64,000 bases of DNA from Yarrowia lipolytica (lineage: Eukaryota; Ascomycota; Dipodascomycetes; Dipodascales): NCBI RefSeq assembly GCF_001761485.1, contig NC_090770.1, forward strand, positions 744,001 to 808,000. The letters run 5' to 3'. The position numbers and the translations under genes are program-made. Shown one piece after another: positions 1 to 64,000 of the stretch. The notes below the pieces were generated by a model that saw only the letters and a list, made by a program, of their open reading frames with translations, did not search any database and was not told where the DNA came from. Position 1 is the first letter of the stretch; the number at the start of each line of letters is the position of its first letter.

Positions 1-3000
1 GCCACACAAGTTCGGTCCATGCGCGTGTTTCCAACAAGGGAAACATGCAGAAGCGACTTACATTGCGCCAAAGCGTCTGAAATCTGCACCACATCACGAG
101 GGCTCAAGTCGCAGTAATCGAGATGAATTCGGCGCAAATCTGGGAAAAGCGGTAGAGCTTTACACAGATGAGTCGTAAGGGAGGGAAAGAGTCCAGAGTT
201 AGAAGAGAGATCTAAAAACCGGAGATTCTGCAGCTTGGAAAGGGCAGTGATGAGCTTTTCGGTCGTGGGAGAGGCCTCGAGGTGCGTGGAGTTCAGGGAA
301 AGGAACCGCAGGTTCAGCTCCTTGTCGGAGAGTGAATCCAGAAGAACATCAAGAGCGGTAGGTTCGGTTGATTCGGAAACGGGCACCTTATCCTTCTTCT
401 CCTCCTTCTCCTCCTTCTCCTCCTTCTCCTCCTTCTCCTCCTTCTCCCCCTTCTCTGTACCTTCGGCTCCTTCTTGTCTCACCTCCTCCTCCTCCTCCAC
501 GTAAGTCAGATGGTTACCTCCAATATCGAGACCCTCACACTCGCCAGTCATCCATTGGCCAACGAAATGCATCTCCTCGGGGCCCAAATCGTTGAATGCT
601 AGTCCGAGACGTTTTGTATTTTTGCATGCGCCCAACATGAGATGCTCAAACACCTCAGAAGGCACTAAACAGCCGTTGAGCACAAGTTCCTCCATACCTT
701 TGCCGTACTGTAGAGCATCGCACAACAGCTTCCAATCCACAGTGGGAGGGGTTCGCTGCTTGAGCTCCTTGTCCTTGTCCCGCTTCATCTGATGCGACAA
801 GTCCAGCCGAACAAGCTTGGAGTTCATGGCCAACAAGTAGCACAGGCGCTTCCATGACATCTCGTCAATGCTAGTGTTTCGAAGAGACAGCTTTTCGAGC
901 CATTGCGAAGCACTCATTGCCGCAAACAACAGTGAAAACATATCCGGAGTGAGGGTCACATTATCCAGAACAAGTGTACTGACCGGAGCCACAGCCACAA
1001 AGTCGGCAAATGACTGGATCTCAATCAACGTGGGTCTGGGATTCATCAGACGCAGGGAAAGAGGCGCCTTTTGGGCCTTGATCTGTTTTAGAGTAGCTGG
1101 GATTGGCAGAATCTCTCGCAGATGACAGCACCGAGTATACAGTTTCTCTACGTCCACATCCAGCGGGTTGTCCTCGTCCGACTCGTCCTTCTCGTTGTAC
1201 ATTTCATGGGATGTCTTGAGAGGCGTGTCGATAATGAGGTTGGAGATAGAGGGCACCTCGTCGTCGCCCGGAGGAGGAGACGTTTTAGTGTCTTTGGTAC
1301 TGTCCTTGGCAGTTTCCTTAGTAGGTGAGGGGGGCTTGCTGGGTGACGCCTTGGCTGCCAGGGGAGATGCAGACCGAGGAGAGCCAGCAATAGGAGAGTT
1401 TTTGGGCGAGTTTCGGGGCGATCGTTTCTTGGTCAGTGAGCCCGAACGAGCCAGAGTGTTCTCCTTATTGTAGACCGACGCCTTGGTGAACTCCACCTCC
1501 TTACCATTTCGCATGATAACAAACTTGGAACGTCCAGAATTGGATCGTGAGAGACCAGAGGTCGTAGGCGAGGGAGAAGGCGATTCTCGAGGCGACCCTA
1601 CGGGTGAGCGACCCCCGACCTTCTGCATGTCTACTGTGAGATGGGGTTGGGACGGTTTTCCAAGAGGAGACTTGCCATTGGGAGAGGATGCTCGAACAGG
1701 AGCGCCGGTAGGGACTGTGAGGGAGGAGTTGTTGGAAGAGGTCGATGACGTGGACGAAGTGGAGGAAGCAGAAGACGAGACTCCGTTGGAGACAGCTCCA
1801 GTGGAAGGTACAGCAGAGACTGTGGAAGTCGCGACTGAGGAGCCACCATTGGAGGGGATTGCTGCTGCTGCGGCAGAAGCAGCTCCAGCCGTCGCAGCAG
1901 TGGGAGGGCTTATTTTGGGAGCAACGGGCTCTTTGGGTACTGCTGCTGCTGCTGCTGCGGGAGCGGGTGCTGCAGGTTTGGGAACTGCAACTGGAGCTGC
2001 TTGGGCTGCCGGAGAGGCAGTGGCAGGCTTTTGAGGGGTTGTTGTCTGCGTTTGAGCCGCCTGAGCAGGAGCTGCCGTCTGTGGGGTCTTGGATGAAGTG
2101 GCAGGAGGAGCCGTCTTTGCCGCCTGCCGTCTGGGCTGTCCAACACCCGAATTGAATGGGTTGAAGTGATGCTGGTCATGGTGCTGAGGGGGTGATTGGA
2201 TCACCATGCCATTCTTACGGAGCAAACCATCGGCACCAACCTCTACATTACCCTTCTTGGGCTTCCGGGCGGGGATCTGCTGAGGAGGGTCCGAATGATA
2301 CGTGTTGATATCAAACGACACTCGACGAGAAGAGACGCCCTCAAGACCCGTGAGCTGACAATTCCGTCGGTTACTGTTCTTGTTCAAAACACGCGACGTG
2401 GGACACGACGCTACGCCTCCTGTGGAGGGCTGCGACTTGGAGAACCGCCGCAGAGTGTTGAGAAGGAACCCCTTGGGTGATCCCACATCTGTGGATGCAG
2501 AAGAGGCGATGGACGAGGCCACCGCCGGTGAGGCGCCTGCTGCGTGGACAGGCGGGAAGGGCTTCTCTGGGATGGCAACGGCCTCAACATTGATACGAGG
2601 AGAGGCTGTCCGAGGGGGTGAAGTCGGGAGGTTGGCAGAGGTGGGAGTAGATGCAGGAGGGACGGTAGTGGCTCCTGTGGCAGCAGCGACAGGAGGAGCG
2701 ATTTCTGGAATCGTCGTTGTGGTGGTTTGTGTCGTGGGGGCAGCCTTGCCTGATAACGATGCCGACGTTTGCTGCTCCTTGGATGCAATGGGTTGTGATT
2801 TGCTGGGTTTCGAGAAAGGCGTGGCTGTAGGGCTCTTTCCTAACGACGACGAGGATGCATCCTTGCCATCTTTAGTCTTTTCGTCTTTGCCAGATCTCCA
2901 CTTGCTGAAGGAGTTGAGCCACGACTTTTTGAAGCCTGGCGACTGCTCCTTGTTGAGCTTTTCACGCTCGGACTTGAACTCGGGCGCAGAAATGGTGCGT

Positions 3001-3293
3001 GAACGAGACAGGTTGGGGCTTCCGACAGAGGTCTTGACGTAGGGGTCCAGGGAACGGGTGTTAGACAAGTCGTGTGAGGAGGTGGAGGGCTCCAGTGCCG
3101 TCTTTGATGCAGAGGGGCTGGAAGATGCAACGTTTGTGGGAGTGGTACCTGGCGACGTGGCCCGTGAGGATGAAAGCGAATCAGCTTCTTCCTTGACATG
3201 CTGGAGACCAAGAGAGAGCTTTGACGGCTGGTTTTGCACTGAAGAGGTGGACGAGGATCGGGCTCTAGTTCCTGCGTTAGTACAGTACTGCAT
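1..3293 (-). CDS. PP1-binding leucine-rich-repeat protein, GIP3/HER1-like (3' end outside window)
   Basis: An open frame runs on the minus strand from the ATG at 3293 to the left edge without a stop, giving about 1097 residues; the C-terminus is missing. Residues 1-700 are low-complexity (Ser/Thr/Pro/Ala/Gln) with basic patches such as KSWLNSFSKWRSGK and LLNTLRRFSKSQ. RRVSF at residues 323-327 (V325, F327) fits the RVxF motif that docks on PP1, followed by a conserved-looking DPPQQIPARKPKKGNVEV stretch. From about residue 718 (CCHLREILPIPATLKQ) the chain becomes regular, with leucine-rich repeats of the ribonuclease-inhibitor type to the edge. A Glu/Lys run at about 947-967 interrupts the repeats and is coded by a 9-bp tandem repeat. 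The layout resembles S. cerevisiae Gip3/Her1, large LRR proteins of which Gip3 binds Glc7. The family name is from memory; the LRRs and the RVxF are seen directly. Confidence 0.75.
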   Translation of the reverse strand, partial: MQYCTNAGTRARSSSTSSVQNQPSKLSLGLQHVKEEADSLSSSRATSPGTTPTNVASSSPSASKTALEPSTSSHDLSNTRSLDPYVKTSVGSPNLSRSRTISAPEFKSEREKLNKEQSPGFKKSWLNSFSKWRSGKDEKTKDGKDASSSSLGKSPTATPFSKPSKSQPIASKEQQTSASLSGKAAPTTQTTTTTIPEIAPPVAAATGATTVPPASTPTSANLPTSPPRTASPRINVEAVAIPEKPFPPVHAAGASPAVASSIASSASTDVGSPKGFLLNTLRRFSKSQPSTGGVASCPTSRVLNKNSNRRNCQLTGLEGVSSRRVSFDINTYHSDPPQQIPARKPKKGNVEVGADGLLRKNGMVIQSPPQHHDQHHFNPFNSGVGQPRRQAAKTAPPATSSKTPQTAAPAQAAQTQTTTPQKPATASPAAQAAPVAVPKPAAPAPAAAAAAVPKEPVAPKISPPTAATAGAASAAAAAIPSNGGSSVATSTVSAVPSTGAVSNGVSSSASSTSSTSSTSSNNSSLTVPTGAPVRASSPNGKSPLGKPSQPHLTVDMQKVGGRSPVGSPRESPSPSPTTSGLSRSNSGRSKFVIMRNGKEVEFTKASVYNKENTLARSGSLTKKRSPRNSPKNSPIAGSPRSASPLAAKASPSKPPSPTKETAKDSTKDTKTSPPPGDDEVPSISNLIIDTPLKTSHEMYNEKDESDEDNPLDVDVEKLYTRCCHLREILPIPATLKQIKAQKAPLSLRLMNPRPTLIEIQSFADFVAVAPVSTLVLDNVTLTPDMFSLLFAAMSASQWLEKLSLRNTSIDEMSWKRLCYLLAMNSKLVRLDLSHQMKRDKDKELKQRTPPTVDWKLLCDALQYGKGMEELVLNGCLVPSEVFEHLMLGACKNTKRLGLAFNDLGPEEMHFVGQWMTGECEGLDIGGNHLTYVEEEEEVRQEGAEGTEKGEKEEKEEKEEKEEKEEKKDKVPVSESTEPTALDVLLDSLSDKELNLRFLSLNSTHLEASPTTEKLITALSKLQNLRFLDLSSNSGLFPSLTTHLCKALPLFPDLRRIHLDYCDLSPRDVVQISDALAQCKSLLHVSLVGNTRMDRTCV
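391..453. repeat. 9-bp tandem repeat coding a Glu/Lys run
   Basis: About seven near-perfect copies of TCCTCCTTC lie inside the LRR gene. On the coding strand they read GAAGGAGGA and give a charged Glu/Lys insert between two leucine-rich repeats. The unit is a multiple of three, so copy-number change keeps the frame. Confidence 0.85.
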
Positions 3294-6199
3294 GAGTGGA
3301 CTGTTTGTTTAGGTCATCGTTGGCAACGTCATTAACAGTGTAGAAGAGACGTCATGGTGATTCCATGACACTAACAGCTGTTAGTATATTCAACACCTGC
3401 GTCCTATAGTCCGCGTGTATCAACGTTATCATAATAGACCACCTTATCATCATCTCGACACAGGTCAGTCCAACGACGGAGCGCTCATATCCTGTGCGGC
3501 TTTTTTTTCCCCACAAAATAGGAGCACGTTTATCGGAGCACAAAAGAGTCTGGATCGAGTAGGAAAGCAACGTGGACGATTGCGTTGGCATCTTTGGCGT
3601 GGACTCGTGTTTGTGCATCGGCAAATCGCATGTTTCTTATTACCGACTAGTGTCAAGTCAAATCGGACGCTGCTATCAGGTGACCTCATAGCGATGGGGG
3701 TGATGTGTGGTGTCTAAGACACTGTTGAGGGGGTGTGTATATCGTGGCGACGTTTGCGTTGTGGTGCGTATCGCTTTTTTTCCGCAACACCTAAACACAG
3801 TTGGTTTGTGTCACGTCATCTCGCTCGACGTCCTTCTATCAGACGTCCACAGATAGCCGCCCATAGATAGCCCACAGTCGACGGTGAGCACACAGACGAC
3901 ACCGACGGGGGGGAGGGGGGAGCCGGCAGATTGTGAGCACATGTGGGACGACCTCAGCCAGCGGACAGTATCACACGAGTCTCGTCGGACCCGCTGTCCA
4001 GCACGCACGACGTTGTCCATGTCACCACTTTTCCTCGATCCCTTCGACGATACTCACTTTTGCTGTTCAGGGCCGGAACCTTGCCGCGACTGAGCCACGA
4101 CACTTCGGTGTTGCTGACGCCGTTGATGACGGAGCCGATGCTGCTTGCGAGAGTCATTTAGTCGGGGGTGCGGTGGTCGTCTCTCGAGATATGGCTGATG
4201 TTGAAGAAGCAGCAAATGTGTGGAGAAGACCATCTAAACCTAAACGGCGGGTAAGACGGGAATATCGTGTGGGATGCAACCGTATGCGAGGTGGCTGGGG
4301 GTTGGGGGAGGAGGGTTGGGGAGGGTTGAACCGGTGAGCAGAGCGCGGGGAGAGAGCGGAGAGGCCCAGGCGACGTCGAACGGCTGTGCGGTCGGTTCCG
4401 ACTCCGTCCACACGGCTGGCCACTAAGTAACCTCCTAATAATCTGACCTTAGCAAGCAGCCATTTTCTGGGACACTATGCAACTTTAACCAGTAGCTTGA
4501 AAGTGAATTTGGCATTTCTGAGGAGTACAGTACGACGAGCATCAGCTTAGATGTGGGAGGAGCTACAGTGAGTAAAGGTGCAGTAAAGGGCGGCCAAGAC
4601 CAAAAGATTGGCGAAAGAAGGGCCAAAGATTGGCGAAAGAGAAAGACCAGACCTAGGGTTGGCGACTACTCACGACTTATTCTCACGACGGTCGTTAGGG
4701 TTCGTCATCTACGGCATTCAGAAACACTGTGGAGCTACTTGGAAGGTTGCGTCATTAGACGTAGACAGCGCATCGAGAGAGGGCCAGATTGCCCATTTAG
4801 GGGCAAGAGCAGCCGATTTGATGCAAAGAAAGGAATGAGAGCGCCCGGGGACCGCGTGACACACGCAGGTGGCACAAACCAGAGCAAATAGGCGCTCTCC
4901 TGGCCGGATTATCGTCTAGGGGTGATTGGCGAGAGTGCGAGTGAAATTATGGATGTTTCCACCAGTACATACGATACTTGTACTCGCACCCATATTACAG
5001 TTGTGTGGCACAAGTAAATACAGTATTACTGTATGGCACAAGCTCCCGCCGTGGGACTCGGCAAAAAGAAACAACAACAGGAAATTTTTTTTCACTTTTT
5101 TCCAATCTTTCAACCGCCAATCGTTGAGCCGGCAGCAAAATGGAAGGTCACGTGACGCATCTGGACGCATCGAGCGAAGCCGTGAGGGGAATGCATGGCG
5201 TACGAGTAGCGAGTAAGGGGTAGGGAGCAAGTCTTGTGTACTTGTGTATTTGTGGAGTATGATACGAGTATTATGTACGATGCTTGTATCATAGGAGTAC
5301 ATACAGTACTTGTAGTACGTACGACACTTGTGTGATAGGAGTACGACAGCAGTACGATAGGAGTACATACTGTACAAGTAGCCGTACAAGACTTGTGTCA
5401 TTACTTACACCCGAAGACTCCTCCGAATGACCCTATGCAACGTCCAATGAGCTACATTGTGCCATGACTACGAAAGGTGGAATAGAAGCTCAACGTTTCG
5501 CTTAGAGTACGGAGGTGTTTCAATATGGGCACTAGACAGAGAGGTGGTATAAGTGAGTACGATAGGAGATAACATAGTGATGGTGGTACGGTAGCTGGAA
5601 GCGGGTAGCGATGGTTGGAAGCGGTAGCGATAGTTGGGAGCCGGTAGCGATGGTTGGAAGTGGGTAGCAGAGCTTCCCCCAGTCACGTGACGTTGCTATA
5701 TTGCTATGGTAACGTGAACTCGCTCTGCAACATGTTCTCCGCTCAGCTGTGCCACTGGTTGTTTCGCCACGTCTTGTCTCGTTGGCCTCGTCTTGTTCAC
5801 CTCGTCTTGTTCCGTTACCCTGCTGTCGCTATCAACCTACCCCAGATCAGCCAATAGTATCAGCACATCTCCCACAGTGCAGGTGCATGTGAGACGTGGC
5901 TGTTCAGGGTACACTTGCATGCAACATTAATCCGTGGGTGGCGAGGCGTCGGGGCTACGGGCCGTTTCTGGGCGCGGATAAACGCGAAAAGCGGGTAACT
6001 TGCACTGGAAAAATATTTTGTGGGTCTCCCGCGGTTTTTCGCGCTTATCGTCGTCGGGCTACGAGGTATTTGGAGACACCCCTGTGTTTGTCCTTACAAC
6101 TCTAACTGCACGACCCCACAACCTTATTTGTCACCCATATTCCATTAGCATTATGGCTTGTTTGTTACACCTGGGCTAGAAAAAGTATTGTCAGAGAAA

Positions 6200-6207
6200 T
6201 ATATAAG
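6200..6207 (+). promoter_or_regulatory. TATA box of the microprotein gene
   Basis: TATATAAG stands 172 bp before the ATG at 6379 and is followed by a GC-richer stretch. It is the only good TATA element in the 400 bp upstream of that ATG. Confidence 0.55.
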
Positions 6208-6300
6208 GGCGGAGGAAGCCCAGAAGGTGTTCACTAACCAACCAACGTTACAGCACCGACCATAGTCAGCGCAAAAAGCACAGCACACAAACACAGCCCG

Positions 6301-6352
6301 CTAGAACCCACACACAGCTAGAACCCACACACAGCTAGAACCCACAGCCAGT
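6301..6352 (+). repeat. Tandem leader repeat (CTAGAACCCACACACAG)
   Basis: Three successive copies of a 17-18 bp unit, the last one slightly changed, lie between the TATA box and the start codon of the 61-residue frame. If transcription starts 30-100 bp after the TATA box, they lie in the 5' leader. They contain no ATG. Confidence 0.75.
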
Positions 6353-6378
6353 TACTAGTAGAAAGCACACACAAGACA

Positions 6379-6564
6379 ATGGACAAGCCTATCCGTACCT
6401 CGCCCCCCGTCTCTCCCCAGTTCCAGACGGGGTATCCCATGCCCCCTGCGGTTGCGACTCTGGCGCAGGTCAACATGCCCTCCACCCAGGTGCTGGAGCG
6501 GGCCAAGAAGGAGTCTCTGCACTGGGAGGACTTTGTCAAGTTCAACATTTTTGGACAGCATTGA
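6379..6564 (+). CDS. 61-residue microprotein, hypothetical
   Basis: A short frame MDKPIRTSPPVSPQFQTGYP... ends in HWEDFVKFNIFGQH. I recognise no family. Reasons to think it is real: a TATA box at 6200; an ATG in good yeast context (ACAATGG); no other ATG in the predicted leader; and codon choice like the highly expressed genes here (CTG, GCC, AAG, GAG, TCT, CAC), strongest in its second half. The first half is Pro/Ser/Thr-rich with two SP or SPP sites that could be kinase targets. The second half (about residues 36-57) could form an amphipathic helix with Trp and Phe on one face. There is no signal peptide or membrane segment. It could be a short peptide that docks on a partner. A non-coding RNA with a chance frame is the alternative. 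Confidence 0.6.
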   Translation: MDKPIRTSPPVSPQFQTGYPMPPAVATLAQVNMPSTQVLERAKKESLHWEDFVKFNIFGQH

Positions 6565-9500
6565 GATGAGCATGTTGAGTTGATCTTGACCTATTCATCT
6601 GCTATTGTTGCTGGTGTATTATTTATTGCTGGAGGATGTAGAGAATGTATTGTTTGTAACTAGAGAGTAGTTGGAGACTACGAGTGGGGGAGTGGGCATG
6701 TCGGATGTACTTTACCGCACGTGGTACAATTGCAATTGTAGATTACGAGTAAAAGTAAGTACACGGTACTCGAAGTCGAACTCGACCCCAACTCGAACTC
6801 GTTGGTACCGACAGTCTCATATTGAGGAATGATCGAAACAAGTGCAATGGTCTCACTTGGTTCTCTGAAACTTGTCGGTCATTGTCAACTAAGGAAGATC
6901 TTGTTCAATCTATGGACCTGAAATTGCATGCCACAGTATCTACCGTACTCGTACTTGTACCCTCCCTCTCTGTATTCACTCTCGCACCCCAGTATTCCAT
7001 CTCTTGGCACCCCTTTTTGTCTTGGCTCGTTGCGACCCTGATTAATTTCCCATCGCAGCAAGATACATACAAAGAGTGAGACCTATGTGGGGCAGACGTG
7101 GACAAAGTGGGATACAATGCGTACCTGTACGAGAGCGGAATGTCGAATGGTTTGTGGGTGGGTTTGTGGAAGTTGCTCCGTCTTTTCCTCCACCTGTGGC
7201 TCCTTTGGTTGTGTCACTTCTCCGTTGGTCCGGAACAACGCTCATTTGGCCACAGTAGCTCTGGTGGCAAATCTATCTGCTTGCTGCGTCCCATGAAGCA
7301 CGCTATCCTCCGGTACCACCGAGTTAATAGGTTGGATAGAGTTGCTCGAAGGGCTATCTTTTAGTATCGGTTTAATCTCAAATGTGGGGTACAGTAAGTT
7401 GACGAGGCTGAGCACCGTGGAATATTAAAAAAAAATTAAAGGCACATGAAAATATCTCGGAAAATCGTGTCGTCAAAAAATACGTCTCCGTCTGGTTGAG
7501 TGTTGCACGGAATCAAAATACCATCCTCCGGGCTTCGCTATGGAGGTCTTTTCGTCTCAATCCAACCCATATAACCCCCCAACATGGCTGCACTAAATGA
7601 CGTCACAGTCGGCGGAAAAGTCTTTAATCCCGACTTGCCGATGAGACAGGGTGGTGCAAGTATAGTATGTACTACAAGTGCTTGTAGCACCTCGTACTGT
7701 AGCAAACAAACTAGCAGGTGCTAAAGAGATCGTGCTGAAATATCCCAAGTATACTCTACTTGTACGCGCCATCTCTGTGCTACACTACAGCCTCCTTTTG
7801 CGAAAGTTGAGCGCAAGTCTGTCTCTTTGCTTGATATTGTATCGAACTTGAAACCCCCTCTTCTGTCAGTCACCCTCACTTCCACTCACCCCACATTCCA
7901 TAGCTCCTACGTGCGGTGCACAATCAAGGGCGCACTGGTGGTCCCGATACCGGTTAGTCTGCTATGTAATAGATACTGGCTATGAATCTGGGGGGTTTTT
8001 TTTATGAATCTGGGGTATTTTTCTATGAATCTAAGGATATGCTACTGTAGATACTACAAGTAATACATACTATAGCTGTAGTTCATTTAGTAGATGCTAC
8101 AAGCAGGGTATAACATAACACCAGTGCTTGTAGCTTCAAGACATACTCGTAGAGGAGGTAGTGTGGTCATGCTGCGACCAGTACGTAATTTCATACGTCA
8201 TCGTCGAAGCAGTCTTGACTACGTAGACTACTTACCGTACAACACGTACTCGTACGGTATGTACAGAACGTCAACTCTGGCTGGTACTCCCTTCCGCAAG
8301 ACAACCCTCCTGGTACTTGTACACTTCCTTGCGTGACATCGGGCCGTCGAACACTGGAGCACCGGTGCCCTGACTCGGACTTCTTTTTCACGCTCAGATC
8401 ATCCCCTCGATCAGCTGGGGCATCGAGACGTTCCGGGTAACGCGATCAAGCATGTCTGAGTTGTTTAAGGCGTTTAAGACAGACCTAGTTGCGAACCCTA
8501 CAAGTGCAACAGTGGCTCCTTTTGGTCATGAGTCTATTGTCTGTTGAGACCTTTAGATCGAGCCCAACAAAGCGCGGGTCTTGTTTCTGAAGTTGTCGAT
8601 CACTTTTGCTTGCATCGTGTCTCATGCTTGATGTGAAGGATCTGAACGTGAATGGCAGTTGAAAGCACAATGGCTACTGTACAAGTACTTGTACAAGTAT
8701 TGCTCACGCTTATGATTCCGTAAAGTCAACGTCGCTCAGAACATTCAATCGTTTCTTTTTCAACCCCTGAAAAATTTATACAAGCTGCGCACCCTGTATC
8801 GCAGTATGATATATCATCTTCGTTTAGGACGCATAATACACCATCACGAGTTGGCCGAAAACGACTTACTCTATGAAAACCTGTCCAATACGCCACCAAA
8901 ATATATTTGTTTTTAGCCGCCATGGCGAAATATCTGCTTCTAAATGCCTCAGTTGCTGTTATTGGCCCCGTCTGACATTTTTCCAGATTGTCACGACCCA
9001 GTTAAACTCAACCTCTGAAATACTTGAGCTTATGACCTGGTTACTTGGACGATCACTTGAGATCGCCGTGGTTGGAAAAAAAATCAAGGAAAAATCTGTG
9101 CGGATGCAGAAGCCGAGAATCTTCTCGCTGAATGACTACTGAATACGGAAACGGTCACCTCGCATCGCATATCAGCCCATCCAATGGCGACCCTGATCTG
9201 CAGGTGGCTTCCCGGTGATGCTGATCCGTGAAAAGCAATCAGGTAGGGCTTAAACGCCGGGCCCGAGTGAGACATGCGGTGGTTACGCAGGGAGATTGAA
9301 GTGATTACTAGTACGATATCCTGGGGTTTAGTAAGACGGCTTACTAATCGAGCTCTGGGTGTGGAGAGGTTAGCTCTCTACTCGTACTCCCCGGATGGTA
9401 CTCATAAGATGAGGATAAAACACACCAGCGGTAGTAAGAGACCGAAGTCATTCTTCGACCACAGTATCTATATTAATCAGCATTCTGAACAACTCTTTAA

Positions 9501-9896
9501 TTCGTCGCAACTGCTTAGTCACAGTAATCTATTACCCCACCCTCCCCCCACTCGCCAATATGAAGTATAGCCAAGCCGCACATGAATTAAAAGAAGTCTT
9601 TAAACGCATAGACGAGACATGTAGTGGAGAAAACGAGCTGACCAAATAACAATTAACACCATTCAACTGGATCATTAAAAAAAAAAGTGTTCACAATTCG
9701 CCACCACCCAACTAACCGTCAACTCACATGTATGCTGCATATGCATAAACACACTTAATCATCTGTTTAGTCTCACTTATCACCACGTCATACGGAGATT
9801 AGAAGGTATTGATCAACACTCAAGGAGACTCGAAAGACGCCCCAAAAGCAGTCCGTACACGCCTCACCACCCGCTGACTCATCAACCCTACCAACC
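6565..9896. other. Intergenic region, no gene supported
   Basis: This 3.3 kb holds only short frames without coding character. It is rich in GTAC-type words, for example the near-palindrome TGTACAAGTACTTGTACA near 8680-8700. An imperfect repeat TATGAATCTGGGG occurs near 7980-8030. A/T-rich stretches occur at 7425-7440 and 9675-9690. The last 150 bp before 9897 is A/C-rich, as expected of a yeast leader, but lacks a clear TATA box. Confidence 0.6.
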
Positions 9897-11306
9897 ATGG
9901 TCAAACAGATCTTTATTGTGCGACACACCACTCGTCAGGACACGGTTCAGAGCAACTGGGCCGAAACGGCTGAATATGGATACAATCCTCCATTGGCTGA
10001 TCTCGGACACTCGCAGGCCACAGAGGCGGGTCGCTACATCCGTTCCTTAATGCATCAACAGCCCACACGGGTCATGGTCCACACGTCGCCATTTCTACGA
10101 TGTGTGCAAACAGCAGCCCATATTGCGGAGGAATTGATTGGATGCAATCCCAAGATCCGAATGGACGCGGCTCTAGGCGAATGGCTGACGCCCGACTACT
10201 TTGCCAACTCGAGCCCTCCTCCAGACGACAACCATGCCGACTTGGCCAACCAGGCTGTGTCTGCGCTGCAACGACAAAGTAAGTTACGACTGGTGGAGAA
10301 CGGATGGAACATTACCTGTCTCGGAGACTCGGGCTCCATGCGCGAGTTCTGGTCGGAAATGCATCTGCGATTCGAGCATTATCTCAAACGTCTGAATGGC
10401 TTCTACTCTAAACACAACCGCAAGATTGAGACGCTCATCATCGTCACCCACGGCGCCGGAGTGTCTTCTCTGCTGACCCATTTCTGCGGCGAGCCCGTGC
10501 TCAGCGAAATCCGGCTCGGCAGCATTTCTCTCGTGTCACGCGACGAGGAGGCTGACGAGGCCGGCTCGTTTGCCAGTGCCGGCAACAATTCAAAGGACTC
10601 CGGGTCCCGATCACGTGCGGGGTCCATCACCAACTGGGCGTGGCTGGGCCCCGATCAGGTGGAGGAGAAGTTTAGCATTGGCTCTTGGCAGCTGGACCTC
10701 CTGAACGTTGCAGCCGGCACGACAGGTGCAGCTCACAACGGCAGTGTTCCTGGCAGGTCCAATGTTGATGGCTTGGCGCCCCCGGGCAGCGACATGTCCA
10801 TGAAGCGTCGAACCTCTTCGCCAGCCATGTTTATGCTCAACACCACTTTCCTCGGCTCGGCTCCCCCCTCAACACGTACTTCGCGAGCCTCTTCTCTTTT
10901 GCGACCTAGCGGCCCTCCTCAGATTTTGTCGGTGCCCGAAGGAGTAGTTACTGGAGACAGCGCGTCGCAAAAGGCTTGGGTTGCTGCTACTACAGATTCT
11001 ACTAGTGCTGCGGCTTCTTCTGCTGCGGCTTCTTCTGCGACCGCCTCTGCTGCCGTTTCGTCTCCTGCAGCCGCTCGCACTAGCGGTGGGTCGCAGTTGA
11101 CGCCTTCGGCTTCCGTGCCGGCAATGCTCGACGTTGAAAGCGGCAGCAGAAGACAGGAGCCGTCTACCATTAGTGGTTCTGCCTCTAGAGCCCCGGAGTC
11201 GTCAGACGCCCCTTCTACGCCGCCCAGCGAGTCTCCCGAAGGCTCGCCCACCACGTCTCCTCAGTTCTCGTCGGGCACGTGGCTGCTAGGCTCCAACCGT
11301 TGGTGA
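9897..11306 (+). CDS. Histidine phosphatase superfamily protein (Tfc7/YNL108C-like)
   Basis: The 469-residue protein opens with IFIVRHTTRQ, the R9-H10 core of the phosphoglycerate mutase/acid phosphatase fold. Other expected residues follow: R68 in SPFLRCVQTA, E95 in LGEWLTPDYF, and H185 in IIVTHGAGV, so the catalytic set looks complete. The fold ends near residue 260. The rest is a Ser/Ala/Pro-rich tail without visible domains. In yeasts the closest architecture known to me is Tfc7 (the tau55 subunit of RNA polymerase III factor TFIIIC) and its paralogue YNL108C, so a role in TFIIIC is possible but cannot be separated from a free phosphatase by sequence alone. There is no signal peptide, so it should be cytosolic or nuclear. 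The ATG lies in ACCATGG, with no earlier in-frame ATG. Confidence 0.8.
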   Translation: MVKQIFIVRHTTRQDTVQSNWAETAEYGYNPPLADLGHSQATEAGRYIRSLMHQQPTRVMVHTSPFLRCVQTAAHIAEELIGCNPKIRMDAALGEWLTPDYFANSSPPPDDNHADLANQAVSALQRQSKLRLVENGWNITCLGDSGSMREFWSEMHLRFEHYLKRLNGFYSKHNRKIETLIIVTHGAGVSSLLTHFCGEPVLSEIRLGSISLVSRDEEADEAGSFASAGNNSKDSGSRSRAGSITNWAWLGPDQVEEKFSIGSWQLDLLNVAAGTTGAAHNGSVPGRSNVDGLAPPGSDMSMKRRTSSPAMFMLNTTFLGSAPPSTRTSRASSLLRPSGPPQILSVPEGVVTGDSASQKAWVAATTDSTSAAASSAAASSATASAAVSSPAAARTSGGSQLTPSASVPAMLDVESGSRRQEPSTISGSASRAPESSDAPSTPPSESPEGSPTTSPQFSSGTWLLGSNRW

Positions 11307-13559
11307 AGGGCGCCTGCCTGCTGCAGCCCGAGCGGCAAATAAAAAGCCGTTGGAATCAAGCGACCGTTGGATACGGATGCATGCAACTTTTTCGTTCCTT
11401 CTTTTATTTTTTCCTGCCGCCGCTCTGGGCTGCATTTTGCGCTTTTCCTGCCCTGCTGCTGCAGCGTCCTTGATGCATCTGCGTTCCTTTTTCTTTGTTC
11501 CGCAACCCTAATTTTCTATTGCTGTGAAAGTGTGCCGAGGTTATGCCGAACGGAAAAATAGGACGAATAATAACATCTATCGAATAAAAATTCTCAGTCG
11601 GTGATAGCGGGAATAGTGCGTGACAAGAGAGAATGTGCAGTCCGCGCCTGCGCCTCCACAGAGGTGTAGGTGTAGGCGTAGGTGTAGGCGTAGGCGTAGT
11701 ATCGTTGTCGTACTCTAGAGGTTCTGTTAATGTATGTCGCTTGTAGTGTCAAACTCGTATCAAATCGTACCAAACTCGCCGACCGAGGCTGGAGCTTGGT
11801 CGCTCACACCATCGTAACATCACGTGCTCCTGCGTGAGTTCAAGTGGGTCTCAAATAATAACACATTTTCGCCATGGTATGTGAAATTGCACGGGATGGT
11901 ATATCCGGCATCGTCAATATGCGGAAAGCCTATTATTGATACTTCTGACAGTCGATTTGAGCGTCAGTCAGGTCCCAGGGCGGAGTCCCAGTCCGAGTTC
12001 AGGGGAAGGCGAGAATTTCTTTTGCCCGTGCTTTGCCCTTGCTTTGCCCTTGCTTTGCCCGTGCTTTGCCCTTTCCTTTTTGGCCATTTCGCCTGTGTTA
12101 TTGATCCGTTTAATGGCGCGTTGGACATGTGTTTAGCGTTTAAACACGGGCTTTTTCCGGCTTGGCACGCAATCTATGAGATGGAAATAAACGGCCATTT
12201 ACACACGAACCCAAAGTCGAGTGCCACTCTGATTGTCGGCTACCGTCGGGGTTTCCAAACGTCTTTTGGCGCTTTTTTCCAGGAGGATGAGGGGAAGCCT
12301 GTGCAGAGCCTCAGACACTTGGCGGGTGAAAAATTTGCGATCCGTGGAGTCTCATGTTACTCGATGTAGCGAAACGGTGCGCTGCGATACCGTGCGCAGC
12401 GACCGTGCCCTCTGCGGTCCGTACTGTACCCTCTGTACCTCCCTCAGAGTGACACGGACTCGTGGTCGCGCATATTATGCTTGGACGCAATGAAACAGCC
12501 GTAGAAGACGGCCGGTGGTAAACATTAGACGCCATTGGATTTGGGGACCTTGCCGAGATGAGCAAGCGCGGCCAGTCCGGGAATGGGGTGGTGCCTGAGC
12601 AGTTTGGGGTGGTGTCTGGCAGTCAGGACCGACGCTCGTTGACGGTAGGCTTACGCCGACTGCATCGGTAGTTTATCCCGTTGGCACGGGCTTGTCTTGT
12701 CTTGGTTTTGGACCAAATGCCGGGGTGTTTGGACAAACGAAAAACCAAACCAAGGGAAACCGAAAAGCCAGTCAACGGTTGTTGAGTGAGACATATTTGG
12801 AAGGTGGCACATGATGAGGTTAGTGTGCATATAACCAAAAGTTTGTTGCTGGAAGCGAGGAGTGTGGAAGGGAGGCTTGTTGGTTGTCGCAGGGGTGGAT
12901 CTGATGCGAGGAGTTGGTGGGTGGATCATGATGGGGCAAGGTGGGTGTGTAGTTAAACGGTTGAGGGGGGAAAGCGACAGACCCAGACGGTCAGGTGAGA
13001 CCTGAGACACAGCTCCGTAGGACCATAAATATACATATAAACTCCGGGATTCCCCTCAACCGCCGTCACTAGCACCCGTTTTGCCCCGTTTGTTCCGTTG
13101 TCTGTCCGCTGGGTTGCACCCCTCGCTTGCCAGCGTACACGTCATACCAAAGGCACAGTGCTTTAAAATAGCGTTTAACGTCTTCCCTTGTCTGGCGACG
13201 TAAAAATCCGTGTGAACCAAAAGAAGACAACGCCGCCTGTTTGCAACGTTATCTGCATTTTATCGTCTGTTCTTTTGAACGTTGGACTCCCTCACACTTT
13301 TTTAAAATCACAAAAACACAAAAAAAAGGGAACCGCCAGACGGAAACCGGCCGTGTGGGTTGAACTTGTCTACTTGTCGTCCACTGCGTTTTCTTCTTTC
13401 TTCCTCTTTCTTATCTTCCTCAACCCTACCTTGACCAACCGCTAACGACTCGACACTCGCAAGTGGAGATACACTCCAGTTACGCCAACCGATTGCACAC
13501 GACACCACAACCAAACGAGCTACACAGAAACACCGACACACCATTCCAACACACACAGC
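11307..13559. other. Intergenic region upstream of PDE2
   Basis: No convincing gene. A frame of 181 codons at 11824-12369 runs through a CTTTGCCC repeat and has no codon bias. Near 11660-11700 there is a six-base repeat of GTAGGT/GTAGGC. Near 12025-12075 there are about four copies of CTTTGCCCGTG or CTTTGCCCTTG. A TATAAA at 13036-13041 lies 520 bp before the PDE2 start and may be its promoter, which would imply a long leader. The last 250 bp is pyrimidine-rich, then A/C-rich. Confidence 0.55.
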
Positions 13560-15440
13560 ATGGCGATGAAATACGACGGAGCCATCTACCTAGACCCCAG
13601 CTTGGCGCCAGATAATGTGCTGTGCCAGGACCGACCGTCCTTCTTCTCGTGGCAAAGCAGGACCGACACACACAGCAACAAAAGCACAAGCACAAGCACA
13701 ATCACAAAGCCCACCGCCAGCATCACAAACAACAGGTCGCGATTCGTGCCGGTGGGGACCGGCAGTAACCAGGGCAGCTTATACGAGAATAACAGCAACG
13801 ACAGCAACAATGTTAGCAAGCCCATTTCGCAGGAGTTGCACGAACAGAATGTGGCCGTGCTGCAGGACTTTGCCAATGAACTTGTGCTCACGGACTCACC
13901 CAAGCATGTGTTTGACATTATCGCCAGCACCAACAAGCCCGAGCGAAAGACGCCGTCACTACTGATTGCCATCGACGTGACGCAGTACTACACCAACCAC
14001 GACGACTCGGCACCGCATGAAAACGGCCACTCGGACGCACACCACATTAATCACAACCACCATAGCCACAACCACAAGCCACCAGTGTCAGCCCGGTCCA
14101 TCATCTCGCAGATTTACATATACTTCCATCATCTGCCCATCTCCATCGTGGCCATCTCCCGAGATGGAGCCGTGTGCGACGTGCAGTTGTACTCTTCGGG
14201 AGTCGACTTTGTGGGTCCCAACCCCCTCAAGCGTGAGATTCTGGAGGCTACTGTGCAGGAGAAGTCCGTCTTCCTGCAGACCATGTCGCATCATGTGGAT
14301 CGAATCAAGCTACGGGTGGGTCTGTCGGATAACAAGAGACGACAAAACCTGCTGCGGCACCTCGTCATTGACGGCCGAAACGACCTGCAGTTGCTGCTTC
14401 AGTTCGACCATGGCTTTTCGTACACGGAAGCCGACCTGGAGGCTGCTCGAGAACGGATTGCTGACTGGGACTACGATCCCTTTGAGCTGTCGTACGATGA
14501 GCTGGTCATCATGGCGCTCGTCATGTTCCAGTATATCTTATCTCTTCCTGGCCTGGAACCCTACCGACTGGAAGAGCCCGAATTGGTGCGATTCCTCATC
14601 ATGATGCGGGACGCATACCACCATGAAAACCCATACCACAACTTCCGTCACGCCATTGACGTGATGCAGGCCACTTTCCAGTTTCTCATTCGACTGGGAT
14701 GTCTGCCTCCTCCTCTATTTAAACGGGCCCCCAATTGTTCCATGATTCCGCCTATCGGACCGGCCGTCTTCACCCCCGCAGAGTCGCTGGTGGTTATCAT
14801 TGCAGCTATTGGCCACGACATAAGCCACCCTGGGGTGACTAACGCCTTCCTGGTGAGCTCGCATTCGCCCATGGCCCAGGTTTTCAACGACAAGTCGGTA
14901 CTGGAGTCGTACCACGCCTGTGTGCTGAACCGGGTGCTTAACATTTTTTGGCCCGCTACCCAGGAGCCTCACCTCAAGAAGCTCATTGTGGAGTCCGTTC
15001 TGGCCACCGACATGGCCCAGCATTTCAACTATGTCGACCGTTGGAACGAGCTCAGCGCACGGTGCCGAAGCAAGGGCAAGGGCCGGTGCAACGAGGAGCG
15101 CGGCAATCTGTCGCCAGCAGACCGGCAGCTGGTTGGCAGCATGATCATGAAGTGCGCGGACGTGAGCAACGTGACGCGACGACTGGATCTGGCAGAGAAA
15201 TGGGGCCGGGTGCTGCAGTGCGAGTTCTCCGAGGTGAAGGACGTGGAGACAGACTGCAACGTGCAGACGCTGCCGCCTAACTGTGGCAAGAATGCGAACC
15301 TGGCGCAGTCGCAAGTGTCGTTTCTCAATATTTTTGCATATCCGCTGTTCCAACAGTTTTCTGACGCGTTCCCCGAGTTTGGGTACGCCTTCAAAACGCT
15401 ACAGGAGAACAAGGCGGTGTGGGAAAGCAGACTTGTATAG
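13560..15440 (+). CDS. PDE2: High-affinity 3',5'-cyclic-nucleotide phosphodiesterase
   Basis: The 626-residue protein carries the class I cyclic nucleotide phosphodiesterase domain at about residues 300-620. The metal-binding signature is present: H360 and H364 in HENPYHNFRH, then H419-D420 in AAIGHDISHPG, and a later D in KCADVSN. It hydrolyses cAMP to AMP and so lowers protein kinase A activity; in yeasts this controls growth, stress response and filamentation. It is longer than S. cerevisiae Pde2 (526 residues). The extra length is mainly a Ser/Thr/Asn-rich segment (about 35-90) and a histidine-rich loop at about 157-172 with nine His. A second ATG lies two codons after the first, so initiation is slightly uncertain. 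No membrane segment is visible. Confidence 0.93.
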   Translation: MAMKYDGAIYLDPSLAPDNVLCQDRPSFFSWQSRTDTHSNKSTSTSTITKPTASITNNRSRFVPVGTGSNQGSLYENNSNDSNNVSKPISQELHEQNVAVLQDFANELVLTDSPKHVFDIIASTNKPERKTPSLLIAIDVTQYYTNHDDSAPHENGHSDAHHINHNHHSHNHKPPVSARSIISQIYIYFHHLPISIVAISRDGAVCDVQLYSSGVDFVGPNPLKREILEATVQEKSVFLQTMSHHVDRIKLRVGLSDNKRRQNLLRHLVIDGRNDLQLLLQFDHGFSYTEADLEAARERIADWDYDPFELSYDELVIMALVMFQYILSLPGLEPYRLEEPELVRFLIMMRDAYHHENPYHNFRHAIDVMQATFQFLIRLGCLPPPLFKRAPNCSMIPPIGPAVFTPAESLVVIIAAIGHDISHPGVTNAFLVSSHSPMAQVFNDKSVLESYHACVLNRVLNIFWPATQEPHLKKLIVESVLATDMAQHFNYVDRWNELSARCRSKGKGRCNEERGNLSPADRQLVGSMIMKCADVSNVTRRLDLAEKWGRVLQCEFSEVKDVETDCNVQTLPPNCGKNANLAQSQVSFLNIFAYPLFQQFSDAFPEFGYAFKTLQENKAVWESRLV

Positions 15441-17086
15441 TATGTATTATAGATGTGATAGAGTAATTATAGACCCCTAAGTACTTGATCCTACAGCGAG
15501 TGTGAGCACGACTTTTGCTGAAGAAGAGAGGGACTTTTGTAGGGAGAGAAGCCACTTTGTACAGTGCACAGTACAACTACATTTCTGGGCTTGGGGATCA
15601 TAAATGACACTTATAGACCATGCGGATAATGATGTATTTTCCGTGCTATAGAACATTGGCTATGATAACTGTTGGTCTAGGTGTCGCACAAGTCTGTACA
15701 TACTGTGTACATCTACACATACCGTACTTCTATACAAGTAGTGACTTCGGGCATGGAGTTATGATAGTTGTAAAGAATGAGGGTATCAGTACAGTGTGCA
15801 AGCACCAGTATAACTAACGATTACATCATCTTTCAGAGCATTTGTGTTAGATAAGCAATGCCTGGAAATGTTCGGGTCACGTGCCAGACGCAGCGCTATG
15901 TTACACGTTACTAAGCCAGGGGTGTGCGGTAGTTTGGTCGGTATTATTTGCCGGAAAAACAAGCGAAGATAAAACCAAAAACCAGACATTATTCGGTGCA
16001 GTTTATTATCGCTTCTTTATTATATACTATGCAGTGTTAATTATATTGGCAGGTGGTCTGGGATGTACATACTGTACAGTATGTGATATCGGGGTCTGCC
16101 CAGCTTAGGAAGGTCTACTCGGTATATATTATGGAGGTAGCCGTTGGTTGATACCGGTATCGGTGCCGGTACGAGTAGAGAGAGGAGGAGGGGAAGTGAA
16201 AGACTTACGGTGAGAGAGTAAGAATCGTTTGGATGTTGAGGTGGATGTTGAGGTGGATGTTGAGGTGGATGTTGAGATGGAAGTTAGGTGGAAGTTAGGT
16301 GGAGGTTAGGTGGAGGTTGAGATGCAGGTTGAGATGGAGGTTGTAAGAAGAAGTCAGACAGGTCCACCCCACTGAGGGAGAGCAGTGATATCTTTCCTCT
16401 CTATTATCAATGATTGAATAGTAGTAAAAGTACGATTAAAAGTCTGAAACGTTCCGCCGGTACTTGTGCTGTAGTTACCAGCTCTTGGCAGCTCTTCGCA
16501 CCAGTTGTTCCATGTACAAGTACACCCGCTCTCCAAGCCTGATGGAATGATCACCCGCAACAACTCTCGGTTCTGTAAATTACAGACTGAAAAGTGGGGA
16601 GAAAATCAAGCTTGGTTTATTGTGTCTTAGATACGAGCTATACGGACGGCGATCAGTTGTTGAGAGACATACATTGCTTCACGTAGTGGTGATAGTAGTG
16701 ATAATGTCGAGAATTGTCAGTCACAGTCAGTCGGATGTACTGTAGTCGGCCATTCGGACGTACTGTCGTCGGAACAACCACCGTACTAAAACACCTAGGT
16801 TCTAACTCCGATGTTGATCTCTATTATAAATGACATTACTAGAAATGGCTACTTTTGCATGCGCCGCCAGTGGAGTGTGTTGGACCCGTACAATATACTG
16901 AACAAGGCTGTCTTGTACTCGTACTCGTACAACCTCCATGTACATACTGTACCTCCAAGAACAGTGTCAAATGCGTAGGACTCTTCTCGTCTTGCTGTGG
17001 TTGCACTCGACCGCAGAGTTCGTGCTCCGAGTCACACGCTGTTATCGCCGTGAGTTCGGGTGCCGAGCACTTCAAAAGTCCACTTC
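15441..17086. other. Intergenic region between convergent PDE2 and VTS1
   Basis: Only short frames without coding character. It holds both 3' ends of the flanking genes. A 12-bp repeat array lies at 16228-16345. GTAC-type words are dense near 15690-15740 and 16060-16085. Confidence 0.6.
16228..16345. repeat. 12-bp minisatellite (GGTGGATGTTGA)
   Basis: About nine imperfect copies of a 12-bp purine/GT-rich unit. The first four are nearly identical (GAGGTGGATGTT); the later ones drift to GGTGGAAGTTA and GAGATGGAGGTT, so the array has a young end and an old end. Confidence 0.8.
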
Positions 17087-18400
17087 TCAAACACCGCCCA
17101 AGGTACCATCCTTCTGTGCATCCCTGACCTGCTCAAATACCTTGAGCATCTTTCTTCTCGCACCCAGGGCGTTGACACCCTTTTCCTCCAGCTGTGCATC
17201 ATCCAACTGTACAATATCTTGCCACTCCATATCCTTGAAACACTCTGTGTACTTGTGTAATCTCAGGGCTCTCAACCATGCACTCACGTCTCGTAGCAGT
17301 TTGATGTCCGTGGCTGGAGAGGCTGAGGATGCCCCAGACAGCTGTGTAATGGAGGAAGAGGACGAGGTTTGATGATGGCCCTTCATTGGAGTTGCCAGGG
17401 AGTGGGCTCCGGGGGCGGGAGAGCCGCCCGGAGTACCTGGCTTTGTGGGGGTCGATTCCTGCGAGTTTGTGTGTTGGTGGAACGAGCTTCGTTTGCTTCT
17501 ATCGTCTAGCGAGGCTCGGTTGGACACGGTACTCAGAGCAGCCAGCTTCATGGCGGTGGTGTTTGCAATCTGGGCGTTGAGATCGTGTTCGGGGGTAGCG
17601 ATCATGGATCTTCGCGACCCGATGGGCTCGGTAGACAGCGACGACGTGTGTTTATGGGATGGGGTAGAGGGGAAGGTACCGACAGGAGCATAGATGGGGT
17701 TGTGGGCGTTGGGGTTGAGGTTGGAGTGGGTAGTTTGGTGGGGGTGCAGACCTCCGAGGCCTCCGAGACCGCCGGTCATGGCCTGGCCCATAGCTCCCTG
17801 GCCCATGGGGGAGGGCTGGGCCGAGGTCTGTTGCTGTTGCTGAGGGGCTCCGTTCTCGAACGAGTTGCCAATGGGAGAGCCGTCAAAGTCCATGTTGCCA
17901 AACTTTTGGAGCACGGTGATGAAGAAGCGAATCTGCACGGGGTTGGTCTGTTGGAGCAATGCGTATAGGGCGGCGGTCCGTTCTCCGTCCGACAGAACGC
18001 CAAACCACTGCTCAATGGAGCTCAGCTCGTCCTTGAAGTCCTTGTCCAGCGACACAGTGGCCATTTCCTCCAGAATCGCATTGTACAGCTCCAGGTCCTG
18101 CAGCCACTTTTCGCTGTCCATGGTTGCTGTGTTGGCGAGACCGCCTCCCAGGTGCTGGAGCCCCGGGGTGGTTCCACCGAGGTTCAGATTGCCCATTCCG
18201 GCGCTCAGAGAGCCCAGTCCCGCCGTGGCGGAGCCGCCCAGACCATACGGCGGGTACCCTCCGAGGTCCGAGTGTCTGTAGGACGAAGAAAAGGCCTCCG
18301 AAACGGGCCGCGTTCGTCGGCCCGCCAGAGGCGATTCGCTCTGGGGGATATCTTCGGACGTGTGGAGCACGTGGCCCGGCATGAATCTGGGGATGTTCAT
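17087..18400 (-). CDS. VTS1: SAM-domain RNA-binding post-transcriptional regulator Vts1
   Basis: The 437-residue protein ends in a sterile alpha motif (about 365-427: LLRDVSAWLRALRLHKY, then NALGARRKML), the RNA-hairpin-binding form known from Vts1 and Smaug. A helical domain at about 95-170 (WLQDLELYNAILEEM through FFITVLQKFG) matches the conserved N-terminal domain of fungal Vts1. Between them lies a Gln/Ser/Gly/Asn-rich linker (about 175-360) likely to be disordered. Family knowledge: Vts1 binds stem-loops with a CNGG loop in mRNAs and recruits the Ccr4-Not deadenylase. The protein is a little shorter than S. cerevisiae Vts1 (523 residues). The ATG at 18400 is the first in frame. A run of TA lies about 220 bp upstream. 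Confidence 0.93.
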   Translation of the reverse strand: MNIPRFMPGHVLHTSEDIPQSESPLAGRRTRPVSEAFSSSYRHSDLGGYPPYGLGGSATAGLGSLSAGMGNLNLGGTTPGLQHLGGGLANTATMDSEKWLQDLELYNAILEEMATVSLDKDFKDELSSIEQWFGVLSDGERTAALYALLQQTNPVQIRFFITVLQKFGNMDFDGSPIGNSFENGAPQQQQQTSAQPSPMGQGAMGQAMTGGLGGLGGLHPHQTTHSNLNPNAHNPIYAPVGTFPSTPSHKHTSSLSTEPIGSRRSMIATPEHDLNAQIANTTAMKLAALSTVSNRASLDDRSKRSSFHQHTNSQESTPTKPGTPGGSPAPGAHSLATPMKGHHQTSSSSSITQLSGASSASPATDIKLLRDVSAWLRALRLHKYTECFKDMEWQDIVQLDDAQLEEKGVNALGARRKMLKVFEQVRDAQKDGTLGGV

Positions 18401-18618
18401 CTTTTGTGTCTGTCTGCGGGGTCTGTAGTGTGTGTCGTGTCGTGGGCTGAGCGAAGCCTTTGAGTTGTTTTAGAAACGTAATCCCAACTGTTAACGATAA
18501 TAGTTAGTCCTATAGTCGACCCAACCTCTGCTGCGATGCATCTGCTTCCAGTCTGAAACACGCGTCAACTTTGTTTGGAGGGGAGGGCGAGGAAGACAGT
18601 CTGGAGGGGCTGTGCAGC

Positions 18619-18641
18619 TATATATATATATATATATATAT
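18619..18641. repeat. (TA)n microsatellite
   Basis: Eleven and a half TA units, 219-241 bp upstream of the VTS1 start codon on its promoter side. It may serve as an A/T-rich promoter element. Confidence 0.9.
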
Positions 18642-18990
18642 CTAAGATGTATTTGTGACGAGGGGCGCCACTGAAGACGAAAATGTCACACTCGGAGTCA
18701 CCCCTTCCATTACCCAGCTATCGCATTGTAGTAGCAGCTAATGATCTATTGCCACTTTTAGACTGGGCCGTTTTATTGTTTAGACTATTTTGGGAGCCAC
18801 AAGCGATAATATACCAAAGCATGCCCAACATCATACAACCAGTCTACAACGGGCGGTAGGGCCAATTAAAGACACGGTAGGCGGAGAGGTGGTCGATGTG
18901 TTACGTAACAAACGATTCTACAATGTGTGCTTTGCCCATTGTCCCTTGCACACTGTTTGAGTGCGGCTTTTGATCAGCCTCGTGTGATGC

Positions 18991-19072
18991 CTGAGTGAGT
19001 ACAGCAGGAGTGAGTACAGCAGGAGTGAGTACAGCAGGAGTGAGTACAGCATGAGTGAGTACAGTAGAAGTA
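18991..19072. repeat. 15-bp minisatellite (GAGTGAGTACAGCAG)
   Basis: Five tandem copies, with the last two carrying single changes. Each unit holds GTGAGTAC, so each copy resembles a Yarrowia splice donor on the plus strand, although no CTAAC-AG acceptor is paired with it. Confidence 0.85.
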
Positions 19073-20708
19073 CAAGAGTATGTACTCGTACTGTGCTGTA
19101 GATATTGTATGTATCGTACATACTGGGCGAGATAGAAGATAAAACAACAAGACGTATAGTACGTGCTCGTTGTGTCCTACTTACAGTATCGACATTGTGC
19201 TGTAATTGGTCTCAGCGTTCGAGTACGATTCTCACTCATACTCGCTCACAGGACCTCTCAGTTCTCCTCTCCACACAGCCCTTTGGCTCGCTTCACAGCC
19301 CACCTGGAATGGCCTGTCTCGGCTTGTCTCAGAATCGAAACTCATCGCACAAGAGAAACTTCCCGGACTAGACCTCTGCAGACGTTGATCGACACGTGAT
19401 TCGTACGTCATTCCGCCGACGTGTGAGACCTGAATTGCAAGTGCAAGCGTCAATTGGTCCCGTGACGGATATGTGACGTTGCACTGTCAGATGGCAACGT
19501 GTGGGAAGGGTACAGTACGAGTACGAGTGAGAGTATGAGTGGGAGTATGTACTGTACCCGTGCGAGTACTCCGTGCGAGTACTACAGTACGATACAGTGC
19601 GAATACAAATACCGTGCAAGTACTTCGTACTCGTACTCGTACCCGTACTCGTACTCTTCCAGCACTCCTAGAATCAAAATCTTACAGTACCCACTGCACC
19701 GTACAGTTCATGCTCGACTCGTGATAGATCCAGTGGACATTTATACCGTTATTGGCCCAAAAACCTCAATTAACGACAGGAGACACGGATTAGCCCCCGG
19801 ATCAGACGGCAGATCGATCCGAATCAATCAACCGCCGTTTTCCAATATCTCATCACTCACATCTCCGATACTCACTCGATTGCTGTCGCGTTTCGTCGCA
19901 CTGCTGCATAATCCAGGGTTGGGGTAGTTCCAAAACCGGCGCAATGCCGCAATCGCGTTGCAAAGGGGCAATAATGGTGGGTGCTTTTGTTCGGTTCGGT
20001 GGTGGCGGTGTATTGTGTCTGTTCCAGTACTGGTGGTCGTTCTGCAGTCGCAGGCCTCGAGATCGCGTGATCTGTACTCTTTTTTGGTCACATGACCGTA
20101 ACTCTGCATGGTCGATAACCTCACAATGGGGCTTACAGGATTACATTACGCCTGACATGTCGAGCGGATGGGTGGGGTGACAATAGGCCAAAGTGGAGAG
20201 AATAAAGAGCCGGAGGAGCAGATTTTGACGGAGAAAAGTTGCTACGGAACAGGAGGAGACAGGAAAATAAAGTGGGCGTTGCCCTCGTCTTATATGGTGC
20301 CCCGACTACGTATTCGGCTCGGTGCCAAGTCATGGAACCCCATGGAAGCAAACACCGGATATGTTTTCACCCAGAGACCGTGCCGTGAGTCACTGTTCTG
20401 CCAAAGTTACAGTGGACCGCAGAAGCAGCACAGGAGCAGCACCACCAACATATTAAGAAAGCTTCCACACGCGCACAAGCGGGTTCTGGGCAGTGGGACA
20501 TTTGGGGCGTGGCGGCAGGCATGGTGACAACGCTCGGTAGCATTGAGCCAAGAGGGTCGTACACAGTGCAAACCCCATTCGCTAGGGGCGGAGCAATAAG
20601 GTGGGAGGTGGGGCTGCCCATATATATAAATATATATATTTTATTTTATAATTAATTGGGGCTAGATTGAGAGCAATATTGGGTGACACTTGGGGCCAAA
20701 AAAACGAG

Positions 20709-20715
20709 TATATAA
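20709..20715 (+). promoter_or_regulatory. TATA box of GLC7
   Basis: TATATAA lies 254 bp before the GLC7 ATG, followed by a C/T- and then A/C-rich leader typical of yeast genes. No competing ATG frame of note lies between. Confidence 0.45.
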
Positions 20716-20968
20716 CTCGGTGGCGTCCCCCAACGAGACCTGAATCACAGTCTCAAGAATAACCGTTGGCACCAGGCAACTTGTTACTGTTGCTGTTTAC
20801 CGAACCGCCTCGTGGGCAAATCTCTCACCACACCTTCTCCCCTCCCCAACTTACCCTCCCGTGACAAGGTTTAGGAAAAGACACACGTATTATCATACAG
20901 TCAGATTTTATCAACACTCTCCCACCACACGGCCACCAACACGCCCTAACATCACGACTACTACTACT

Positions 20969-22623
20969 ATGGCCGATCAGAAAGAAGTTGATCTCGACTC
21001 CGTCATCGACAGACTGCTCGAGGTCCGAGGCTCGCGTCCCGGCAAGCAGGTCCAGCTGATGGAGCACGAGATTCGATATCTTTGCACAAAGGCCCGAGAG
21101 ATTTTCATCCAGCAGCCCATTCTGCTCGAGCTCGAGGCACCCATCAAGGTGAGTAATTGGTTTTTTTGTCCAGCGGACAGAGGGGGTTTTTGGCCGGCTT
21201 TTTTTGCTCGCTTTTTTATCGGCGTTTTGTGGCCCTACGGCTCGCCGGGGCTTTTGTTGGGCCTTTACTCTTATCGAGGGGGAAGGTCCAGATAAACGCA
21301 ACATTGCCAGAGCCACTTTTGGTTTGTCAGGCAACCAATCAATCGCCACAACACACAACAACAGCAACGACATCGATCGGAAAAATCACAGACTCGGGAA
21401 AAATACAGACTTTGATTTCAACACACGTCGACAACGATCCACCATGTTTTGCCACAACGCCGCATACGCATGCTTTTTTTTTCCCGTTGCGGGCACCTGT
21501 ATATGCACAACACACCACACCCACCACGCCATGCACCATGCCACGCCATCGACCTGAGAACGGAGAACGAAGATGAAAATAATACCGACGAAAAATGGCA
21601 TTTAAAAGTGGCTATCGAAAAGTGGGATATCAGATGCCGTTGATGGATGCTCCTCGCATGTGAACGTTCTGTGTGTAAACAACGCGCCTTCCATGCCTGT
21701 CGGTGTGTCGGATTTATTTGTGCTGTTGTTGCCGTGTTGTTTCTACTGGTTGCTTTTGCCTTCAATTACCCCGTTAGCCGTGTTTTACGGCCGCTCTCAT
21801 GAGCTCCTTACTAACCCAGATTTGTGGAGATATCCACGGCCAATACTACGACCTGCTGCGATTATTCGAATACGGTGGATTCCCACCGGAGGCTAACTAC
21901 TTATTCCTCGGAGACTACGTGGACCGAGGCAAGCAGTCATTGGAGACCATTTGTCTGCTTCTGGCATACAAGATCAAGTACCCCGAAAACTTCTTTATTC
22001 TGCGTGGAAACCACGAGTGTGCATCTATCAACCGAATCTACGGCTTCTACGACGAGTGCAAGCGGCGATATAACATCAAGCTGTGGAAGACATTTACCGA
22101 CTGCTTCAACTGCCTGCCGATAGCAGCAATCATCGACGAGAAGATTTTCGCCATGCATGGAGGTCTTTCTCCCGAGCTCAACACCATGGAGCAGATTCGT
22201 CGTGTGATGCGACCCACAGACATCCCCGACGTGGGTCTTCTGTGCGACCTGCTGTGGTCCGACCCCGACAAGGACATTACTGGCTGGAACGAAAACGACC
22301 GAGGTGTGTCATTCACCTTTGGTCCCGACGTTGTTCTGCGGTTCCTGCAAAAACACGACATGGATCTCATTTGCCGAGCACACCAGGTCGTTGAGGACGG
22401 TTACGAGTTCTTCTCCAAGCGACATCTTGTCACTCTCTTCTCGGCGCCCAACTACTGCGGTGAGTTTGACAATGCCGGAGCCATGATGTCTGTCGACGAG
22501 TCTCTTCTGTGTTCTTTCCAGATTCTCAAGCCAGCCGAGAAGAAGCAGAAGTTTGTCTACTCTGGCATGGGTGGTGGCCGGCCTGTGACTCCCCCTAGAA
22601 AGCAGAAGAAGGCAGGCAAATAA
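20969..22623 (+). CDS. GLC7: Protein phosphatase 1 catalytic subunit, one intron
   Basis: Exon 1 (20969-21148, 60 codons) joins exon 2 (21820-22623) in phase 0 to give 327 residues. All PP1 signatures are present with mammalian PP1 numbering: D64 and H66 in CGDIHG, D92 in GDYVDRG, N124 and the general acid H125 in RGNHE, then MHGG and [11 protein letters not shown]. These bind two metals and remove phosphate from Ser/Thr. The tail [10 protein letters not shown] keeps the TPPR site that cyclin-dependent kinases phosphorylate in other PP1 enzymes. The enzyme acts in glycogen metabolism, mitosis, septins and transcription, with specificity set by RVxF-bearing partners; two candidate partners lie in this window (V325 region of the left-edge LRR protein and the BNI4-like protein). 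A frame starting at an ATG inside the intron (21799) is not the true start, because the conserved N-terminus is in exon 1. Confidence 0.97.
21149..21819 (+). other. GLC7 intron (671 bp)
   Basis: The donor is AAG|GTGAGTAATT and the end is TTACTAACCCAG|ATT, with the CTAAC branch site directly before the acceptor, the known Yarrowia form. The interior is rich in T and C and holds no convincing gene. Confidence 0.93.
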
Positions 22624-22869
22624 TTGGGCATAGATGGAAAGTATTGTTATGTATAAACGGTGAGGATAAATGATAATGAATGAAAGAGCACGCGGATTGA
22701 GGTAGTGGCGCGAAACGATGTACTGTATGTATTGTAGAGTGACGTTGTTAGTAGCACTGTGTTGGTACTTACCGCCTGTGTAATATAATACACTGCATCT
22801 ATGCAGAAACTCTATTGAACCAGGCCCCATCATCTCGGCCACACCGGTGTGAGAGTACCCTTCAACAAC

Positions 22870-24069
22870 ATGTACCAGCCTCCGCGACCTTTTGAACTGC
22901 CATCGGACCTCGCAGCCGGCATCACGTCGCTGTACCGCGAAAATGCCGACGCCAAAGTCATCATAGACAGTCTCGTGAAGCTCGCTTACGACAGTGGTAA
23001 GGAGCAGTCGGAGCTGGTTCACAAGAAGGCCAAGGTGGATGGGCCGCCAGCTACGTTGTCCGAGAGCATAGTCAGCAAGCTGAAGATCTTTCTGGGCATC
23101 AATCAGGTGAGCGTGGTTTTACCGATCCGCAAGAAGCTCAACGTCTTCATTGGCGCCGACCCTCGAGGCAAGACGTGGGTGTGGGTGTCGTCCAAGGAAG
23201 ACGGGTCAGTGGACGACATGTATCCTGCAACGGATACGGCCGACTTTCGGTGTGTGGCTTGTCTTCCTGTTCCCGATCGATCGGGAACGCCTCTGTTCAA
23301 CATTGTGTTTGTTCCAGGCGGAGCTGCCCAGGAAGTGACCACTCCTCCACAGCCGCTGGTGTTTTCTGTGCCTGAGGAGCCTGCTAAGAAGGCATTTGAC
23401 GGCTCGCTGTTTCTGCAGGGCAAGGACAAGAACCAGTTCATGTACAAGGACCTCATCTTGCTGGGATGTCAGGGCATCTCTTTGCCCATTTCGGTCCCCG
23501 ACACGGAGATTTTCGGCGAAAAGTTCCACGTGCTTGCTCATAAGGGCGCGCGGGAGGGCTATTTGTTTTTCATGCAGAACGAGGTGATTTTCGGCTTCAA
23601 GAAGCCTCTCTTGTGCATGAACACGGAGGACATTGAGTCCATTTCCTTTTCAACCATCACCAGACTCACCTTCAACATCAATATTGTGCTCAAGAGCGCT
23701 CCCGATGTGGCTATGGAGTTTTCGCTGATTGACCAGAGCCACTACGGCGAGATTGCTGGCTTCATGGAGCGTATTGCTGTGAAGAACGAATCCTTTGACG
23801 ATAAACTCAAGGCCAAGACATTTATGAAGAACCAGCAGCCCGACAACATCCTGGCTGTTGCCCAGAATGAGGCAGAGAACGAGGTGCCTGTGGCTTACGA
23901 CGATGAGGACGAGGAGGACGACGAAAACTACACTGGAGAGTCGAGTGCGAGCGACGGAGATGCCGATGAGAGCGACGAGGAAGAGGCCGAAGAGATGGAA
24001 GAGCAGGAGAGAGAGTATGACGAGGAGCTTGGAGACGACGAGGTGGAGCATGATGAGGATTTGGGCTAG
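22870..24069 (+). CDS. RTT106: Histone chaperone Rtt106
   Basis: The ATG at 22870 gives 399 residues; a longer frame upstream would need a GTG start and is not used. The core (about 95-320) is the double pleckstrin-homology module of Rtt106. The second half is very well conserved: HKGAREGYLFFMQNEVIFGF, then the run CMNTEDIESISFSTITRLTF and EFSLIDQSHY. The last 60 residues are almost all Asp/Glu, as in other histone chaperones. Family knowledge: Rtt106 binds H3-H4 carrying acetylated H3K56 and deposits it in replication-coupled nucleosome assembly and silencing. A short helical segment at 25-45 matches the N-terminal dimerisation region. The gene lies 246 bp behind GLC7 in tandem, a spacing that leaves little room for its own promoter. 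Confidence 0.93.
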   Translation: MYQPPRPFELPSDLAAGITSLYRENADAKVIIDSLVKLAYDSGKEQSELVHKKAKVDGPPATLSESIVSKLKIFLGINQVSVVLPIRKKLNVFIGADPRGKTWVWVSSKEDGSVDDMYPATDTADFRCVACLPVPDRSGTPLFNIVFVPGGAAQEVTTPPQPLVFSVPEEPAKKAFDGSLFLQGKDKNQFMYKDLILLGCQGISLPISVPDTEIFGEKFHVLAHKGAREGYLFFMQNEVIFGFKKPLLCMNTEDIESISFSTITRLTFNINIVLKSAPDVAMEFSLIDQSHYGEIAGFMERIAVKNESFDDKLKAKTFMKNQQPDNILAVAQNEAENEVPVAYDDEDEEDDENYTGESSASDGDADESDEEEAEEMEEQEREYDEELGDDEVEHDEDLG

Positions 24070-24907
24070 ACTGCGAGTTCATCTATGCCATTGGTTGTAT
24101 AATTACAAGAATATGACGGTATACACTGGGGATGGTGTCGACGAGAGCCGAGTGTGGCGAAGGGCAACCACTTGTCGCTTCTCTCCGCAGATCTGTCTGC
24201 AATGTAGTTACACAGCAGTCTTCTAAGGAAGATGTATGGATGGGACTAAGCTGCTCGAGGTGCCAGGGACGTTGTCGCAGGTGGCGAAGGGTCAGAGTCA
24301 CAATGACACGGGTGTGGGTGTCACGGTGGCGACAACTCCAGTGACAACAGAAGGATATGAACTGCTACTTGGGTACTTCTATAGGTTCACGGGATGAAAC
24401 AAGACGCGTATGGATCCGAGTCCATAGCAAGCGTGGACCGAGGAGGTTCAACCGGGGGTTTACAAGGGCTGAATTGAAGCATGCACCGTCAATCGGATGT
24501 TTCAACGCGATTTCAGGCACATTACAGTCAAATAACTGTCACATTTGGTCGATAACATATGATTCGCTGTCATCTTTGGTCTGTGACAGGCTCATCAAAG
24601 TCACGTTTGACTCCAATATGTACTTGCAGTGCATGCCGTTATGGTACATATCTGTTTGGTTGTAATCGAGTATCGACCAGGAGTTGTACTGATGAGTATA
24701 CTGAAATTATCTGGACTTGGTAGGAGAAATACTTGTCGAGTTCCATTTATTTGTACTCGCTGGGACCGTTCGTGAGGTCCAATAGTCGGAAACTGGTGGT
24801 CCCAGGGCTGTAAGAGACATGAAGCCAGTAGTTATCGCCTTTGAGGGGATTCACCTACTCGTACTTGTATTGTTTGGTGTTCGAGTAGCTGTAGGAATAC
24901 ATTCCAG

Positions 24908-24980
24908 GTGAGATTTAGTTGAGATTTAGTTGAGATTTAGTTGAGATTTAGTTGAGATGTAGTTGAGATTTGGTTGAAGA
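24908..24980. repeat. 12-bp minisatellite (GAGATTTAGTTG)
   Basis: Six tandem copies; the first four are identical and the last two each have one change. Confidence 0.9.
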
Positions 24981-25107
24981 CTGAGATTCATATTGAATGC
25001 TGCAGACCCATTGGGAAAATAAATGGTCCGGAAAAGACTACCCAATGAACAATCGTTCCCCAAATACGAGATAAATGGATGTTTGTGAGCAATGGGACAG
25101 TCTGCCT

Positions 25108-25147
25108 GAGGTTGGAGATGTGAGGTTGGAGATGTGAGGTTGGAGAA
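25108..25147. repeat. 15-bp minisatellite (GAGGTTGGAGATGTG)
   Basis: Two full copies and a partial third, followed by unique sequence. Confidence 0.8.
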
Positions 25148-25306
25148 GAATGCGGGAGAAGTATGATTTGATTAGTTATATTCTGACCAAGGCTTCAGTT
25201 CAAGGGTCAGACCAAGTTGATACGGTGGACGTTTTGGAAACAGGATAGGGGATTACTTAACATAGCAATAAAGGAAATGCCTTGGAACTTACATAATGGT
25301 ACGACG

Positions 25307-25717
25307 CTACTTGTAATTTAACAGATAGTTGATGTTGCACTTGTTGATATTGGCGTTGGAGACAGTAGATACCCGGTGAGAATCTTGGGTGTCTCCGCTG
25401 TAACACGTCTGTGGAGGAGGCTGGTCGTGAAGGGGTTCTGGAGCGGCGACACGTGACTTGGTGAAGGCGTCACGTGTTTGGTTGATTCTGCTGTGTTTCT
25501 TCCCCACCCTGTATTCCATGTCAGGTAGCTTGACGTAAACGGGTGTTGGTACTTGTTTCTGGTTGGCATCTCCTTGACGCCGAGTGTTGGTGTCGATAGG
25601 GGCCAAGGGCCTTCTACTTGTAGTGCGTTTGGGTCGGTTCTGGGGTGGTATCATCTGCTGATCAGGTCCGGACTTGGACTCTTCCAGGTTTCTCAAGTCT
25701 TCAATCCATTTCCACAT
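25307..25717 (-). CDS. Hypothetical basic protein, 136 residues
   Basis: The frame starts MWKWIEDLRNLEESKSGPDQ. It has no recognised domain, signal peptide or membrane segment. The middle is Lys/Arg/Pro-rich (NRPKRTTSRRPLAPIDTNTR) and probably disordered; the first 20 residues could form an amphipathic helix with two Trp. Support for a real gene: a TATATAAA box at 25848-25855, a start in good context (TCAAAATGT), and no other ATG between the two. Against it: the last 20 residues are Asn/Tyr-rich and codon use is only moderately biased. Possibly lineage-specific. Confidence 0.45.
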   Translation of the reverse strand: MWKWIEDLRNLEESKSGPDQQMIPPQNRPKRTTSRRPLAPIDTNTRRQGDANQKQVPTPVYVKLPDMEYRVGKKHSRINQTRDAFTKSRVAAPEPLHDQPPPQTCYSGDTQDSHRVSTVSNANINKCNINYLLNYK

Positions 25718-25847
25718 TTTGACTCCTTGGTCCCTGATGGAAGTTTGAGAGAGGGGTCTTGGTCGTGATATAGAAAGCCACTGTTAGTTGCAAGAGTCGG
25801 AGTTGAGACACTCAACTGTCGGCCCCCTGTCGGCCCCCTGTCTACTC

Positions 25848-25855
25848 TTTATATA
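25848..25855 (-). promoter_or_regulatory. TATA box of the 136-residue gene
   Basis: TATATAAA on the minus strand, 131 bp before the ATG at 25717. Between the two lies a direct repeat GGCCCCCTGTC, twice in tandem at about 25821-25842. Confidence 0.5.
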
Positions 25856-25959
25856 TTTGGCCAATCGTAGTGAGGCAGGCATCTAGGGCTCACCCTGCCT
25901 CAGCCCTTGGAGCGTATGAAGATGCTTCAAGCCCCAACCAGTCTCAGCCAAGCCTCATC

Positions 25960-26095
25960 AAGAATCAACTAGCAAGCCCCACCAAGACTTGACAATAATT
26001 AGCCAAGACCTAACAAGAATTAGCCAAGAATTAACAAGAATTGCCAAGACTTAACTAGTAATTGCCAAGACTCAACAAGCATCAACCAAGACTTA
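25960..26095. repeat. Imperfect 15-20 bp A-rich repeat
   Basis: About seven degenerate copies of a unit like AATTAGCCAAGACTTAACAAG. The variation between copies is high, so the array is old. Confidence 0.6.
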
Positions 26096-26775
26096 TCAGT
26101 CAGTTTTTGTCCCTCGAAGCAAACAATCTCATCCATCGTAGCAACTCAGTCAGACCCCTGATCTTGCAAATTCCGTCTTGTCTGGTCCACTACTGTACAG
26201 TACCAGTACAAGGACTCATCGTACTCCATGGGACTATCCTTTTGCACGGTAGCTACTCTACAATACTCACTCAGCACTTGAGGCTCACAAGCCCGGTATG
26301 TTGCTGTATCATACGTCCCACTCGAGGCGTTAGATCAGGAGATTGGCGTGTTTGGAAGCAAAAAACAACGCCAGTTTTCCATCATTTTTATCGTTTCCAT
26401 CATTTTCTTCGTTTTCCATCACCCGCAAGTGCTATGCTCGTACTGTACATACATACTGTATACACCCCATTTTCACTGCAAAAGACTGCCAAAATACAAG
26501 AGAATTTCTATCAATAAGTCCTTAGCCAAAAAAGGGCTACTTAGAACCGAAAGGACCATCAAGCCAGCTCAGTATATTTCTCATTGAAGGAATCTATAGC
26601 AAAACAGTAAGTACAAAACACGAGTGAGACCTAGCGATGCTCATGTACTTGTAGGTTCTTCATGGGATGATCTCCAACAAATCTCGCCTTACTCAGTTCT
26701 ACTCGAACCAAACTATACCTGGTGTCGTTCTCAGAGGAATAGTGCGATTTGTAAGTAAGCACCGGTTTACCATCA

Positions 26776-27018
26776 ATTCTCGATGGATTTGTCAGCATCG
26801 TCCTCGTCGGTTTATATCAAAAATTCTCGATGGATTTGTCAGCAATTGCACTGGTTTACCACCAGCAATTCTCGATGGATTTGTCAGCATCGTCCTCGTC
26901 GGTTACATCAACAATTCTCGATGGATTTTTCAGAATTGCACTGGTTTACCACCAGCAATTCTCGATGGATTTTGTCAACATCGTCCTCGTCGGTTTACCA
27001 TCAACAATTCTCAATGGA
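26776..27018. repeat. Two-unit alternating minisatellite upstream of LIA1
   Basis: Six copies of AATTCTCGATGGATTT start at 26776, 26822, 26869, 26914, 26958 and 27007 (approximate). They are followed in turn by segment A (CATCGTCCTCGTCGG) or segment B (AATTGCACTGGTTTACCACC) in the order A, B, A, B, A. The higher-order period is about 92 bp. Confidence 0.85.
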
Positions 27019-27235
27019 TTTGTTTGATTTGTCAGCAACAACGACCGTTTATGCTTTCATACTAACCCTTCGAAACCTCGCCTCACCACGCCAGTGCTTC
27101 GTTGCTGCAGTTACCCTACCCGTTTTTCATGTAGCCGCATCTGATAAAAATTTCACGTTTGAGTTTCGATTCCCGACTGCATAATTTTTTGGCACCCAAA
27201 TCGTTCCACCTCACACCACCACACATCACCCCAAA

Positions 27236-28162
27236 ATGGCTACCGAAACTCTCCCCGAGCTGAAAAAAGTGCTGCTGAACGAAGACGGACAGACCGCGCT
27301 GGCCCTGCGGTTCCGAGCGCTGTTTTCGCTCAAGGACATGGGTGAAAAGGGCGACAACGGCGCCATCGATGTGATTGCCGAGGGCTTCAAGGACGACTCC
27401 GAGCTGCTCAAGCACGAGCTGGCCTACGTTCTGGGCCAGACCAAAAACTTCCACGCAGTCAAGCCTCTGCAGGGAGTGCTGGCCGACACCAACCAGCAGG
27501 CCATGGTGCGACACGAGGCTGCCGAGGCTCTGGGAGCTCTGGGAGACAAGGGCTCCGTGGCCATGCTGCAGGAGTACTTTGAGAACGACCCTCTGGAGGT
27601 GATTCGAGAGACGTGCGAGCTTGCACTGGAGCGAATCAAGTGGGAGAACTCGGAGGCTGCCAAGACGGAGACTCTGCAAAAGTCTGCCTACACCTCCATT
27701 GACCCTGCTCCTCCTCTGCCCACCGACCAGGCCGAGGGCTCCGATAAGGCCACCGTGGAGAAGCTGCAGAAGACCCTGATGGACAAGTCGCAGAGCCTGT
27801 TCCACCGGTACAGAGCCATGTTCCGTCTGCGAGACATTGGAACCGAAGACGCTGTTCTGGCACTTGCTACCGGCTTCGATGACTCCTCTGCTCTTTTCCG
27901 ACATGAGATTGCCTACGTGTTTGGCCAGATGAGCGATCCTGCCTCCGTTCCTGCTCTCATCAAGGTACTTGGCAAGACCGAGGAGGAGGGAATGGTCCGA
28001 CACGAGGCCGCTGAGGCTCTGGGCTCCATTGCCACCGACGACGTGCTGCCCATTCTCAAGAAGTTTGCCGAGGACAAGGACCAGGTGGTCCGAGAGTCTG
28101 CCATTGTCGCTCTGGACATGTACGAGTACGAAAACTCCAACGAGGTCGAGTACGCTCACTAG
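27236..28162 (+). CDS. LIA1: Deoxyhypusine hydroxylase
   Basis: The 308-residue protein is made of two blocks of four HEAT-like repeats joined by an acidic linker (about 140-180). Each block carries two His-Glu iron ligands: H60-E61 and H93-E94 in the first, H223-E224 and H256-E257 in the second (motifs [40 protein letters not shown]). All eight residues are intact, so it should be an active di-iron enzyme. It hydroxylates deoxyhypusine on eIF5A, the last step of hypusine formation, in the cytosol. Codon use is strongly biased, which suggests high expression. The start AAAATGGCT is the first ATG in frame. Confidence 0.96.
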
Positions 28163-28806
28163 GAGAGGGGATGATATTTATACAGAGTAATAGACTTGAC
28201 TGAACAAGAGAAGTTGAATGAACTGGAGAGATTGGTCGAGAACTTGAAAGAAGTCACGTGATCATAAGGGAGGTGTTCAGAAGAAATTTGATACTTGGTG
28301 TGGGTACGGCGAGAGCACACGGTATTTGACAGTCTACGAACGACAATGTGGCTGCACAAGAGTGGGAACCGTCAGTAGAGGAATGAAGAGTCATTTTTCA
28401 AGGCACGAAAGCATCTAACCGACACATAAACTGGAGACCAAAGTTGTCAACTCCTCTTATCCTTATTAACCTGCCTTTCCGCAAGATGAGCGAGATGTTC
28501 TGTAGATGGCTCCGTCATACATACCGCGAGTAGGATGTACTCTATGTACTATATGTACAATATATCGAACCCGATTACTTCAAACACTGGATCTACGAGC
28601 ATCATCAAGATAGATTTCGTAGACTTGATCGTTCAAGACACATCCCACAGTCCTGCTTTGATGTTCGGACTTGAACATACTCTACGCGCGATATTCAAAG
28701 TCTGATATATTTGCAAACCAGGAATGTGTTTGCTCATGCTATTTTTGGAGACGGTAGACATGCCACATGCCACCAGACTCATAGTATACAATAAATAACC
28801 CCTCCT
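28163..28806. other. Intergenic region between convergent LIA1 and RPA12
   Basis: This 644 bp holds both 3' ends. It has GTAC-type words near 28530-28560 and no open frame of interest. Confidence 0.6.
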
Positions 28807-29798
28807 CTAATTATTGGTTCGGAACTTGTAGTGACACTTGGTACAGGTGTAGAAGACGGTGGCACCTTCATCGGCAGATCGCAGCTGCAGAGTATGGTAC
28901 TGCATCTCGTCGTGGCCACACTGAGGACACTTTTCCTTGATGATGGCTCCCTCGTCGGCTTCTCCAGCGGCCAGAGAGGTCTTGACGACGGATCGTTTGG
29001 ACCGCAGGGCCGAGGGGAATGCGTCGGGGGCGGACTTGGTCACGACTGTGAGGTTGGTGGTGTCTGTGTTAGAAGGAATGGTGAAACCTAGGCTGCGACC
29101 CGTGGTTCGAGATTGTATGAAGTACTGAATGGTAGAGGGCGATCAGAGACACTTGCAGGGGACGATCATCGATCGGACTCAGAAGTCAGACTTGAATCAG
29201 AGATCAATGAGCAGACTTGAATCAAAGATCATACACATAATCAACGATCAGACATATAACATCAGATAGAGGGATCTAAACATGGTACGAGCCTTCCATG
29301 ACTCAAAATGATCATCCCATAAGACAGACAGGAACATGTATATCTCAATCATCTGTCTATAGACGGCATTAGAAGCGGGCGGACAGACGGTATCGGATCT
29401 CCCCTCATCTGCTAGACATATCGCGTTGCCCACCATCCATTACCAGCAGCCATCCAAAGGAGTAATAAAGACAAGTTCACTCGTCACCCAAACCGCGTCC
29501 TTGTACAGCTCCTGCCTCTATCTCCGTCCCTCTGCTTCCATCTACATCAGGTATCTTCGATCTGGTATCGTGATCATTCTGTACATCTGTTCCGATCCAT
29601 TAAGTCATTCGCATAACTCGTCGCCACATAACTCGTCGCCACATAACTCGTCGCCACATCTCCACCCACCTCGTACTCACTAGCTGAAGGGAAAGAAGCA
29701 TCACATTGATCACACTCGAGATCTTTGCTGGCGTTGAGCTGAGTGTCCATGAGATTGCCGCAATCCGTGCAAAAAATCAGAGATCCGACTGCCGACAT
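28807..29798 (-). CDS. RPA12: RNA polymerase I subunit A12.2, one intron
   Basis: Exon 1 (29798-29681) joins exon 2 (29063-28807) to give 124 residues, against 125 in S. cerevisiae. Joining after the first base of a codon gives the sequence ...FPSA-NTTNLTVV..., which fits the family. The N-terminal zinc ribbon has C10, C13, C29 and C32; the C-terminal TFIIS-like ribbon has C85, C88, C113 and C116, with the tail YKFRTNN. The acidic pair D104-E105 in RSADEGATVF sits at the tip of the hairpin that reaches the active site and supports transcript cleavage. The protein works in nucleolar rRNA synthesis. The zinc ligands and hairpin are seen; the role is family knowledge. Confidence 0.96.
29064..29680 (-). 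other. RPA12 intron (617 bp)
   Basis: The donor is GCTA|GTGAGTACGA and the end is TTCTAACACAG|ACACC, again the Yarrowia form. Close behind the donor (29624-29668) there are three copies of a 15-bp unit read on the plus strand as ACATAACTCGTCGCC. No gene is visible inside. Confidence 0.93.
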
Positions 29799-30027
29799 TT
29801 TTGTAGAGTTGCGTTGATTCCAGTCTGGTAGACGGCCGTGTTTCAAAGAGCCTTCTGCTTATCGCCAAAAATATGCATGGTGTAGGAAAAAAAATTTCTA
29901 CATGCAGAGTCATGTGATATCAACTTTATCAGTGGAGGATGGAGGGCGAAACAGCACCGAGGGTGTAAAAAGTGCGGCAGAGGGTACGGGGATCGAGGAA
30001 ATGGGTGTGACGTGATGAAACAGCAAG

Positions 30028-30118
30028 TTTTTTTTCTTTCTTTTTTTTCCTCTTTTTTTTTTCTCTTTTTTTTTTCTCTTTTTTTTTTTCTCTTTTTTTT
30101 CTTCTTTTGTTTTTCTTC
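30028..30118. repeat. T-rich tract with regular CTC breaks
   Basis: Runs of 8-11 T separated by CTC or CTTC form five irregular units of about 14 bp. Confidence 0.8.
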
Positions 30119-30177
30119 GGTCAGTTTACGAGTACATACATATTAAACTGCAAGTGGAGTAGTCATGAGGCACATAT

Positions 30178-30228
30178 TATTTTTTATTTTTATTTTTATT
30201 TTTATTTTTATTTTTATTTTTATTTTTA

Positions 30229-30256
<28 letters not shown>
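30178..30256. repeat. (TATTTT)n microsatellite
   Basis: About thirteen tandem copies of the hexamer with almost no variation, then decay into A/T-rich DNA up to about 30300. Confidence 0.9.
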
Positions 30257-30259
<3 letters not shown>

Positions 30260-32119
30260 ATTATATATATATTTATATATTTTATATTTTTTAATCTAAT
30301 TTTATGTCAAAGTGAAAAATTGTGAAAGCAAATCAACACCGGCTGACCTCCAAACCGATTGGAGGCATGGAATGTGTCTCTTGTTGCAGCCATTCCGAGT
30401 TGCAAAACCACGCGGATGTGGTTGCACGGTTGTGGTTGCGCAATTGTCAGCTTTTTCAAGTAGCAACGAAGTGCGGCGTGCGGTATTCGGGATAGTGGTA
30501 TTACTGTAACTAATAGCTATCCGTACTCGTCCAAGTATGTATGTACTATACCAACGTTACGACATATCATGAACTACCTGTGCAAGTAATTCACCAGCTA
30601 AGGCTTACTCAGCAGTTGTTATAGTAGTATGATACGAACCGGTATATACGATACTGTACTGTATCGAACTCATGGAATCGGATATCAATCTTGTGAATTG
30701 ACACATTCTCGATTGGGTACACCGTACGGTAAGTAAATACTTAAGGTTTTACTTAATAGAGGGTAGTGAGGTGATATGTTATTAATTAAAAAAAGAGGAA
30801 AGGGCAACTACGAGTACACTGTGTAAGTACCATAAAAGTACTCAGTAGAACCATGATAAAAGGAGCATAAAACCACGAATGATTACTCAAACTCGAATTT
30901 GAACTCGTACTCGCACTCGCACTCGCTCTCGTAAGCTCCTCACGATGCTCTTTCGCACTTGTCTTTGCTTGTACCCCTTCTGATAACAACATCCCATTTC
31001 TCGTACCCAGCATAATAACAGCACATTTTAAGCAGAGGGATTCAGGGGGCGGAAAAAGTATATAGAAAAAAACAGAAAAATCTTGTCTCAAAAATGGGAC
31101 ATAATATTACAAGTACGAGACAGTGTCCGAAACACGATGAAACCAGAATGTATCACAACGTGCGTAACGCACTGAACCCGTATATGGACGTTCTCTCGCA
31201 TCCGCCGCAAGTCAGGGTCACGTGACGCCCAGAACCCGTACCGTATACATTTATGATCGACTGGTTGCGCCATGCTGCTGGATGCAGCCGCAGGCAGGTG
31301 TTGTATGGTATACTTTTGTAAAGGGAGCCGCCGGCCTGGGGAGTGGGCGATACAGCGAAGCAGCAGAGGAAGGTGTTTGGATGTCACGTGGGGTGGGTGG
31401 GGCAGACCCACGGATGGTGGTGTTAATGGGCGTCTTTTGACCATCTTTGGCGCGAATATGTTGGGTTGATACGCGCTAATGTGTCGTTTACTGCGATATT
31501 CTGTACCAGAGTGGGTTCTGTAGCTACGTTTTAGTTTGGAGGTTAACAGGGTCTGTTTTTTGCTTTTCTTCCATGTCTGGGGGTGGAGAGTACACAGAGT
31601 TGGAAGGTACGTACTTACATTCTTGTACTTGCACTTGTACTTGTACGTGTACGTGTACTTGTCCGTTTACCGTGGGTTGGTCAGATCCGCAGTGTTGTTA
31701 GATGGCGGGTTGTTAGATGGCGGGTTGTCCGTCCCGGCTGAACAGACCAAACATCAGGCCAGTATGAGGTTCTCACACCGCACGTACAGTCAGACTCGAG
31801 ACATTCGTCACAGACGCACAGACGCACAGACGTTAGTTCAGATGGTTTCTTTTTCTGCGCCGACGACAGCTTGCGTAGTGGTTGCGTAGTGTTGTTGCGT
31901 GCGTTGCGTGCGTTGCGTTGTTGCGTTGTTGCGTTGTTGCGTTGTTGCGTGCTTGTTCTTGTGCTTGTAAACAGAGCAAAGAGCATTGTACGATACGATA
32001 GTTCGTACGATACTGCAAGCACTTTTGTGATGCAAATAATGCACAATAAAGCACAAAAACGAGGATCCGGCTGAATTTGACCGCGAGAAACAGACCTATC
32101 TCACTGTCCACTCACACCA

Positions 32120-32400
32120 ACTTGTTTCTCCTCTGTTTTCTTTTTCTTTTTTTTCTTCTCTCTTTACCCTTCTTTTTCCCCCTTTTCTCTTCTTTTGCCC
32201 TTCCTTATATCTCTTCTTTTTCTCTTCTTTTTCTCTTCTTTTTCTCTTCTTTTTCTCTTCTTTATCTCTTCTTTATCTCTTCATTTTCTCTTCTTTATCT
32301 CCTCTTTTCCCGTCTTTTTCTCTTATTCTTTTTCTTTTTCTTTCTCTTATTCTTTCTCTTATTCTTTCTCCTCTTTGCCTTTCCCTTTTCTTTTACCTTA
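32120..32400. repeat. 280-bp polypyrimidine tract
   Basis: Nearly pure C/T on the plus strand, built mainly of TTCTTTTTCTC units. It ends about 410 bp before the start codon at 32810. Such tracts are common in yeast promoters and can exclude nucleosomes or form triplexes; neither is shown here. Confidence 0.85.
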
Positions 32401-32809
32401 TCATCTACAAGTAACTTGTTAAGTTTGATCGCTGCGGGAAGGCACTGAAACGGTGTGAATATCCGAACCAAAAAGCTAAAGCCCTGTCAGGGGTGATGCA
32501 TGGAACCAGAGGGCCCACGCCGGAGGTGATTTGGTGACGCGGCGACGAGGTCGGGAATCCGGTGACGCGGCAACGAGCCCGTGGGTCTGGACCGTCCCAG
32601 AATCCCCATTTGCTCCGGTCCCAGAAAACCTCAATGGCTACCTCCACCGACCACTCATCCGCCTAGCGAAAACAAGGCTGAAACAGAGTCCGAAACTGGT
32701 TCGTCTCGGACCTCGCTCCCGTGGATAAGGTGCGTTTGTCATGTAGCGGGTCCCCCGACCGAGACATGAGTCTGATCCCGCCCGCCGTGACCAACTTGCC
32801 CTCCCCCCC

Positions 32810-35800
32810 ATGAAGCGTTTTTTCCACCGCCACCAGGCGTCCCAGAGCCCGCCCATGCCTCTGTGCGACTCCCACAGGTTTGACAGCCACGACCAGTCGG
32901 CGTGGATCTCGCTGGGCAACGGCGAGAACCCCGACCCGGTCCCTCAGCTGCCCGAGGTGCCCGAGCTAGCGCCCATCCGCTTCTCCAGAATGAACTTCGA
33001 GGTGTACTCGGGATGGAAGCCCGACAAACAGGTGATTGACGAGCGGGCCGACCCGCACGAGACCGACTCACACGAGACCGACTACACCGCTGACCGAGAC
33101 CACCATAGACACAAGTCGCTGCGATCGCTACAGTCCCTGGACAGCCTGGGGTCGTCAAGCGATTCGCTGTCGCTGCCGTCGTTGCCATCATTCGCCTCCA
33201 CCATCTCCGACTCGTCGTTACTGGGCATCTGTGATCTCGACTCTCACAGTCTCGACAGTCCCCAGAGCCACCAAACCCATGTTTCGAATGATACCCTGGT
33301 CCAAACCCCCAGCAACAGTCACAACTACACAAACCACTCCACCAGCAGCTTGAGCCATCTCGGAGACTCGCAAAAGAGCCCCGCCGCTCTTCCAAGCGCC
33401 CACTCCCTGCGGAAAACCAAATCAACGTCGTTCGACCACTCCTCCCTCCAGCCCTGGGAACTGTCGGAGGATGAGTACAACGCCTACAAAATGAACGCGC
33501 TGAAGCAGATCAAAAACCGCCGGCGTCAGGAGGGCAAGCTGCCAACCACCAAAAAACACAAACATAGACCGCCCCGAATCCTTGTTCCCCAGTCACCCCC
33601 CAAGCTGCAGCTCATTTCGCCCCTGACCCCGACTTTGGCCTCAGCTCCTCCATCCCAGCCCCCGCCCAAGCTCCCTCTGCCCTCTCTTGCAGCTTACACC
33701 CGCATGCAAAGCAGCCAGACGGGGGGATGTGCAGTACGAGTAGATGCACCAAACACCACCCATCGCAACGCTTCCTCTTGCACAGACCTTACTGATCAGG
33801 CTGACAACACCTTCGACACCTCTGTCGACTTTCAGGACACAAGCACGTTCTTCACAACCTCGTCTTCACCCGCCTCCGCATCTCCTCCCACATCACCTCT
33901 CTCCGCATCCACAGCGTCCATGAGGGGTCTACAAAAGACGACCACGGGCGAAAAGGCGTCGTCGGAGGACAAAAAAGACCGGCGATTAATCAGCAGACCC
34001 ATGAAGGCGTTCCGCGCCGCCTGGGACGGAAAACCCGATACGGAGGTGGGTTCTACGGATTCGGCAGGTCCAGACAACAACCCTCGGCTAAAAGAGGTGG
34101 ATTCGCCTATTATGCCGCGCAGGGAAGCTGACCCTAGCCCTGATAAAACCCCACCACCAGACCCTAGCCCTGTTGCCCCTGGCAACCCCGACATGGCGGC
34201 TACCAACTGTGACATTTTCGACACCTCCCCTAACCCACCCCCTAGCCAAACCCTATTACCCCAAACCGCAGTAGCTTCAGAACAGCCTCGTGTAGGTGGT
34301 AATAATAGGAGTGAAGCCGAGCTCGACGCGACCCCGACTTCTGACGCTCACCACTCGACTTGTGACGACCCTATTTCCAACGAACCGTTCCGCGATATCC
34401 TAGAGGACACGCATTCCTCCGATTTCTCCGACGACAACGACTGTGACAACAGCAGCGACATCCAAGACACTGACGCAACCGGTCAAGACATGAACGGGCA
34501 TCCTCGACGCGTGTCTTCTCTCTCTAGCACGACTTCGATGAGGTCTCTGGACAAGTCGCGTGACAAGCCGACCAAAGATTCGCGCGAGTTGCACCAGTTG
34601 TCTTCTATTACCAAGGGACTAGTCAAGAATTCGCCCTTTTTCGATCTAGATGAGGTGAGTATTAGTGGGCTTATGAGAATGGGTATTGTGCTATAGGTAC
34701 TTGTACCGGTTGATTACAAGTACTCTTAGAAGTACTCGCGCTCGCACTGTACGTCGTGCGATGATAGGGGCTGGAAGAGGGGAATGGTTAGGTGGCATTT
34801 TCTTTTGACGTCTTTTCACGTTTGACGATCTTGAGCCACCTTTTTCTCGCCTCCTCTATTGCTCCTATTATTATTTTGCCGTTTTGCGGTGTTACTATTT
34901 TGCCGGTTGCCGTTTTACACTATCGCAATTTGCTTTTATTTTATCGCATAATTGTGGAGGGGAAAATTCAGGGGTAAACTGCCGGATTGCAGGGGACAAC
35001 AATAGTACAGTGCTAACTCAGAACCGAGCGAAAAGCGGTCCTCGTGCTAGCGTGCCAACCAAGGGGCTCAAGGCAAAAGTGGGCGACCAACATAGCGGCA
35101 GCAACAGAAATAGCAGAGGTGACGGCGACACCGATTCCAACAGCACCACCAGTGATACGACCAACGTGGAACGCGACATTAGCAGCGCCGGCACAAACAA
35201 GGACACAAACAACACCGGCAAGTCTGGTAACTCAACCAACGACACAAACAACAAGATTGACCCCACCAACTCCTCCTCCACCTCCACTTCCACTTCCACA
35301 ATCAAGCTCGTCCAACCCATGCACGACCCCTCGCTGCAACAACGAGGCAGCAGTTTGAGAGCCGGTGCCGGGAGGTCGCATCCGGACTCGTCGACGGACT
35401 CGGTGGACTCGTTCAAGAGTACCAAGGAGATTCCACGCGAGTTTGCGCCCGACAGCCCGCCGTCCACGTCGCAGATTTCGACGCCCAAAAAGGAGTCGAC
35501 CAACCATCTCAGCAGCAGCGTCTTTGGCAGCGCAACGAGAGAGCCGAAGGACGACCCGGATCAGGAGGACTTTTCGTTTGTCGACCACAGCGACTCGGTA
35601 AAGCGGTCGGGACACAAGCCGTGGGACAAGGACGACCCGCGGGTGCGACGGAGTATTCTCGCCGAGTTTGAAAGCGATCTCAATGACCTGTTGTTGTTGA
35701 GCAAAAAATCTCCTGACGGCGAAGACATGCACGATTTGGAGTTCGATCCAGAGGCAGAACCGGATGCGAATGCAGAGGCAGCTGAGGACAGAGACACTCA

Positions 35801-37520
35801 CACCGCAACACGCGACACACCCTCCCATGACACAATCATTCCCGTGGCGCCTCCTGGTACTGCCTCTTCTGCATCTACGTCGACCACTACTGCCTCAACT
35901 TCGACTTCACCTACACCCATCACAATTCCCACCACTGCTGATGTCTCAGAACACGCCTTGGGATCCGTAACCACGGGTATCCACCCCACATCGGTCTCAC
36001 CTAATACAGCAACTACGTCGCCAACGTCACCAACGTACATGGATGCTCCTCCTCCCCCACCGGCAGATCCCATGCCCACCACCCCTGGAGAGGCTCTTGA
36101 CGCGGAGACATTGTCACGTGGTAAGAAGGCGCCCTCCATCGCGTCAACCAGCACGACAAACACAAGCGCAAGCACGCCACTCTCGCTCAACGCCAACAAG
36201 CGGGGTCTGCGATCGGTATCATCGTCAGCGTCTCTCAAGCTGCGGACGTCTATCTTCCCGTTCAAAGGCCCTGCCTCTGCAGGTGTAGCCACGACGCCCG
36301 AAACGGCCTCCATGACCGGCAGCATGTACTCTTCCAACACCAGTATGTACTCGTCGGGCAGCACTCTTGTGCGCGACAGTCCGGCGGTGATCATGGCCAA
36401 GACCCGCATGCGAACGTCTCTCAAGTCGTTCCCCATCTTGTACTACGCCGTGACGCTCTCTGGACCCGTCAACGTCAAATACAACATTGAGGGCGCCACT
36501 CCCTCGGGCCAGTATGGCATCTTGTCGCTCCCCACAGCCCCCCATCCATGGGAAAAGCCACCGGAGGACCTGGCTCTCCGAGGAGTGTGGTTCCTGCGTC
36601 TTGTGGTGGACTCAGGCACCAACACAGCCGGTGGCTTTCTCACCGACAAACTGTTTGTGCCACGGGACGTGTGGTCGCTGTCGACGTCAATGTCCGCCAA
36701 GGTCCTCGACAAGCGACTCTACATCACCGACGAGTACTGCCGGGCCATTTGCGAGTTCATGGCGTTTGCCGACTCATCTAGAACGGGCGTCAAGGGCCAG
36801 AGTTCGTCGGCGCAATCGATCGACGATGCCCTGGAGCGACTGGATGCTCGAATTGACAACCTCTCGCGACACCAATATGTGCTGAAGGCCGACGGTGATC
36901 TAATTATTGATTTGGGGGCCAACTCGCCTGATTCCGACGACACTCTAACCCCTCTAGCGTCGTCAGTTCCTTCTGAGTCGGCCCTGCACCCCGTAATGTC
37001 GCATCCCACCCCATCCACGACCCCAATGACGTCTAACAACCGTCGGTCGTCGGATATCGGGCTGCTTGCCAACCACATTTTTTCCAAGAAGGAGGAGAAG
37101 CCCAAGGAGGACAAGGACAACTCGTCGTCCAAGCTGTTCAAGCGGTTCCAGCGCAAGATCAGCCTGGCCAATAACCACAGCAACGAGAACCTGTCGATTT
37201 CGACGGATAAAAGCTCCAACGGAAGAGCCGAGGCCCCTCCGCGCACTCCTATCGATCCTCATCATGATTATGGTGCTCGGTACTTCAACGCCATTTCGGC
37301 CTTGTATTCGGATATGGAGGCGTTGGCTCACTATCGATTTTTGCTGCAGAATGAAGCTCGAGACTCGCAGGCTGCCAAGGGATACTCTCAGGCTGTTATT
37401 GTTGAGGCCATTGACTCGTGTTTTGCTTTTTCGAACACCATCTGTCGCATTATTCTGCAGGACGTTTTGGCCATGTTGGAGGTGTATTTGGAAGGGGGCA
37501 AGGCGGTCTTGTCTGATTAG
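32810..37520 (+). CDS. Large low-complexity protein of unknown function, one intron (1447 residues)
   Basis: Exon 1 (32810-34654, 615 codons) and exon 2 (35022-37520) join in phase 0. I do not recognise the family. The N-terminus is basic (MKRFFHRHQ), and a segment near residue 220 (EYNAYKMNALKQIKNRRRQ) looks like a charged helix. Residues 240-1070 are Ser/Thr/Pro/Asp-rich and probably disordered. A folded part begins near residue 1080 (SFPILYYAVTLSGPVNVKYN) and runs with many aliphatic and aromatic residues to about 1240. The last 85 residues (HDYGARYFNAISALYSDMEA onward) look fully helical. No signal peptide or membrane span is seen. A scaffold or cell-polarity role would suit such a layout but is only a guess. 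Reading through the intron would stop after 13 extra residues and give a 628-residue form. Confidence 0.85.
34655..35021 (+). other. Intron of the 1447-residue protein gene (367 bp)
   Basis: The donor is GAG|GTGAGTATTA and the end is TGCTAACTCAG|AAC. Both ends match the Yarrowia form and both flanking frames are phase 0, which supports one gene rather than two neighbours. Confidence 0.9.
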
Positions 37521-38913
37521 CCATGAATGGAGGACAGCAGGTTGCGTGACTAACACGAGAGCGCCGTTGGAGGCGTATAGAGGACATTATTTATAAGTAA
37601 TAAGGGCAGTCAATGTGTGCATTGGCTGGTTGTATTTTTATGAGAGACTAACGAGCATTACTTGGTATTTTAGAGGTTAGTTTGATAGTATTGTTGACGA
37701 TTTGTGTTAAAAAAGCAAAACTTCAAGTACTGTACAGAGCTTGAACAATATTGCTACAAACTGCATCGCAAAGAGAGGTGTTAGGCATTTTGGCGGAAAC
37801 AATGATTATAAACATTTAATTGAGATATATTTTGGAAGAAGAAACGATTAGTAACGTTTACTTTATTGGAAGCTGTTAATAGACAATCATTACGTCCTTC
37901 TCTGGGATTCCATCTCGGTTAGTTTTGGAGATGCACATGAGACGTAACCTCCTGAATGGAGGCACAAGTACAAGTGTTTGAGATCAAAGATTCGACGATC
38001 ATCGGTTTAGAAATAGATTTACTCTTGTTTCTGGATGGTGGACAAGTACAACCACGTTCTTTGTCGCTCAATTGACGAGATGAAGTACTGAGGTTTTTCT
38101 GGAATATCCGTACTGTACTGTATCTACGGTGTAGTTGGAGTATGGACCTGGACTTGTAGATTCTACACCGGTTGCTGTTGAGAGAGAGAATATGAGATCA
38201 CAATCCAACAAAGAAACATGTGATGACTGCGCCACTGCCTTTTGCTGCGTATAAACCGTTCTTTCCGACAATGTAACGTGGTTTAATCTTCTCCATAGAT
38301 CGACGTTGAGTGCCAAAAGTGACGATCATGGGAGTCTTGGTGTATGGTTTTGGTGTTATGGGCGAGAATAGGTGGTTTCCAGTGAAACGGCGGGAGGAGG
38401 GGGGCATATGAGACGAGATAAGTCCATTTTGGTGCTGAGAAAATCGTTTTTTTGTGTTTGTATAGCGACATTTGCTGCTCTTGAAGCCCCCACTTTGCCC
38501 ACCCTGTTCTGGAGTCAATTCTGAACGGTGTCTAAAAATAAGACTGACGTCACACCCTTTTTTTTCACTATTTTTCAGCTTATTTCTGAACTCAAAACTC
38601 CCCGGAACTGGGTGCGTTTGTAGAGGGAAAGGGCGGATCCAGGGCTCCGGGGCCGGTTAAAAGGGGGAAAAACGGACTATTTTTGCGAGAATATCGGTTC
38701 ACAGCAACTATTGCCAGTTTTTCTCCTAACATTCACGCTGCTGTGGGTGCTGCGGGGTGTGCCTGAAATCATCCCTCCATACATGGCAAATGCAGGCCCG
38801 ATGCTACCCTCAGAGTTCGAGATGTATCTTCAGAGTTTGGCCAGTGTTCTATTTTGAGCACACAAGTCGTGGATGGAGGACCGTTGAATGACGTAGATTG
38901 TGCCAAACAACAA

Positions 38914-38922
38914 TATATAAAG
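38914..38922 (+). promoter_or_regulatory. TATA box of the small secreted protein
   Basis: TATATAAAG lies 77 bp before the ATG at 38999, an expected distance, and is followed by a short A/C-rich leader. Confidence 0.7.
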
Positions 38923-38970
38923 CTCTGTGATGTCCCACAATCAAGCATTACACAACACCCACCTCTACAA

Positions 38971-38993
38971 CACACACACACACACACACACAC
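38971..38993. repeat. (CA)n run in the leader
   Basis: About eleven CA units directly before the start codon of the secreted-protein gene, so probably in the 5' leader. Length change here could affect translation. Confidence 0.85.
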
Positions 38994-38998
38994 TCACA

Positions 38999-39484
38999 AT
39001 GCAGTTCAAGACTCTCTCCATCCTCACCGCTGCCACCGCCGCTCTTTCCGCTCCCATTGAGGCCCGAGACGCCCAGCAGTACTCTCTTCAGGCCTCCATT
39101 GGCCCCGGTGCTACTGGCCTCAAGCCTCTCCAGCTCCACGGCAACAACATTGTCTACGGTCTGACCCAGGGCTACTCCGACTTCCGAGCCGAGGACGATG
39201 GCGATATCATCAAGCTGTTTGCCGCGGGCTACCCCGGACTCTCTCTCGACGTTGCCCAGGACGGTGAGCTCACCTTCAAGTCCCCCCCCGAGCCCAAGGA
39301 AGGCTTCACCTTCAAGGGTGACGGCAACGTCCAGGACCTTGAGTTCAACGGCTCCCAGGAGTTTTACTCTTGTGCCGACAAGATCCTCGGTCCTCTCCAT
39401 CCCCAGGTTGTCTATGTCAAGACTGGCGACAAGTACGAGTGCGAGAACCCCGTCAAGTTCACCATTGCTGCCACCAAGCAGTAG
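38999..39484 (+). CDS. Small secreted protein, 161 residues
   Basis: The start MQFKTLSILTAATAALSAP is a typical signal peptide with cleavage near residue 18-22. A longer frame from 38927 reads the CA repeat and is not the start. The mature part is about 140 residues, acidic, with two cysteines (C125, C148) that could form one disulfide and an NGS glycosylation site at about 117-119. It has no membrane anchor: the C-terminus FTIAATKQ is not a GPI signal. The pattern (beta-rich, a late FYSC and a final hydrophobic strand) recalls fungal PhiA-like cell-wall proteins, but this is weak. Codon use is very strongly biased (TCC, GCC, AAG, CTC), so it is likely an abundant secreted or wall protein. 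Confidence 0.85.
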   Translation: MQFKTLSILTAATAALSAPIEARDAQQYSLQASIGPGATGLKPLQLHGNNIVYGLTQGYSDFRAEDDGDIIKLFAAGYPGLSLDVAQDGELTFKSPPEPKEGFTFKGDGNVQDLEFNGSQEFYSCADKILGPLHPQVVYVKTGDKYECENPVKFTIAATKQ

Positions 39485-40219
39485 TCTGGTTATTTATTAA
39501 TGATATTGTTTGAATTGTAAGATGATGTACAACCAGTTGTAAGGGGACTGAGCAGAAAGAGGATAATGTGGAAACGAGTCGCCAAGGGGACTTTCTTCCG
39601 CCGCCTGCTTAACGTATGTAAGACGTGAAAGAAGTTACCATTTTGCGATTAGGACCCTTTCATGTCGTGTAATTGTTTTATTTAATCGATAGGGTGGTCT
39701 TTTGATTGTTACCAGCACTTTTCACAGACGCAGAAGAGAAGTTCAAACGGTTCCATACTGTTCGTTTTTGTTCCAAAAAGGGGGTCAAAACATTATAGAT
39801 TTAGTTGAGAACATACTTGACAAATAATGTTCCAGAACTACAAAAAGGGAAACAATGGTCCTAATAAGAACACGAATAAAACTGCTAGGTGAGAGAAGAC
39901 ACTATGAACACGAACCAAAATTTTTGGTGAGAAATATCACCATAGATGATCCAGTTCTCATTTTTTGAGCGTTCTCGCTGAGATTAATGGGTGGCTAAAG
40001 TTCAAACTAAACGTCAAGTAATCATAGTTAAAACTTACAGTGAAAAATGAGTGCAAGAAACCAATGAGATATCACATTGCGGACTTGCTGACAATAACTA
40101 AACATAACCACAGTATTCCCAGACTCGGGTTTTCTCCTGACACGTGGTCAACGTTCTCATTTTTCCGCCTCACGTGACTTTTACAAACATAGATAGTCCC
40201 AGCAGATTTTTAGGCCCGT
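39485..40219. other. Intergenic region before the 5S gene
   Basis: This 735 bp is A/T-rich and has no open frame of note. It holds two CACGTG-type words near 40140 and 40171 (ACACGTGG and TCACGTGA). Confidence 0.6.
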
Positions 40220-40340
40220 GATTGCGGCCATATCCTGGTGAAAATACGGCTTCCCGTCCGATCAGCCATAGTCAAGCACCCAGAGAGCCAGTTAGTATTG
40301 TAGTGGGAGACCATACGAGAATCCTAGGTGCTGCCAATCT
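40220..40340 (+). rRNA. 5S ribosomal RNA gene, stand-alone
   Basis: The segment starts GATTGCGGCCATATC and keeps 5S landmarks: TTCCCGTCCGATCA, GTAGTGGGAGACCATACG and AGGTGCTG, ending CAATCT. Its 121-bp length is normal. A T run (40340-40344) gives the RNA polymerase III stop. There is no tRNA just upstream, so it is not one of the tRNA-5S fused genes known in Yarrowia. The terminal helix has several mismatches (GATTGCGGCC against GCTGCCAATC), so it may be a variant or ageing copy; whether it is expressed cannot be told. Confidence 0.88.
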
Positions 40341-40344
40341 TTTT
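40340..40344 (+). terminator. RNA polymerase III terminator of 5S
   Basis: Five T directly at the 3' end of the 5S gene, followed by GCAG. Confidence 0.7.
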
Positions 40345-40350
40345 GCAGTC

Positions 40351-40377
40351 CAGCCCATGAGCGTAGCGACTGGGCTG
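40351..40377 (+). repeat. Short inverted repeat behind 5S
   Basis: CAGCCCA (40351-40357) and TGGGCTG (40371-40377) can form a 7-bp stem with a 13-base loop. An overlapping CAGTC/GACTG pair is also possible. Confidence 0.6.
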
Positions 40378-40576
40378 TTGTTTTTGTGGCTATTTTTCTG
40401 CATATTATTAAATTTGGTTTGGTTAAAAATTTAGTGAATTTTAGTGACAATTAGATAGAAGTCTCCTAAAGGCGGCGTTTATCCAGTGGAAATATACTAC
40501 TAGTAGAGAGGTATATCCAGGTGACTACAGTAAACAGTTTATATTTATTTCAAACAGTCATTTATATTACTACACG

Positions 40577-40578
<2 letters not shown>

Positions 40579-40625
<47 letters not shown>
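40579..40625. repeat. Poly-T tract of 47 bases
   Basis: An uninterrupted run of 47 T on the plus strand between 5S and the glycine-rich gene, by far the longest homopolymer in the window. Confidence 0.95.
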
Positions 40626-40744
40626 CCGATTAATATTCAATACTTAACACTCAGTTAAATAAAAAAAAGAAAAAAACACTGTCAAAAAAAACAAACCAGT
40701 GTCAAGCCAGCCAATTAGTTGTCAAACAATCAATTATCTGCCAA

Positions 40745-41047
40745 TTAACACCCTCCTCCTCCTCCGCCACCGCCATCTCCTCCTCCTCCTCCTCCTCCAC
40801 AGGAACCACCACCTCCGTCGCAACTTCCTCCTCCTCCCCCATCAAAACCCCCAAAGAACCCTCCTCCAAAGAATCCCCCACCGTCTCCCCCGTTTCGTCG
40901 TCGTCTACGAGCTCGCTTGGACTCGAAAACAGGCTTGGATTCAATGAAAATGACTTCAGCCTTGGGCTTGGAAGGAGACCGGGACAGGACGGGGAGACTG
41001 GCAGTGGAAGTGTTCTTGGTGGATCGCGAAAAGCAGAGAAATCCCAT
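40745..41047 (-). CDS. Glycine-rich small protein with terminal cysteine
   Basis: The 100-residue frame starts MGFLCFSRSTKN and ends with a Cys as its last residue. Residues 1-48 use codons typical of expressed genes here; 48-54 are Arg-rich (RARRRRR); 55-100 are almost all Gly with Phe pairs, two SCxGGGG units and the last Cys. Gly2 and Cys5 suggest possible N-myristoylation and palmitoylation, although residue 6 is Phe and not the preferred Ser. There is no signal peptide. A TATA box lies 75 bp upstream. I recognise no named family. It may be a membrane-attached peptide; a chance frame in a CCT repeat is the alternative for its C-terminal half. Confidence 0.6.
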   Translation of the reverse strand: MGFLCFSRSTKNTSTASLPVLSRSPSKPKAEVIFIESKPVFESKRARRRRRNGGDGGGFFGGGFFGGFDGGGGGSCDGGGGSCGGGGGGGDGGGGGGGGC

Positions 41048-41121
41048 AGTTGTAGTTGGTTGTAGTTGTAGTTGAAGTTGTAGCTCAGGTGTTTGATACC
41101 GAGAATGAAGTCTTCAAGTCA

Positions 41122-41130
41122 GTATTTATA
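41122..41130 (-). promoter_or_regulatory. TATA box of the glycine-rich gene
   Basis: TATAAATAC on the minus strand, 75 bp before the ATG at 41047. Confidence 0.55.
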
Positions 41131-43404
41131 TCATTCTCGCATCATGTTCGGCAACTCGGCTCCTTCAGTCGCCGTGATTGGACCCAATATCCGTCCTCAT
41201 TCTCATCACATGAGGTGTTTCCACCTACCTATGGTCATCTGAACCACCTCAGTACCGCCCGGAACTCCCTACGGCCCTCCCTGTTGCCTCTCGATAAGCG
41301 GCTAACGAAAAGTGCTTGGTTCACCGCACGGCTACTCAATCACGCTTGGTCCACCGCACGGCTACTCCAATCACTGCTATCGCTTTCTTATCTGAGCTAC
41401 ATCAGCGGTTCCAGACTCTGTAACCCCGAAACTTCCCCAGAAACGGGCCTATGTTCAAGCGGCTAAGGCTTGTTTTACAGGCAAAAAAAGCAGACTAAAA
41501 AGCAGTCTGACAAAACAAAACCACAAAAAAAGTATGAAAAAACACATCCAGTGTAGAAAAAACATTTCAAATACACTGTTGGTCGTATCTTAACCGCAGA
41601 TATCTACTTTTGTCCTGCTCAAATCGCCCCATTCGTCGTTCTGAGGCGAATCGCAACTCCCTCCCCCGGATGACGTCATTGAGAGACTAGCTCCAAGACA
41701 GTCTTAGCCGAACGTTCAGTCCCCGGTTATCGGCCCTATCACGCACTATAGAAGGCCCCCTCCTGCGATACAACTTGCCGTACAAAGAGCGACTCCGAAT
41801 TGCGATCTACTGACAAAGCCGTTTCGGCCGAGCGGATCCAAATGTGAAATCGTCAGTTTGGAACCTAGGTTGGATGTGACATTTGCAGATGAGACGGAGT
41901 ATTGGTGCCTCATGACCATGTTACAACCATCTACGGACACGTTATCTCTGGTTGTTCCGTTTGTCTCTGCAATCAGCGACTTTGACAGCAGCTGTTGCTG
42001 AAGTTGAATACTGTGCTGAAGTTGATTGCTGTGCAAGTGCTCGCAATTGAAACTATTTCCGGTAGCCAAATCACCACCAACGTCCGGACTGTGACCAACT
42101 GCAACGTGATATAGAGGAGCTGTGTCAAGTGTTCGGACGACGAAAGTTGGCATGGAGTAGAAGAGAGCCTGGATGTAGTTCTATAGGGTAGATAAGTCCA
42201 GGTTTGTGTGTACAGTTTGGATGAATCCATGTACTTGTACTAGTAGGCGCAGTACCGAACAATCCCTTACTGGCTAGTTCAGATGTCCTTCTGAAGAAAG
42301 GAATATTCAGATACCACTTGTGAGAAACATCAAATCTGAATCAACCTGAATTTGTATCTCGTCAATTTCACTTTCCCTCTGTTCCATCAAATATACTCCT
42401 GGGTCAACAGGAAGAGTGAACTAAAACTACAGGTTGAGCTCCAAAGAACGTGTACAACGACTTTTAAATGAAGCTGCACCGTTGTAGATTCACCGAGTTC
42501 AGCTTATGAAGACAAATTCGTGAACAGTACCGTTCTTGGACACCACATCCACTGTGAATGGCAGTTACCTCAACCACTCAACCCAAAAAACGATGGTTTC
42601 CGTTCAGTACTATCCGTACTCCCTGTAGGAGCTCGCCAAATGGTGGACACCGAATCCCACTCTAGAAACATCCCGGACTGTTTCCCTGCAAGTGTTTCGG
42701 CTCTACTTACTGGGGACTCTTGTTACTTAGGCAAAACCACTATAGCCGGTAGGCAGCCCTCTCATGTTCCCATGATTGGTTAGTCGTCTTGTCGCCAGCA
42801 GTACTCACATTGTTAGTAAGACACCAGTCCAGTTTGGTAAATCTTGGTTCGGTCTGCGCTGAGGATCAGCAGGGAGCACACACACTTTCCATTTCCCAGA
42901 AGTAAGTCACCATGTTCCAAAGATGGGTTGGTATCACCAAACAAGTAGATAGTCTCATTAGGTCGGATCGTCACCAAAAACTGGTGAATGGAGACCTAGA
43001 CATTGGTGACAAACCACTACAAGTAGTTTCAATTCGGAGGCACAAATTCACCCAATGGATTTTGGTCGACCTGATTGCGTGCTCAGTCGAATCCTCCATT
43101 AGGGTGCTGAGACTCTCCTGATAAGTCCCTCTGGTAGAGAGGGGAGTATGGTTTATCGGGACGCCTCCCAGCAAGTGATTTGTAAGTTGTTCATGTATTT
43201 GCTATAGAAAATCTCTTTTTCTTCCTCGACAACTGCCTGTGACTTCAGTTACTGTCGAGATGTGTTCTAATAAAACACGACCAGACCTCCAGGAACCTCC
43301 CTGGCTGTGTTCTACTATCTACATACTCTGATCGAAGAATGAATTTAGCCTGGATGTCATCTCTGAGATTCCCTCAGGATCTACGATCAAGTTGCGATAT
43401 GTTT

Positions 43405-43494
43405 GATAAGCGATAAGCAATAAGCGATAAGCAATAAGCGATAAGCGATAAGAGATAAGAGATAAGATATAAGCGATGAGCGATAAGCGATAAG
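43405..43494. repeat. GATAAG heptamer array
   Basis: Nine GATAAG words start at 43405, 43412, 43426, 43440, 43447, 43454, 43461, 43482 and 43489. All gaps are multiples of 7, so this is a degenerate (GATAAGC)n array of about thirteen units. GATAAG is also the binding word of GATA transcription factors. Confidence 0.9.
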
Positions 43495-43664
43495 ACAATC
43501 GGAGTGCATTATCTAAACTCTATCACAAGAACCGACTACACTAGTGAAAGAATCTAAAATCAATTAACAAACATAACTATCATCAATGGGAAATGGAATT
43601 TTGGACACATTATCAAGAAGAAACGTGCTGAAGTCGAGTGTCGATTCCTATCGCCGGTCACCTC

Positions 43665-44714
43665 TTAAAAGTAAGGAGAGGCCTCAACAGGAGCAAAGGA
43701 GCCGTAAACTCGAGGGGCAAACTTGACCTCTCCTCGGTTAAGGAACTGCACCTCTCCAGCAACGTCTCGAGGAGCGTCGTAGTCGGTGGTGATGACAGAA
43801 ACGGAAGCGTAGCATCCCCAATTGGCAACGACATCAGACTCATCGGGAAGAATACAATCTCCGTTAAGACAAGCCTTGGAGGCCTCGGAGTTGGTGATTC
43901 CGGGAGAGAATCGGTTGGTGGTCTCGTTGTAAGACAGCTTGAGCACAATGGCGGCGGGGCCAGTCTGTCGGGTGAAAATTGGCTTGATCTCCTTGCACTG
44001 TCCGGTGGGATCAACGTCACCAGCTCGGGGGAGGTTGACAGACAGACCAACTCCGTAAGGAAGTAGAGTGGCTCGGTCCTTGGCGTTCTTGACCAGGTTG
44101 TTGACAATACCGGTGGCGGCCTTGGCGTAGATGTTGTGGGCCGCGTTATCGGAGGTGGAGGCGTTGGCATAGTACTGGTGGCTGTTCATTCCACTGTAAG
44201 CAATGGCAGGAATTCCTCGCAGAACAGCCATGTACATGGCACCGTTGGTTCCGGACATGGTGTAGATGTTGGGGCCAATGTTCCAGCCCTCGTTGGGTCC
44301 AGACACCACCAGATCGACAGTAGCGTTGTTGAAAAGACGGGGGATGGCGTAGTCGAGGCCGAAGCTCATGGCAGCTGCCGGAGTGCCGTCAAAGTACCAG
44401 ATGTGGTCGTCGTTGTCGTCCTGGCCCCAGTTGGGAGCTCCTACGGGAATGGAGCCGAACTCTCCGCCCTTGGTGAGGTTGGCGGCTCGGGGAAGGTTGA
44501 AGGTACCTCCAGTTCCACTCTGCTGGACGGCAGGAGCAAACATGAACACATTGTAACCCTCCTTCTTGAGCTCAGAGTAGAGAGATCGGATGTTGGCGGA
44601 GGCCCACGAGTCATCGTTGGTAACAATGATGGTGGTGTTGGAGTTAGGATTGGTGGAGTTCTGGGCCACGGCGCAAGACGCCAGCAGGGGCAGGGCAAGG
44701 TTGGAGAACTTCAT
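43665..44714 (-). CDS. Secreted SurE-type acid phosphatase, PHO2-like
   Basis: The 349-residue protein starts with a signal peptide (MKFSNLALPLLASCAVAQ, cleavage near 18). The SurE fold follows: metal ligands in IIVTNDDS (N33, D34, D35), then APAVQQSGTGG, DLVVSGPNEGWNIG and MSGTNGAMYMA, which supply the rest of the nucleotide/phosphate site. Several N-glycosylation sites are present (NST at 19, NTT at 26, NAT, NAS, NET). Yarrowia has a known secreted acid phosphatase of this fold, PHO2; this gene is it or a close relative, and I cannot decide between them. It would release phosphate from organic esters outside the cell. A TATA box lies 48 bp before the ATG. Codon use is strongly biased. Confidence 0.88.
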   Translation of the reverse strand: MKFSNLALPLLASCAVAQNSTNPNSNTTIIVTNDDSWASANIRSLYSELKKEGYNVFMFAPAVQQSGTGGTFNLPRAANLTKGGEFGSIPVGAPNWGQDDNDDHIWYFDGTPAAAMSFGLDYAIPRLFNNATVDLVVSGPNEGWNIGPNIYTMSGTNGAMYMAVLRGIPAIAYSGMNSHQYYANASTSDNAAHNIYAKAATGIVNNLVKNAKDRATLLPYGVGLSVNLPRAGDVDPTGQCKEIKPIFTRQTGPAAIVLKLSYNETTNRFSPGITNSEASKACLNGDCILPDESDVVANWGCYASVSVITTDYDAPRDVAGEVQFLNRGEVKFAPRVYGSFAPVEASPYF

Positions 44715-44761
44715 GGTTGTAGTGTGACTTGTTACTGGGCTTTGAGAGAGATCTACATCGG

Positions 44762-44769
44762 TTTATATA
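44762..44769 (-). promoter_or_regulatory. TATA box of the acid phosphatase
   Basis: TATATAAA on the minus strand, 48 bp before the ATG at 44714, so the leader must be very short. Confidence 0.65.
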
Positions 44770-47529
44770 CTCTACTTGTCGGCTCGGATCAGACTTCATG
44801 GCAGACATCCGTTGAGCCTAGCGCATTCTAGATTGGACTAATGCAGGGCTGGAGAAGTGGACCTTGTGGAGTTGATCTGGTTGTGGTGGACAGTGCAGTA
44901 CTGTAGTGAGTATTGTAGATACTGTAGACCTATATGAGCCCCTGAATGGTCTGCTTAGTCACAAACGGATACTACAGTGATGGCTACTCCTGTATACTGA
45001 TCTACTTACCAACTACTACAAAATCAACTTATCCCGAATATGCCAATAAAACCGTGTCTAAAACCACGTGCAATATTGGATGTATTGACAAGACCTATTG
45101 CAGCTCTATTGACATTGGCATAACTCTGAATCCGTGACATAATTCCACATTAAGCGGAGAAAGAGCCATTGAACTCTGTCGGAGATGTCCGCTATACGAG
45201 AGGATGCGGTGATACGAGCGCCGTTGCAAGTAGTTGCCTTGTATCTGTATGAGGGTATAGGAACATTGTAGATGTATCAACAAGGCTCATTTTCGGAACT
45301 TTTTTTTGGTTCTACTGACACCGCCAAGAAACGGAAAACGTGTCTCCCCTGTTCTCACCATTGGTCGTTGATTTTCCAGCTCCAAAACTCTGATTTTCTC
45401 GTCGACAATCGGTGTTTTAATCTGGCAGGTCAGTCCGTGTGAACGTCGAGAAAGATAAGCTTCGGAGTCCGCCTCGTGACGGTAATAGAAAGGTGGGCAG
45501 GGCCAAACGAAGGAAGATGATTGTACCAATGAGTTCTGTTTATCTTGGTGATTCGATTTCCAAATTTACAGATGTGTAGCTTGTCAATTGAGCGTTTCAG
45601 AGACACTTTTATCATCGCAGTTAATCTCGCCAGAATCCCAATTAAGCGAGATGAAAACTTTAAACACCCGCGGAAGTTCCGTGACTAAAGCCGTTTTCGG
45701 GGTTCACAGACGTTGAAGTTTGTTTCCCTCGAGAGATTGGAACTTTGGAGATTCTTTCTGTGTTTTTAGTTCCAGTGTGAGGCTCATGGGTCCAATGGAG
45801 CATGCGGGACCCAATGCAGATGTAAAAGATAACTTAGCGTCTTCCGCAGTACATACAGTAGCGGAGATTTGTGCCTATTAGGCGTCCAATAGTGCAGATG
45901 AGCGGAGCAGAGATCGACAAGCTGAAGACTTGGCGACGGTGAAGTTTGTGATTTGGTAATTTCGTTCTGGGTTTCAACAGTACATACAGTAAATCGGCAT
46001 GTTTGTTGGACGAGTGCTGTATCACTTTTGACCTCTTCACTTCTCAAATGAGTGCTGTACCACAGCATCTCAATTATCTGATGTCAATCTGGTCAATTTC
46101 CGTGCTTGTACAAGAGATTGAGTGTCCAACCTATAGAAATTACGAAATGGGGAAATATGGCCAGAGAAGCGGAAAATATCCTGCAATTTGGCTGTTTGGC
46201 TGATAGAAAGATGTCAAATAGAAAATGGATCATTGATTTAGCAAGATATTCCAGTTTGCTACTTTCGTTACTATATAAACTTGTACAATCTACGATGTTG
46301 TCTTACTATCGCACGTAACATACTCGCACTTGAACCGTGCCGAGACTTCAGAAAAGCCCGTAAAATGGTAACAACGAAGCGATAATGGAAGAAGTAACTT
46401 GTTATCATGGCAACTGTGTCGGTAATTAACTGGTCCTCGGTGTTGATGAGATGAAGGCTTGGATGATAAGTACAAGTACAATATCTACTTGTAGTTGGTT
46501 CGTCTTGTTTGCGACATTAATAGTGCCCTTCAAAGACAGGAGACTTACTGTGCTCGTACTCGTACAATGTGTACAAGTAGTGCTGAACTTGACTTGGCAC
46601 AATCATCCGGGATTCGAAGTCACTCCAGCTCCATAGAGACACTATTCGAGACAGAAAGCATTACAGAGATTTACATAAGAAATGTAATTGATTGATCTGA
46701 CTTTACCCAGAGAACTACAAGCATATGGCTTCTCTTCGTGAAGCCACAAGGCTCAGGAGTATGTCCACATCGAGTATTGTGGACATACTGTACATACTGT
46801 AATTATGGTGATACGAAACTGTCTAGATATCTTCTTTGGTGACGGAATTATAACGGGAAGAGGCGTCTACAGGACAAGGCATCTACTGGACGAGGCTGGC
46901 TGTACAGCTCCTTTAGTAAGAGATGACAACCCGACAGAGCAGTGTATTCATGCTTTTTCTCCAGTCGCTACAGGAAAAACTAATCGATACTGCTGGTCTG
47001 GTAGTTGCGATAACTCGGAGACAACGCCCATTAGACGAACTCCCTTGTACATACTCGTACAGACATTGTACTAGCTCCCCAAGACGTGCTGCCATAGCCC
47101 GACTTGTTCACAATGGTTTGTTCGGCTTACTCCTGTGACTCTTTGGATCGTCGGTATAGGTACAGTACATACAGTACTCTGAAGATAACCGTCCCCAATA
47201 TCACAACGTGTCACGGCGGGTTTCCTCTTGATGCTGAACGGAGATTTTGCTCCTGTTTGTGGAGGTATATTCACCTGAGTCCTGGTCTGAAATCACTCTA
47301 TCCACTTCTCCAATGGTGTAACTGACCCCTAAGGAACCTCCGACAAACAACCAAGTAATTAACACCAAGTGATGAACACCCAATGAAGAACACCCCTAGC
47401 AAGTGAAGTGTAAGTCGGAATATCCTAGCAAGTGATAAAACCAAGTGATGAACACACTACCCAGTGATGAAAACACTACCAAGTGAGGTGTAAGTTGTTA
47501 ATTCCTATGATACTATCACCCACTACGAT

Positions 47530-47612
47530 CCATGTGTATTTTTGTGTATTTTTGTGTTATTTTTGTGTATATTTTTTGTGTATTTTCGAGTATTTTCGAG
47601 TATTTTCGAGTA
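47530..47612. repeat. Imperfect 10-11 bp T-rich repeat
   Basis: Four units like TGTGTATTTT followed by three identical units TCGAGTATTT, so two related arrays join head to tail. Confidence 0.75.
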
Positions 47613-48300
47613 TATTTCCATATTTAATCCACACACAGTACATCCCAGTCTGGTAAATATCATACTGAAAAACCCAACGCCATTTAAACTTTCTCAATGC
47701 ATCTGGAAATACCCTCCAAAACAATCAATAATGTTCGGAAAGAGAATTTAAAACACGAAATAATACACCACCTATCCCATTGAGTTCGATTCTCATATGA
47801 TATCAGCCATAAATCACGACTGTAAAGCTCCACGTCGTGCCGCCATCCCGGAGCTAAATTTCAGGGGGTGGAACTCTAAAACCATATAAGGTTTGGCTGG
47901 CCAATTTTCAATGGAAATTGCAAATGTCAATAAGAGACAGTTAAACAAGACGAAAGCGGCGTGGCAGGCCAATTTCGACGCTAGATAACCACGTGGGTCC
48001 CCATTGTGCAATTTGGGGCAATTTCGACTTTTCTTTAATCTGGTTGCAATTTCATCACCCTATTGTCGACAAGGGCCAAAATTGAAGATAAGGGCCCCGG
48101 TTTTAATGCTACATTCAATCTGAGACATTAGTGGAAACCGTTATGGCTGTACGATTCTTACGGTATCAATATTGTTTGGTTTCTGACCCGAATTACGCAA
48201 GACACGGATTTTTTTGAATAAAGAAATAGATGAAGTCACAGGGCCCAGAAAGTCTCAGACCCTGGGAAAAGTAACAAGAGCAGAAGTGAATGGCATCTTC

Positions 48301-49716
48301 TTAAACAATGACACACTTTTCATCGTCCTTGCCCTTTCGTCCGTGCTTTCGTCCGCCCTTTCGTCCGTTCTTGGTGAAGGCATTGTCGGCACCCATGGGT
48401 GTAGGAGCAGGAGCAGAGCTGGGCATGGCGGGGGTGTTGGAGACGTTTCGACGGGCAGCATAGTTTGCGGCATTGTTAGCTGAGGGAGCGGCGGGCAAGG
48501 AGGGGGTGTTGGCCGAGTTCATTGTAGAAGTAGGAGCGGTGGAGTTGGAGGTGGAGGTGTTGAGCGACTGGGTGTTGACTGAGCTGGAGACGCTGGGTTT
48601 TCGCACGTCCTGGGTTGTCTGGTAGCCTCCGGTGTAGGAAGAAGTGGGGGAGACACCGGGGCCAGTTGGGGACGAGGAGAGCATGGGCTGCGGTTGTTGC
48701 TGGAATCGTTTCTGGGGCGCGAACATGAGCACGTTGGGCTCCTCGTCGGCGGCCAACAGTTTGTTGGCGAGATAGGAGTAGATTTTGATCCAGGCGGTTT
48801 CCATTTCCAGGGTGAAGGAGTCTCCGAACCGGTCGGCAAAGGTTTTGATCATGGCTTCTCCTAGCCATCGGTAGTGGATGGGTTCGACGCCGATCATTCG
48901 GTTGTGTCGTTTTCCCACCGACCACAGGAATTCGTCCAACTTTTCAATGTGGTCGAGCGACTTGATGGCGAGTCCAAACACGCCTGCGACCGCCACCGAT
49001 TGTTTTTTGATGGAAGGGAAGATGGACGTGAGCTCGGCGTGGGATGCCATGAGGTTGGTGTAGAACTGTTCGCAGAAGAGCGCCGTGGGTGTTCCGTAGG
49101 CGGCGCTGCTTTCAAGTGTCTCGGGGTCGTTCATGAGCTTTGCCCACAGCTCTTTGGTCAGGTTGATGTCTTCGCGGGTCATGTTGAAGACGACCTCTGC
49201 CTTGGACGGCCGTGCCGCCGAATTTGTGGGGGTCACGGCGCCATTGGTTCTGGTTTCTCTGGCGTCGTTGGAGTTGAGGTGGAACTGCTGGGGTGCCGTG
49301 GACGTTTTGACCGGCTGCTGTGCGTACAGGTGCGGTTTGATTGTGTAGAAGTCTCGCTGGGACTGCGAGTATCCGTCAATGTCGGCCATTTTTTCGTGCT
49401 GGCTGTGGATCGAGTCGTCGCGGACGTGCACACCCATGGTTCTTAAGGGCGAATTTGCAGATTGACTTTGATCGGCTGCAGCAGCCATTCGTCGGGGAAT
49501 CAGTGGCAGGTTGGAAAAGCGGCCGAGAGCGGACGAAACTGACGAGATTGACGACGTTCGGGACGACGGATAGAAAGGTGCAAGCGGCGGAGTTTCCAAC
49601 GGCGGAGTTTCAAACGACAAAGTCCGTCTTGGTGGCGGTGCGGCTAGTGCGGTGTCAGCGTGGTATCTCTCCCCGCTCTCCTTCTCCGTCGTTTCTGCTG
49701 CTTCGTTTTGCTCCAT
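48301..49716 (-). CDS. Single-domain globin with polybasic CaaX tail
   Basis: The 471-residue protein has a globin fold at about 179-325. The haem-pocket residues can be placed: Y219 (B10) in FYTNLM, F233 (CD1) in TSIFPS, Q239 (E7) in KKQSVAVAG, and the proximal H271 (F8) in VGKRHNRMIGVEPIHYRWLG. Tyr-B10 with Gln-E7 is the flavohaemoglobin pattern, but no FAD/NAD reductase domain follows. The first 175 residues and the segment 330-445 are Ser/Thr/Pro/Gln-rich. The C-terminus has three Gly-Arg-Lys units (451-461) and ends KCVIV, a CaaX prenylation box at C468. The nearest yeast architecture I know is S. cerevisiae YNL234W, a haem-binding globin. A membrane-bound oxygen or redox sensor is a plausible inference; the function is unknown. 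Confidence 0.88.
   Translation of the reverse strand: MEQNEAAETTEKESGERYHADTALAAPPPRRTLSFETPPLETPPLAPFYPSSRTSSISSVSSALGRFSNLPLIPRRMAAAADQSQSANSPLRTMGVHVRDDSIHSQHEKMADIDGYSQSQRDFYTIKPHLYAQQPVKTSTAPQQFHLNSNDARETRTNGAVTPTNSAARPSKAEVVFNMTREDINLTKELWAKLMNDPETLESSAAYGTPTALFCEQFYTNLMASHAELTSIFPSIKKQSVAVAGVFGLAIKSLDHIEKLDEFLWSVGKRHNRMIGVEPIHYRWLGEAMIKTFADRFGDSFTLEMETAWIKIYSYLANKLLAADEEPNVLMFAPQKRFQQQPQPMLSSSPTGPGVSPTSSYTGGYQTTQDVRKPSVSSSVNTQSLNTSTSNSTAPTSTMNSANTPSLPAAPSANNAANYAARRNVSNTPAMPSSAPAPTPMGADNAFTKNGRKGGRKHGRKGKDDEKCVIV
48331..48367. repeat. 12-bp repeat coding the polybasic tail of the globin
   Basis: Three copies of a 12-bp unit, GGACGAAAGGGC-like on the coding strand, give the repeated Gly-Arg-Lys-Gly/His tail. 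Confidence 0.85.
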
Positions 49717-52700
49717 AAGGTTTTGGTGAGACCGGGTCCCTTAGCAGCCAGTCGCCGTGGGGGCTAGTGAGTCCAGGGACACGTATTATATATGTCAGTT
49801 TGCAAAAAGGGCTAGCGAGCGGGTGGAGGGTGAGAAAATCGTGGTGGAGAATCGAAAATCTCCTCTTTTGGCGCTCTGCATCTGATTCGTCCTTGTCGAA
49901 CGTCTACCGAACCGGTCGGAAAGCTGTTTGTCGCCCACACGTGAAGTCAACATGACCCATGCAAGACTGGGCCTTGTGGGCCTTTTGCTTTGGATCTACT
50001 GTGTATTCAAACGTAATCTTGCTGTGGGGAGACTTGTAGTTGACAGCGTTTAGTCGATTCGTTGGTTGAGAGCGTCTGACCGTCATCAGTGTCGTCTGAA
50101 GAAAGTGCTATAGCAGCGCTGAGTGGCCGTTGAATAAAGAAGCTTGTCAGAAATGAGTTGGAGTTGGACTGATTGTCGGTTTGAGCGGATTGAAGGCTTT
50201 ACGTGGGATTTTTCGTCGTTGACATGTCATCAAACTGTCTCCAAGCCCCTATTAGTGCCACTACCACCTATGTACAAGTACAATGGTATCATATGAACAA
50301 GTATATTGTACTTGTTGTACTTGCAAAATTATCACGTCAAAAGAATTGACATTAAAGAAGTCCCATACAAGTCAACACGAAAATATTTGAACGAATACGA
50401 ACAGGAACGAAGCCGAACAAATTGAAATTAAGACAGATTTCAAAGATTCACAGATTTTACAGGTTACAACTACTTGTACTGTACTTCATTTGTCATTCTC
50501 CACCGCATGTTCATTACAAGCACCGCCCATCCAAATAAAATTAATTAATTAAATGTAAGAAAAGTAAATTCACAAAACCCAACAAAAATTACCAAAAAAC
50601 ATCACATAATAAAATTGACTCAATAGAAAAAATTACAGCAACAGAATCGACACAGTTATGAGAAGAAAATAATCGCAACACTAACCACAGACCAGTAGAT
50701 ACGTACTACCACTAACAATACTGTACTTCTTCTATAGCCAAACTCAGAGCCACGGTGTAAAAACGTTTGACCCCTCACGCCACAATAAACAGGGTAACAG
50801 ACGGCGGTTGCAGGCAGCCCCATACGGGTCACGTGATCCGAACAATAGCAAAAAGACCGCCGCCCTTGCTGTTTAGGTCCTTGGCGTTTTTCTGAAAGCG
50901 TCTTGTTGGCTCCGGTTCTGGCTCTTTCTTGTATGTTTGGGTGACACACAATAATAATATTAAAAAGAAAACAAAAAGAAAAAAAACAGGGGTAAAAGAG
51001 AGCTGAACGTATTAAGGTTAGAGTGTAAACCTTATTGGTGATTGGGGTTGTTGGAAATTAGAGTTGATGACCGAGTTAAGCGAGAAGGAGTTACGAGTGG
51101 CTTAATAATTCGCGATTTGATGGCGATTAAAGGGATTAATTAATCAAATAAATTAAATAACGGCAATAAAAATAAATAAATATCGAATATCGAAAATAAA
51201 TGTATATATTTGAAATCGTGTCATCAAAGGGAAGAGAAAAGGGGGCGGGAAAAACCAACAGAGACAAGCGGACAATCCAGCTCGAAACCAGCCATCCCAG
51301 CCATCCCTCTTTAGACTCATCGTATCGTAAACCGTCTTTGTTGCTGTGCTTACTCAGCACGATTGCCGGTTTGAGTTCGCCAGATCTTCACGTGATTGCT
51401 TGCTCAAGACACGTATGATGCTCCGGGGTTGCATTTGCTATCGGAGGGTCGGAGAGGGGACTGTGTGCGAAGTTTGAGGCATTTTTCTGCGAATTATGGC
51501 GAATTATGGCGAATTATTGAGGCTTTAATCGTTGTTAATTTGTCAATAATTCCAGATACTTCCAAAACACCACGAAGCACCGTCAATCAATACACAAGTG
51601 GCCCGCAAGTTCCTGTTCCGACGCTGCAAAAGATGGACTAGCAGTACATCGCTGCTTGAGCTGCTTGAGGGAACCATGGGCTAGTCGGCGCCCGCAGCAG
51701 AGTAATGCAGCAAACTAAATGGTGCCGTGCAGTTCAGCCGTCTATATTGTTGCACAATAGGGTATCATACCGGCAGCCGAGCCGGGCGTGTAGTTTTTTG
51801 CTGTTTCGGTTTTTGCGGTTTGGTTGGTGGGATTTTTTCTTTTTCAAAGTAGATTTGCATAGCCTCGTTTGAAGCTGGCGAAAAATACGATATAAATGCG
51901 GATTAATTCGAGACGGGGCGGTTTGAGGCGGTTTGGGGCGGGAAACGGGCCACAAAACCCAGCAAAAATGAACTTGGCCGTGGGATTTGCTTCTAAAGCA
52001 CCCATTCACATCAGTTTTCACGCAATACTCACATGCCAAGTGTACTCTGGAACTAGTATTGCTGCACGTGGAACTTCAGATAGAAGCTTTGTAAACTCAA
52101 TATCGCACTGTATCGAGCAAGATATAGTAATGTCGGGAGGTTCTGAAAGGAGTCATGCGTCGATGAAGGTCCAGGGTCCGTCTCAGACACTTGGAGGGCG
52201 TGATGTGTCTGGTGGTTCTGAGTTCCGTTTTCAGCCAGGTGCGTTTTTGGACGTAAATTTTGGTGACCGCTTTGAACGTGACTGCTTCGGACGTGACTGA
52301 CTCCAACGTGACTGAGAGTGACCGACTCCAACCAACTCGAGTTGTATGACAATAATAACACATGAAAAATGCACCCAAACTAATTGATCCACTCTAGTCG
52401 CAGTTGTAGTCGGTCGCTCGTAGCACTCGGGCTATTTTTGGACATATGCACTCATTGACAGCACATGGCATGACATATTACGGCGTGTTATGGCATATTA
52501 TGACACATGTGCGATACTGAACCCCCCGCCCCAAACTAGTATCTCTGGTGTGAACAAGACACAGAAAGCGAGAGTGATGGTTGTGATCATTCGGATTCTC
52601 GTCGTCACTACATGTTCCGACGGGGCCACACATTGGGGCTAATTTGATTCTCGGAGACGGGATGCGAGGATCGCTCATTTAATATTAGCCTTCTATTTAT

Positions 52701-53709
52701 AGCCCCGCACGTCACCGAGTCGAGGTTGGATTGGGGTCTGGATTGATGTTGGCGACTGTGTGTAGACGAGCTGGACGAAGCCGACATTCTTGACGAGATT
52801 CTTGCTACTTTGATGTCTTTCTGAATCTCCCTTACCCTCCGTTTTCCATATCTCCTCTCCCATCAAGACCGATACTGAATAAAAATACAAGTTTGAAACA
52901 GGGGTGCTTTGGATGCTTGTGAAAAGTATGCGTTTTGGGGATATATCGCCAGAGTCGATGCGGCAAAAGACCGTTGGAACGCCGGAGACAAGGCCGGACC
53001 AATCCACACCGCCATCTGCGACTTGTACGCTCGTCTCAAACGGACTCTTTTCTCGTCGCCTCCACATCTCCGCTTCCTAATCCAGCCTTTTGCCTTTTCG
53101 CTCTTCCCGCATATTGTGATAGGGTTTAGTGTGGACTGGTAGTAATACCAAAGCGAGAAAAGGTTGTTCAAAAAGACTAGGTGCAAGACCCAAAAAAAAA
53201 AAAAAAAAAAAGAACCTGAGCTCCGAATAGTCGACGATACTGGCCCTTCTAGTCACACAAACACGCCCGGTCACCGCAATTGCCGTCCGTCTTCCGCTTC
53301 CAGTCCGTTTGTTTCGTCCACGTACTCCAAACCCCCGCTTTTCCCCGTCCTCACACGCCTCCTAGCAGTACCACTTGTACGTGCGTGCTTGTGCACACAT
53401 CCCACCATTAGCTGAAACCCGCTTACACCTGTACATTTCCGCCCCCAACCTAGCGAGTCGGACTTTGGAACTTGACTGACACTCTGTGACGGACCATCTC
53501 GACAACCGACCCACGACAGCCGCCCTGAAGCCCATTCTCACGGCGTTGTCGCATCCAACGGTGACCACTGCGCATCTCATCTCATCACCACATCACTGTC
53601 GTTAAGCACACCACACTAACACCCACACGGCCACAATTCCGTCGCTGCCGCCGTCAATCAGCCCAAACAGACGCCGTTCGCCAAAAGACAGCCGCCCAAC
53701 CGACCGACT
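49717..53709. other. Long divergent intergenic region between globin and BNI4-like genes
   Basis: No gene supported in 4.0 kb. Features: GTAC words near 50270-50320; A/T-rich DNA at 50530-50660 and 51130-51210; three copies of GCGAATTATG near 51488-51518; CGTGACTG repeats near 52275-52320; A20 at 53192-53211; and C-rich DNA before 53710. A frame at 51896-52300 has no codon bias. The size suits a complex promoter for the BNI4-like gene. Confidence 0.55.
53192..53211. repeat. Poly-A run of 20 bases
   Basis: Twenty A, about 500 bp before the BNI4-like start codon. Confidence 0.95.
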
Positions 53710-55175
53710 ATGTCCGCGAGAACCAGATCCATGTCTCCGGGCCGCCCTCTGCGCCAACAACAAAAGAGCCCCTACACCACCCACAGCCAGCAGCTCCAAC
53801 AGCAACACCTGGCGCAGCTCCAGCAGCTGCAACAGCTCAATCAGCGCTTCGGGTCGTCCAACTCGTCCTTCTCGTCGTCATCCTCGCATACCCCGACCCA
53901 ACCGTCGTCGGCAAACTCCACCCACTCGTCCTCCCGCCACTCGGTCTACGGCACCCACAACTACGCTTCCTCCGATGCGAGCTTCAACAACCGGTCCGTG
54001 TCGCAACCAACACTGTCGGAACCCGCCACCCCAACCACAGTGCCAGACAGATACCGGCGCAAGAGCATGGTCAACCTGCCGTCCCACGAACGCAGCCCTT
54101 CGCTGCCCAGTAACACAAACCCCGGCCAAGGTTCTCACGTGACCCCAACTGCCGGTGCTGCTCAAACCTACACCACCCAGCAAGCTCACACCACAAATAA
54201 CCCCAACACCAATAACTCACCGCCTCCCCGACTGTCGTACTCGTCCACAGACTCGTCTGCGCCCTCCACCACCGCCGCGTCCACCTCCACCATCGGCACC
54301 GTGCATTCGTTCCACAAAAAGACCCAAAGCAGGGACTTTGACGGTGAGTATCACAACATGGACCACCATGGCATGCACCATGTTGCAGCTCCACATGGAC
54401 CAACCCTCCACACAACCACACACAGCCGTCCATGCCCTCGTACTCCCACTAACGCAGACCAAGCGCCGTCCCAGCAACCGCCCCAGCATCAGCCCCAGCA
54501 TCAGCCCCCGCCGCAGCCCCGACAACAACCAATGGTGCTGCCGTCGGATGCCCGCCGAAAATCGCTCCTGGCCAAAGACCCGCTGGGCACACTGCAGGAC
54601 CAGCGTGCCTCTGCCATCTCGCTCTCGTCCTATCACACGGTCCAGTCCAACTCCTCGCCTACTCGAAGCATGATTTCCGACGACAGCAGAGAAAGCTCCC
54701 CTGACGTGAGACAAGACAAGGTCCCCCAACCCGACACGACCCATGTTAACGAGCACACCACCAACACAGAAACCACACAGCTCGGCGCTGCTCCTCCACT
54801 TGCCCCACCAGCGTCAACTACCACCTATGAGGATGCTGTGGCCGCTGGAGTTACTGCCGCGACTGCACCTGCCGATGCAGACCAGACGGTCACAGACGCG
54901 CACACAAACACCGTGGATGCCCCCGTTGTTACTCCTGCAGACACAACTTCGCACTCTAACTACGACGTGGTCTCTGCACAGTACGATGCTCCCCCACAGT
55001 TTGATGCTCCGCCGGCCGCTCCTGAAAATAACGCAACATCCTCTTTGGACCCTGCTACCGAAAGAGGACGGTACAGAGCCAAGCACTCCCCTCCTCTGTC
55101 GAGTCCCACAAAGACAGAGGCACCACAGCAACCTCAATACATGACTCAGCAACAGCATGTATCTCAGTTGCAGCA

Positions 55176-55212
<37 letters not shown>

Positions 55213-57789
55213 TATTCCTCACCACCCGTGAGCCAGCCTTCGCATCAGCAGTCGCAGCGCACCATGTCACTCGGCAGCCAGTCTGCATTCCGCGACTTTG
55301 ACCAGCCCTTGTACCAGACCAAGTCAAACATGTCGATTGGTGGCAAGTCTGTCGGCGGCTTCTCCTCGTCCGGGATTAGCACATCCGGCATGAGCACACA
55401 GTCGTCGTTCGGCGGTCTGCGTCACCAAAAGTCGTCAGGCTCGCTACGAGAGAAGTTCAAGAAGGTCTTCTCGTTTGGTCGTACAAAGAGCTCATTGAGC
55501 AGTGCCCCTACTTCAGGTCAGATCAACCTCACTGGCGGCCCCGCCCAGCGATCCGAGCGAACGTCCACTATGACGTCCACGACCTCGGGACGTTCATTCT
55601 CCGAGTTTCTGCGCCGGTCGTCCAAGCCTGACAACTTTGACGACGCCAGGTCCATCGAGAGCAACAAATCGTCGTCGTCGTTTGCGGCCCTCAAGCGCGC
55701 TGGCAAGAATCTTCTGAAGAAGAACAACCCCACCGAGCAGGCTCGAACCCCCAAGTCTTCTTCCCACAGCGCGTACGATGTGCCTACTGCGGGGTCCACT
55801 GGCCGTGCGCCTTCTAATGCTCCCCAAAATGCACCTTCTCGAACGGGTACTCCTTCAGCAGCGCCTTCGCGTGCAGCCACTCCTACCCCCACGCTGGCTT
55901 CTGGTTCTGGCTTTCAGCCTGGCGTTTCGCCTCCCAAGAACACCGCTACAGCTTCTTTGTCGGTTTCTCCTGCGGAGGTTGATCGAGAGACGGCCCAGTG
56001 GAGTGCCGGTTCCAGTCTGGAGGGTGTGCTTGGTGCTGCGGCCGCAGCGGGTGCTACGCAGGCTGCGACAGCTCCTTCATCAGGCTACGGAGTGTCTGGC
56101 AACGCTGTCGTTGCTGAGCCTGCTGTGACGGAGCCTGAATTTGAGGATGCCCATGCTGCATTTGATGACCAGTCTGCTGTTCCTGCAAGCGCTTCCAGCG
56201 ATGCAGCTTCCAATATTGCACCTCCTGCGATTACCACCACGCTGGCTAGCGCCCTTCCTTCCGACGCCTCCAGTCCCACGTCTGTGTCTTCTGTCAATGG
56301 CGGTTCTGCTGGATCCGAGACTGACGCCGACGAGTTTGTGGCTGCCGAAACGGTCTTCCCCAAACACCTTGGTGTTGAAGACATTGACAACATTCGAACC
56401 TCTCTCGACCGAACCAAGTCGCTGGAGCGACGAGGTAGCCGACGACGCAAGGTGACGCCCGACTCGCAGTCACATGCCCATCACGCACCCGAAGAGGCCG
56501 TGCCCAACCCTACAGAGGTACACATCCATCATCCAAAGTCCTCGCTGGGCCGATCCGAAAGTACTTCCAGACCCCGAAGTATTCTCAAGAGCAAGCAGAG
56601 CGATGGATCGATGGTTAGCGTTGATACTGTCACCGGCCAGCGTCTGAGCGATGTGAGTGGCGAACGAGTCAGCGGTGATGTGTCACGTTCATCGGTGGAA
56701 CAGGTGAGCGGTGATGTGTCACGTGACACCATCATTTCGACACGTGGGGGTACGAGCGATATTCTGCCCACACGTGACTCTCTGACTAGTACTGGCCCTG
56801 CACCCATCGACATTGAGATTGCACAGAATTCTGCTTTGGCTGACCCTGAGGCCACCCCCACCGGTCTTGAATCGTTCATGGAGAGTGCCCGACCCTCTAA
56901 CAACGGCCCGACCTCCGAGGCCGGCACAGACGTCGAGTCCATGTTTGCCAACTTCTCGTCGATCTCGTCTGATCTCGATCTGTCGTTTTCCACGCAGCTG
57001 GAGCCGCTTGGCCTGCCTGTGCGCCCTGAGTCGCCTACTCCTTCACAACAGTCGTCTGTTCGCTCCACGGACTCTGCTTCTGTTTCCCGTTTCGCCACCA
57101 AGCTAAAGGACAACCTGTTCAAGCGTAAGGAGTCGAATACCGGCTTCAACCCCGATTTGCATGAGACGATCAGTGAGGACTCAACCGACCAGGACCATCT
57201 GAGCGGTCTGGGTGGCCACCTCAACGACCACGTTCCTCTGGAGGGCTCGCTCGAAACGGCCTCCATCACGTCGACTGAAACTCCTTCTATCACTGAATCG
57301 TTCCGATCCGAGGGCTCTTATTCCGCCCCTGTGCCTCCCCAGATCCCTGGCGGCCAGCGTGGTAACGCGCCTCTGAGACACTTTTCGCCCGGCCCCACCC
57401 CGTCGAACCCCAATTCGCACAATCGGCGGTTTTCGGGGGGTACCAAAACCCCCCAGACTGCTGCTTCACGGCGGTACCACCAGCATGGCCGGTCTGCGAG
57501 CTACAACGATGATGGGTCTCGAGCTAGTGGCTCACCTATCACTGCCCATTACCCTGGCGTCCATGTTCCTTCTCCCGTGAGCCATGTGAGAAAGGGTAAT
57601 GTTTCGTTTTCCAGCCGAATCGTCATCTACGATACGTGGGATTCGGACGATTATGACCGGCGAACGGAGCCGGCCACTTGTAACCGGCTGACCCCGCTGT
57701 TGGCCCAGCAGATCAAGGAGGAGTTAAACAACTTCAAGATGAACATGGACGTTCATCATGAGAGTCGAATCTACACTCACTTTTTCTAA
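53710..57789 (+). CDS. BNI4: BNI4-like bud-neck scaffold with PP1-docking C-terminus
   Basis: The 1359-residue protein is mostly Ser/Thr/Pro/Gln-rich and disordered. It has a Q14 run (488-501), two basic amphipathic patches (about 577 SLREKFKKVFSFGRTKSSL and 660 ALKRAGKNLLKKNN) and an internal VSGDVSR repeat near 985-1010. Only the last 65 residues look folded: KGNVSFSSRIVIYDTWDSDD, then TCNRLTPLLAQQIKEELNNF and the end YTHFF. The VSF valine is residue 1298, which is 62 residues from the end; in S. cerevisiae Bni4 (892 residues) the PP1-binding V831/F833 pair lies at the same distance, from memory. Bni4 links Glc7 and chitin synthase III to septins at the bud neck. The same role is inferred here. 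The N-terminal half shows no recognisable domain. Confidence 0.78.
55171..55212. repeat. CAG/CAA tract coding 14 glutamines
   Basis: Fourteen in-frame Gln codons, with CAA at the third and thirteenth positions only, inside the BNI4-like gene. Confidence 0.95.
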
Positions 57790-58210
57790 GTGGTTTCCGA
57801 CTCCGTTTGAAGACGGAAAATGCATCTAGTGGATGTGGAGGATAAAAGTGACAATGTCACTCATATGATAGTTAATTGCATAATTTTGATATAGTGAATA
57901 CTGTAGGTGCATGCCCTGATACTTTTACCGATACTTGACCGAGTGGTCTTTGATCGGCCATTTACGTTTCGCTCAAACGGGCCAGTGTTTCACCTCATGG
58001 GTGTTTATCTCCGTGAAACTCGTACCAAGCAGCAAGATACAAGTCGCGCCGGTCTTGTAGCTTTCTGTTTCGGGTTAAATGTTTCGTTTCTTTTTGTTCC
58101 TTTTTGGCGCCTGGCGCCTGCGATAACGCCTCAACTTTAGGTCTATTGATATTAGCTTTAGGCTGCGTCTTTTGTCAGTGATGAGCTACGAGTAGTCGAG
58201 GTGGAGAGGC

Positions 58211-58268
58211 GGTCACGTGGGGTGGGGGTCACGTGGGGTGGGGTCCACGTGGGGTGGGGTCCACGTGA
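58211..58268. repeat. 16-bp array of four CACGTG palindromes
   Basis: CACGTG starts at 58214, 58230, 58246 and 58262, each 16 bp apart. The first three are followed by GGGTGGGG. The first two lie in GTCACGTG, the Cbf1/CDEI-type word; the last two in TCCACGTG. Confidence 0.95.
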
Positions 58269-58629
58269 ACACCCGGTTCTCTGCGATTCTTGGTTCACGT
58301 AACGAGATTTGTCGTCGTCAAAGCGCTGTCAAAGCACGTCTCCATCAGTCTTTTTGGTGAGCTATAATTAGTCGTCTGGGTTTGGACCCTTTCTTGATAG
58401 CGCTTATCGGGCATTGGATTTCGAGGAAACCCGTTTTGAGCGAGATGGGATCCAGAACCAGACTAGGGTTTTGCGGGGGAGAAAGGCACTCAAAAAGGCA
58501 CTTAAAAAGGCGCAAAACTTTGGCTGTTCAGGTACGAGTTGAGCTGTGAGGGCTGCAAGTAGAGGACGCCGGGAGAAGGTTGGAACAACTTTTTAGGTAA
58601 GTTTTTTTGACTGAGTGTGTTCATTGCCA

Positions 58630-58634
58630 AAAAA
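58630..58634 (-). terminator. RNA polymerase III terminator of tRNA-Asp
   Basis: A T run on the minus strand just after the discriminator base of the tRNA (A run at about 58629-58634 on the plus strand). Confidence 0.65.
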
Positions 58635-58720
58635 CTCCGCAACGGAGAATTGAACTCCGGTCCCCCGCGTGCTGGTGTAAACCTGACAGGCGAAAATTCT
58701 AGCCACTAAACTATTGCGGA
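58635..58720 (-). tRNA. tRNA-Asp (anticodon GTC) with a 14-base intron
   Basis: The minus strand folds into a full cloverleaf: acceptor TCCGCAA/TTGCGGA, D arm GTTTAGTGGCTAGAAT, anticodon stem TTCGC/GCGGG with two G-U pairs, a 4-base variable loop and T arm CGGAG/CTCCG around TTCAATT. Base 73 is G, as in yeast tRNA-Asp. The anticodon GTC is at 58685-58687. The loop is closed only if the 14 bases at 58670-58683 are removed after position 37, the standard place for tRNA introns. The mature length is then 72. No 5S gene follows, so it is not a tRNA-5S pair. The weak anticodon stem is the one unusual point. Confidence 0.9.
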
Positions 58721-59014
58721 TGGCTTTTTTTAAAATTTAAAAGCTGGGGATATACCTCTTGGGTTTGCTTAGTCAGGGACCAACCGACAGCGTCCCGCAG
58801 CGCACATCGCAAAGATTCAGAAGTGTATGAATTTATTGGAACGGCCAATAACCCGGCTTACCTACTGTAGGTTATATCTGTAATAAATCATTAGAATTAA
58901 AAAAAAGAATCCTTAGAAAAAATAAAAAAATAGAAAAAAAAATAGAAAAAAAAATAGAATAAAATTAATATAAAAATTAAAAATTAAAAATTAAAAATTA
59001 AAAAATCCTTAATT

Positions 59015-61200
59015 TCAAAAAATCAATAAAAGAGGTCGAAAAATGAGTAAAAACGAGTTTGAAAGAGATTCGTTGTGCTTTCCAACTGCTGGAGTACATA
59101 TTCGGTCCAAGTTGAACTCATTCCAGCGTTCCCACAAACATCTAATTATGTAATGTAGCCAAATCAGTTTTGCAATAAGATCTTGCAATCGTGCTACTTC
59201 TTCAGAATGCTTGAGCAACTTGATTCGAAACGGTTCTCAGAGTTGTTGAATCTATGGAAACCTCTTGAGTGTTTACAGTATGTACAGCAACCAATTTTCG
59301 AGCTCTAGACTCTGTACGGAGGTGTTTCCGGGCACCTATTACTCATGTGGAACGCTTCCTTAACTGTTAAAAGTAACTGGACACCTTTGGATCTTGAAAA
59401 AAATGCTTACAAGAGTATCTAGTTCAAGTGGAGGGCTTGCACATGAGTATCAATGAAGACTGCTCGTCAGAGAAGCTCGCCAAAGGGGTAAAATACTTAT
59501 CAACTGCTGGAGTCGCAGTATGCACCCAACTTGGTCGTTCGAATTGACCCGCAGATGTGATTGCGGACTCTGAAACGGAACCGAAGATGATTGCACGCTC
59601 AGGAACCTCAGTAAAGTGTCTCGGTTGTCGGGAAAGGCGAACTCAGCCTGACTATCTCCATGAATCATGCACTTGATTTGTTCCCTGATTTATGCCTATC
59701 TGTTATCACCAGTGGCGCTCAGCTCCGAAAGAACTCGCTCCCTTACCTCCATTTCAACTTCCCAACTCAAGCATCTGACTTGCAAGATATCGTCTACTAA
59801 GCCTGGGAGCGCATAACTCGCAGTAATGTGCCAGTCATACGGACATTTGTGGCTGGTTACAGAGCCGGAGATCAGGTCCACCAAACTCGCAGAGGGAATT
59901 ATAAAGCTGCCTGTCCTCATAAAAAGATTTCCAAATTCTCTGGACTTGTTTCCCTGGGTGTAATACCCGTCTCTGACTTCGTCAATGCCTCTATCTGGTC
60001 GATTGATCACTTTATCAGGTGTTTCCAGATCCACAATAGCCCGAAAGATCATAAGGCTCCGAAATTGAAAGCACAGAGATATCTCCAAGTTGTTGTCGCA
60101 GTGAAATGATGAGTCATCAATTACAATCATGTGGTCGAAGTGTGGCCTGTCCCGTGGCTATAAGAGTCTCGTACCTCATTTGAGTGACACCAAGATGGAG
60201 TGGTGCCTCACTTGGGCAGAATGATTTCTGTTCCGGTCGATATCTGTTTCACGAACAGATGGAGAAAGGGTTAACTCAACATCGTCACATTTGATAACAT
60301 CTTTTGTTTCTTCCTCGCTTACAGTCTCGAAAGGCGGATACTTTTTTCGTAACACGCCAGTTCATGGATTCAGGGTGTATTCTTCCTCTGTTGTCGTAAA
60401 CACATCAATCAGCGCAGGTTGGTCCGCCAAACAAACAAAGTCTGAGTGAAGTAGTTCATCTTCTAGTTCTGCTCCGACTAGTGTCTTTGTGATTGGCGTT
60501 GTAGGACCTGGATCCATTGTGCTAGAGAGACGGTGAACAAACACCAAGACGCAATCAGCCCAGTAGTTTTGGATCTCCTTTCTCCATCCACGGCTTGCGA
60601 GAGCACAATTTGGACCTGAGAATATGCTCTGTGGCCTGGAAAGCAGTGTACCACTGACTACCTCTCGCTGAGTCACACACGACTCTATGTCGACAAACGA
60701 GTACACCATGGACATTAGTTCAACCATCCTTGACCCGTCTGTCCTAGCTTGAAGTCCCTTTGGCCAATGGTAAGAAGAGGTTTGTACTCTCCCTTGGTCT
60801 AATTTGCGGAAAGTGGGGGTGCTCCTGTTCAATGAACCACCGTCGTAGAGCCTCATCCTGACCCTCAACCTGCGTTAAAGAGTCTGGATCAAGGACTCTT
60901 CCTGCTGTTTCTGTTAACTGATAACCTCCTCCATCCCAGAATAGGAGAGTTGAAGCTCTCATCGTGGGAAATCCAACGGTATTGCCTGAAGGTATGTCTC
61001 TCCGTATAGCCCCCAGCTTTCTTTGATATAGATCTCTCTCTCACTCACAACCCCACATTCTGACGAAAAGAAGACAGCTTCTGTAGCGACGAGGATATTA
61101 AAGCTCTTTCGGGTTCCCACTCTTGCAATGTCTTGTATTTCTGCCTTCACAACCGCCGCTGCTACTGTACATTCTTCTCTGGTGGCAGGAACTGACAGCC
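59015..61200 (-). pseudogene. Decayed or heavily interrupted protein-coding block, family unknown
   Basis: Successive minus-strand frames of 63-168 codons follow one another and together cover most of 2.2 kb, with protein-like composition (for example FSGPNCALASRGWRKEIQNY and CPYDWHITASYALPGLVDD). No single frame is long, and the frame changes several times. I do not recognise the family. It may be a relic of a host gene or of a mobile element, or possibly a gene with several introns; a few GTGAGT-like donors exist but no matching CTAAC-AG acceptors were found. Confidence 0.4.
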
Positions 61201-63305
61201 GAGGTCATGTCTCCTCCACGCGAACCGCCGGTCGGTTCGTGCACGTATTAATGAGCTAGATGAGCCGCTCTTCAAAGTGGAAACTTTTTGATATACAAGT
61301 GCCAACAAGTCAACTACTGTACTGTAGTGTACTGTAGTTCTGCCAAGTGATATTAACAGCCGTTCAACTAATCATTTAACAAGAAGTATCTTGAACAAGT
61401 TCGTTAACAAACCCTCAACTAAGCTCAACAAAGGTATAGTACAGTTTCATGGGACTATGGAACACACTGTCAACAGGATATTGATGGAAAAACCTCCTTT
61501 TTGCAGTAAATCTGTAATTTAAATGCTAAACTAACACTCCTTTTGAACTCCCTAGTGTGTTTTTACTGATGGTAGTTGCTGGGTGGTCTCTCCTTCTGTC
61601 CAATGACCAACTTGACCCCAATCGATACTCGGTTGGAGAGTAGGATAGGTAGTAGGATAGGTAGTAGGATAGAAAGTCGGACGAAAGTCGGACGATCTCT
61701 CTCGAATCACCTACCCCGAAGTATGTGAGTATCAAGCTGCTGAAAATGATTAGTAAAGACCAACATGCAGCCTCTGCCTGCCTTCGATCAAGCAGGTTCA
61801 GGGCCATCGTGAATGGGTCAAATTTACGAGGGTGTCTGTTGAAACATGGAGAATATCGAGGAATATGAGTCTAGGAACTGTTGAACCTTTCTCTGACTTG
61901 TTCAGATCTTTTTAGGAAGAGGTCTGAAGTTTTGTATGGTAGGACTACTACTGACGAGTGTACTGCATGTACTACAGGTACTATTGTACACAAATGATAC
62001 AAGTACTTAGAACCAGATAGTTAGAAGTTGGGCACCGTGTAGAGATTGTAAGACGCATGTTCACATCCCGATCAACCTCCTTTCTCCTCTTGTTTCTGAA
62101 TCACGTGGTTAAAGTGGAGATGCAGTATCATCACCCAGTTCAACCTGCACAACACGACGACAAAACAAACATCGTCGGCAAAAGATCAAAAGATCAAAAA
62201 ACATAGCCATGCGAGCAAAACATCGCCCGATAGATATTCCACGATCCACTCTCTGCATTATGTACAAATATGTGCAAATATGTGCTTCTGTGACAACCGT
62301 GGATGTGTTATTATGTGGCACTCCTGCACTCCACTGCACATTCGTGGACAGGGTTGGTGTTGCGATATACAAGTATGTACTGTACATGACTGGTGGAGCA
62401 CAAGAGACGTTGATATGACGAGAAAGGAGTAGAGTCCAGGTTTGGTGCGATATTTGTACAAATACTTGTATTTGCGGGGTTTGCTGGTGTTTTACTGTAC
62501 AAGAGATGTACAAGAGTAGATGTATGCATGTACATATATGTACTTCTACTCATGCTAGCCCTACAAGCACAGTATACTGTACAACACCGACAAGCACCCT
62601 CCTGACTCCACTTGTCTCACTTGCACAGGATAACAACTTGACGAGACGGGAAGGTAAGTGCCGACACGGCAAGGTACAATACTGCACCAATATGTACGCG
62701 CCGGCTTGTGCATTTGTCGCCATGTCTTCGCCTATATCTTCGTTTCTCAACCAAACTTTTCACGAAACAGAAGAGACACGCGAAACACAACCATGGAACA
62801 GATATTCAACTGTAATCGAACCAATCTCTGTGGACACACCTGATATCGCACGGTTCATTCATGACCCTCACCAGACCAGCACCTCCCCTCACACGACGTT
62901 TCACACATGCAGGGGTCATGCACATCCATCTTTGTATTCAGGAACGGGAGGCGGGAGGGTTGATCGATTTACGAGGACATCTGAAACACACAGTGGAGTT
63001 AGCCGGATTCTGGGACCCTGGTGGTGTCTTCTCTTTGGGTCTCTTCCGAGAGTGGTTTACCGCTTAGTCATACCAACCACGTTTGAGCGTCGAGTCTCGA
63101 CATTGCCATCCACAACAACCAACCTCAAATGAACTAATGAACTGATAAGACCGTTATCAACAAGACGATGCATTGTCTCCCACACCTGGTCCATTTCATT
63201 CAGCACCCCTGGCTTGGCGGCGCACATATTCATCACATTGGGGACATTTGCTGCAGCTGATGCCAACAAGCAAAACGGAACAGGCGAGTTGGATGAGGTC
63301 CAGAA

Positions 63306-63314
63306 TATATAAAC
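63306..63314 (+). promoter_or_regulatory. TATA box of the last gene
   Basis: TATATAAAC lies 71 bp before the ATG at 63385, followed by a C/A-rich leader. Confidence 0.7.
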
Positions 63315-63384
63315 GAGCGCAAGGTCTCGACAATATGATCCTCATCCACATCAACAAACTCCCCCTCACCCCAGTCACTCTTTC

Positions 63385-64000
63385 ATGAAACCCTCCGTCA
63401 TTATCGCGCTGGCCGTAGCCTGTATGGCCGCCCCCATGTCTCCTCAGGGAGCCTACAAGGACGCCCTTGACATCATCAACGGTCAAGCCTCCAAGTTCAA
63501 CGATGCGGGTCTCAAAAAGCGCCATGGCCAAGAGCCCGATACCTTCAACGTCATCTTCAAGGACGGTGTTTCCATCGACCAGATCTCCGAGCATCTGAAG
63601 CTGCTGGACGGCTTGATCAACAAGGACTCTCTCAATGGAATCAAGAACGCCTTTGATCTGCCTTCCCAAAAGGACGGCTCCGGCCTCATGGGCTACAGCG
63701 GTCACTTTGACAAGAGCATTGTCGAGGCGCTCGGCAAGTTCTCCGACTTGGTCACCATCGAGCAGGACCGCGTCCAGAAGCTTCCCACCTTTGAGGGCTT
63801 CAAGTCCACCTCCAATGTCTATGAGAGCTCTTCCTACGGATCCGACTGGAGTATGAGAGACGACTTTTTCTCCTGGTGGAGAAACTCCAACACCTGGGGC
63901 GACTGGTGGTACGCTCGAAAGCCCGATACCCAGCCCGGAGCCTGGCCCCAGCCCAAGCCCCGGCCTGAGCAACCCGTCCAGCCTATTGGAGATAACCCGA
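63385..64000 (+). CDS. Secreted protein with inhibitor-I9-like propeptide (3' end outside window)
   Basis: The frame is open from the ATG at 63385 to the edge (205 codons). It starts with a signal peptide (MKPSVIIALAVACMAAP, cleavage near 15). A dibasic KKR site at about 45-47 could be cut by the Kex2-type protease. Residues 50-130 resemble the subtilisin propeptide/inhibitor I9 fold: TFNVIFKDGVSIDQISEHLK at the start, GYSGHFDKSIVEALGKFSD in the middle and the final VTIEQDRVQ strand. After that comes a Trp- and Pro-rich segment (SWWRNSNTWGDWWYARKPD, then QPKPRPEQPVQP) instead of the usual start of a subtilase domain. It may be a secreted serine protease with an unusual linker, or a free-standing I9-type inhibitor. 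The missing 3' part decides. Confidence 0.8.
   Translation, partial: MKPSVIIALAVACMAAPMSPQGAYKDALDIINGQASKFNDAGLKKRHGQEPDTFNVIFKDGVSIDQISEHLKLLDGLINKDSLNGIKNAFDLPSQKDGSGLMGYSGHFDKSIVEALGKFSDLVTIEQDRVQKLPTFEGFKSTSNVYESSSYGSDWSMRDDFFSWWRNSNTWGDWWYARKPDTQPGAWPQPKPRPEQPVQPIGDNP

Follow-up and report, generated by a model that had tools for sequence, protein, structure and literature searches.

The globin gene described here lies on the minus strand of a 64,000-nucleotide stretch of the Yarrowia lipolytica genome (contig NC_090770.1, positions 744,001–808,000; the window, in what follows) and consists of one open frame of 471 codons plus stop, with an in-frame stop 27 bases 5′ of its ATG and, in a simple pattern scan of the minus-strand ORF at 48301–49716, no match to the donor-like pattern GT[AG]AG[TA]. 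Its C-terminus, GRKGGRKHGRKGKDDEKCVIV-stop, is read directly from the frame as CVIV-stop, as the initial annotation had stated, and the best match among database proteins, P0001 (named Yarrowia lipolytica), differs from the window globin at one residue. The gene and its parts are laid out as follows.

48301..49716, minus strand: whole coding sequence, 471 aa
49441..49716, minus strand: N-terminal extension (residues 1–92), also in the paralogue L002 and missing from the database records P0002–P0007
49306..49389, minus strand: conserved N-terminal motif MADIDGYSQSQRDFYTIKPHLYAQQPVK (residues 110–137), mean pairwise identity 0.94 among eight proteins
48712..49191, minus strand: globin domain (residues 176–335)
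48364..48711, minus strand: low-complexity linker rich in Ser, Thr, Pro and Asn (residues 336–451), less conserved
48328..48372, minus strand: polybasic stretch KNGRKGGRKHGRKGK (residues 449–463)
48301..48315, minus strand: CaaX box CVIV (residues 468–471) and stop codon, with the Cys and the a1 Val invariant in eight of eight proteins

The gene is flanked on one side by a SurE-family protein (PF01975; 43665–44714, minus strand) and on the other by a 1359-aa ORF (53710–57789, plus strand) with no Pfam match at E ≤ 0.001; a class I 3′,5′-cyclic nucleotide phosphodiesterase (PF00233; 13560–15440, plus strand) is encoded about 33 kb away. These neighbours come from a scan of uninterrupted ORFs.

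The central domain passes the Globin (PF00042) profile cut-off with the proximal His F8 present, and within residues 176–335 we could assign Tyr219 to B10, Phe233 to CD1, Gln239 to E7, Val243 to E11, His271 to F8, Tyr282 to G5 and Asp324 to H23, in agreement with the Tyr-B10, Phe-CD1, Gln-E7 and His-F8 first proposed for this protein. From the combination of Tyr-B10, Gln-E7, His-F8 and Tyr-G5 one would expect a pocket that binds O2 and reacts with NO and peroxide. Hell's Gate globin I (3s1i) and yeast flavohaemoglobin (4g1b/4g1v), the closest solved F-type sequences, have the fold in common with the window globin and align with it at Tyr-B10 and Gln-E7; neither, however, is recorded with such flanks or such a tail, and the yeast flavohaemoglobin carries a reductase. 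In the window globin Pfam shows none, as the initial annotation had stated: no family that binds FAD or NAD matches it at E ≤ 1. Because a full-length AlphaFold model, built with eight sequences in the alignment, had a mean pLDDT of 40, its low confidence in the flanks counts as weak evidence for disorder, and a domain-only model was used in its place; the linker (residues 336–451) is probably disordered.

With its globin at residues 176–335 of 471 aa, in a class that ranges from about 410 to 560 aa with unidentified flanks, the protein belongs to the reductase-less central-domain yeast globins (CDFHb, YNL234W type), with which it shares an F-type globin in the middle and long parts of unidentified nature to either side. 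The class is described, on the basis of FUGUE, as keeping part of the reductase (PMC3287990), whereas Pfam shows no such remnant in the window globin. A description of reductase-less yeast globins in S. cerevisiae dates from 1999 (cited in PMC1457004), and a 2006 census lists two central-globin proteins of Y. lipolytica, of 471 aa (globin at 194–333) and 463 aa (186–325), in a class that also holds S. cerevisiae NP_014165, of 426 aa (PMC1457004). Because the census lists them, the two Y. lipolytica proteins, which we match to the window globin and its paralogue by length and not by sequence, were already known; their tail goes unmentioned there. We take NP_014165 to be YNL234W, with which its length fits. 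To our knowledge, yeast globins of the reductase-less kind have no established function. The C-terminus of YNL234W was itself recently frameshifted, gaining 70 residues, the longest such addition in the set studied (PMC4494051).

The available text of neither the 2006 census nor a 2012 fungal census (PMC3287990) mentions a CaaX tail, and neither 'prenyl' nor 'Yarrowia' occurs in the main text of the latter. No prenylated globin is among the literature matches listed, in which few subscription journals are covered, and no paper in the literature searched brings YNL234W and globin together. Of two candidates for a prenylated-globin paper, PMC7876099 was set aside, its 'globin' being a seed storage protein, and PMC9247026 deals with GBP1 and tuberculosis. 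Neither the globin class nor the lipid motif is new in itself, but the two together seem to be undescribed.

A search of the Y. lipolytica genome (20.5 Mb, six contigs) in six frames, introns ignored, placed the Pfam globin profile at E ≤ 1 in the window ORF, in a paralogue, L002, carried by a different contig (463 aa, 75% identical to the window globin and ending GRKQGRKGKDGEKCVLA), in a flavohaemoglobin-like ORF of 374 aa at a separate locus (L003), and in no further place. Protein searches, two of which scored the 7991 and 7998 candidates with the most words in common, returned nine proteins, P0001–P0008 forming a close group and P0009 standing apart; the class members known from Candida, Kluyveromyces and Saccharomyces lie outside the set that they reached. 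Our counts refer to the eight full-length proteins of the close group: the window globin, L002 and P0002–P0007. Four of these are named Yarrowia (both Y. lipolytica copies, P0002 and P0003), and for P0004–P0007 we infer a place in the same clade from their 69–81% identity to the window protein. P0001, which also ends in CVIV, is not counted apart, being a one-residue variant of the window globin; P0008 (274 aa, with no C-terminal part) was dropped before counting; and P0009 serves as a distant comparison outside the counts. Over residues 1–267 P0008 is identical to L002; it then diverges just after His-F8 and stops, perhaps through a frameshift or an assembly fault in its source. Trees did not separate the orthologues reliably: in the full-length tree one grouping alone, that of the two Y. 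lipolytica copies, is supported (96/95), and a globin-only tree gives that pairing no support. Bootstrap values were still unstable in both trees, and the branch to P0009 is very long.

Across this close group the C-terminus is conserved. The Cys at −4 and the Val at a1 occur in all eight proteins; a2 is Ile in six, Leu in one and Val in one, and X is Ala in seven and Val in one, giving CVIA in five proteins and CVIV, CVLA and CVVA in one each. None of these relatives lacks the Cys or extends past it, a check proposed when the tail was first noticed, and the changes at a2 and X are all CaaX-compatible. Residues 455–471 have a mean pairwise identity of 0.88, the highest of the 116 17-residue segments starting at residues 340–455, compared with 0.90 for the globin and 0.60 for linker residues 387–446 (numbered by the window globin): the basic tail and its box are the best conserved stretch C-terminal to the globin domain. 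The tail after the linker reads KNGRKGGRKHGRKGKDDEKCVIV, with an acidic DDE between the basic stretch and Cys468, and the last 24 residues carry a net charge of +6 in every one of the eight. At codon level, comparison of the window globin with its paralogue shows the tail under no stronger constraint than the linker, dN/dS being 0.43–0.52 versus 0.31 (9–26 codons). We had expected a lower ratio in the tail, which offers few sites, and did not find it; support for the tail is therefore that of protein conservation across the close group only.

The end of the window globin has the form of a prenylation substrate, with a Cys at −4, aliphatic a1 and a2 residues, an allowed X (Val is one such residue) and then the stop. 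CVIA, the commonest box of the group, is the a-factor box; it is fully farnesylated on Ydj1p in S. cerevisiae and can be cleaved by Rce1p or Ste24p (PMC5014548), and it is among the top matches of a Ras-based yeast FTase screen, with an enrichment of 10.1 (PMC10320760). CVIV and CVLA do not occur in the main texts of the specificity papers searched, these two among them, nor does CVVA in those where it was sought, so for all three boxes we infer the enzyme preference. Judged by eye, the 11-residue stretch that precedes the Cys, KHGRKGKDDEK, has the hydrophilic and flexible character that the PrePS motif requires (PMC1175975); substrates of GGT1 are richer in lysines (PMC1175975), and Val at X together with lysines before the Cys would also allow geranylgeranylation. 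Farnesyl is the most likely lipid, geranylgeranyl possibly being added too.

The enzymes for these steps appear to be at hand. Y. lipolytica encodes an FTase β subunit (L007, matching a solved FTase β at 1.6e-74), a GGTase-I β (L009, of which L010, just upstream, is probably the first exon), a GGTase-II β (L008) and a PPTA-repeat α subunit with five repeats over the cut-off in one frame; at the level of Pfam families only, it also has one Rce1-like match, two M48 peptidases and a pair of matches to the ICMT family, of which one is strong and the other lies at the cut-off. Trimming and methylation of the box are predicted and would probably take place. A box conserved in eight of eight proteins, the farnesylation precedent of CVIA and the encoded enzyme families together support, as a prediction, the initial annotation's claim of a prenylated, membrane-bound globin: lipidation of the C-terminal Cys is very likely, and steady membrane binding of the protein is likely.

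The one distant relative that we found, P0009, is a protein of 517 aa with 47% identity across a 139-residue part of the globin region; it keeps Tyr-B10, Gln-E7 and His-F8 and has Phe at G5. Its C-terminus has a basic stretch without a CaaX box (SKFANFKNVMKFDKGNVGKRISTIY, the final residues being STIY), and for this reason the box looks like a trait of the Yarrowia clade, perhaps not general to the class.

Other lipid-tethered proteins offer partial parallels. K-Ras4B is a polybasic CaaX protein, and in both K-Ras4B and the window globin a basic stretch is followed by the box; rice calmodulin CaM61 shows the same arrangement on a sensor that is not a GTPase (PMC4536634). The window globin differs from both in its globin cargo and in the DDE that separates its basic stretch from the Cys, and seven of the eight close-group boxes end in Ala, like that of a-factor. 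The proposed K-Ras4B-like layout holds for the polybasic stretch and the CaaX box; the acidic residues between the charge and the Cys make the analogy partial. Among globins, the closest parallels are the N-acylated proteins of animals (fish globin X, GLB-12 and GLB-26), in which a lipid on a terminal extension likewise tethers the globin (PMC3176823, PMC4686822). There the lipid is an N-terminal myristate and/or palmitate, whereas here, in a fungus, it is a predicted C-terminal isoprenoid after a long linker. The C. elegans protein GLB-26 has reportedly been studied as an acylated globin.

The N-terminal part of the window globin holds two further regions. Residues 1–92 show a dN/dS of 0.55 and in-frame length changes between L002 and the window globin; the records P0002–P0007 begin exactly at, or close to, the residues that correspond to Met94 or Met110, and start-codon choice or an extra exon may be the source of the difference. 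Residues 110–137 form a 28-residue motif that lies outside the globin domain and is conserved at least as well as it (0.94 versus 0.90 among the eight proteins); it is a possible docking motif and, on this conservation, would be the best lead to a partner. The first residues of P0009 bear a faint likeness (L-Y-x-Q) to it. Because four of the six orthologue records start with MG (P0002, P0003, P0004 and P0006), we considered dual lipidation by N-myristoyl and prenyl groups. N-myristoylation follows a rule of Ser or Thr at position 6, and none of the four has either; the window ORF starts upstream, as MEQNE, with no Met-Gly myristoylation site at its N-terminus, and dual lipidation is unlikely.

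Taken as a whole, the protein is on balance probably a prenylated, membrane-tethered, reductase-less F-type haem globin, which may serve as an NO or peroxide scavenger or as a redox signaller. The CaaX Cys would be prenylated, and the lipid and the basic tail together would tether the globin to the cytosolic face of a membrane, with about 115 probably disordered residues as a leash between globin and anchor. The haem, to judge from the pocket, would then react with O2, NO or peroxide. With no reductase domain found in the protein, its re-reduction would depend on a membrane-bound reductase, and membrane association may indeed aid the reduction of globins by such enzymes (review, PMC3820574). 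The output would be local, as scavenging of NO or peroxide or as redox signalling at the membrane; that haem chemistry takes place there is a tentative proposal.

The tail itself has other, less probable explanations. By composition about 0.07% of proteins would end in such a box, which for some thousands of genes amounts to a few in each genome, and a box could arise in this way by chance on a fast-evolving tail; its retention in all eight full-length close-group proteins while the linker diverges makes this already disfavoured explanation extremely improbable. The Cys might instead be kept without a prenyl group, as part of a redox-active, metal-binding or protein-binding C-terminus, a reading that suits the paralogue tail's want of extra codon-level constraint and the fact that the lipid on the window globin is a prediction. 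A Cys fixed at −4, an a2 confined to Ile, Leu or Val and an X confined to Val or Ala are nevertheless the pattern expected under prenylation, and the commonest box is that of a-factor; we regard a non-prenylated Cys as improbable. Alternatively, the chief role of a prenylated tail might be to direct the protein to the nucleus or its envelope, with the GRK repeats serving in nuclear localisation or nucleic-acid binding and the lipid lodging in the inner nuclear membrane or ER, as in lamins. By inspection GRKHGRKGK resembles a basic localisation signal, and the basic stretch is conserved together with the box, but a polybasic stretch with a CaaX box is equally a plasma-membrane layout, and inspection revealed no further nuclear feature, so that this role seems rather unlikely.

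A different question is what a tethered globin would do. Rather than scavenging, it could signal, as a sensor of O2, NO or redox state in which the state of the haem alters partner binding by the 28-residue motif. The motif's conservation, no lower than that of the globin and outside it, fits such a role, as does the precedent of C. elegans GLB-12, an acylated, membrane-bound, superoxide-generating redox signaller (PMC4686822); YNL234W, too, is described as having a possible part in glucose signalling or metabolism (PMC4494051). The evidence from the tail, however, is common to this reading and to the one preferred here, and the signalling role has no known partner, output domain or physiology; we hold it to be a reasonable possibility, short of an even chance. 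Within the preferred reading of a prenylated, membrane-tethered haem globin, one may speculate further, and with considerable doubt, that a Ras-like layout has been given to a haem protein: a leashed, prenyl-anchored globin, present in two copies in Y. lipolytica, whose haem state would report O2, NO or peroxide through the conserved motif.

A conserved prenylation box in a group of reductase-less yeast globins points to the membrane as their site of action. If the prediction is true, this would be the first case known to us of a globin anchored by a C-terminal isoprenoid; isoprenoids would join the N-terminal acylations known for membrane globins, suggesting that globins have been tied to membranes separately in animals and in fungi. 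Y. lipolytica needs much oxygen, and overexpressing a bacterial haemoglobin in it improved the yields of protein and erythritol (PMC10797999), which lends its own globins practical interest; in this genetically tractable industrial yeast, Cys468 offers a single-residue handle on the anchor.
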